Assembly: GCA_017856235.1 (NCBI GenBank)
Contig: JAFMFH010000010.1
Span: 1-38,718 of the forward strand
Direction: 5' to 3'
Length of the DNA: 38,718 bases
From: Flavobacteriaceae bacterium
GTDB lineage: Bacteria; Bacteroidota; Bacteroidia; Flavobacteriales; Flavobacteriaceae
This document shows, in pieces, positions 1 to 38,718 of this stretch. The translations under genes were made by a program, and so were the position numbers. Under the pieces are notes generated by a model that did not search any database, was not told the origin of the DNA, and worked only from the letters and a program-made list of their open reading frames with translations. Positions within the stretch are counted from its first letter, which is position 1. Each line of letters begins with the position of its first letter.

Positions 1-51
1 CCTTTTCTTGCAAAATTATCTAGAGCTATATATGATGAGCTTGTAGACTAA
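1..51 (+). CDS. C-terminal end of an unidentified protein (partial)
   Basis: The reading frame that starts at base 1 is open for 16 codons and stops at TAA (49-51). It ends in residues AIYDELVD. Only the tail of the gene lies in the window, so I cannot name the product. Its stop overlaps the stop of the convergent oxygenase gene by three bases, which fits the tight packing seen elsewhere here. It could be a chance open frame, since 16 codons is weak evidence. The amphipathic, charged tail and the back-to-back stop codons make a real gene end more likely than not. Confidence 0.5.
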   Translation, partial: PFLAKLSRAIYDELVD

Positions 52-998
52 CCCTTAATTAATCCTAAGTCAATAAGTCTTTCATGTAAGAATTCTCCAG
101 CTGTAATATCTTCATATCCTTTTGGATTATCTGCGTCTATACATGAATCTAGACAATTTAGCGACATCTCTTGTCTAGGATGTAAGAAGAAGGGTATTGA
201 ATATCTAGAGCTATTCCAAAGATCTCTAGGGGGATTAACCACTCTGTGAATTGTAGACTTTAATTTGTTGTTAGTATGCCTTGAAAGCATATCACCAATG
301 TTAACTATAACCTCATCTTCTTCTGCTACAGCATCAATCCATTCCCCAGAATTATTTAACACCTGCAAACCTTTTCCTTGAGCGCCCATAAGAAGTGTGA
401 TTAGATTAATATCACCATGTGCTGCTGCTCTTTCAGCATTTTTTGGTTCTTCAGTAATCGGAGGGTAATGAATTGCTCTCAGGATTGAGTTTCCATTGAA
501 TATGTGTTGGTCAAAATATGTTTCTTCTAGGTTAAGATAACAGGCAATAGCTCTAAGAATATGCTTTCCAGTCTCTTCTAAAAGCTCATAAGTTTTTTGT
601 CCTACAGTATTAAAATTTTTTAGCTCATTAACTATTACGTTATCAGGATATTCCTCTTTTAATTTTGGCTCATCTTTGACATATTGACCAAAGTGCCAAA
701 ACTCTTTAAGATCTCCTATATTTTTGCCTTTAGCACTTTCTTTTCCAAATGGTGTAAATCCTCTTTGACTAGCTAGACCCTTAATAATATACTTTGACTT
801 GACTTCATCAGACAGATTAAAAAAGCTTCTAACTTCAGTATATAACTCATCTTTAGTTCTATCATCTAAAAGATGACCTTTAATTGCGATAAAACCTATT
901 TCACTAAATCCCTTTCCAAGTTGTTCAATAAAGTCATACTTAGTCTTTGAATCACCAGATAAAAAATCATTTAAGTTTAAATGAGGAATATTTTTCAT
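48..998 (-). CDS. 2-oxoglutarate/Fe(II)-dependent oxygenase, isopenicillin N synthase-like family
   Basis: The 316-residue protein has the fold signature of the plant-type and isopenicillin-N-synthase-type non-haem iron oxygenases. The iron-binding triad is visible as H194-x-D196 (in AHGDINLITLL) and H251 (in STIHRVVNPP). The co-substrate motif R265-x-S267 (RYSIPFF) follows, and 2-oxoglutarate would bind there. The N-terminal part (about 1-120) matches the DIOX_N half of such enzymes, including GFIAIKGH. The natural substrate cannot be told from sequence; proteins of this kind are often annotated only as oxygenases. The start ATG (996-998) overlaps the riboflavin synthase stop in a TAATG junction, so the two are probably translated together. 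It is full length for the family and nothing looks broken. Confidence 0.88.
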   Translation of the reverse strand: MKNIPHLNLNDFLSGDSKTKYDFIEQLGKGFSEIGFIAIKGHLLDDRTKDELYTEVRSFFNLSDEVKSKYIIKGLASQRGFTPFGKESAKGKNIGDLKEFWHFGQYVKDEPKLKEEYPDNVIVNELKNFNTVGQKTYELLEETGKHILRAIACYLNLEETYFDQHIFNGNSILRAIHYPPITEEPKNAERAAAHGDINLITLLMGAQGKGLQVLNNSGEWIDAVAEEDEVIVNIGDMLSRHTNNKLKSTIHRVVNPPRDLWNSSRYSIPFFLHPRQEMSLNCLDSCIDADNPKGYEDITAGEFLHERLIDLGLIKG

Positions 999-1582
999 TA
1001 GCCTGTCTTCTTTATCATTTTGGATATATACTTACCTATTATGTCAAACTCAAGATTAACCTTAGTTCCAACATTAATTTGATTAAAGTTAGTATTATTA
1101 TAAGTATAAGGTATAATTGCAACAGAAAAAGAATTTTCGTCAGAGTCAACAACTGTTAGGCTAACTCCATTTATAGTTATGGAACCCTTCTCAACAGTCA
1201 TATTATTTTTTGAGTGTTTAAACACATATTTCCAACTTCCATTAGTTTCGATAACCTCAGTACAAACTGCAACTTCATCAACATGTCCCTGAACTATATG
1301 ACCATCAAATCTTGAATTAACTGACATTGATCTCTCTATATTAATAGTATCGCCAGGAATAATCTCACCAAAATTGGACCTTTCAATACTCTCAGAAATT
1401 ACATTTACTGTATATATATCATTATCTATATCAACAATTGTTAAACAGACACCGTTGTGACATAAACTTTGATCAATCTTTAGTTCATTTGTAATTCTTG
1501 ATTTAAGGGAAATATCCAAATTTCCTTTATTTTTTTCTACCTTAACTACGGTAGCAACACATTCAATTATCCCAGTGAACAT
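998..1582 (-). CDS. ribE: Riboflavin synthase alpha chain
   Basis: The 194-residue protein begins MFTGIIE, the hallmark start of riboflavin synthase, and consists of two tandem lumazine-binding halves. The first is about residues 1-97 and the second begins at FDGHIVQGHVD. The conserved NGVCLTIVD and NGVSLTVVD segments occur once in each half. The enzyme converts two molecules of 6,7-dimethyl-8-ribityllumazine to riboflavin and a pyrimidine, the last step of vitamin B2 synthesis, in the cytosol. It is divergent from pdxA across 46 bases and overlaps the downstream oxygenase gene by one base. I see no FMN riboswitch upstream; the gap is too short to hold one. Confidence 0.96.
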   Translation of the reverse strand: MFTGIIECVATVVKVEKNKGNLDISLKSRITNELKIDQSLCHNGVCLTIVDIDNDIYTVNVISESIERSNFGEIIPGDTINIERSMSVNSRFDGHIVQGHVDEVAVCTEVIETNGSWKYVFKHSKNNMTVEKGSITINGVSLTVVDSDENSFSVAIIPYTYNNTNFNQINVGTKVNLEFDIIGKYISKMIKKTG

Positions 1583-1585
1583 TAT

Positions 1586-1593
1586 TATCTTTG
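1586..1593 (+). promoter_or_regulatory. Putative Bacteroidota -7 promoter box for pdxA
   Basis: TATCTTTG fits the Bacteroidota -7 consensus TAnnTTTG exactly and lies 35 bases before the pdxA start, in the ribE-pdxA divergent gap. I do not see a convincing TTG at the -33 position, so confidence is moderate. Confidence 0.45.
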
Positions 1594-1628
1594 TTTTTAC
1601 ATTAGTAAAATTAGCAATTAATTAAAGA

Positions 1629-2633
1629 GTGGTAAAATCAAGTAAAATAAATATTGGTATAACTATTGGTGATCCAAATGGTATTGGGATTGAAATAATC
1701 TTAAAATCACTATCTGATTTTAGTCTATTCCAAGAATGTAATTTTATAATATACTCCTCAAAAGACCTAATTGAGAAACAAAAAAAACATTTTCAAATTG
1801 ATACTCCTTCATTAACAAAGATTGATAGTGAAGAAAATTTGGTGGATTTTCATATAAACGTAAAAGAGGTATTTTCTAATTCTCAATTTATTTTTGGAGA
1901 ATCTAATAAAGAATTATCTGCACACGGAATTCTCTCTCTGAAAGAAGCCACAAAAGCTATAAAAGCCAACAAGATAGATGTTATGGTTACTGCTCCTATA
2001 AACAAGGATTTATCATATTCTAACTCATTTAAATATACAGGTCATACAGATTTCCTTAAGCACTATTTTAGTGCTAACCCATTAATGTTAATGATATCGG
2101 AAGAACTTAAAATAGCCTTATTAACGGATCATATTCCGATAAAAGATGTTTCAAGCTCTATTAATAAAGATATTGTTGAGCAAAAAATCAAAGTACTAGA
2201 AACATGTTTAATAAATGATTTTCAAATAAAAAAACCTAAAATTGCAGTTTTGGCAGTTAATCCTCATGCAGGAGATAATGGCGTAATAGGTAATGAAGAT
2301 CAATCAATAATTACACCAGCTATTAATAGTTTTAAGGGCACGTCGAGTTCAGTAAATGGTCCATTTTCAGCAGATACTTTTTTCGCTAATGAAAATTATA
2401 AAAAATATGATGGTATTATTGCTTCATACCATGATCAAGGGCTAATACCATTCAAAACTATTTCCTTTGGAAAAGGAGTAAATTTTACAGCAGGATTACC
2501 AGTTGTAAGAACCTCGCCAGATCATGGAACAGGCTTTGACATAGCTGGAAAAGGAATAGCTGATCATACCTCATTTACAAATGCAATAAAATTAGGTCTC
2601 AAAGTGTTTAAATTAAGAAACAACTTAGATTAA
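1629..2633 (+). CDS. pdxA: 4-hydroxythreonine-4-phosphate dehydrogenase
   Basis: PdxA oxidises 4-phosphohydroxy-L-threonine in the DXP-dependent route to pyridoxal phosphate. The 334 residues match the family length. Diagnostic stretches are GDPNGIGIEI near the N-terminus, TAPINK, GHTDFL, LLTDHIPI, AVNPHAGDNG, GPFSADTFF and YHDQGLIPFK, ending with RTSPDHGTGFDIAGKG. The histidines in GHTDFL, NPHAGD and YHDQG correspond to the substrate and metal-binding positions of the family. The start must be GTG (1629-1631), because an in-frame TAA sits immediately upstream at 1623-1625 and no ATG is nearby. It is followed by the DUF177-rpmF-fabH-accBC run, an order common in flavobacteria. Confidence 0.96.
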   Translation: MVKSSKINIGITIGDPNGIGIEIILKSLSDFSLFQECNFIIYSSKDLIEKQKKHFQIDTPSLTKIDSEENLVDFHINVKEVFSNSQFIFGESNKELSAHGILSLKEATKAIKANKIDVMVTAPINKDLSYSNSFKYTGHTDFLKHYFSANPLMLMISEELKIALLTDHIPIKDVSSSINKDIVEQKIKVLETCLINDFQIKKPKIAVLAVNPHAGDNGVIGNEDQSIITPAINSFKGTSSSVNGPFSADTFFANENYKKYDGIIASYHDQGLIPFKTISFGKGVNFTAGLPVVRTSPDHGTGFDIAGKGIADHTSFTNAIKLGLKVFKLRNNLD

Positions 2634-2654
2634 CATTAAATTGATAAATTTTTA

Positions 2655-2662
2655 TAAATTTG
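2655..2662 (+). promoter_or_regulatory. Putative -7 promoter box for the DUF177-rpmF-fabH-acc run
   Basis: TAAATTTG is a perfect match to TAnnTTTG and lies 19 bases before the DUF177 start codon, in the 44-base gap after pdxA. The -33 region is AT-rich without a clear TTG. Transcription would begin around 2668-2670. Confidence 0.5.
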
Positions 2663-2680
2663 CCGCTCAATAGTTAAGTG

Positions 2681-3199
2681 ATGAAATCGCTTTCACCATA
2701 TTTGGTTAAATTTTCAGGACTTAAAGAAGGTGTTCATCTCTTTGACTTTGAAATAGGAAATAAGTTCTTTAAAAATTTTGATTATTATGATTTTGCTGAC
2801 GCAAACATCACAACTATTCTTGAGCTAGAGAAAAAACAAACTTTACTAAATTTAAAATTTAGATTTAATGGAGATGTTGAGGTTCAATGTGATCTTTCAA
2901 TGGAAATGTTTACATTAAAGCTAGAAACTGATTACTCTCTTGTTATTAAGTTTAAAGATGATACAATGTCATCTGATGATAAAGTACTCTTTTTACCTAC
3001 TGGATCAAATAGTATTGATGTTTCCCATATTATATATGAGAGTATTATACTTGCTGTTCCACATAAAAAAATTCACCCGGGCATAGAAAGCGGAACATTA
3101 AAGTCTGAAATAATTGAAAAGCTTGAAGAATTAAAACCTAAAAAAAATTTTACAGAAAAGACTGACCCTAGATGGGACAAACTAAAAGATTTATTATAA
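2681..3199 (+). CDS. DUF177 / YceD-family protein
   Basis: The 172-residue protein carries the DUF177 pattern, with KEGVHLFDFEIGN near the N-terminus and a GDVEVQCDLSMEMF stretch in the middle. In this family (YceD, called DUF177) the gene is almost always just upstream of rpmF, as here. In E. coli and in plants family members have been linked to 23S rRNA accumulation, but the molecular role is not settled. I prefer ATG at 2681 over the GTG immediately before it (2678). Its TAA stop directly abuts the rpmF ATG with no spacer, suggesting translational coupling. The C-terminus ends in DPRWDKLKDLL, usual for Bacteroidota members. Confidence 0.9.
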   Translation: MKSLSPYLVKFSGLKEGVHLFDFEIGNKFFKNFDYYDFADANITTILELEKKQTLLNLKFRFNGDVEVQCDLSMEMFTLKLETDYSLVIKFKDDTMSSDDKVLFLPTGSNSIDVSHIIYESIILAVPHKKIHPGIESGTLKSEIIEKLEELKPKKNFTEKTDPRWDKLKDLL

Positions 3200-3391
3200 A
3201 TGGCACATCCAAAACGTAAAATATCTAAGACTAGAAGAGATAAACGTAGAACACATATTAAAGCTGAGAAACAGCAAATATCTATATGTAAGGCTACAGG
3301 TGAGTCACACTTATACCACAGAGCACACTGGCATGAGGGGAAGCTTTATTATAGAGGAAAAGTTTTAGTTGATTCTTTAGAATCAGAATAA
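3200..3391 (+). CDS. rpmF: 50S ribosomal protein L32
   Basis: This small basic protein of 63 residues begins [19 protein letters not shown], the L32 signature, and ends with the YYRGKVLVD segment seen in Bacteroidota L32. It is a structural protein of the large ribosomal subunit. The zinc-ribbon cysteines found in the C+ form of L32 are absent; only one cysteine (in ISICKATGE) remains, so this is the zinc-free type. It directly follows the DUF177 gene, the usual pairing, and precedes fabH, linking ribosome and membrane lipid genes as in many bacteria. Confidence 0.97.
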
Positions 3392-3443
3392 TAACGACCT
3401 TTAGTTATCAATTTAATTGTCAATTGATACAATTGATGTTAGT

Positions 3444-4451
3444 ATGAAATCTAACAAAAAAATAAATATAAAAGCCGCCATTACTGCTGTAGGAGGCTAT
3501 GTTCCAGATGACTTTATTTCAAATAAAGATTTAGAAAAGATGGTTGATACCAACGATGAGTGGATTACAGCCAGAACAGGGATAAAAAAAAGAAGAATTT
3601 TAAAGGAAAAAAATAAAGGCACTTCTTTTTTGGCTATCAATGCTGCAATGGACCTTATAGCAAAGAAAAAAATAAACCCTGAAACAATAGACTTAGTAAT
3701 TGTCTCAACTATAACTCCTGATTTTCATTGTGCATCAACTGCTCCTACTGTAGCTTCAGCGATTAAAGCAAAAAATGCTTATGCATTTGATTTAAGCGCG
3801 GCATGTTCGGGATTTTTATATGGGATGTCTTCAGCTACTAGTTACATTGAATCAGGAAGATATAAAAAAGTTCTTCTAATTGGCGCAGACATGATGTCGT
3901 CAATAGTAGACTACACTGATAGGTCAACTAGTATTCTTTTTGGAGATGGTGCAGGAGCTGTTTTAGTTGAGCCAAGCAAGAATGGATTCGGCTGGGAAGA
4001 TGAATACCTCAGATCTGACGGCATTGGTGCAGAATGGCTAAATATTAAATCAGGAGGGTCTCTTTATCCTATATCAAATGAAACAATTGCAAATAAGTGG
4101 CATTTTATTGCTCAAGATGGAAAAACCGTTTTTAAATCAGCTGTATCTGAAATGGCAAATGCTACAGAGCAAATTATTATCAGAAATGGACTTAAACCTG
4201 AAGAGATAAAATATTTATTACCACATCAAGCTAATAAAAGAATTATTGATGCTACCGCAGAAAAGATTAATTTAGATAAAAATAAGGTTCTTATGAACAT
4301 TGAAAATTATGGAAATACTACTGCCGCAACAATACCATTGTTAATGTATGATTATGAAAAAAACTTAAATGAAGGTGATAAATTAATTCTAGCTGCTTTT
4401 GGCGCTGGTTTAACATGGGGTGCAGCGTATTTAACATGGGCATATAACTAA
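3444..4451 (+). CDS. fabH: 3-oxoacyl-[acyl-carrier-protein] synthase III
   Basis: FabH condenses acetyl-CoA or another starter acyl-CoA with malonyl-ACP to begin fatty acid synthesis. With the ATG at 3444 the protein has 335 residues and starts close to the conserved ITAVGGYVP. The catalytic triad is visible as Cys in DLSAACSGF (C111), His in LLPHQANKR (H251) and Asn in NYGNTTAAT (N281). A longer reading from TTG at 3417 would add nine residues that family members generally lack, so I chose the ATG. It lies directly upstream of accB and accC, which supply malonyl-CoA, so the operon groups initiation and substrate supply. Confidence 0.95.
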   Translation: MKSNKKINIKAAITAVGGYVPDDFISNKDLEKMVDTNDEWITARTGIKKRRILKEKNKGTSFLAINAAMDLIAKKKINPETIDLVIVSTITPDFHCASTAPTVASAIKAKNAYAFDLSAACSGFLYGMSSATSYIESGRYKKVLLIGADMMSSIVDYTDRSTSILFGDGAGAVLVEPSKNGFGWEDEYLRSDGIGAEWLNIKSGGSLYPISNETIANKWHFIAQDGKTVFKSAVSEMANATEQIIIRNGLKPEEIKYLLPHQANKRIIDATAEKINLDKNKVLMNIENYGNTTAATIPLLMYDYEKNLNEGDKLILAAFGAGLTWGAAYLTWAYN

Positions 4452-4461
4452 ATTTTATTTT

Positions 4462-4941
4462 ATGGATATAAAAGAAATACAAAATTTGATCAAGTTCGTT
4501 CAGAGATCTGGAGTGGAAGAGGTGAAAATTGAAAGAAATGACTTTAAAATTACAATAAAAACCAAGTCTGTTTCACAAAAGCATATAATTGTTGATGATT
4601 TTCAAACACCAGCTACAATTCCTTCTAATCAACCAATTACTCAAGCTATTCAAGAAGTTAATTCACAAGAAACCCCTGAACCAAATCTAGAAAATGATAA
4701 TCAAGTGACCATAAAATCACCAATAATTGGAACATTTTATAGAAAATCATCTCCCGATAAACCACCTCTTGTTGAGGTTGGCCAAAGTATTGAAAAAGGC
4801 GATATTTTATGTGTCATAGAAGCTATGAAATTATTCAATGAAATTGAATCAGATTTTTCTGGTAAAATTGTTAAAATTTTAGTTGATGATCAAAGCCCTG
4901 TTGAATTTGATCAACCATTATTCATTATTGACCCTTCATAA
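4462..4941 (+). CDS. accB: Biotin carboxyl carrier protein of acetyl-CoA carboxylase
   Basis: The 159-residue protein has the AccB layout. A helical N-terminal part (about 1-35, [12 protein letters not shown]) is followed by a flexible Pro/Gln/Asn-rich linker (about 45-80). The biotinyl domain then starts at [12 protein letters not shown]. The biotin-accepting lysine is K123 in the motif [10 protein letters not shown]. It carries biotin between the AccC carboxylase and the carboxyltransferase subunits, which are not in this window. Ten bases separate it from fabH and two from accC, consistent with one transcript. Confidence 0.96.
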
Positions 4942-4943
4942 AG

Positions 4944-6278
4944 ATGTTTAATAAAATATTAGTTGCTAACAGAGGAGAAATTGCTATGCGTGTTATTAGG
5001 ACGTGTAAAGAAATGGGTATCAAAACCGTTGCAGTTTATTCAAAAGCAGATGAAGAGAGTCTTCATGTTAGATTTGCAGATGAAGCAGTCTGTATTGGGC
5101 CAAGTGCTAGCTCAGAATCCTATTTAAAATCAGCAAATATTATTGCTGCTGCAGAAATTACAAATGCTGATGCTATTCATCCTGGTTATGGATTTTTATC
5201 AGAAAATAGTAAGTTTTCAAAAATTTGTGAAGATCATAAAATTAAATTTATTGGTGCTTCTCCAGAAATGATTAATAAAATGGGAGATAAATCTTCAGCA
5301 AAAGAAACCATGAAAGCTGCAGGAGTACCTACCATTCCAGGGTCTGAGGGTCTTGTTCCTACCCTTGAAGATGCTCAAAATATTGCACTTGAAATAGGTT
5401 ATCCAGTAATGTTAAAAGCTACTGCTGGAGGAGGAGGTAAGGGCATGAGAATAGCAAAAGATGCCAAAGAACTCTTGTCTGCATGGGAACTTGCTCGTCA
5501 GGAATCAAAATTAGCTTTTGGTAATGATGACATGTATTTAGAAAAATTTATAGAAGACCCTAGACATATTGAAATTCAAATTATTGGCGACTCATATGGT
5601 AAAGCATGTCATTTATCAGAGAGAGATTGCTCAATTCAAAGAAGGCATCAAAAATTAATTGAGGAAACACCTTCACCCTTTATGACAAAACCATTAAGAA
5701 ATGCAATGGGTGAAGCTGCAGTTAAAGCTGCAGAATCAATAAAGTATGAAGGCGCAGGCACTATTGAGTTTCTGGTTGATAAGCATAAAAATTTTTATTT
5801 TATGGAAATGAACACCAGGATACAAGTAGAACACCCTATCACTGAACAAGTAATAGATTACGATTTGATAAGAGAACAGATTTTAGTTGCAGCCGGTGAG
5901 CCTATTTCTGGTAAAAACTACTTTCCAAAGCTTTGCTCAATTGAGTGTAGAATAAATGCAGAGGATCCTCATAAAGATTTTATGCCAAATCCAGGAAAAA
6001 TCCTAACTCTTCATTTTCCTGGTGGTCATGGTGTTAGAATTGACACACATGTTTATAGCGGCTATTCAATTCCGCCTTTCTATGATTCAATGATTGCAAA
6101 ACTTATAACTACTGCACAAACTAGGGAAGAGGCTATAAATAAAATGAAAAGAGCTTTGGATGAATTTGTAATTGAAGGTGTTAAAACTACAATACCGTTC
6201 CATCAAAAAATGATGGATCATCCAGATTTCATTTCAGGAAATTATACCACTAAATTTATGGATTCTTTTAAAATGTAA
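4944..6278 (+). CDS. accC: Biotin carboxylase subunit of acetyl-CoA carboxylase
   Basis: This ATP-grasp enzyme carboxylates biotin on AccB using ATP and bicarbonate. The 444 residues match AccC length. Landmarks are [13 protein letters not shown] at the N-terminus, [10 protein letters not shown], the glycine-rich ATP loop GGGGKGMRI, the [16 protein letters not shown] stretch, and the active-site segment [15 protein letters not shown]. The reading is complete with no frame damage. It ends three bases before the stop of the convergent asd gene, and no terminator fits in that space. Confidence 0.97.
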
Positions 6279-6281
6279 GAG

Positions 6282-7271
6282 CTATATAATCTTCATTTCA
6301 ATTAACTTCTCAGCTATTTGAATAGTGTTTGTTGCAGCTCCTTTTCTTAGGTTGTCTGCGACAACCCAAATATTCAATCCCTTTTCAATACTGAAGTCTC
6401 GCCTAATTCTTCCAACAAAAACCTCATCTTTATTAGCTGAGTTTATTGGCATAGGATACAAGTTATTTGTCGGATCGTCCTCGACAACAACACCAGGAGA
6501 CTTTTTTAAAATTTCAAAAACTTGCTCTAATTCAAATTGATTTTTAAATTCAATATTTACAGACTCACCATGACAGATTTCAATAGGAACTCGAACAGCG
6601 GTTGATGTAATTTGAATAGAATCGTCACTTAGAATTTTCCTAGTCTCATTTATTAATTTATTTTCTTCTTTTGTATAACCACCTTCTTCAAATACATCAC
6701 AATGGGGAAGAAGGTTTTGATCAATACTGTAAGGGTATATCTTTTGTGGGTCTGAATCACTTCTTTCACCATTCAGCTGATCAATAGCATTTTTACCAGT
6801 TCCAGATACTGATTGATATGTTGATATAACCAACCGTTTAATTTTATACTCTTTATGAAGAGGAGCTAAAACTACCATTAACTGCATTGTTGAACAATTC
6901 GGATTAGCAATAATATAATCATCCTTTGTTAAAACTTCAGAATTTACTTCACTAACAACTAATTTTTTTGATAAATCCATTCTCCATGCAGAAGAATTAT
7001 CAATAACTCTGGTTCCAACTGCAGCGAATTTTGGAGCCCATTCCAAAGATGTTGAACCACCTGCAGAAAATAATGCAATATCTGGCTTCATTTTTACAGC
7101 ATCTTCAATGGAAACTATAGAGTATTGTTTATCATTAAAGAGAATTTTCTTACCTATTGATCTCACAGAGGCGACAGGTATTAATTCACTTAAAGGGAAT
7201 TTCCTGCTTTCAAGAAGATTAAGCATGACATTTCCTACAACCCCAGTTGATCCTATTACAGCTACTTTCAA
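6282..7271 (-). CDS. asd: Aspartate-semialdehyde dehydrogenase
   Basis: The enzyme reduces aspartyl phosphate to aspartate semialdehyde with NADPH, feeding lysine/diaminopimelate, threonine and methionine synthesis. The 329-residue protein has the nucleotide-binding start VIGSTGVVGNVML. The catalytic cysteine C126 sits in NPNCSTMQ, and the base is H234 in EICHGES with R227 nearby. The start is TTG (7271-7269), since an in-frame stop lies three codons upstream and no ATG is available. The TTG overlaps the stop of tdk in the four bases TTGA, so translation is probably coupled. The pairing of tdk and asd has no obvious metabolic reason. Confidence 0.95.
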   Translation of the reverse strand: MKVAVIGSTGVVGNVMLNLLESRKFPLSELIPVASVRSIGKKILFNDKQYSIVSIEDAVKMKPDIALFSAGGSTSLEWAPKFAAVGTRVIDNSSAWRMDLSKKLVVSEVNSEVLTKDDYIIANPNCSTMQLMVVLAPLHKEYKIKRLVISTYQSVSGTGKNAIDQLNGERSDSDPQKIYPYSIDQNLLPHCDVFEEGGYTKEENKLINETRKILSDDSIQITSTAVRVPIEICHGESVNIEFKNQFELEQVFEILKKSPGVVVEDDPTNNLYPMPINSANKDEVFVGRIRRDFSIEKGLNIWVVADNLRKGAATNTIQIAEKLIEMKII

Positions 7272-7855
7272 TTTGATTTATTTTTTTTCATTTTTTTAAA
7301 AAAAACCGCTCTACTTAAAGGCTCATATTTGTCTTTTTCACCTATTACAACAATATCCTTTTTTTTATTTTTTCTATAACTATAATTAGCAACATTTCCT
7401 GATTTTTTACATACTGCATGAACTTTAGTAACATATTCAGAGATGGCCATAAGGTCAGGCATAGGCCCAAAAGGATTACCAAGATAATCCATATCCAATC
7501 CTGCAATAATTACTCTAATGCCATTATTTGCTACTTCATTACATACATCAACTATTCCATCATCAAAAAACTGAGCTTCATCAATAGCTACTACATCACA
7601 ATTTTTTAACTTATTTAAAATATCCGATGATGATTTTACTTCAATTGATTCAAGTTTATTGTCATCATGAGATTCAATAAAGTTCTTACTTCTTGAATCA
7701 ATTATAGGTTTAAAAATTTTAACTTTTTGATTAGCTATTTTAGCTCTTTTAATCCTCCTTATTAATTCTTCTGTTTTGCCAGAAAACATTGATCCACAAA
7801 TTACCTCAATCCACCCAAATTGTTCATTGTTGTATGCAGGGTTTTCTAAAAACAT
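7268..7855 (-). CDS. tdk: Thymidine kinase (type II)
   Basis: Phosphorylates thymidine for dTTP salvage. Taking the ATG at 7855 gives 195 residues, beginning MFLENPAYNNEQFGW, which is the usual start of Bacteroidota members. A longer open frame reaching 7975 adds 40 hydrophobic, unlike residues and would run across the promoter gap, so I reject it. The P-loop is CGSMFSGKTEEL, the Walker B-like segment is VAIDEAQFFDD, and the lasso region is GLDMDYLGNPFGPMPD. The zinc lobe is degraded: the usual CxxC is C-K-K-S, and the C-terminal cysteine pair is absent, so structural zinc is probably not bound. Confidence 0.93.
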   Translation of the reverse strand: MFLENPAYNNEQFGWIEVICGSMFSGKTEELIRRIKRAKIANQKVKIFKPIIDSRSKNFIESHDDNKLESIEVKSSSDILNKLKNCDVVAIDEAQFFDDGIVDVCNEVANNGIRVIIAGLDMDYLGNPFGPMPDLMAISEYVTKVHAVCKKSGNVANYSYRKNKKKDIVVIGEKDKYEPLSRAVFFKKMKKNKSN

Positions 7856-7881
7856 TTTGTAATTTAAATTAGAAAATAAGT

Positions 7882-7889
7882 CAAATTTA
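7882..7889 (-). promoter_or_regulatory. Putative -7 promoter box for tdk-asd
   Basis: On the minus strand this reads TAAATTTG, a perfect TAnnTTTG box, 27 bases before the tdk start at 7855 and inside the 67-base divergent gap. I see no clear TTG at -33. Its position supports the shorter tdk start. Confidence 0.45.
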
Positions 7890-7922
7890 TTAAAAAGAAA
7901 TTCATTAATATAATTTATAGAA

Positions 7923-8240
7923 GTGTTTAAAAATATAGAAAATAAGATAAAAGAGATCGCCGAGAAAATTAACAAATCAAATTTATCAGATCAGGATGAG
8001 GTTTATAAGAATGCAAAAGAAATATTTGAACTAGCAATCATATATAAGTTTCTATCAAAAAGTAAGCAAAATTCTGATTGGGTATTTTATTCTGAAAAAT
8101 TGAAGGAAATATTAAGAGAACTTGATTTATCATCAGAAAAAAATGATGAATTGCCCTACAGTAAAAGTGAAATAACTCCATTAATAGATTCTATTAAAGA
8201 TTTAGTTACTGAAATACCAGAAAGTGAAGATGACAAATGA
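7923..8240 (+). CDS. Small acidic helical protein of unknown function
   Basis: I do not recognise this 105-residue protein. It is rich in Lys, Glu, Asp and Ser, has no signal peptide or membrane segment, and is predicted by eye to be mainly helical, with a central WVFYSEKLKEIL segment and an acidic tail ending ESEDDK. The start must be GTG at 7923 or a rarer codon, because an in-frame TAA sits at 7911-7913 and no ATG follows. Its last bases overlap the start of rsmI, so it is probably in the same transcript as rsmI and recJ. The overlap and a codon pattern like that of its neighbours support a real gene. Confidence 0.72.
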   Translation: MFKNIENKIKEIAEKINKSNLSDQDEVYKNAKEIFELAIIYKFLSKSKQNSDWVFYSEKLKEILRELDLSSEKNDELPYSKSEITPLIDSIKDLVTEIPESEDDK

Positions 8241-8910
8241 TCCTCAACTATACATTGTACCAACTCCTATTGGTAACATGGAAGACATTACTTTGAGGGC
8301 TATAGAAACACTTAAAAATTCAGATATAATATTGGCTGAGGACACAAGGCATGCTAAAAAACTTTTAAAACACTATAATATTTCAACAAAAGTTATTAGT
8401 TATCACCTTAACAATGAACATAAAAAAGTTGATGAATACGTTCAAATGTTAATTAATGGTATTAAGGTCTCTTTAATAACAGATGCTGGAACTCCATGTA
8501 TATCGGATCCTGGTTTTTTATTGATTCGTGAAGCAATTAAAAATAATATATTAATTACTTGTTTGCCTGGACCTACAGCTTTTGTACCTGCACTAGTAAT
8601 GAGCGGATTACCAAGTGATAGTTTTATTTTTGAAGGGTTTTTGCCAAGAAAAAAGGGAAGGAAGTCAAAACTACATGAAATCTCTCAAAATACTAAAACC
8701 ACAATCTTATATGAATCACCCTTCAGAATAGTAAAAACCCTTTCTGATATAAAAGAAACAATTGGCTCAGATAGAAAAATTGCTATAATAAGAGAAATAT
8801 CCAAAATCTATGAAGAAGTATTCAGAGGCACAATAGAAGAAGCAATTATAGATTATAATAAAAAAACAATTAAGGGTGAATTTGTAATCTGTATTGATAA
8901 AGCTGAATGA
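8230..8910 (+). CDS. rsmI: 16S rRNA (cytidine(1402)-2'-O)-methyltransferase
   Basis: RsmI methylates the ribose of C1402 in 16S rRNA with S-adenosylmethionine. From ATG at 8230 the protein has 226 residues and begins next to the family motif LYIVPTPIGNMEDITLRA. Other tetrapyrrole-methylase-fold motifs follow: AEDTRHAKKLL, DAGTPCISDPG, LPGPTAFVPALVMSGLP and FEGFLPRKKGRK. A GTG two codons earlier (8224) is possible. It lacks the short C-terminal extension of the E. coli protein, as many family members do. It overlaps the preceding small gene by 11 bases and recJ by the four bases ATGA. Confidence 0.96.
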   Translation: MTNDPQLYIVPTPIGNMEDITLRAIETLKNSDIILAEDTRHAKKLLKHYNISTKVISYHLNNEHKKVDEYVQMLINGIKVSLITDAGTPCISDPGFLLIREAIKNNILITCLPGPTAFVPALVMSGLPSDSFIFEGFLPRKKGRKSKLHEISQNTKTTILYESPFRIVKTLSDIKETIGSDRKIAIIREISKIYEEVFRGTIEEAIIDYNKKTIKGEFVICIDKAE

Positions 8911-10577
8911 AAAATTGGACAAAAATTGATCAACCCACCGTTGCCGAAGTTAATTCTCTTCAAGCAGACCTAAATATTCCAAACTTTATTTGCTCTCTGT
9001 TACTTCAACGTGGGATTAATTCCTTAGATAAGGCCAAATTTTTTTTCAGACCTGAATTAGATTCTCTTCATGACCCATATCTAATGAAGGATATGGAAAA
9101 AGCTATAGTTAGAATTAATAATGCTTCAAGTGAAAAAATTATGATTTTAGGAGATTATGATGTTGACGGAACCACTTCAACATCTATGTTATATACCTAT
9201 TTCAGTTACAGGAATTATGACCTGTTATATTACATACCAGACAGATATAAAGAAGGATATGGGGTGTCGATGGAATCAATTGATTATGCTAAAGACAATA
9301 ATATTAAATTAATAATAACTGTAGATTGTGGAATAAAAGCATTAAACCAAGTTGAATATGCCAATTCAAAAGGAATTGATATAATTATTTGTGATCATCA
9401 TTTACCCGACAATAAAATTCCCAATGCTTATGCTATTTTAAACCCTAAACAATTAGATTGTACTTATCCATTTAAAGATCTATGTGGTTGTGCAATAGCA
9501 TATAAATTAATAACAGCACACAATTTAAAATCAGAAAATAAATTAAATGTTAAAAGTCTTTTAGATTTTGTTGCACTAGCAACTGTTTCGGATATGATGC
9601 CTTTAATTGATGAAAACAGAGTTATGGTATTTCACGGATTAAAGGAAATTAATAATAATCCTAGATTAGGACTTAGAAACTTTTTGAAATCAAATAATAA
9701 TCAAGTCGATGAATCAAACATATCATTTAACATTGGGCCAAGAATTAATGCTGCAGGACGAATGAAAAACGGAAAAATTATTGTGGACCTTCTAGTTGAG
9801 GAAGATGCTAATAAGGTTATGTCTTTATCAAATGAAGTAGAATTTTTGAATTCAAAACGAAGGACTATAGAAAAAGATGTATTTGAAGATGTAGTTGAAA
9901 AAATTGACCAGAGTAAGTATTCTAATATTTTTTATGGTCAAAACTGGAGTACAGGTGTTTTAGGAATTGTTGCCTCAAGAGTTATTGAAAAATCATATAA
10001 GCCTACTATTATACTTACTGATTTTGATGAAAATCTACTTACAGGATCTGTGAGATCTGTGTCTGGATTTGATGTTTATGATGCATTGGTTAAATGTGAA
10101 AAATATTTATATCAATTTGGAGGTCATAAATTTGCGGCAGGATTAAAAATTGAAAAATCCAAACTAGATTTATTTAGTCAGAATTTTGAAAAAGTAGTCA
10201 AAGAATCAGTTGGTGGAATAATGTTTGAGAAAAATTATAAATATGACATTGAAATATCTTTTTCAGAAATAACAATTAATAATTTAAAAATCCTCTCAAG
10301 GATTGCTCCATTTGGCCTAGAAAATAGAAGACCAGTATTTAGAACCAACAATTGTACTATAACCGAGGATTTAAAATTTATAGGTAAAGAATCACAAATA
10401 GTAAAGTCAAAGATTCAGGATTCATTATTAAATAAACTCCCATTCATATGTTTTGATAAGAAAGATGAACTAGTTAATTTAAAATCAAAATTTGATATTC
10501 TTTATACAGTAGGGATAAATAAATATTCTGGTAAAGAAGAAATTGAAATAATAATAAAACAAATAGGTATAAAATAA
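8907..10577 (+). CDS. recJ: Single-stranded-DNA-specific exonuclease RecJ
   Basis: RecJ degrades single-stranded DNA 5' to 3' in recombination and mismatch or base excision repair. The 556-residue protein has the DHH phosphoesterase motifs in order: GDYDVDGTTSTSM, TVDCGIKA, CDHHLPD, ATVSDMMPL and GPRINAAGRM. The DHHA1 portion with FGGHKFAAGLKI follows, then a C-terminal OB-like part. The aspartates and histidines that bind Mn are in place. It starts in an ATGA overlap with rsmI and is followed immediately by a strong hairpin terminator, closing this operon. Confidence 0.96.
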   Translation: MKNWTKIDQPTVAEVNSLQADLNIPNFICSLLLQRGINSLDKAKFFFRPELDSLHDPYLMKDMEKAIVRINNASSEKIMILGDYDVDGTTSTSMLYTYFSYRNYDLLYYIPDRYKEGYGVSMESIDYAKDNNIKLIITVDCGIKALNQVEYANSKGIDIIICDHHLPDNKIPNAYAILNPKQLDCTYPFKDLCGCAIAYKLITAHNLKSENKLNVKSLLDFVALATVSDMMPLIDENRVMVFHGLKEINNNPRLGLRNFLKSNNNQVDESNISFNIGPRINAAGRMKNGKIIVDLLVEEDANKVMSLSNEVEFLNSKRRTIEKDVFEDVVEKIDQSKYSNIFYGQNWSTGVLGIVASRVIEKSYKPTIILTDFDENLLTGSVRSVSGFDVYDALVKCEKYLYQFGGHKFAAGLKIEKSKLDLFSQNFEKVVKESVGGIMFEKNYKYDIEISFSEITINNLKILSRIAPFGLENRRPVFRTNNCTITEDLKFIGKESQIVKSKIQDSLLNKLPFICFDKKDELVNLKSKFDILYTVGINKYSGKEEIEIIIKQIGIK

Positions 10578-10601
10578 AAAACCCTGCCTAAGCAGGGTTT
10601 T
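10578..10601. terminator. Bidirectional rho-independent terminator between recJ and a TonB receptor gene
   Basis: A 10-base perfect stem (AAAACCCTGC / GCAGGGTTTT) closes over a four-base CTAA loop. It is one base after the recJ stop and about 20 bases after the end of the converging receptor gene. The minus-strand copy continues in a longer T run, so it can end transcripts from both sides. Confidence 0.9.
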
Positions 10602-10621
10602 AATATTAATAATTTACTTTA

Positions 10622-13162
10622 TTAAAAATCAAAAGTAACACCTAAATTCCACGTTGTACCTCTTCCAAAATTTACCACATTTCTTACATCAACACCATTC
10701 CATGTTCTACCACCGTCAGCAAATATATTTGTATCTGACTCGGCAATATATTCCTCATCAAATAAGTTGTTAACGTTTAATCTTACTCTTGTATTCATAC
10801 CCAAGAATTTTGTTCTATAAGTTGCTCCTAAGTCAACTAAAGAATAACTAGGCAGGGTAATTGCACCTCTATTGTTAGCACTTGAGAACTCACTATCAAG
10901 CGGTCCAAATTCACCATATAAATTATCAAATGATTGCAGATCAACATCTACAGAAAAGTTATAGCTAAATCTATAATCAGCTCCTAAGTATAATATAGTT
11001 TGAGCATGATCACCAATACTAACACCATCCATATATAATGTTGCGGTTTGACCATTCGGCGCATTGTTATCTAAATTAAACCCTTGGCCAGTGAAGTTTT
11101 TAGTGTACTTATGATCACCTAAAGAAGCCATACCTTTAATTCTTAGTTGACTAGTTGGATACCATGTTAACTCAGCTTCAATTCCTTGATGAGTTTGCTC
11201 AACTCCCTCATAAACAAATCTCACAGCATTATCACCAGAGCCTGATACTCTGCTAAGCACTCTATTACCCCAAACTGTTGAATATGCATTAAGATTTAAT
11301 TTAAAATTAGAAGATAGAAAACCATAACCTAGCTCAAAAGAGTTTATTGTTTGAGCATCTTGATTGTCAGCTTGTTGATAATCATAATCACCATTGATAA
11401 AGATATCATCAACAAGAGGAGATTTTTTAATCTTACCTATATTAGCATAAACGTTGGATCTTTCATTCAAGTTATAATTTGCACCAACTTTCAAATAGTT
11501 TCCATTTTTCTTAACGACTTCACCTTTTGTTTCAGGGGGAGCTGTATAAAAATGCTCCAGCCACATTCTAGATGTAGTTGTTCCAGCTTGAAGAACAGCC
11601 GAAAAATTTTCACTACCAACATATTCTACAAGCCCATTTAACCCAGTCCAATTGTTATACCCAATATAATATCTTTGAGTTCCATTTGGATCATCCATTC
11701 CTAGATTTTTAAACGGAGATGATTCATATGCAGTTGTAACAACATGACCCACTCTATCAAAATTTCCTGAAAAGACATAATTGTTGATAGTTGAAATATA
11801 ACCATCAAGACCAAGAAAATCACTTATCCCTCTTCTGTGATAAGCTTTATAAGATCTAAGATCAACACCTATTTCATATCTAAAGTTCTCACTGTCTAAC
11901 TTAAGTTTGGATATACCACCTAACCAGTTATGAGAGTTTGTGCTAAACCTTCTTACTTTAGTTCCAACATCCCACCTACTTGGTGTTTCACCATCTGTAT
12001 CATTATGATAACCAAGTTTCATTCCTGCAAAAGGACCTTTAGATGGGATATAAGCATTATTAACGTTTTGAGATACCACAGCATCCCAGTTAATTGTCAT
12101 ATCAGATCTTCTATAAGCATCCCCACCATCAGCAAGATGATCAGTCATAGATCTTTCAAATGAAGTAACATCATAATTTCTTCCTCTATCTCCAGTTCCT
12201 CCACCTCTTCCTGCAGATGCATAAAGTGATGTAGCAAGAGTTAAATTACTTGAAATTTCCCAGTCCCAGTTAAGAGTTGCTAATGGCTTATTGTAATAAT
12301 TTCTTAACATAGAAAATTCTTCTCCCTTGTATTCTCCATACACTTGGTTGTATTTTCTATAATCACCTCCTTGAGTAGGGCCATGATCAAGATAGTCTTC
12401 TAGCCATGGTGTATAATATGCTTGGTGATGCCACTGACCAGCTCCAATAACGGAAAGGTTAAACTCATGATCTCCTCCTCTAGGAGTATATCCAATTGAA
12501 AAAGCATAAGTAACACCTTCTCCCTGAGTTCCATTTCTCCATCCATCTCCTTGCCATAGACTTAACAAATAACTTGATGACCAACCAAGATCATTCACAC
12601 CTGTATTATGAGAAACTGTCATTTTTTGATAACCGTCATTACCCTGAAGAAGCTTTAAAGAAGAACCTGGTTGTAGTTCTGCTGCACGAGTATTAACTGA
12701 AACGGTTCCACCTGCAGATGGAGTAGCTAATGATGTTGAACCTAAACCTCTTTGAATTTGAATACTTGAAGTTAAATCAGATAAACCAGCCCAGTTTGAC
12801 CAATATACCCAGCCGTTTTCCATATCATTAACAGGTTGACCATTGATTACAACTGCGACATTATTCATCCCAAAACCTCTGAGTTTAAGTTCTCCATCTC
12901 CATATCCACCACCACTGTCAGGAGAAAAATATATTCCAGGAGTCTTTTTAAGAAATTCAGGAACCTCAAGATTACCACCTTTCAGCTCTATCTCAGCACC
13001 AGAGACTGTACTAAATGCAATTGGAGTTTCACGTTCCTTTGCTATATCAATTACTTTCGATGAAACTGTAACCTCAGCTAGTGCTATAGAGTCTAGAGCA
13101 GGTTCTTGAGAGTTTAAGTTAGCAGAGAAAATAATAATAAATAAGAAGATTAGTTTTTTCAT
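10622..13162 (-). CDS. TonB-dependent outer membrane receptor
   Basis: The 846-residue protein has a Sec signal (MKKLIFLFIIIFSANLNSQ, cleavage probably after the SANLNSQ region). A short TonB-box-like stretch (LAEVTVSS) is next. The plug domain includes KKTPGIYFSPDSG, LKLRGFGMNNVAVVINGQPV and the LGSTSLATPSAGGTVSVNTRA closing segment. The rest is a 22-strand-type barrel ending in the aromatic-terminated strand NLGVTFDF. No carboxypeptidase-like regulatory domain is seen at the N-terminus, unlike SusC proteins, and no SusD partner is adjacent, so it may import a siderophore, vitamin or other small ligand; the substrate is not readable. It follows pgi but has its own promoter-like box. Confidence 0.93.
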   Translation of the reverse strand: MKKLIFLFIIIFSANLNSQEPALDSIALAEVTVSSKVIDIAKERETPIAFSTVSGAEIELKGGNLEVPEFLKKTPGIYFSPDSGGGYGDGELKLRGFGMNNVAVVINGQPVNDMENGWVYWSNWAGLSDLTSSIQIQRGLGSTSLATPSAGGTVSVNTRAAELQPGSSLKLLQGNDGYQKMTVSHNTGVNDLGWSSSYLLSLWQGDGWRNGTQGEGVTYAFSIGYTPRGGDHEFNLSVIGAGQWHHQAYYTPWLEDYLDHGPTQGGDYRKYNQVYGEYKGEEFSMLRNYYNKPLATLNWDWEISSNLTLATSLYASAGRGGGTGDRGRNYDVTSFERSMTDHLADGGDAYRRSDMTINWDAVVSQNVNNAYIPSKGPFAGMKLGYHNDTDGETPSRWDVGTKVRRFSTNSHNWLGGISKLKLDSENFRYEIGVDLRSYKAYHRRGISDFLGLDGYISTINNYVFSGNFDRVGHVVTTAYESSPFKNLGMDDPNGTQRYYIGYNNWTGLNGLVEYVGSENFSAVLQAGTTTSRMWLEHFYTAPPETKGEVVKKNGNYLKVGANYNLNERSNVYANIGKIKKSPLVDDIFINGDYDYQQADNQDAQTINSFELGYGFLSSNFKLNLNAYSTVWGNRVLSRVSGSGDNAVRFVYEGVEQTHQGIEAELTWYPTSQLRIKGMASLGDHKYTKNFTGQGFNLDNNAPNGQTATLYMDGVSIGDHAQTILYLGADYRFSYNFSVDVDLQSFDNLYGEFGPLDSEFSSANNRGAITLPSYSLVDLGATYRTKFLGMNTRVRLNVNNLFDEEYIAESDTNIFADGGRTWNGVDVRNVVNFGRGTTWNLGVTFDF

Positions 13163-13184
13163 ATGAATTATTTTAATTATAAAT

Positions 13185-13192
13185 CAAAAATA
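13185..13192 (-). promoter_or_regulatory. Putative -7 promoter box for the TonB receptor gene
   Basis: Read on the minus strand this is TATTTTTG, matching TAnnTTTG, 22 bases before the receptor ATG, in the 106-base gap after pgi. No good -33 TTG is seen, and the gap holds no other obvious signal or hairpin. Confidence 0.4.
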
Positions 13193-13268
13193 TAATTATT
13201 AGTTAATGTTTGAGTAAACTAAATATTAACAGAATCTTAAACTAATGTAGTATTTAAACTAACAAAGT

Positions 13269-14825
13269 TTATATGAGCTTATCATACACTTGAGAAGACG
13301 ATTTATCTAGGTTAGATTTACCATTCTTTAAAATCTCTTTAGCTATTGATTTTCCTAATTCAACGCCCCACTGATCAAAACTATAAATATTTAATATGGA
13401 CCCTATGACAAAAATTTTACTTTCATACATAGCTATTAATGAGCCGAGATTTTTAGGAGTTAACTTGTTGATAAGTATTGTATTTGAGGGTTTATTGCCA
13501 TCTATATTCTTTTGAATTTCATTACCAATTTTTTTATTACCGACTAACAAAGCATTTGTCTGAGCTAAGAAATTTGAAGTTAAAATTCTATGTTGTTCTG
13601 CATCACCGCTTAGGGACTCTTTAAAGGCAATAAAATCAGTCGGAATTAGTTTAGTTCCTTGATGCATAAGTTGAAAAAATGCATGTTGTGCATTTGTTCC
13701 AGTCGACCCCCAGATTATAGTTCCTGTTTGATAATCAACCTTATTGCCATTTCTATCTATACTTTTACCATTACTTTCCATACTTGCTTGTTGTAGATAA
13801 TCCGCAAGCTTACCTAGAAATTGATTATAGGGCAGAATTGCCTCTGTCTCACAATTAAAAAAGTTGTTGTACCAAATGCTTACTAAAGCAAGTACAACAG
13901 GGATATTTTTTTCAAAATGAGACTCCTTGAAATGTAGATCCATTTCTCTTGCGCCACTTAAAAAGTCTTCAAAATTTTTAAATCCAATACAAATTGAGAT
14001 AATTAAACCTACAGAGCCCCATAAAGAGAATCTTCCACCCACCCATTCAGGTATAGAAAGAATATTTTTAGATTCAATACCGAATTCTTTTGGATCTTCA
14101 GTATTATTTGAAACTGCAATGAAATGATCTTTAATTGATTCTTCATTTACATTATTAATAAACCATTTTCTGACTTTTTTGGCATTTTCAAGAGTTTCAA
14201 TTGTTGTAAATGTTTTAGAAACAATTATAAACATTGTTGTCTCTGGATTAAGAGATTTCAGTAAATTTTCTGTATAGTCTGGGTCTATATTTGAAATGAA
14301 ATAAGGTTTTATACCTTGTGAGTAAAAACTTAAAGCTTCAGTCACCATTTCTGGTCCAAGATGTGAACCACCTATACCTATATTTACAACATTCTCAATT
14401 TTTTTACCGGAATATCCACGTCTAACACCATTGTTAATCTCGTCTGAAATAGTTCTAATTTTTGATAAAGTATTTTTTACCTCCTCAGATATTTCGGTTG
14501 AGTCACTATTTTTAGATCTCAATGCTGTATGCAGAACAGACCTGTTTTCAGTTTCATTTATTGTAGAGCCATTAAAATACTTATCTATATTTTCTTTAAG
14601 GTCTGTTTCCTTACAAAGTTCAATTAATAAATCAAAAGCTTTTTTACTAATTCTATTTTTAGAAAAATCAATATATAAATCATTTAAACTAGCTGTAAAA
14701 TTTTCAAGCCTGTTGTTTTCATTTTTAAAATAATCGTTGATATGTAAATTATTTTCTTGATTATAGACCTCCTTTAAGCTAGACCATGATTTTTGACTTG
14801 TTGGATTCTTTTTTGATAAAGGCAT
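13269..14825 (-). CDS. pgi: Glucose-6-phosphate isomerase
   Basis: Interconverts glucose 6-phosphate and fructose 6-phosphate in glycolysis and gluconeogenesis. The 518-residue protein carries the SIS-fold motifs VNIGIGGSHLGPEM and VSKTFTTIETL, then GGRFSLWGSVG and the active-site segment QQASMESNGKS with the catalytic glutamate. GTNAQHAFFQLMHQGT, GDAEQHRILTSNFLAQT with the ring-opening histidine, and QWGVELGK with the conserved lysine complete the set. The start ATG overlaps the stop of the M23 peptidase gene as TAATG. The protein is complete and slightly shorter than the E. coli enzyme. Confidence 0.97.
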   Translation of the reverse strand: MPLSKKNPTSQKSWSSLKEVYNQENNLHINDYFKNENNRLENFTASLNDLYIDFSKNRISKKAFDLLIELCKETDLKENIDKYFNGSTINETENRSVLHTALRSKNSDSTEISEEVKNTLSKIRTISDEINNGVRRGYSGKKIENVVNIGIGGSHLGPEMVTEALSFYSQGIKPYFISNIDPDYTENLLKSLNPETTMFIIVSKTFTTIETLENAKKVRKWFINNVNEESIKDHFIAVSNNTEDPKEFGIESKNILSIPEWVGGRFSLWGSVGLIISICIGFKNFEDFLSGAREMDLHFKESHFEKNIPVVLALVSIWYNNFFNCETEAILPYNQFLGKLADYLQQASMESNGKSIDRNGNKVDYQTGTIIWGSTGTNAQHAFFQLMHQGTKLIPTDFIAFKESLSGDAEQHRILTSNFLAQTNALLVGNKKIGNEIQKNIDGNKPSNTILINKLTPKNLGSLIAMYESKIFVIGSILNIYSFDQWGVELGKSIAKEILKNGKSNLDKSSSQVYDKLI

Positions 14826-16045
14826 TATATGGAAGTTTTATTTTTTATCACAATTGAATCAAGCTGAGACTTAATTAGAACTATATCACTAAAGTACTTC
14901 TTTTTTAGTGATTCATTTATTGGTTTAGCTTCTGGGAGTTCTTGTTTAAATGGGTCAACTTCAACATCATTTTTTCTAAATCTATAACATACATGAGGAC
15001 CAGAGGTATTTCCTGTCATTCCAACAAAACCGATAACATCTCCCTGCTCAACAAATTGTCCAACTTTGACATTTGCTTTTTGCATATGAAGATACTGAGT
15101 AGTGTATGTGTTGTTATGTTTAACTTTCACATACCTGCCATTAGCCCTTGTATAGCTTACTTCAGTAATAGTTCCATTAGCAGTTGATAAAATAGGAGTT
15201 CCAACAGGAGCCGCAAAGTCAGTTCCCCTGTGTGGTCTTACTCTGTTGCCATAATATGCAATTCTTCTTCTTAAATTATACCTTGATGAAATTCTACCAA
15301 ACTTTATAGGTGATTGAAGAAAAGCTCTTCTTAAATTTTTACCATCTTGATCTAAATACTCAACAATTCCTTTAATAGAGTCCGTTTCATATTCAAATGC
15401 ATACTGCTCTTTCCCTTTGTGAAGGAAATAGGCAGCCTTAATCTTAGTTATTGCTACTGGAATTGTGTCATCAATAAATGCTTGAGTATATATTACTTTG
15501 AATTTATCCCCTTTATCAAGTCTAAAAAAATCAATTGTCCAAGCATAAATATCAGATAAATAATAAGTCAATAATGGATCTTTACCTTGCTCTTCAAGAG
15601 TTAAATACAATGAATTATCAATAGTTCCTGCTGCAGATAAATCTTTATAGCTTCGAGGTTTTGAAAAAGTTTTACCGAATATACTATCTCTAAGTTGAAT
15701 CAATGAATATCCTTCAATAGTTGGGTGATAAACGAATGCTTTGAGCTTTCTTATTGAATCATTTGTAAAAATTAACGTGTAGGGCTTACCTAACTGAAGT
15801 TTTCTAAAGCTAACTTCATCTTTTGTTTTCTCAATTGCTTGGTATATTTCTGGATAATCAATGCCCTGGTCTTCAAGTATGTCTCCAAATGTATCACCTC
15901 TTTTTACTTTTCTTTCTTCAAATACATATTTACTTTGATCATAGCCATATTTGTATCTTATAGGATCCTCCTCAATTTGTTTATTCTCTTCTGAGCTGCA
16001 TGAAAATAAACTGGCAATAATTAATAATGTAAATAATTTCCTCAT
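14825..16045 (-). CDS. M23-family peptidoglycan endopeptidase, lipoprotein
   Basis: The 406-residue protein has a lipoprotein signal with lipobox LFSC (C16), followed by SSEE, an acidic stretch like those linked to surface export of Bacteroidota lipoproteins. Residues about 44-95 (KRGDTFGDILEDQG) look like a LysM-type or OapA-type domain. The M23 domain is C-terminal: H272 and D276 in PHRGTDFAAP, H320 in QYLHM, then H351 and C353 in GPHVCYRF. The last position is normally histidine (HxH); cysteine here may still bind zinc. It probably cuts peptidoglycan cross-links during growth. Both ends use TAATG overlaps, with the DUF3108 gene upstream and pgi downstream. Confidence 0.93.
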   Translation of the reverse strand: MRKLFTLLIIASLFSCSSEENKQIEEDPIRYKYGYDQSKYVFEERKVKRGDTFGDILEDQGIDYPEIYQAIEKTKDEVSFRKLQLGKPYTLIFTNDSIRKLKAFVYHPTIEGYSLIQLRDSIFGKTFSKPRSYKDLSAAGTIDNSLYLTLEEQGKDPLLTYYLSDIYAWTIDFFRLDKGDKFKVIYTQAFIDDTIPVAITKIKAAYFLHKGKEQYAFEYETDSIKGIVEYLDQDGKNLRRAFLQSPIKFGRISSRYNLRRRIAYYGNRVRPHRGTDFAAPVGTPILSTANGTITEVSYTRANGRYVKVKHNNTYTTQYLHMQKANVKVGQFVEQGDVIGFVGMTGNTSGPHVCYRFRKNDVEVDPFKQELPEAKPINESLKKKYFSDIVLIKSQLDSIVIKNKTSI

Positions 16046-16842
16046 TAATCTTTAATTACAATTTCTAGAGGGTTTGCAATACCAGAAAATTTTTCTAAGT
16101 CAGCTTTTATTGAACCTACTAAAAGGTCTGCTTTAACTCTTATTGGAATTCTGTTTTTGTCATTTGTTAGCCAAATAGTAATACTTCCCTCGCCTTTAAA
16201 AATCCTACTCCTACTAGTTGTAGGCATAAACTTTAAGCATTCAATTTTACCAAATTTTGTATTTATTATATCCTTACCTAAATACTTTAAAGGTAATTCT
16301 CTATTTTTTGAATCATAGAACATATTAATTTTAAATGACTCTCCAACAACTACCTTTTCTTCAGAAAAATTTTTCCTTAAGTAATATAATGAAGAAATTA
16401 GGTCTTGAACATTTTCTTCAGTACTAATTGTCTTGACAGTTTGATTTTTTATATCGTTAACTGTAGCATTTTTAAGCTCTAAATTGAACTTTATTTCCAA
16501 ATTTTTTGTGTACCCACCTTCATAAATGTTTCTTTTAAAAAAATATGGGGTCACAGATGTATCATCAAAGTAACTGCTGTAGTAATCTTCAACTTTAAAA
16601 AAAAGTCTTGCTAAACCAATAGTTTTACCATATCCTGATGCTAGTAAAAAGTCTCTACCATCTAATTTTTCATTAGTTAACTTGAGTGATGCATAGCTAG
16701 CATTGAAGATTCCATATTGCACAACATACTCTAGATTTTCCCCTGCTTTAAATGGCTTTGAATCAGAAAGGATATTCTGCCCAAAAGTTATATTTATGCT
16801 TAAGAAGAAGATTTGAAGATATAGGGCAACAATTTTTATCAT
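16045..16842 (-). CDS. DUF3108 domain protein, exported
   Basis: The protein has a Sec signal peptide (KIVALYLQIFFLSINITFGQ) and then the DUF3108 pattern, with FKAGENLEYVVQYGIFNASYASLKL at the start and RIPIRVKADLLVGSIKADL near the end. The function of DUF3108 is not established; it is an exported, beta-rich protein often next to M23 peptidase genes in Bacteroidota, which suggests an envelope role. I give the ATG at 16842; a TTG at 16854 would add KKE, a more basic signal start, and cannot be excluded. It ends in a TAATG overlap with the peptidase gene and follows uvrC closely. Confidence 0.85.
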   Translation of the reverse strand: MIKIVALYLQIFFLSINITFGQNILSDSKPFKAGENLEYVVQYGIFNASYASLKLTNEKLDGRDFLLASGYGKTIGLARLFFKVEDYYSSYFDDTSVTPYFFKRNIYEGGYTKNLEIKFNLELKNATVNDIKNQTVKTISTEENVQDLISSLYYLRKNFSEEKVVVGESFKINMFYDSKNRELPLKYLGKDIINTKFGKIECLKFMPTTSRSRIFKGEGSITIWLTNDKNRIPIRVKADLLVGSIKADLEKFSGIANPLEIVIKD

Positions 16843-16866
16843 TTCTTTTTTCAAAATTAACTAAAA

Positions 16867-18657
16867 TTAATTTTTTAATTGATTAAATATTGACCTTCCT
16901 CTTGAGTTTCCTAAAAACGTAATTAAATCTTTTTCACTTGCACTTTTCAATCTTTTAAATGATTTATATTTCTTTAATAGTTTCTCTTTTAAAATTGGAC
17001 CAACACCTTGAAGATTATCAATTTCTGATTTTAAGGCACTTTTACTTCTCCTATCCCTATGAAAGTTTATAGCAAACCTATGAGCTTCATTCCTTAATTG
17101 TTGAATTAACTTTAAAGTTTCAGATTTCTTGTCAATGTATAAAGGTAGCTTATCACCTGGTTTAAAAATTTCTTCAAGCTTTTTGGCAATACCTATTATA
17201 GATATTTCATTTTCTAAATTTAATTTTTTTAAAATGTTTAAACCTGATGATAACTGTCCTTTACCGCCGTCAACTATAATTAAATTTGGTAAAGATTGTT
17301 TCTCATTCACTAGTCTTTTAATTCTTCTATATACCACTTCTTCCATTGATGCAAAATCATCTGGACCTTTTACATTTTTTATTTTATAAATGCGATAATC
17401 CTTTTTGGACGGTTTACCATTCTTAAAAACTACACATGATGCAACTGGATTTGTTCCCATCAAATTTGAATTATCAAAACACTCAATATGAATAGGTTTT
17501 TCAGATAGGTTTAAATCCATTTTAGCTTGCTCCATTATTCTATTAACATGCGCCTCTGGATCTAAAATTTTAATTTGTTTTAATTTGTCAATTCTATAAA
17601 ACTTTGCATTCCGCAATGATAGATCTACAAGACTTTTCTTCTCTCCCTTTTTAGGAACTTGAATTTTAATCTTCTCACCAAGATTTATTCTAAATGGCAA
17701 GTAAACTTCCTTAGAGCTAGATAAAAACCTCTCTCTTAATTCAATAATACTTAGCTGAAGTATTTGCTTATCAGACTCATTGAGTTTTTTCCTAATTTCT
17801 AAGGTATGTGACCTTACAATGGAGCCATATGATACTTGTATAAAATTAACATAAGCATAAGACTCATCAGATATTATAGTAAAGACATCTACATCACTAA
17901 TTTTAGGACTCACTATAGTCGACCTAGATTGATAGTCTTTTAGTGATTCAAGTTTTTCTTTTATTTTTTGAGCTTTTTCGAATTCAAGATTATTTGAGAA
18001 ATCAATCATTTTATCTTCTAGTCTCTCTAAAGATGCTTTAAAATCTCCTTTAATAATATCCCTTATACCCTTTAAGTTTTTTTCATAGTCATTAACCTTA
18101 ACTTTTCCTACGCATGGACCTTCACAGTTTTCTAGATGATACTCTAAACATAACTTAAATTTTTTATTGTCTATGTTTTCCTTGGTTAGTTTATAGTTAC
18201 ATGTTCTAAGTGGATAAATCTCCTTAATTATCTCAAGTAGAGTAATTACAGTCTTAACATTTCTATAAGGGCCATAATACTCCGATCCATCACGAATAGC
18301 TTTTCTTGTATAAAAAACCCTAGGAAAGGGCTCTCTTTTTATGCATAACCAAGGGTATGATTTATCATCTTTAAGAAGAACGTTATACTTTGGTTTATAT
18401 TTCTTTATTAAATTATTTTCAAGTAGAAGGGCATCCATTTCAGTGTCAACAATTATCCTCTCAATTTTATCAATACTTTTTACAAGAAGCCTTAGCTTAT
18501 TGGTATCATGTGATTTGGTGAAATAAGATGAAACTCTTTTCTTGAGATTTTTAGCTTTACCTATATATATTATTTCATTGTCCTTATCAAAGAATTGATA
18601 AACTCCTGGTTCTTCAGGTAGAGACCTAGCTTTTATATATACATTACTTTCTTTCAC
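16867..18657 (-). CDS. uvrC: Excinuclease ABC subunit C
   Basis: UvrC makes both incisions around bulky lesions in nucleotide excision repair. The 596 residues show the GIY-YIG nuclease (about 15-92, EPGVYQFF and EIIYIGKAKNLKKRV), the UVR helical motif (about 205-235), and the RNase H-like nuclease with ECFDNSNLMGTNPVAS and IIVDGGKGQLSS. A C-terminal helix-hairpin-helix (NLQGVGPILKEKLLKKY) follows. Four cysteines, C153, C170, C178 and C182, have the spacing expected for the iron-sulfur cluster reported in UvrC. The start appears to be GTG at 18657. It heads the run uvrC, DUF3108, M23, pgi. Confidence 0.96.
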   Translation of the reverse strand: MKESNVYIKARSLPEEPGVYQFFDKDNEIIYIGKAKNLKKRVSSYFTKSHDTNKLRLLVKSIDKIERIIVDTEMDALLLENNLIKKYKPKYNVLLKDDKSYPWLCIKREPFPRVFYTRKAIRDGSEYYGPYRNVKTVITLLEIIKEIYPLRTCNYKLTKENIDNKKFKLCLEYHLENCEGPCVGKVKVNDYEKNLKGIRDIIKGDFKASLERLEDKMIDFSNNLEFEKAQKIKEKLESLKDYQSRSTIVSPKISDVDVFTIISDESYAYVNFIQVSYGSIVRSHTLEIRKKLNESDKQILQLSIIELRERFLSSSKEVYLPFRINLGEKIKIQVPKKGEKKSLVDLSLRNAKFYRIDKLKQIKILDPEAHVNRIMEQAKMDLNLSEKPIHIECFDNSNLMGTNPVASCVVFKNGKPSKKDYRIYKIKNVKGPDDFASMEEVVYRRIKRLVNEKQSLPNLIIVDGGKGQLSSGLNILKKLNLENEISIIGIAKKLEEIFKPGDKLPLYIDKKSETLKLIQQLRNEAHRFAINFHRDRRSKSALKSEIDNLQGVGPILKEKLLKKYKSFKRLKSASEKDLITFLGNSRGRSIFNQLKN

Positions 18658-18662
18658 TCTAA

Positions 18663-18670
18663 CAAAATTA
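18663..18670 (-). promoter_or_regulatory. Possible -7 promoter box upstream of uvrC
   Basis: Reads TAATTTTG on the minus strand, matching TAnnTTTG, but only 5 bases before the uvrC GTG. Used as a promoter it would give an almost leaderless message, so this may be chance in AT-rich DNA. Confidence 0.25.
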
Positions 18671-18698
18671 AGTCTATTTTTAGTTTAAATAATATTAA

Positions 18699-19274
18699 GT
18701 GATAACTGCAAAGAAAACTTTTTTAAGATCTCAATACAAAAACAAAAGACTTTCCTTAACAAAGCAAGAAGTTGATTATCTAAGTCAGAGAGTTTCTAAA
18801 CAATTAAAAAAACTAGACATCTGGAAATTACAGAACTATCATATTTTTATTTCAATTGAAAAAAATAATGAATTAGACACCTCATTAATCATTAATAAAT
18901 TAAAGTCAGAACAAAAAAGCATTATAGTTCCTAAAATTTCAAATAATGAACTTTTTCATGTTGAAATAAATGAAAAAACTGAATTTAGTATAAATGAGTA
19001 TGGCATTAGAGAGCCTAATAATGGAAATTATTTTAAAATTGAGAATTTAGACATAGTATTTATACCTCTACTAGTATTTGATTTACAAGGTCATAGAGTA
19101 GGTTATGGGAAAGGTTATTATGATAGATTCCTTAAATTAACTAATAGTAATACATTAAAAATAGGACTTTCATTATTTGATCCAATATATCAAATCGAGG
19201 ATATTAATAATAATGACATTAAACTAGATTATTGCATCACCCCAACAAATGTCCATAAGTTTAACAAACTCTAG
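18699..19274 (+). CDS. 5-formyltetrahydrofolate cyclo-ligase
   Basis: The 191-residue protein converts 5-formyltetrahydrofolate to 5,10-methenyltetrahydrofolate with ATP, recycling a folate storage or inhibitory form. The family signature is GHRVGYGKGYYDRFL, and the preceding LDIVFIPLLVFD stretch also fits. The N-terminus KKTFLRSQYKNKRLSL is typical, with lysine and arginine residues for ATP. The start must be GTG (18699), as an in-frame TAA lies directly upstream (18696-18698). It is divergent from uvrC and its stop overlaps the lspA stop on the other strand at 19271-19274. Confidence 0.94.
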   Translation: MITAKKTFLRSQYKNKRLSLTKQEVDYLSQRVSKQLKKLDIWKLQNYHIFISIEKNNELDTSLIINKLKSEQKSIIVPKISNNELFHVEINEKTEFSINEYGIREPNNGNYFKIENLDIVFIPLLVFDLQGHRVGYGKGYYDRFLKLTNSNTLKIGLSLFDPIYQIEDINNNDIKLDYCITPTNVHKFNKL

Positions 19275-19909
19275 ACCTTTTTATTAAAGATTAACAATAA
19301 AAGAACTCCTGTACTTATATATGAGTCTGCAAAATTGAAAACATATTCAAAAAATGTATATTCTTGACCACCAATTAAAGGAAACCACTCTGGCCAAACC
19401 CAGGTTGCCAAAGGAAATTGGATCATATCAACTACACTTCCATAAAAGAGAGGTGCATAGCCTACTTCAGGAAATAAGGTTGCAACCTGACCGTAGCTTG
19501 ATGAAAAAATAACACCATAAAACACTGAGTCAATAAGGTTACCTACTGCACCAGCTAAAATTAAACAAAGACAAAAAATAAATAATTGAGAAGCCTTCTT
19601 CTTAATCATACTTCTTAACCAAAAAACTAAACCAATACAAGCAATAATTCTAAATGATGTTAGGATTAATTTTGCAGTATTATCGTTCAGAAATGGAAAA
19701 AATGTATTCAATTTAGCACCCATAGCCATACCTTTATTTTCAATAAATAAGAGCTTAAAAAATCCAATGTCAATTATAGGAAGCTCATTAAAAATAGTGA
19801 GAGGATAATTTAATTTAATATAAAATTTAACTACTTGATCTAAAAATATTAATGCTAAAATTAGTACTAAAGATTTTTTAGCGTCAATGTTTTTAACAAA
19901 AGGAATCAA
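19271..19909 (-). CDS. lspA: Lipoprotein signal peptidase
   Basis: LspA is the inner-membrane aspartyl protease that removes lipoprotein signal peptides. The protein has four hydrophobic segments and the two catalytic aspartates, D127 in GNLIDSVFYG and D195 in FNFADSYIST. At 212 residues it is longer than the 164-residue E. coli enzyme. The extra length is a roughly 45-residue insert between the two aspartates (YAPLFYGSVVDMIQFPL and WPEWFPLIGGQEY), which I associate with Bacteroidota forms. It probably starts at TTG (19909); no ATG lies near the first membrane segment. It ends the ileS, dksA-like, lspA run, and at least two lipoproteins in this window would be its substrates. Confidence 0.95.
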   Translation of the reverse strand: MIPFVKNIDAKKSLVLILALIFLDQVVKFYIKLNYPLTIFNELPIIDIGFFKLLFIENKGMAMGAKLNTFFPFLNDNTAKLILTSFRIIACIGLVFWLRSMIKKKASQLFIFCLCLILAGAVGNLIDSVFYGVIFSSSYGQVATLFPEVGYAPLFYGSVVDMIQFPLATWVWPEWFPLIGGQEYTFFEYVFNFADSYISTGVLLLLIFNKKV

Positions 19910-19920
19910 GTTTTTAATAT

Positions 19921-20304
19921 TTAGTTTTGGATATTTTTTGCCTCAATACTAAGTGTTGCGTGAGGAACTATTTCAAGCCTTTTCTTATCTATTAACTTTC
20001 CAGTAACCCTACAAACACCATATGTTTTATTTTCAATTCTCACAAGGGCATTCTTTAAATCTCTGATAAATTTTTCTTGTCTTAATGCTAGCTGAGTATT
20101 AGCTTCTTTTGACATTGTTTCTGATCCTTCTTCAAATGATTTAAAAGTAGGAGATGTATCGTCAGTTCCATTATTGCCATCATTCATGTATGCACTCTTC
20201 AATAAAGCTAGATCAGATTTTGCCTTTTCAATTTTTTGATTAATTATTTTTCTGAAGCTTTCTAATTCTTTATCTGAATATCTATTTCTTGAACTTTCAC
20301 TCAT
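19921..20304 (-). CDS. DksA/TraR-family protein lacking the zinc finger cysteines
   Basis: The 127-residue protein has a coiled-coil-like helical part (about 10-90, with DKELESFRKIINQKIEKAKS and QLALRQEKFIRDLKNALVRI). A C-terminal segment matches the DksA zinc-finger region (YGVCRVTGKLIDKKRLEIVPHATLSIEAK). Only one of the four zinc cysteines, C98, is kept, so it is a zinc-free member. DksA proteins bind the RNA polymerase secondary channel and tune transcription, often with ppGpp; I infer a similar role but have no direct evidence. It lies between ileS and lspA with short gaps, the usual flavobacterial arrangement. Confidence 0.9.
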   Translation of the reverse strand: MSESSRNRYSDKELESFRKIINQKIEKAKSDLALLKSAYMNDGNNGTDDTSPTFKSFEEGSETMSKEANTQLALRQEKFIRDLKNALVRIENKTYGVCRVTGKLIDKKRLEIVPHATLSIEAKNIQN

Positions 20305-20307
20305 TTT

Positions 20308-23300
20308 TTAAATTTTATTTATAGTTATAACAGTTTTAATATCATCAAACTCTAAAGTTTCTCCTTCATCATTAAAATTCTCGCTAAAATATAATTTATT
20401 TGCCAATGTTTCACCTTTGATATAATCTAAATTTGACTTAATCGCATTTGCCAATTTCTCAGACTTTTTGATGTTAATCTCAATTTTGTCGGTTACTTCT
20501 AGATCCTTACTTTTTCTTATATTTTGAATCCTATTGACAAGCTCTCTAGCAATACCTTCATTTAAAAGATTTTGATCGAGTTTAAGGTCTAAAGCAATTG
20601 TAGTTCCATCACCACTTGCAACTGATAATCCCTCAATATCCTTATAGTTTATTTCAACATCTCCTAAATCAATTGAAACATCAGTTTCTTTAATCCTAAA
20701 ATTTGCTTTTCCATTACTTTCTAAATCCTCAATTTCTTTTTGAGAGAAGCCTTTAATTATATTGGCAACATCATTAATTATTGAACCATATCTTGGCCCC
20801 AGAATTTTGAAGTTAGGAATTAGTTCCTTAATAAGTAGTGAATCTTTACTATTTAAAAATTCAATAGATTTTACATTAATTTCAGACAAAATTTGATCCT
20901 TAGCATTTTCAATTTCATTTTTTTCATTTTTATCCTTTACAGGGATAATTATCTTACTAAGTGGCTGCCTTACTTTTAGCTTTTCTTTTTTTCTAATTGA
21001 TAGAGCAAGTGAACAAATATTCCTTACCTTATTTATTTTATTTTCTAATTCTGGATTTATAAAATCTTCATCTGAAATAGGAAATTCAGATAAATGAACT
21101 GATTCATAGTACTCTTTTTTTGTAACGGTGTTAAGACACTGATAAATATATTCTGAGTAAAAAGGAGCAATTGGAGAAATAAGTTTACTAATAGAGGATA
21201 AACACTCATAAAGAGTCTGATAAGCTGAAATTTTATCATCATTATACTCGCCCTTCCAAAATCTTCTTCTTGATAATCTAACGTACCAATTACTTAGTTT
21301 TTCTTGAATAAAGTCACTAATTTCTCTTGAAGCAGGGGTCAGCTCATATTCATTGAAGTAATTATCTACTTTTTTTATTAAAGAATTCAATTCTGAGATT
21401 ATCCATTGATCTAATTCTGACCTTTTTTCAAGCTCTATAAAATCCTCTTTATATGAAAATTTATCAATATTTGCATAAAGACTAAAAAAACTGTATACAT
21501 TATGTAATGTCCCAAAAAGTTTTCTTTTAACTTCAGCTACACCCTCCTGATCAAATTTTAAATTATCCCATGGATTGGAGTTTGAAATCATATACCATCT
21601 AACGGAATCAGCCCCATATTCTTCTATCATTTTAAATGGGTTTACGGTATTGCCAAGTCTCTTAGACATTTTTTGTCCATTTTTATCAAGAACTAAACCA
21701 TTTGATACAACGTTTTTATATGATATTGAGTCAAAAACTAAAGTTGATATTGCATGAAGTGTATAAAACCATCCTCTTGTTTGATCAACACCTTCCGCAA
21801 TAAAATCTGCAGGAAAATTAATGTTATCATCAATTAAATCTTTGTTCTCAAAAGGGTAATGAAATTGGGCATAGGGCATAGAGCCTGAATCAAACCAAAC
21901 ATCAATAATATCTTTTTCCCTTTTCATGGGTTTCCCTTTACTTGATGTAAGGATTATATCATCAACAGTATCTTTATGAAGATCAATATTTAAATAATTC
22001 TTATCTGACATATTACCAACAACAAAATCAAAATAAGGATTAGATAACATATGGCCACGTTTAACCGAAACTTCAATTTCGTTAATAAGTTCTTCTGCTG
22101 AACCAATAACTTTAACTTCTTCATTTTCTTCATCTGTCCATATAGGTAGAGGAATTCCCCAAAATCTTGATCTTGAAAGGTTCCAATCATTAGCAGACTT
22201 TAACCAGTTACCAAATCTACCCTCACCAGTTGACTTAGGTTTCCAATTAATTTCCTTATTTAATTCAAACATTCTGTTTGATAAGCTATCCATTTTTATA
22301 AACCAAGATTCCATAGGATAGTAGAGGACTGGCTTGTCAGTTCTCCAACAATGAGGATAGGAATGTGAGTACTTCTCTACCTTGAATGCACGATTTATTT
22401 CTTTAAGCCTAATGGCTATTTCAACATCAACAGACTTTTCAGGAATAGAATCTGACTCATAATACTCGTTTTTTACATATTTACCACTTATTAAACCAAT
22501 ACCGTCAATAAATTTTCCTTTAAGATCAACGAGTGGAACTTTAACACCATTTTTATCTATAACTAGTAATGGTGGAACTTCAGGTTTTGCAGATTTTGCA
22601 GCCTTATAGTCATCTGCTCCAAATGTTGGAGCTGTATGAACAATCCCTGTTCCGCTATCAGTAGTTACAAAATCTCCAATTATTACTCTAAATGCATTCT
22701 CTGGATTATCCAATGGTAGAGGAGATTCGTCCCAAATTCTTTCATACTTTATGTTTTCTAAATTTTTGCCAGGCACTTCATGGCATATTAAATAAGGTAT
22801 ATTAGTCTTTTTATTATCAAATGAAGCTAATTCTTTCTCACTTTTTACCTCATAAAAAATCTTAGAAAAAATTTTATCAATTAGTTTAGTAGCTATTACA
22901 ACAGTTATTAATTTTTTAGTGTATTGATTATATGTTTTAACAAAAGAGTATTGAATCTTTTCACCGATAGTTAAAGCTGTATTTGATGGAAGTGTCCATG
23001 GTGTTGTTGTCCAAGCAAGAAAATAAAATGGATAGAAATTAATTAATTCATCTGGTAGTCCTTCTTTTAAAGATTTAAATTGAGCCACAACAGATGTGTC
23101 ACTAATATCTCTATATGCACCAGGCTGATTAAGTTCATGTGAGCTTAGACCGGAACCCGCGGCAGGTGAGTAGGGCTGAACAGTATAGCCTTTGTATATC
23201 AAATTCTTATCATAAATATTTTTTATAATCCACCATACGGATTCCATGTATTTAGATTCAAATGTCACATAAGGATCAGACATATCAATCCAATAACCCA

Positions 23301-23709
23301 TCTCTTTAGTTAATGATTCCCAGTCAGAAGTATATTTCATAACCGCTTCCTTACATGCAGCATTATAATCTGATACACTAATCTTATTACCAATATCATC
23401 CTTTGAAATTCCTAATTCCTTCTCTACACCTAATTCAACAGGAAGTCCGTGGGTATCCCACCCAGCTTTTCTCTTAACGTTAAACCCTTTGATAGTCTTA
23501 TATCTACAAAAGGCATCTTTTATAGTTCTAGCCAATACATGGTGAATTCCAGGTTTACCATTTGCAGAAGGAGGACCTTCAAAGAACACAAAACTCTCTC
23601 CATTATCTCTGTTTGATGATTTGATAAAAACATCATTTTTAACCCAGAAGTCTTCAATCTCTTTTGCAATTGAATTAAGTGAAAAATTTTTCGATTCTTT
23701 AAATCCCAT
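20308..23709 (-). CDS. ileS: Isoleucyl-tRNA synthetase
   Basis: The 1133-residue class I synthetase charges tRNA-Ile with isoleucine and edits misactivated valine. The ATP-binding HIGH motif appears as GIHH at 54-57 (PPSANGKPGIHHVLA), and the KMSKS loop is KMSKR at about residue 680. The CP1 editing region with FYFLAWTTTPWTLPSNTAL sits between them. Its length and the GKPGIHH and KMSKRLGN forms resemble the long eukaryote-like group of IleRS rather than the E. coli group. Group membership is from memory of the motifs. It is followed after 3 bases by the dksA-like gene. Confidence 0.97.
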   Translation of the reverse strand: MGFKESKNFSLNSIAKEIEDFWVKNDVFIKSSNRDNGESFVFFEGPPSANGKPGIHHVLARTIKDAFCRYKTIKGFNVKRKAGWDTHGLPVELGVEKELGISKDDIGNKISVSDYNAACKEAVMKYTSDWESLTKEMGYWIDMSDPYVTFESKYMESVWWIIKNIYDKNLIYKGYTVQPYSPAAGSGLSSHELNQPGAYRDISDTSVVAQFKSLKEGLPDELINFYPFYFLAWTTTPWTLPSNTALTIGEKIQYSFVKTYNQYTKKLITVVIATKLIDKIFSKIFYEVKSEKELASFDNKKTNIPYLICHEVPGKNLENIKYERIWDESPLPLDNPENAFRVIIGDFVTTDSGTGIVHTAPTFGADDYKAAKSAKPEVPPLLVIDKNGVKVPLVDLKGKFIDGIGLISGKYVKNEYYESDSIPEKSVDVEIAIRLKEINRAFKVEKYSHSYPHCWRTDKPVLYYPMESWFIKMDSLSNRMFELNKEINWKPKSTGEGRFGNWLKSANDWNLSRSRFWGIPLPIWTDEENEEVKVIGSAEELINEIEVSVKRGHMLSNPYFDFVVGNMSDKNYLNIDLHKDTVDDIILTSSKGKPMKREKDIIDVWFDSGSMPYAQFHYPFENKDLIDDNINFPADFIAEGVDQTRGWFYTLHAISTLVFDSISYKNVVSNGLVLDKNGQKMSKRLGNTVNPFKMIEEYGADSVRWYMISNSNPWDNLKFDQEGVAEVKRKLFGTLHNVYSFFSLYANIDKFSYKEDFIELEKRSELDQWIISELNSLIKKVDNYFNEYELTPASREISDFIQEKLSNWYVRLSRRRFWKGEYNDDKISAYQTLYECLSSISKLISPIAPFYSEYIYQCLNTVTKKEYYESVHLSEFPISDEDFINPELENKINKVRNICSLALSIRKKEKLKVRQPLSKIIIPVKDKNEKNEIENAKDQILSEINVKSIEFLNSKDSLLIKELIPNFKILGPRYGSIINDVANIIKGFSQKEIEDLESNGKANFRIKETDVSIDLGDVEINYKDIEGLSVASGDGTTIALDLKLDQNLLNEGIARELVNRIQNIRKSKDLEVTDKIEINIKKSEKLANAIKSNLDYIKGETLANKLYFSENFNDEGETLEFDDIKTVITINKI

Positions 23710-23770
23710 TAATCCTTGAATTAAAGGCGAAATTAATGATTTTAGATCAAAATAAAGTTAATTAGCTGCT

Positions 23771-26272
23771 TTATAATTTAAGATTTAAACCTGCTTGGAA
23801 AGATCTACCAGGTGCAGAAATTCCAGAAGCAAATGTTCTATAATGAATATCAAAAATATTCGTAATACCAAGTCTCAATGTAGAATTTGATGATATTTTT
23901 TTGCTTGCATAAATTGAAAAATCTGACCACTTTGGTGTTCCTAGGAAATTTTTTAACCCATTTTGATCAATTAAATAAGGAGTTTCATCAAGGCCATCTT
24001 CTCCACCTATACTATATTCTGAAGGATCTTTTGAGTCACTATATTTGTATATGGCCCTAATTGCTAGATCATTTTTAATATAATCTAATGAAAATGATCC
24101 AAATAAAGGAGAGATTGAAGGAAGGGGACCATATATTTCATTTTTATCCCCTTTAGTATAGGTTAAGCTGTAATTAATTTTTAAACTTCTACTTAAATTA
24201 TTAGACCCATCAATTGAAAATCCATGAATAAATCTATTACCTAAATTTTTATTAGCAACTGTAGTAACTTCCTCATTATTATAGATTATTGTAGATAGAT
24301 TAGGAGTTGTAATATCAGAATAAACAATATATTCTGCTCTTCCAATATGTCTTGAAATTATTGTGCTAAATCCTCTAATTGATAGATAATTTTTGTTGTC
24401 AAGAGATTTATAATCAACTCCTAGGTCTAGATTATATGCATATTCTGGCTTTAAAAATGTATTAGGAACAACTAATAAACCATTATTTTCTCTAATCTTT
24501 CCAATATCATCAATATTTGGATTTCTAAAACCACTAGATAAAACTGTATTTATTTGAATTTTATTACTTGGCCTTAACTTCATTGATATTGTAGTTGTTA
24601 ATGCCTCAGAATTTAAATTAACTTTTGATAATTGAGGGTTTACTGATATTACATCATTCCAACTTGCCTTTAGTTTTGTAAATGTTAGTCTTGTCCCAAT
24701 ATTGAAAGTGAAAAACTCACTCATATTCCATGACCAGTTTACGTAGGATGCAAAGCTTGTATATGAACTTCCATCGCTAGGATACCTGGTTGGTATTGCA
24801 AATTTTTTGCTTACACCTTTAACATTATTATTGTCAACATCCAAAATTCTGTCATATGCTTTAGAATAATTATGATTATATGTTGTCTCTATCCCATATG
24901 AAAATGTATGTCCATTATTGAAAGATGTGTCAAAGTCACCATTTAAGCTTAACACTTTTAAATCCTCAATTTGATGGGATCTATTTAATGAATTAAATTT
25001 TCTTTTAATTCTACTTTCATTAATTTTTTGGAATCCCAAAGTTATAACGCCTTTATCCATAAATTTATTTTTTGGATAAATTTTAAGACTTGGAGAAATC
25101 AATAATCTTTTTTGAGGTCCATAATACCATTCGCTAAATTTTAAAGAATCATCCTCTAGAATACTTAGTTGATCATACCTATCAATATCACTTGATTCAG
25201 AGAACTGAATATTTAAATTAAGAAGATTGTCACCTCCTAGTTTAAATAAAAATTTTTGAAATAAATCAACTTGACTATAACCGGTATTCTTTTGAATATT
25301 ATTATCTAAGTTAATTGATGGCTCTGCATAAAACTTATATCTTGAATTTTTAGAAAAAATTGGAGTTAGTCCCCAGTCTGAATAACCATGATTTCTATTT
25401 TTCCCCATTTTAATATCACCATATTTAGAAATCGAAATTGAAGTTATACTGCCCCAATTATCAGAACTGTAATTAGTGTTGAAATTACTTGACAAACTAT
25501 TGTTAGCTGAATTAAAGTTTGAGGTAAAGCTTGATGATATATTTTTAGAACTTTTTAGTATTGGATTCTTTGTATAGTAATGAATTACACCCCCCATTGC
25601 ATCTGAGCCATAACCAACAGATGAAGATCCAAATATAACCTCTGCTCTTTCAATATTACTAGGATCTATTGTAATGGAATTCTGTAAATGACCAGATCTA
25701 TAAATGGCATTATTCATTCTTACTCCATCAACAACTATCAAAACTCTATTAGCTTCAAAACCTCTTAAAATAGGACTTCCGCCTCCACCTTGGCTTTTTT
25801 GAATTCTAACTCCAGGGCTTAATTCAAGCATTTCTGCACCTGAGCTGGGGGATGAGATGAATAAATCCTCGAACTTTATGATTGAAACTTTTTCTGCAAT
25901 TTGATTTACATTGGATGCAGATCTTGCAACTGATAAAATTACTTCATCAAGATTTTGAGTTTCTGGATCTAACAAAACTATACCTCCATCTTCAATATCA
26001 TTTACATATAATTCTAACAAAGAGTATCCAAGTAATTTAAAATATATCTTTTTCTCATTAGCAAATAAGTCAAGATCAACATTTCCATTTAGGTCACTAA
26101 TTGATGATATATCTCTTCTTTCATTAAACACAGCAACATCTGATAATAATTCATTTGTTTCACCATCCTTTAAAGTTACTTTTTGACTAAAAGAAACATG
26201 AGTAAACAAAAAAATTAGAATTATCTTCTTATAGATTTGTATTGAATTATTTGAAAATTTCACAAAAAACAT
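23771..26272 (-). CDS. TonB-dependent receptor, haem/haemoglobin-type
   Basis: From ATG at 26272 the protein has about 833 residues. It has a signal peptide (KKIILIFLFTHVSFSQ), an N-terminal carboxypeptidase-like regulatory domain (about 30-110, TLKDGETNELLSDVAVFN), a plug, and a barrel ending GRSFQAGLNLKL. The plug is close to the haemoglobin/transferrin/lactoferrin receptor class: GGSPILRGFEANRVLIVVDG, MNNAIYRSGHLQN and SSSVGYGSDAMGGVIHYYT. A barrel motif GFRNPNIDDIGK resembles the FRAP/NPNL region of haem receptors. Ligand assignment is inference. The start overlaps the end of recO by 26 bases; an upstream start at 26323 would give an unlikely N-terminus. It sits between recO and ileS on the same strand. 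Confidence 0.88.
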   Translation of the reverse strand: MFFVKFSNNSIQIYKKIILIFLFTHVSFSQKVTLKDGETNELLSDVAVFNERRDISSISDLNGNVDLDLFANEKKIYFKLLGYSLLELYVNDIEDGGIVLLDPETQNLDEVILSVARSASNVNQIAEKVSIIKFEDLFISSPSSGAEMLELSPGVRIQKSQGGGGSPILRGFEANRVLIVVDGVRMNNAIYRSGHLQNSITIDPSNIERAEVIFGSSSVGYGSDAMGGVIHYYTKNPILKSSKNISSSFTSNFNSANNSLSSNFNTNYSSDNWGSITSISISKYGDIKMGKNRNHGYSDWGLTPIFSKNSRYKFYAEPSINLDNNIQKNTGYSQVDLFQKFLFKLGGDNLLNLNIQFSESSDIDRYDQLSILEDDSLKFSEWYYGPQKRLLISPSLKIYPKNKFMDKGVITLGFQKINESRIKRKFNSLNRSHQIEDLKVLSLNGDFDTSFNNGHTFSYGIETTYNHNYSKAYDRILDVDNNNVKGVSKKFAIPTRYPSDGSSYTSFASYVNWSWNMSEFFTFNIGTRLTFTKLKASWNDVISVNPQLSKVNLNSEALTTTISMKLRPSNKIQINTVLSSGFRNPNIDDIGKIRENNGLLVVPNTFLKPEYAYNLDLGVDYKSLDNKNYLSIRGFSTIISRHIGRAEYIVYSDITTPNLSTIIYNNEEVTTVANKNLGNRFIHGFSIDGSNNLSRSLKINYSLTYTKGDKNEIYGPLPSISPLFGSFSLDYIKNDLAIRAIYKYSDSKDPSEYSIGGEDGLDETPYLIDQNGLKNFLGTPKWSDFSIYASKKISSNSTLRLGITNIFDIHYRTFASGISAPGRSFQAGLNLKL

Positions 26273-26966
26273 CAATTGATTTAGGGGATTTGAACATTTG
26301 TAAATGTAAAGAATAATAGTCAATTATATAATTGAGTAATCTTATTCTAGAATCTTTATCTATACTCATATAATTTAAATCCTCAAATTTCATGCCTAAT
26401 AACTGCTTGAATAATTTATAATCATCAAAGTCAATGAATTTAGATAAAGGTTTTATGGTAGAGCTGGATCCGGATTCAATATTAAAGAACTTATCATCTT
26501 CGCTAGTAATATTTGGATAAAACCCTATGTGTTTAGTAAGTTCAATTAAAAATTTAATGTGAAAATTACTACAAATCTCTTGAGCATCGAACCAGTTTAA
26601 TGATTTGTCTAAAAAATTGAATAAATTTTGATTTTTATCACCTTCTTCTTTAAACACACTATTTAAAACCTCAGATAAAAAGACTATAACAGTACTTTTT
26701 TCTATGCTTGAATGTAAGCTTTTATAAAAATTTATAGGCTTTACTTCCTTAATGTAGCTTAATCTATCATCTTTACTTAAAGTATAGTTTATGCTTATGA
26801 AATTAAGTGGAAAAAAATATGCTTTGCTAAACTTAGGTTTTTTTGTTCCATAGACACCTTTTACCATAAAACTTTTTAAACCAATATCTTCAAGATAACA
26901 TGATAAAATCATGCTAGTCTCTCCATTTTTGATAGATTTTACAACAAAACCTCTTGAATTGGGCAT
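26247..26966 (-). CDS. recO: DNA repair protein RecO
   Basis: RecO works with RecF and RecR to load RecA on gapped DNA. The 239-residue protein opens with the RecO OB-fold pattern (VVKSIKNGETSMILSCYLEDIGLKSFMVKGVYGTKKPKFS) and continues with the helical C-terminal part. The cysteine zinc finger of some RecO proteins is not evident. It begins one base after the gdhA stop and its end overlaps the receptor gene, so these genes are probably on one transcript. Length is normal for the family. Confidence 0.9.
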   Translation of the reverse strand: MPNSRGFVVKSIKNGETSMILSCYLEDIGLKSFMVKGVYGTKKPKFSKAYFFPLNFISINYTLSKDDRLSYIKEVKPINFYKSLHSSIEKSTVIVFLSEVLNSVFKEEGDKNQNLFNFLDKSLNWFDAQEICSNFHIKFLIELTKHIGFYPNITSEDDKFFNIESGSSSTIKPLSKFIDFDDYKLFKQLLGMKFEDLNYMSIDKDSRIRLLNYIIDYYSLHLQMFKSPKSIDVFCEIFK

Positions 26967-26967
26967 T

Positions 26968-28308
26968 CTAAACTACTCCTTGTGCGAGCATTGCATCAGC
27001 TACTTTAACAAAGCCTGCAATATTAGCCCCTTTTACATAATTTATCTCATCTTTTGAAGAACCATACTTAACACATGAAGTGTGTATATCAGACATTATT
27101 TCTTTTAATTTACCATCTACAACGTCTCGAGTCCATGTATACCTTAAGGAATTTTGAGCCATTTCTAACCCGGATACTGCAACTCCTCCAGCATTTGAAG
27201 CTTTACCAGGTGCATATAATACATTATTCTTAATGAATTGTTCAACAGCATCTGGAGTACATGGCATATTAGCCCCTTCGCCGACAGTATTACATCCGTT
27301 TTTTATAAGAGAAATTGCATCTTCTTTATCTAACTCATTTTGAGTAGCACATGGTATTGCTACATCACATTTAATATTCCATGGGGATTTATTTGGATGA
27401 AATTCTGCTTTAGGATATTTCCGTGTATACTCTGAGATTCTAACTCTTTTTTCATTTTTAAGTTCCATAATATAATGGAGCTTTTCAGAATCTATACCAT
27501 CTTTATCATATATAAATCCAGATGAATCAGAAAGAGTTAAGACCTTAGCTTCCATATCAATACATTTTTCTGTAGCATATTGCGCTACATTTCCAGATCC
27601 AGATATGATAACTTTTTTACCTTTCATGCTCCTCCCTTTATTTTTTAACATTTCGTTAATGAAATAAACTACGCCATATCCTGTTGCTTCAGGCCTTATC
27701 AAGGAGCCACCCCATGACATTCCCTTTCCTGTTAGAACACCTGAAAATTCATTTTTTAATCTTTTATATTGGCCAAAAAGGTAACCGATTTCTCTTCCTC
27801 CAACTCCTATATCTCCAGCAGGTATATCTTTGTTAGGCCCTATGTGTCTGAATAGTTCGGTCATAAAACTCTGACAGAACCTCATAACCTCAGTATCAGA
27901 TTTACCTTTTGGATCAAAATCTGAGCCACCTTTTCCACCTCCCATTGGAAGTGTAGTTAGGGCGTTTTTGAATACTTGTTCAAAAGCTAAAAATTTTAGT
28001 ATGCTTAAATTAACAGATGGATGAAATCTTAAACCTCCTTTGTATGGACCTATAGCTGAGTTCATCTCAATTCTATATCCTCTGTTAACTTGAATTTCTT
28101 CTTTGTCATCTATCCATGCAACTCTAAAAGATACTACTCTTTCAGGTTCAACCATTCTAAGTAGAATGTTTTGACCATAATAAATATCTTGGGTAACAAT
28201 GTAGGGGATAACAGTCTCTGCAACTTCAGTGACAGCCTGCATAAATTCAGGCTCATTTTGGTTTTTTTCACTTACTTGTGATAAAAATTGTTTTATTATT
28301 TTGTTCAT
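26968..28308 (-). CDS. gdhA: NADP-type glutamate dehydrogenase
   Basis: Reductively aminates 2-oxoglutarate to glutamate; the 446-residue length and motifs fit the hexameric, usually NADP-linked enzyme. Key stretches are GPYKGGLRFHPSVN with the substrate lysine, PMGGGKGGSDFDPKG with the catalytic lysine (about K126), PAGDIGVGGREIGYLFG, and the dinucleotide fold SGSGNVAQYA. The open frame extends upstream to 28398, but those 30 extra residues lie over the end of the YbhN-type gene and the usual start is MNKIIKQFL, so I use the ATG at 28308. This gives a 5-base gap to the gene above. The coenzyme preference is from family knowledge. Confidence 0.95.
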   Translation of the reverse strand: MNKIIKQFLSQVSEKNQNEPEFMQAVTEVAETVIPYIVTQDIYYGQNILLRMVEPERVVSFRVAWIDDKEEIQVNRGYRIEMNSAIGPYKGGLRFHPSVNLSILKFLAFEQVFKNALTTLPMGGGKGGSDFDPKGKSDTEVMRFCQSFMTELFRHIGPNKDIPAGDIGVGGREIGYLFGQYKRLKNEFSGVLTGKGMSWGGSLIRPEATGYGVVYFINEMLKNKGRSMKGKKVIISGSGNVAQYATEKCIDMEAKVLTLSDSSGFIYDKDGIDSEKLHYIMELKNEKRVRISEYTRKYPKAEFHPNKSPWNIKCDVAIPCATQNELDKEDAISLIKNGCNTVGEGANMPCTPDAVEQFIKNNVLYAPGKASNAGGVAVSGLEMAQNSLRYTWTRDVVDGKLKEIMSDIHTSCVKYGSSKDEINYVKGANIAGFVKVADAMLAQGVV

Positions 28309-28313
28309 TTCAA

Positions 28314-29258
28314 TCACTTGGTTAACAAAGGTAGTACAAAAAAAGATAGAGCTCCAAAAATTAAAGTTATAATTGCTTGGCATGACCAAGCTAACCAACC
28401 ATAAGTTAACCCAAGCTCTGTATTAATTCCAAAATTAACTAAGAATAAGGATATCGCAAGGGGGTAAACACCTAGCCCATGATTTGAAAGAGAAATACTA
28501 AATACACCAACAACAAATGCTGGAAAAATCAAACTAGAGTCTATGGCATTTAGCTCTGGAACTGAAAACTTGATCACCGAAAAAGCAAGTATATAACATG
28601 TCCAGATTAAGAATGAGGAAATAACAAATAAAATCATTTTTGATTTAAGCTTAGTTACTGATAATAACCCTTCTAAAATGGTATTAAAAAATCTTCTTAT
28701 TTTATTTATTTTTTTTATTAAAATAATTAAGACAATTATAAAAAGTAAGATTACTAGACCAATAAATCCAATATTTTCATTTATATATAATAAAACCTCA
28801 TCATCAAACAGTGATTCAATTATTAAATCATATTGAAGAATCGAAACAGATATTAATATTAATAAGGATATACAAACATCAACAACTCTCTCCGCAGCTA
28901 TAGTTCCAAGTGTTTTGCCTAAAGGAATATTATTGTAACTACTAAGGACAGAGGCTCTAACAAATTCACCTGATCTCGCAATAGCCATATTTGATGTATA
29001 ACACATAAATACGCTTGCAATACTAATTAATTTATTTGACCTATAACCTAATGAACGAGATAGTAGCTGCCACCTTAGCCCTCTTATCACATCTGCAGAT
29101 GCTCCTAATAGCATTGCCGCCAAGACAAACTCAATTTTAGCAGAACCTATATAGTTATATATTAAAGATCTTTCATCAGGGTTAGTGAATTCAAAAGTTA
29201 AATAAATAAAGAATAAACCAACTATTATAGGAATTAATATTTTAAGTCTTTTTTTCAA
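28314..29258 (-). CDS. YbhN/UPF0104 membrane protein (flippase-like domain)
   Basis: The 314-residue protein has seven or eight hydrophobic segments and fits the family named for the membrane part of lysylphosphatidylglycerol synthase (YbhN/UPF0104). Recognisable elements are GLRWQLLSRSLGY, AIARSGEFVRASVLSSYN, and SNHGLGVYPLAISLF near the end. Members are thought to move or build lipids, but the role of this stand-alone form is not known, and no aminoacyl-transfer domain is attached. It starts at TTG (29258) one base after the panC stop. In many flavobacteria panD would be expected between these two genes; it is not here. Confidence 0.88.
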   Translation of the reverse strand: MKKRLKILIPIIVGLFFIYLTFEFTNPDERSLIYNYIGSAKIEFVLAAMLLGASADVIRGLRWQLLSRSLGYRSNKLISIASVFMCYTSNMAIARSGEFVRASVLSSYNNIPLGKTLGTIAAERVVDVCISLLILISVSILQYDLIIESLFDDEVLLYINENIGFIGLVILLFIIVLIILIKKINKIRRFFNTILEGLLSVTKLKSKMILFVISSFLIWTCYILAFSVIKFSVPELNAIDSSLIFPAFVVGVFSISLSNHGLGVYPLAISLFLVNFGINTELGLTYGWLAWSCQAIITLIFGALSFFVLPLLTK

Positions 29259-29259
29259 G

Positions 29260-30081
29260 TTATTTAAGTGTCATATTGTCAATTATTCTTGTTTTGCCAA
29301 CCCAGCATGCAACAAAAATTCTATCACCTTCGTCTTTTAAAAAGCTACTATATTTTGACAAATTATCAATCTCAAAATACTCAAGTTGACAGTTTTTCAA
29401 ATTCTTTAAATCGTCTATTATATTATCAGGAATTTTGTAAATTTTGGTTTTTTTATAAATCTCCTTTACTTTTAGCATAAACTTATTTATTTGTCCGGCA
29501 ATTAATCTTTCTTCTTCAGTCATATTTTTATTTCTTGAGCTCATTGCTAACCCATCAGGTTCTCTTATTGTTTCGCATGATATTATATTAACATTTATGC
29601 TAAGTTTTTTGATCATTATTTTTATAATACTAAGTTGTTGGAAATCTTTTTCCCCAAAATAAGCATTATCAGGACTGAATATATTAAACAGTTTTTCAAC
29701 TATAGTAGCTACTCCATCAAAGTGTCCAGGCCTGAATTTACCCTCTAGAATTTTATCTAAATTATCTAAATCATATTTTTTAGAAATAACCTCTTGATAG
29801 AGATCTTTATCTGAGGGCGTGTAGATAAATATATCTTTATAATGTTTAAGCTTATCTAGGTCACGATCTAAATTTCTTGGATATTTCTTTAGGTCATTAA
29901 TATCATTAAATTGGGTTGGGTTTACATAAATTGAGACAATTATTTGATCATTTTCAATTAAAGCTCTATCGACAAGGGAAAGATGACCTTTATGAAGAGA
30001 TCCCATTGTAGGGATTAGTCCAACTAATTTACTTGAATCTAATGATTTTAAAAGCTCTTTATGGGATGAGAAAACCCTCAA
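29260..30081 (-). CDS. panC: Pantothenate synthetase
   Basis: PanC joins pantoate and beta-alanine using ATP in the route to coenzyme A. The 273-residue protein shows LVGLIPTMGSLHKGHLSLVD with the HIGH-type ATP site, SIYVNPTQFN, KYPRNLDRD, GHFDGVATIVEKLFNIF, AYFGEKDFQQL and REPDGLAMSSRNK with the KMSKS-type loop. The start must be TTG (30081), since the codon before it is TAA in frame. It heads the long minus-strand run towards lspA and is divergent from the glycosyltransferase gene. A near-consensus TAAATTTA box lies at 30093-30100, about 12 bases upstream of the start. Confidence 0.96.
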   Translation of the reverse strand: MRVFSSHKELLKSLDSSKLVGLIPTMGSLHKGHLSLVDRALIENDQIIVSIYVNPTQFNDINDLKKYPRNLDRDLDKLKHYKDIFIYTPSDKDLYQEVISKKYDLDNLDKILEGKFRPGHFDGVATIVEKLFNIFSPDNAYFGEKDFQQLSIIKIMIKKLSINVNIISCETIREPDGLAMSSRNKNMTEEERLIAGQINKFMLKVKEIYKKTKIYKIPDNIIDDLKNLKNCQLEYFEIDNLSKYSSFLKDEGDRIFVACWVGKTRIIDNMTLK

Positions 30082-30138
30082 TTATGAGAAATTAAATTTA
30101 AAGATAGGCTTTTTATATAGTTACTCTTATAATTTTCG

Positions 30139-30146
30139 TAATTTTG
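30139..30146 (+). promoter_or_regulatory. Putative -7 promoter box for the glycosyltransferase-DUF4270 pair
   Basis: TAATTTTG matches TAnnTTTG perfectly and is followed by GCAA. It is 26 bases before the TTG start at 30173, in the 91-base gap divergent from panC. The -33 region is a T-rich run without a clear TTG. Confidence 0.5.
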
Positions 30147-30172
30147 CAATTCTATATCCAATTATTTAGATT

Positions 30173-30982
30173 TTGAAGTTACTGAAAGACAAAAAAATAC
30201 TAGTCATTTCATCAGAGGTTGTTCCTTACCTTCCACAAACAGAAAAAGCAGTTAATTCATTTACTGTGTCTAGGAAAATTAATAATAATGGAGGTATGAC
30301 GAGAATTTTTATGCCTAAATATGGAATTATTAACGATAGAAGGCACCAATTACATGAAGTTATAAGATTATCTGGCATGAATATGATTATTAATGATATA
30401 TATATGCCTCTAATAATTAAAGTAGCATCAATACCTAAAGAAAGAATGCAAGTTTACTTTATTGACAATGAGGATTACTTCAAAAGAAAAGATCTTTTAC
30501 TTGACAAAAACAAAAAATTATTAGAAAATAATGATGAGAGAATGATCTTTTTTACAAAAGGAGTAATTGAAACAGTAAAAAAGCTAAACTGGACTCCAGA
30601 CATTATTCACCTTCATGGATGGTTTGCTTCATTGTTCCCTATATATCTTAAAAAATTATATAATGATGATCCTGTTTTTGAAAAAAGTAAGATAGTTTCA
30701 TCATTATACTCAAAAGCTTTTGATGGAAGTTTATCTAAAAATTTAGCAAATAAAATTCAATTTGATGGAATAAATGATAATCTAGATTTAATCTCAACAC
30801 CAAATTTTAATTCATTGTCTGATTTAATGATTAAATTCTCAGATTCAGTAATTTTTTCATCTGATAATATTGAAAATGATTTAAAATCTTTTGTTAAAAA
30901 ATATTCAAAGGATTCACTTTCTTTTACAGATTCATCATCAGAAGAAAAATTAATGGATTTTTTATTAAAAAATATTGATTAA
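30173..30982 (+). CDS. Short glycogen/starch synthase-like glycosyltransferase (GT5 N-domain only)
   Basis: The 269-residue protein corresponds to the N-terminal half of a GT5 glycogen synthase: KILVISSEVVPYLPQTEKA, MTRIFMPKYGIIN, and DIIHLHGWFASLFPIYLKKL. In full GlgA (about 480 residues) a second Rossmann domain supplies much of the nucleotide-sugar site; here that half is absent and the protein ends after FLLKNID. Such short forms are common in flavobacteria near panC and DUF4270 genes, so I take it as a natural form, not a broken gene. Whether it transfers glucose is unknown. It starts at TTG (30173), with an in-frame TAG just upstream, and ends in a TAATG overlap with the lipoprotein gene. 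Confidence 0.85.
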   Translation: MKLLKDKKILVISSEVVPYLPQTEKAVNSFTVSRKINNNGGMTRIFMPKYGIINDRRHQLHEVIRLSGMNMIINDIYMPLIIKVASIPKERMQVYFIDNEDYFKRKDLLLDKNKKLLENNDERMIFFTKGVIETVKKLNWTPDIIHLHGWFASLFPIYLKKLYNDDPVFEKSKIVSSLYSKAFDGSLSKNLANKIQFDGINDNLDLISTPNFNSLSDLMIKFSDSVIFSSDNIENDLKSFVKKYSKDSLSFTDSSSEEKLMDFLLKNID

Positions 30983-32811
30983 TGTTTACAAAGAGAGTTA
31001 AGAAAATTCTTTTGAGCCTGCTGATTATATCTACTTCCTCTTGTAATAAGGACTATTATACTGTAGGTATAGAAATTTATGACAATCAGTTTGAAGACTT
31101 AAAGTCAAAATCATTTCCAGTATTTTCATACCAAGAGTATTTTGAAAAAGTTCAAACTAATTTAACTTCAAATGTCCATTTGGGGGTATATAATGATGAT
31201 TTTTTTGGACAAATAAATTCGAGTTTTATATCACAGCTTGATGTCTCCTCACTGCAATCATTTGGTGCCTTTTCTCAAGATCAAGAGAATGAAGGAAGCA
31301 CGGAAGATATAAGAGTAATTAATGAAGAAGAGCAAGTAACAGCCGTGTATTTAGATTTACCATTTTTTAATAATACTATCGACTCTGATAATGATGGGGT
31401 TATTGATCTTTATGATGCTGATCCTAACGACAGCTCAAGTGACTCTGATAATGATGGTCTATCGGATATTGTTGAGCTCCAATCTGGTACAAATCCCCTG
31501 AGTCAAGACACTGATAATGATGGTATTTTAGATCCTCAGGATACAGAAATAACTGGTTATAATCTTAATAGTCAAGTTTATGAAATTGATTCATTATTTG
31601 GAAATAGAAATGCAGAATTTAGACTCAAAGTTTATGAATTAACTTATTATTTAAATTCTTTAGATCCTTCTAACAATTTTGAATCTATCAAAGAGTATTT
31701 TTCTAATGATGATTTTTACGAAGAAGGTTTCTATGGTCGTGAATTTCATAACGATATTATAAGTCTTAATTTTGATGAAATTCCTGTTCTGTATTTTGAG
31801 GATGACCCTTTAACTGATGATGTAAATGAGCTAAATGAAGTTAACTATTTCGAGACTCCAAGAATAAGAGTTCCTCTTGAAAAGGAATTTTTTCAACGTG
31901 AAATATTAGATAAAGAAGGCACAGATGACCTCACTAATCAATTAAATTTTAATAATTATTTTAAAGGATTAATTATAAGGGCAGATAGTTTTTCAGATGA
32001 TTTATACATGTTATTAGACATTTTAAATGCAAGAATAGTAATTGAATATAGCTATAACTATTATAATGGTAATGGAACAGATGATGTTTTAGATGATGTT
32101 ATTGAGAGGAAGAAAAAGTCTACTGTAATACCTCTTGGAGGTGTTACTATAAATCTTTATAACCAAAACGGATATAATCAGGAAATTGTTAATGAAATAA
32201 ATTCCTCCGCTGAAAGTATACCTTCTAAAATGATTTATTTGAATGGAACTAAGTTTTTTTCAAAATTGAAACTATTCTCAGAAGATAATTCTATCTCACC
32301 TGATTTAAATACTCTTAAATCAAAGAATATTTTAGTTAATGAGGCTAACCTAATGTTGTATATTGATGAAAATATACATAGATCTAAATATGAATATTTA
32401 CCAAAAAGACTCTATTTATATTCATATGATGATGGAGAGCCAATAGAAGACTATCAAAAAGACTTCACAATTGATTACAATCAAGCTTCTGTAAATTCAA
32501 ATAAATATTATTACGGCGGATTACTTCAATATGATTCAAATAATAAGCCAATTGGATACAAATTTAATGTAACTAATCATGTTTCTAATATCATTATACA
32601 CGACTCTATTAACATAGATTTAGGATTAACACTTACATCTGATATTGAGAATAATTTTCTACGAAGCGGCTATCTTACTAGTTCTAAAAGACTAAGGATT
32701 CCTGATGCATCAGTATCCCTGCCTTTCCCAGTTGCTTTATTTGGATCAAATCCAAAACAACAAGATCTTTCTAAGAAGCTTAAATTAGAGATCTTATACA
32801 CTGAATATTAG
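30982..32811 (+). CDS. DUF4270 surface lipoprotein with calcium-binding-type repeats
   Basis: The 609-residue protein has a lipoprotein signal with C21 in STSSC, and then the DUF4270 pattern (FPVFSYQEYFEKVQTN, HLGVYNDDFFGQINSSF). Residues 134-190 hold three Asp-rich repeats of the form DSDNDGxxD, like thrombospondin type 3 or EF-like calcium loops. They interrupt the domain between AVYLDLPFFN and VYEIDSLFGN. The rest continues as DUF4270 to the C-terminus. The function of DUF4270 is unknown; an outer-membrane or surface location is inferred from the lipid anchor. It is coupled to the preceding glycosyltransferase gene by a TAATG junction. Confidence 0.85.
   Translation: MFTKRVKKILLSLLIISTSSCNKDYYTVGIEIYDNQFEDLKSKSFPVFSYQEYFEKVQTNLTSNVHLGVYNDDFFGQINSSFISQLDVSSLQSFGAFSQDQENEGSTEDIRVINEEEQVTAVYLDLPFFNNTIDSDNDGVIDLYDADPNDSSSDSDNDGLSDIVELQSGTNPLSQDTDNDGILDPQDTEITGYNLNSQVYEIDSLFGNRNAEFRLKVYELTYYLNSLDPSNNFESIKEYFSNDDFYEEGFYGREFHNDIISLNFDEIPVLYFEDDPLTDDVNELNEVNYFETPRIRVPLEKEFFQREILDKEGTDDLTNQLNFNNYFKGLIIRADSFSDDLYMLLDILNARIVIEYSYNYYNGNGTDDVLDDVIERKKKSTVIPLGGVTINLYNQNGYNQEIVNEINSSAESIPSKMIYLNGTKFFSKLKLFSEDNSISPDLNTLKSKNILVNEANLMLYIDENIHRSKYEYLPKRLYLYSYDDGEPIEDYQKDFTIDYNQASVNSNKYYYGGLLQYDSNNKPIGYKFNVTNHVSNIIIHDSINIDLGLTLTSDIENNFLRSGYLTSSKRLRIPDASVSLPFPVALFGSNPKQQDLSKKLKLEILYTEY
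31381..31551 (+). repeat. Three in-frame calcium-loop-type repeats
   Basis: Repeat units start at 31381, 31441 and 31507 and encode DSDNDG, DSDNDG and DTDNDG cores. The first two share 17 bases at a 60-base spacing. They form an inserted module inside the DUF4270 lipoprotein. Confidence 0.85.
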
Positions 32812-32912
32812 AATATATTATCGTTTATTAATATTACATAGATAATTTCTATAATGTGTTCTTAATAATCTTATATTATATAAAATAAAATTAATAAAAG
32901 ATCCTATTTATA

Positions 32913-32955
32913 AGAAAAATCTATTAATATTAAAATCTAATCAGAAAAATCTATT
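32913..32955. repeat. 13-base direct repeat in the DUF4270-etfA intergenic gap
   Basis: AGAAAAATCTATT occurs at 32913-32925 and 32943-32955; the second copy includes the etfA stop region. The whole 139-base gap (32812-32950) is A/T-rich and I see no GC-stemmed hairpin in it. The repeat may be chance. Confidence 0.35.
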
Positions 32956-33901
32956 TTCTTGCTTTTAGCTTGTTGATTAATTCAGGAATAATATCAAAAG
33001 CATCACCAACAACGCCATAATCTGCAGCCTTAAAAAATGGAGCTTCAGGATCACTATTAATTACCACTTTCACTTTTGATGAGTTTATTCCTGCAAGATG
33101 TTGAATTGCACCAGATATTCCAATGGCAATATACAGATTTGATGCAACAGGCTTTCCGGTTTGTCCTACATGCTCACTATGCGGTCTCCACCCCATATCA
33201 GAAACTGGTTTTGAGCATGCTGTTGCAGCTCCAAGAACTTCTGCTAATTCTTCAATCATATGCCAATGTTCAGGCCCTTTAAGACCCCTTCCAGCAGATA
33301 CTACAATATCTGCATCTGCTATTGTCACTTTAGCGCTTTGTTTCTCAACATTTGATACCTTAAATGTAGAACTTACTTCATTGTAATCTATATTCTCTAT
33401 AACTCCATCTCCATTATTCTCATTAATCTCGTATGAATTTGATGAGATACTTATGATTTTTAAATTGCCATTAATTTCTGTAGTAGAGAATGCTTTATTT
33501 GTGAAACAACTTCTTCTTACAATAAATGGATTTAAACTTTCTGGAAGTGCAACAACATTAGATATATATGAAGAATCAGTAATTCCTGCTAGATAGGCAC
33601 CAAGATACTTTGCATCTGCAGATGAAGAAAGTATTACTACTGAAATATTTTCTTTTTCAATAACTTGAGATAACACATGTGAGTATGTCTTGGCAGTAAA
33701 ATCCTTTAGGTTACTACTTTCAACATTAACTATTTTGTCTGCTCCATATTTATTTAATAATTCTATATCAGAACAATTAAAGCTTACACATATAAGTTTA
33801 GATCCTAATTCTTGCGATAGAGCTTTTCCATATGATGCAGTCTCAAATGATGACTTTTTTAATTTACCGTTTTCAGATTCTGAGTATACTAATACTGACA
33901 T
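32951..33901 (-). CDS. etfA: Electron transfer flavoprotein, alpha subunit
   Basis: EtfA and EtfB form a soluble FAD protein that collects electrons from acyl-CoA and other dehydrogenases and passes them to the quinone pool. The 316-residue protein has the C-terminal FAD-binding region with SAGRGLKGPEHW, VSDMGWRPHSEHVGQTGK and LYIAIGISGAIQHLAG, then INSDPEAPFFKAADYGVVGD. The N-terminal domain (about 1-180) is the usual less-conserved half. It follows etfB by 4 bases. The gene pair is complete. Confidence 0.96.
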   Translation of the reverse strand: MSVLVYSESENGKLKKSSFETASYGKALSQELGSKLICVSFNCSDIELLNKYGADKIVNVESSNLKDFTAKTYSHVLSQVIEKENISVVILSSSADAKYLGAYLAGITDSSYISNVVALPESLNPFIVRRSCFTNKAFSTTEINGNLKIISISSNSYEINENNGDGVIENIDYNEVSSTFKVSNVEKQSAKVTIADADIVVSAGRGLKGPEHWHMIEELAEVLGAATACSKPVSDMGWRPHSEHVGQTGKPVASNLYIAIGISGAIQHLAGINSSKVKVVINSDPEAPFFKAADYGVVGDAFDIIPELINKLKARK

Positions 33902-33905
33902 ATTT

Positions 33906-34652
33906 CTAAATTACTTTTGCTTCATTTTCTAGTAAATCAATCAACTTATCAAGTTCATCAGGTTTTACCAATTTAACTTCACCTTTTTCCTTAGGTTTAA
34001 AGAACTTTTTATCATTAGCCCTACTATTTATGTTTTGAGCTTTAATTACATCTAATGGTTTTTGACGAGCCATCATGATACCTCTCATATTAGGAATAAT
34101 TAGATCACTCTCCTCAACTAATCCTTTTTGAGCACCAATAACTAGAGGAAGATCACATTCACTAAATTCTGTTCCACCAGATATTTCCCTCGCACATTTT
34201 GCCTTTCCGGATTCAATTTCAAGACTCACGCAATTGGTGATAAAGTTATAATCTAAACAACCAGCTATCAGACCTGGAACTAGACCACCATTATAGTCTA
34301 TTGATTCTCTACCACATATTATAATATCGTATTTAATACTCTCACAATGAGCAACAATTTCTTTAGCAACAGAATAAGCATCTTTTGCCTCACAATCAAT
34401 TCTTATTGCTTTATCAGCTCCAATTGCAAGACATTTTCTTAAGATAGTATCTGCAGAGGAATCACCTACAGTAAGGACAGTAACTGATGCTTTATTGGAG
34501 TCTTTCATCCATACAGCTTTTGTTAAACCAAATTCATCATTTGGATTAATTATAAATTGAACTCCATTTTTATCAAATTTAGAGTCACTATCAGTAAAAT
34601 TAATTTTTGATGTAGTATCAGGAACATTACTTATACAAACTAATATATTCAT
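33906..34652 (-). CDS. etfB: Electron transfer flavoprotein, beta subunit
   Basis: Beta subunit of the electron transfer flavoprotein, which pairs with EtfA and binds AMP. The 248-residue protein begins MNILVCISNVPDTTSKINFT, typical for Bacteroidota EtfB, and has FIINPNDEFGLTKAV, ICGRESIDYNGGLVPGLIAG and the C-terminal anchor segment with RGIMMARQKPL. An alternative TTG at 34661 would overlap the stop of the HMG-CoA synthase gene; I prefer the ATG at 34652, 5 bases after that stop. It shares the operon with etfA and the HMG-CoA synthase gene. Confidence 0.95.
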   Translation of the reverse strand: MNILVCISNVPDTTSKINFTDSDSKFDKNGVQFIINPNDEFGLTKAVWMKDSNKASVTVLTVGDSSADTILRKCLAIGADKAIRIDCEAKDAYSVAKEIVAHCESIKYDIIICGRESIDYNGGLVPGLIAGCLDYNFITNCVSLEIESGKAKCAREISGGTEFSECDLPLVIGAQKGLVEESDLIIPNMRGIMMARQKPLDVIKAQNINSRANDKKFFKPKEKGEVKLVKPDELDKLIDLLENEAKVI

Positions 34653-34657
34653 ACTAA

Positions 34658-36100
34658 TCAATATTTTAAATAATTTCTAAGACCTTGAGTAAATTCTCCT
34701 TTATCAATATTCTTTAATTTGATAATTCCTCGATTGTTGTTAATATTAGAAGATATCTTTCTTCTGTGAAGTTTTTCATATATATCAATACTAATCTTTT
34801 TTCTAGAATCTAGATTTTGAAATAGTTTAATACTACTAACCTTATTCTTCCAATTAGTTTCTACAGTACCTTCAAAAATCTTTGCTTTAGAACCACTTCC
34901 GTAACTAATAAACCCAATCTTCTTATTAGTAAATTCATTATCATTTGATAATGCTTCAACTAATGAGCTAATCAGTGACATAAAAATTGAGGCAGTATAC
35001 ATATTTCCAATCTCAGAAGATGCCTTTTCGCCAGGAGCAATCTTCTGGTTAATAAAATTTTTATAAATACTAGATTTTGAAACTTTTTTAATCCAATCTT
35101 TATCTCCCTCAGACTTTGGAACACCTACCTCCGAGTAAATAAGCTCAGAATCTCCATTTTCTTCCATCCATTCTATCCATTTATCAGTAATCATTCTTCT
35201 ACCGTGGTATGCATATGGTAGATGAAAAATTATATTTTCCCATTCTTTTATAATATTTCTTTCATTTTGATTATTAAAATCTTCAATCGCTTCATAAACC
35301 CTTGCTTTATAACTCTCATTAGAAAACTGACCTTCAAAAATAGGCTCTTCTTTATAAACTTCGATAATATCATTTGTGTCAGACCAGAATTTTGACTGAG
35401 AATTTTCAAGTAAAACTTCCGCTTCTTCTTGGCTAACTTCTTTATTTAGAATTTTTGCTGCCTCTATTAAAATATTAGTTTTTTTATATTGTCTTCTAGG
35501 CTTAAAAAAGTCACCAATACCTTTTGTAGACACTCCCCATGAACCATTAAATGAAATAATGGATGGTTCTTCACAAATAAGCATTGATACTGAACCAGCA
35601 CCTTGAGTATATTCTCCAGTTGAGTTAAGTTCGTATTTCGCTATATCTGACGCTATCACAACTGCTTTTCTGTTGTCACCATTTCTAACCCAATCGCAAC
35701 AGTTTTGAAGTGCATCTACAGCTCCTGCACATGCAAATGTTAGGTCAACAATATCACAGTTCATAAAACATCTTTCCCCATATTTATCCTTAAAAACTTC
35801 TTCAAGTATTTCAACAACATACGATGATGTAGGTTTTGAGGAATCAACACCACTCTCTGTTCCTAAATATACTCTCCCTATATCTTTAGGATTAATATTA
35901 TTTTCAGAAATCAATCTAAAGAGTGAGTTTGCTGCAATGGATGCAGAATCTTCGTCATAATCAGGAGTTGCCATTTTCTTTAGACCTAATCCATTTACGA
36001 GTTTTTCAGCGGAGATATTTCTTTTCTTGGCCAATTCCTCTATATCTACATAAAGAGATGGAACATAATATGATATAGAGTCAATACCTACTTTTTTCAT
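34658..36100 (-). CDS. Hydroxymethylglutaryl-CoA synthase family protein
   Basis: HMG-CoA synthase condenses acetyl-CoA with acetoacetyl-CoA, the first committed step of the mevalonate route to isoprenoids. With ATG at 36100 the protein has 480 residues and begins MKKVGIDSISYYVPSLY. The catalytic triad positions are recognisable: Glu in YLGTESGVDSSKP (E82), Cys in TFACAGAVDA (C124) and His in FHLPYAYHGRR (H293). It is about 90 residues longer than the S. aureus enzyme, with an insert around 200-285. The open frame reaches 36145, but that would place the start inside the promoter. etfB follows after 5 bases. No other mevalonate gene is in view, so a role in another thiolase-type condensation is possible. 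Confidence 0.88.
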   Translation of the reverse strand: MKKVGIDSISYYVPSLYVDIEELAKKRNISAEKLVNGLGLKKMATPDYDEDSASIAANSLFRLISENNINPKDIGRVYLGTESGVDSSKPTSSYVVEILEEVFKDKYGERCFMNCDIVDLTFACAGAVDALQNCCDWVRNGDNRKAVVIASDIAKYELNSTGEYTQGAGSVSMLICEEPSIISFNGSWGVSTKGIGDFFKPRRQYKKTNILIEAAKILNKEVSQEEAEVLLENSQSKFWSDTNDIIEVYKEEPIFEGQFSNESYKARVYEAIEDFNNQNERNIIKEWENIIFHLPYAYHGRRMITDKWIEWMEENGDSELIYSEVGVPKSEGDKDWIKKVSKSSIYKNFINQKIAPGEKASSEIGNMYTASIFMSLISSLVEALSNDNEFTNKKIGFISYGSGSKAKIFEGTVETNWKNKVSSIKLFQNLDSRKKISIDIYEKLHRRKISSNINNNRGIIKLKNIDKGEFTQGLRNYLKY

Positions 36101-36116
36101 TGCTAATGCTATGCTC

Positions 36117-36146
36117 CAAATATAGTTACATAAATGTTTATCCAAA
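36117..36146 (-). promoter_or_regulatory. Bacteroidota-type promoter for the HMG-CoA synthase-etfBA operon
   Basis: On the minus strand TTTG (36146-36143) is followed by an 18-base spacer and TATATTTG (36124-36117). This matches the -33 and -7 elements (TTG, 17-20 bases, TAnnTTTG) and is the best promoter in the window. Transcription would begin around 36110, leaving a leader of only about 10 bases before the ATG at 36100. The -33 element overlaps the T run of the adjacent terminator. Confidence 0.72.
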
Positions 36147-36147
36147 A

Positions 36148-36175
36148 AAAAAGAGCAACCAAAGTTGCTCTTTTT
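36148..36175 (-). terminator. Rho-independent terminator of the TonB receptor gene
   Basis: A 12-base stem (AAAAAGAGCAAC / GTTGCTCTTTTT) with a CAAA loop is followed on the minus strand by T residues. It lies about 20 bases after the stop of the receptor gene and just before the HMG-CoA synthase promoter. Confidence 0.9.
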
Positions 36176-36194
36176 AAGATAAAATTATGATTAA

Positions 36195-38718
36195 TTAGAA
36201 GTTGAAAGTTACTTTACCAAGTACCCTTCTTCTAATTGTTGGAAAATTAGGGAATGTCTGATATGGTTTATCTGTAAGATTAGTAGCAGAGACATCAAGT
36301 CTAAAGTTTGGACTAAATCTATAACCTATACTTGCATCAATTAAATTTTTAGTTTCTACCATACCAGTCCAGAAAGCTTGAACTGATCTAAATTTATCAT
36401 CATGTTGGAATGATACTGAGAAATTAAAACCAGATAGAGGAGTATAATCAGCACCTATTCTATACTTCCACATTGGAGCATTCAAATACGATGAATTAAG
36501 TAAATCATCATCATTATCTTCTCCTGGAATCCACTCATTTTGACTTAACCATGAAGCATTTGCCCATAGTCTTAAATCAGTATTTGCAAAGTAATCTATA
36601 CTAAAATCACCTCCAAAGTGAGATCTTTTAGCATCTCCTTGATTAATATAACCAGCTGTTATATGAGTAATCCCATCTCCCTGAGGAACTCTATCAGACT
36701 CAACAGCACCTATAGCAGGAAATAGTGGACCTAACAGATCAACAAAACCTTGTCCTCCAGCTTGAAAGGCAGAATTTATTCCTCCTATTACTGGTGTAGC
36801 TTGTGCAGCTAGTGCAGCTGGAAGAGCAGCAGCAACAGCTGTAGCTACAGAAGGAGCAACGCCAGGAATACCAGTAGCAGGAATACCTAATGCAGCATAT
36901 TGAGCTGATACAGCAGCTGTTACACCAGCAGTTACGGCTGGAGTTAAAGCAGCATTTACATATGCAGTAGCATCAGCAGCAACAGCATTTCCTAGGTCTC
37001 CTGGTATATTTGAACCAACTAGTGCATAAGTATCACCAATTGTATTAAAGTTTATAAAACCAGTATTAACATATGAGTAAATATCAGCACTAATTCTAAG
37101 TTTTTTTCCAACAAACGAAGTAACTCCAAATTCAAAATTCTCTACTGAACTAAATCTTCCAGTTTTTGTATCTCTGTTACCGGTAGTAGATTGTGAAGGA
37201 TCAAAGAAATCATATGGTGATAAAATTCCTGATCCACCACTTGGCCCAGCATAACTAGCAAAAAAAGGAGTTAGTAATGGTTGTAAAGCAGGAACTTGTG
37301 CATACAAACCTGCAAGAGATGCACTTGCAACAAATCCATAAGGAATTGCCAATGGTAATCCACCAGCTGCAGCAGATACTGGAATATCAATTGGTATACC
37401 TGCAAGATCAATTACTTGATTTGATGGATCAGCAAATCGTTGAGGTGTACTCAGACCACTTAACCATCCACCAAGAACTCCAGGGGCTGCTGTAAAAACT
37501 GGGAAATCAATATACATTTGAAGTGCATTTGGACCAGACAAAGCTTTGTTATAAGCTAACCTCCAAGTAGTTGTTTCAGTGGGTTTATAAACAAGAGCAG
37601 CTCTAGGAGCAAATTCTCCAGTGCTTATAAAACTTGCCTGATCATATCTACCAGCTATTACTAAATCCATTTTATCTGAAAGGCTAAGAGTACCTTGACC
37701 GTAAAAACCATTAGTTATATAATCATCACTATCTTCATTTCTACCCCATAAAGTATATTCTGAGTCTGAGGCAGTATTTCTATAGTCATATCCTACTGTC
37801 CATTCTGAATCAAAAAGCCATGGCATATCAAAATTATACTGAATTTGTGCTTCAATACTTGTTCTCTTTGCAACCTGACGTAAACCTGTACCATACAAGA
37901 ATGTCGGGTTATCTTCTTTACCTCCGTCATTATGATCTATAAATGCTTGAGCATACCAATTACCCATTGTTGCTTGAACTTGTCCCCAATATGTACTACC
38001 ATCAGCATATGCAATACCAAGATCTTGAAAAAACAGACCACCACCATTACTCATTCCAGCACTAACCTGATAGTTAGTATAATCAGTTGGTCTCCATTCT
38101 AGAGTTGTGTCGAATGCAATATTGCTATAATCATCTATTAGGGCGTTTCCTCCACTAAAGTCATAAAGCACATCACCATTTACAGAAGCAACTGGATCAA
38201 CCATCATGTCTTTAATAACAGGCTGTCTAATTACACTGTTAATTCCACCAATTTTAGGTGCTAATTCTGCTTCATTATCATATGTAAAATCATTACCAGA
38301 ATTAATTCTACCGTTAATTTTCCATCCGAATGTATCATTATCATTTGCTCTAGCAATTCTAAATTCAGAACCAATAGTGTTTAATTCTCCTGCCCAAACA
38401 GAAGCAGAATTACCTTCGTAGTCGATTGGACTTTTACTTCTGAAGTGAACTACACCAGAAACTACACCAGGTCCGTATAAGACTCCCGCTGCACCTCTAA
38501 CAACCTCAACAGAAGCAAGATCTAAATTAGATAGTCCTTGTTGGAAACTAAAGAAAGTACTAGCAGCTGGAGTTATTAAACCTCTGTTATCTCTCAATAC
38601 ATATGTAGATGTACCAAATGCTCCTGATCCAGCTCTCATTTCTAGATTCAAAGAGTTAGCAGTTTGTTGTTGTATTTGAACACCTGGAACAGACACAAGA
38701 ACTCTAGTTGGCTCTGCT
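36195..38718 (-). CDS. TonB-dependent receptor with Ala-rich insert (5' end outside window)
   Basis: The frame is open to the window edge, so the signal peptide and the first part of the plug are missing; at least 840 residues are seen. A GTG at 38696 is internal, because the codons before it (VL preceded by PTR) continue plug sequence. The plug is clear: SVPGVQIQQQTANSLNLEMR, STYVLRDNRGLITPAAST, LASVEVVRGAAGVLYGPGVVSGVVHF. The barrel ends in NFRLDVSATNLTDKPYQ and a final VTFNF. The middle holds two long low-complexity, Ala/Pro/Gly-rich segments (about 400-500 and 568-638 from the GTG). Plug residues resemble a group of marine flavobacterial receptors; the substrate is unknown. It has its own terminator. 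Confidence 0.92.
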   Translation of the reverse strand, partial: AEPTRVLVSVPGVQIQQQTANSLNLEMRAGSGAFGTSTYVLRDNRGLITPAASTFFSFQQGLSNLDLASVEVVRGAAGVLYGPGVVSGVVHFRSKSPIDYEGNSASVWAGELNTIGSEFRIARANDNDTFGWKINGRINSGNDFTYDNEAELAPKIGGINSVIRQPVIKDMMVDPVASVNGDVLYDFSGGNALIDDYSNIAFDTTLEWRPTDYTNYQVSAGMSNGGGLFFQDLGIAYADGSTYWGQVQATMGNWYAQAFIDHNDGGKEDNPTFLYGTGLRQVAKRTSIEAQIQYNFDMPWLFDSEWTVGYDYRNTASDSEYTLWGRNEDSDDYITNGFYGQGTLSLSDKMDLVIAGRYDQASFISTGEFAPRAALVYKPTETTTWRLAYNKALSGPNALQMYIDFPVFTAAPGVLGGWLSGLSTPQRFADPSNQVIDLAGIPIDIPVSAAAGGLPLAIPYGFVASASLAGLYAQVPALQPLLTPFFASYAGPSGGSGILSPYDFFDPSQSTTGNRDTKTGRFSSVENFEFGVTSFVGKKLRISADIYSYVNTGFINFNTIGDTYALVGSNIPGDLGNAVAADATAYVNAALTPAVTAGVTAAVSAQYAALGIPATGIPGVAPSVATAVAAALPAALAAQATPVIGGINSAFQAGGQGFVDLLGPLFPAIGAVESDRVPQGDGITHITAGYINQGDAKRSHFGGDFSIDYFANTDLRLWANASWLSQNEWIPGEDNDDDLLNSSYLNAPMWKYRIGADYTPLSGFNFSVSFQHDDKFRSVQAFWTGMVETKNLIDASIGYRFSPNFRLDVSATNLTDKPYQTFPNFPTIRRRVLGKVTFNF
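36780..36990 (-). repeat. Alanine-rich low-complexity coding segment
   Basis: About 70 codons of the receptor gene encode mostly Ala with Val, Pro, Thr and Gly, in quasi-repeats such as TAGVTAAVSAQYAA and TAVAAALPAALAAQ. On the + strand it appears as repeated GCAGC/AGCAG runs, visibly richer in GC than its surroundings. Confidence 0.8.

Follow-up and report, generated by a model that had tools for sequence, protein, structure and literature searches.

A predicted alanine-rich surface hairpin with an exchangeable tip in a TonB-dependent receptor of marine Flavobacteriia

The window analysed here, a stretch of 38,718 nucleotides from a Flavobacteriaceae bacterium, ends in the gene for a TonB-dependent receptor (36195..38717, minus strand; 840 residues visible, with the N-terminal part past the contig end). 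An alanine-rich stretch of this receptor falls in a predicted helical hairpin of the extracellular loop L8, and comparison of related receptors showed that the tip of the hairpin is a hypervariable cassette that has been exchanged repeatedly against the gene tree, its types being mostly inherited.

Receptor identity and predicted structure

The stretch (36780–36990, minus strand) encodes residues 577–647 of the receptor. The run of about 70 Ala, Val, Pro and Thr codons described by the sequence-only reading is real—the 71 residues comprise 37% Ala, 13% Val, 10% Thr and 8% Pro, with a single charged residue—and has the highest Ala fraction (0.37) among the 10512 windows of 71 residues in the 31 open reading frames (ORFs; next ORF, 0.20; median, 0.04). 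It also ranks at the top of the 12 receptors detected in this genome, the other 11 of which peak at 0.07–0.15 Ala. A lack of charge is less distinctive: one 71-residue window of the receptor contains no charged residue, and ORF 28317–29270 has one with a single charged residue. GC content reaches 0.465–0.485 per 200 bases in the stretch, compared with 0.28–0.40 in other regions of the gene (up to 0.43 in one window of loop L7), confirming the jump in base composition noted earlier. However, codon usage in the rest of the gene predicts a GC content of 0.49 for the stretch, against 0.47 observed (GC3, 0.03), so that the jump is explained by Ala-rich amino-acid content encoded with native codon usage; an origin from foreign DNA, considered on the basis of GC, was thereby ruled out. 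The description 'quasi-repetitive' held only weakly at the DNA level, where three short imperfect arrays (scores 32–55) were found.

Both domains of a TonB-dependent receptor were recognized: the plug (PF07715, 27.1 bits; cut-off, 23.9) and the barrel (PF00593, 66.5 bits; cut-off, 27). These were the only matches in a Pfam scan at E values up to 1, in which the Toluene_X domain of the FadL family (PF03349) was absent from the receptor. Relatives in the genus carry about 142–154 extra N-terminal residues, as judged from stop-to-stop frames. The receptor reached none of the NCBIfam receptor families at the family's own cut-off; the best match was the TOL_0244 family (NF053590; cut-off, 645), with 50.8 bits for the truncated window protein and 76.5 bits for its full-length relative L047. 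Membership in SusC/RagA (TIGR04056) was rejected, given that the window protein had no match at E values up to 1 and L047 scored 84.3 bits against a cut-off of 368.25. Solved structures found by sequence show the receptor fold only; the window model superposes on BtuB (Z score, 28.2; r.m.s.d., 2.9 over 494 residues) and also on PirA, YncD, Cir and other receptors. An alignment search across the order at an E value of 1e-30, in which three candidates were scored per listed genome, gave four matches (including that of the window itself) in a sample of 296 genomes, suggesting that the receptor family is uncommon. No literature on this family was found among the open-literature titles and abstracts listed as matches.

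AlphaFold2 models of the window protein and L047, each built with 34 aligned sequences, had mean pLDDT values of 78.1 and 74.5, respectively. The structure alignments covered the window and 33 of the 37 loci (all except L048, L057, L059 and L064), three of these being partial. Both models contain a plug and a 22-strand barrel (counted manually, with fragments merged and short loop strands omitted). In the window protein, barrel strands 16–22 correspond to 36198..36668 (minus strand; residues 684–840), and the L8 hairpin, which joins strands 15 and 16 as counted back from the C terminus, to 36714..37007 (minus strand; residues 571–668), with helices at 571–609 and 623–668. The hairpin of L047 is formed by helices 710–745 and 765–801 and a short tip helix, and is predicted with confidence (pLDDT blocks, 81–94); that of the window is well predicted at its base (78–93) and poorly at residues 591–640 (44–58). 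Strand 16 of L047 is a single 27-residue strand (817–843), so that the count from the C terminus places L8 on the extracellular side of the models. Of the locations proposed from the sequence, barrel or extracellular loop, the strand count therefore favours extracellular loop L8 over the periplasm or barrel wall, and the models are consistent with the proposed helical surface cap, the stretch being predicted to belong to a helical excursion outside the cell. A second loop, L7 (37152..37535, minus strand; residues 395–522), is apolar and partly helical (447–488), a feature that the sequence-only reading had overlooked. Averaged over 33 receptors, charged residues make up 3.9% of the L8 hairpin and 1.4% of the helical part of L7, and about 23% of loops L2, L4 and L9.

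Cassette types and their exchange

Across the receptors compared, the base of the hairpin is conserved and the tip is variable. In the window, sequence comparison delimits the exchangeable cassette to 36786..36965 (minus strand; residues 585–644, approximately 60 residues). Trees and correlations were computed on 33 receptors, 18 of them from the genus; the tipless L022 and L023, the partial L037, L045, L048, L049, L059 and L064, and the frame-broken L021 and L057 were left out, and L002–L018 are copies of loci in the set or among those excluded. The receptor frame of L057:4581-7505 (in the two-contig genome G017, to which L021 also belongs) is broken in the L7–L8 part, reflecting either sequencing error or real inactivation. 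L048 is a contig of a metagenome-assembled genome (MAG) titled Dehalococcoidia that bears a flavobacterial receptor and genus-type upstream genes, and is likely to be misbinned. One MAG (SI034_bin14) contains the receptor locus twice, as L035 and L040; the two differ and represent either paralogues or mixed strains.

The segment between the conserved anchors that flank L8 spans 82–152 residues (L050, 152; L053, 150; L031, 141; window, 129; most genus members, 123), the value of 82 belonging to genomes G016 and G008 (L022 and L023). Between the hairpin bases, the cassette itself measures 34–82 residues in the 33 receptors, which we sorted into four types named here I–IV. Type I comprises 15 genus members, every one of length 54; type II (L031, L050, L053, L051, L061 and L065; 58–82 residues) carries a W-TGAPA-AL-PGSPAI motif; type III comprises L052, L054–L056 and L063 (39–54 residues); and type IV comprises L058, L060 and L062. 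L066 and L067 match no type. L019 has a short form that its tip assigns to III and the tip tree to I, and the window cassette, with type II arms and a shorter tip, is III by its tip and II by its arms (placement in the tip tree, support 85), so both labellings were counted. All 33 cassettes have at most 7.7% charged residues and an Ala fraction of 0.15–0.37. Insert length among homologues is thus not fixed, and the loop is variable as had been suspected, existing in several types exchanged against the gene tree. The idea of a repeat prone to length change fared poorly—the DNA repeats are weak and all 15 type I cassettes share one length—and repeat slippage as the main process was set aside.

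Exchange is most evident in pairs of close relatives. Compared in windows of 25 codons, L031 and L044 share 81–100% of their DNA elsewhere in the gene but 44–53% in four windows of the cassette core, and identity returns to 92–99% right past the cassette, giving sharp edges. In another lineage, L061 and L054 have 28–32% protein identity in the cassette core and 68–100% elsewhere. L050 and L053 show the opposite relation, retaining 76–88% identity in the windows of the type II tip, compared with 28–72% in most others (a few conserved windows reach 88%). Among the 18 genus members, local identity (60-residue windows) correlates with identity in the rest of the gene at ρ = 0.63–0.93 outside residues 561–680, and at 0.51, 0.33, 0.33 and 0.41 in the four windows over that region; across the full set of 33 the drop is small (0.69–0.75 in cassette windows versus 0.69–0.88 elsewhere). 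Loop L2 is on average more variable than the cassette in the genus (0.61 versus 0.69), yet tracks the tree.

Trees computed without L8 (33 rows) require nine type changes if the window is labelled III by its tip and eight if labelled II by its arms, the minimum possible being four. Shuffled labels gave means of 15.6–16.3 changes, and no shuffle out of 200 came down to the observed number; having far fewer changes than shuffled labels, the types appear to be mostly inherited, with repeated exchange. The gene trees without L8 reject type II as a single clade (p-AU = 3.75e-49, six rows) and a clade of the window with L031 (p-AU = 1.48e-17), and the cassette data reject a clade of L031, L044 and L035 (p-AU = 1.4e-4). 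A single clade of all genus cassettes is compatible with the cassette data (p-AU = 0.17), so that a cassette source outside the genus is no more than hinted at by the shared type II motif. For same-type pairs (14 pairs that share sequences), the pooled dN/dS of the cassette is 0.13, compared with 0.16 in L2, 0.11 in L7 and 0.06–0.09 in other parts; by this measure the cassette is under purifying selection within a type, and no positive selection was seen in it across these pairs.

A larger difference occurs at the same locus in G008 and G016, where the receptors (L085:4045-6852 and L086:5626-8433) have open frames, are 47% identical to the genus form and lack the L8 tip, and the flanking genes encode proteins 66–96% identical to those of genus members. 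Between G008 and L043, DNA identity of the receptor gene is 92–93% over about the first 50 residues, 81–87% to about residue 110 and 38–69% from there to the end, followed by a next gene with 95% identity. Alignment across this otherwise syntenic locus thus showed that plug and barrel differ wholesale in the two genomes. Taken with the cassette swaps, this difference points to receptor exchange at two nested scales, and loss of the tip in receptors with open frames suggests that it is dispensable for the fold.

Genomic locus and candidate ligand

Gene order around the receptor was compared across loci, and the ligase, dehydrogenase and electron transfer flavoprotein (ETF) genes are named from matches under NCBIfam cut-offs. 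Directly past the receptor stop codon is a terminator-like hairpin and T run (36143..36175, minus strand; by eye, unscored), which separates the receptor from an HMG-CoA synthase-like gene (34658..36100, minus strand; below the family cut-off, with the model matched in two pieces), followed by ETF beta subunit-like (33906..34661, minus strand) and alpha subunit-like (32951..33901, minus strand) genes, both below their families' cut-offs. In other loci, where the DNA extends far enough downstream of the receptor, these three genes recur. We dropped the notion that the HMG-CoA synthase neighbour is a paralogue dedicated to catabolism, since the genome has no other strong match (the next two score 33.0 and 28.8 bits) and the gene may simply serve isoprenoid synthesis. 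Beside the locus, window positions 30982-32811 encode a BamH-like lipoprotein (NF053686, 353.9 bits; cut-off, 420) with Asp-rich repeats that look thrombospondin-like by eye.

Past the contig break at 38717, the window's locus is likely to continue on contig C38 of this genome, judging from the genes at the beginning of that contig: a 163-residue frame (L102:1-489) that is 97% identical to the N terminus of the L047 receptor precedes genes for a ligase, an SDR and MaoC-like and acyl-CoA dehydrogenase-like proteins (93–96% identity). An AMP-binding acyl-CoA ligase-like gene, the best match of which is a long-chain-fatty-acid-CoA ligase (under that family's cut-off), lies upstream of the receptor in 24 of the 32 loci with upstream DNA (37 loci minus five that could not be judged for upstream genes). 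These 24 are 19 genus-type loci plus L058, L060, L062, L066 (in which one hydrolase gene separates ligase and receptor) and L067. Upstream genes of the 19 genus-type loci include MaoC-like (16), SDR (15) and acyl-CoA dehydrogenase-like (14) genes, three of the loci holding too little DNA to be judged fully. The last five loci encode receptors only 39–43% identical to that of the window and ligases 57–65% identical to that of L047; L066 and L067 also share the SDR (60%) and MaoC (52–53%) genes. As a separate observation, L058 encodes another TonB-dependent receptor (9511-11361), shorter than the long-loop one and downstream of it, with cluster mates in L060, L062 and L064. This gene-order comparison showed an association of the receptor with acyl-CoA-type genes resembling fatty-acid breakdown. 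The ligase gene was not near the receptor in eight of the 32 loci (L050–L052, L054, L055, L061, L063 and L065), so the link to lipids is not universal. FadL (PF03349) scored over the cut-off in none of 25 genus genomes, two of which have weak partial matches below it; given that most of these genomes are incomplete, the absence is provisional.

We consider it probable, with considerable doubt, that the apolar L8 hairpin and an L7 lid serve a lipid-like ligand and that the tip is diversified by recombination. The Ala-rich stretch would make up the distal portion of a long L8 hairpin, nearly devoid of charge, in a 22-strand TonB-dependent receptor, and L7 and L8 may together form an outer lid or vestibule above the plug. 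The receptor would import a fatty acid, acyl lipid, sterol or terpenoid carboxylate, a ligand class suggested by the conserved acyl-CoA-type catabolic locus and by the lack of FadL over the cut-off in the genus. Occasionally, homologous recombination within the conserved edges would substitute one hypervariable tip for another, a process that would keep the transporter and change the surface seen by phages, bacteriocins or alternative ligands. Sequence comparison shows the exchange of cassettes and the context of the locus, and the models predict the helical hairpin and its extracellular side; the lid, the ligand class and the selective agent (phage or ligand) we infer. We know of no ligand or phage for any member of the family.

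In FecA, the ligand-gated loops L7 and L8 are believed to close over a small polar chelate; the same two loops are long, apolar and helical here. FadL/OmpP1 long-chain fatty acid channels (PF03349) are not TonB-dependent and belong to a different barrel family, and they carry hydrophobic cargo, as proposed here. TonB receptors induced on phenanthrene have been described in a Sphingobium (PMC13273656). TbpA and TdfJ/ZnuD of Neisseria are TonB-dependent transporters with a helix finger that, like the predicted hairpin here, protrudes from an extracellular loop (PMC9426574); their helix is in L3, by metal-sensing clusters or touching host protein, whereas the receptor described here has a long apolar hairpin in L8.

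Alternative explanations and implications

A doubtful, although serious, alternative is that the cassette is purely a region for escape from phages or bacteriocins and that the apolar helices have no ligand role. Hypervariable regions with mosaic evolution have been described for Escherichia coli FhuA and other outer membrane proteins, a set that includes several known phage receptors (PMC12175518), and the pattern here matches them: as in FhuA-type mosaic regions and porins, the types are few, the edges sharp and the flanks conserved by purifying selection, recombination is local and—in the predicted models only—the position is extracellular. The apparent dispensability of the tip in the open-frame receptors of G008 and G016 also fits escape. 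However, low charge and high Ala are kept in 33 of 33 receptors despite varying length and sequence, which mere decoys would not need. The present case further differs from FhuA in its near-uncharged Ala-rich helical hairpin in L8, its occurrence in uncultured marine Flavobacteriia and the spread of related types over several lineages; for FhuA, positive selection is reported within types (PMC12175518), whereas none was seen in the 14 pairs here. It is unlikely, in our estimate, that the types instead set specificity, each tip suiting a different hydrophobic ligand or surface partner protein. Retention of the type II tip between L050 and L053 suggests a specific contact, of the kind made by the helical loops of TbpA and TdfJ (PMC9426574), but L031 and L044 are of different types and the rest of the receptor, including the plug, is nearly unchanged between them.

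Neutral drift with slippage of a tolerant low-complexity loop would account for the Ala-rich composition, the short imperfect repeats and the varying lengths of types II and III; the constant length of type I, the abrupt recovery of identity at both edges and the purifying selection within types make it highly improbable. It is scarcely credible that the cassette results from misassembly or misbinning, or that the segment belongs to the periplasm or the barrel: the window is one whole contig of a 58-contig draft with the gene cut at its end, but the frame is open, same-type cassettes recur in separate assemblies (the form in the window, short and with type II arms, occurred a single time) and the strand count places the segment outside.

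We thus favour the L8 hairpin and L7 lid with a lipid-like ligand and a recombining tip. A bolder reading, less likely than not, is that the receptor is a TonB-dependent lipid importer of streamlined pelagic Flavobacteriia without FadL, in which an uncharged L7/L8 lid might capture acyl lipids and feed the adjacent acyl-CoA degradation locus, with the tip and the whole plug–barrel unit swapped between species. If true, this would identify a candidate for active lipid transport through the outer membrane in ocean bacteria without a detected FadL, and cassette types could be counted in metagenomes to follow phage or ligand selection at the level of the receptor in uncultured populations.
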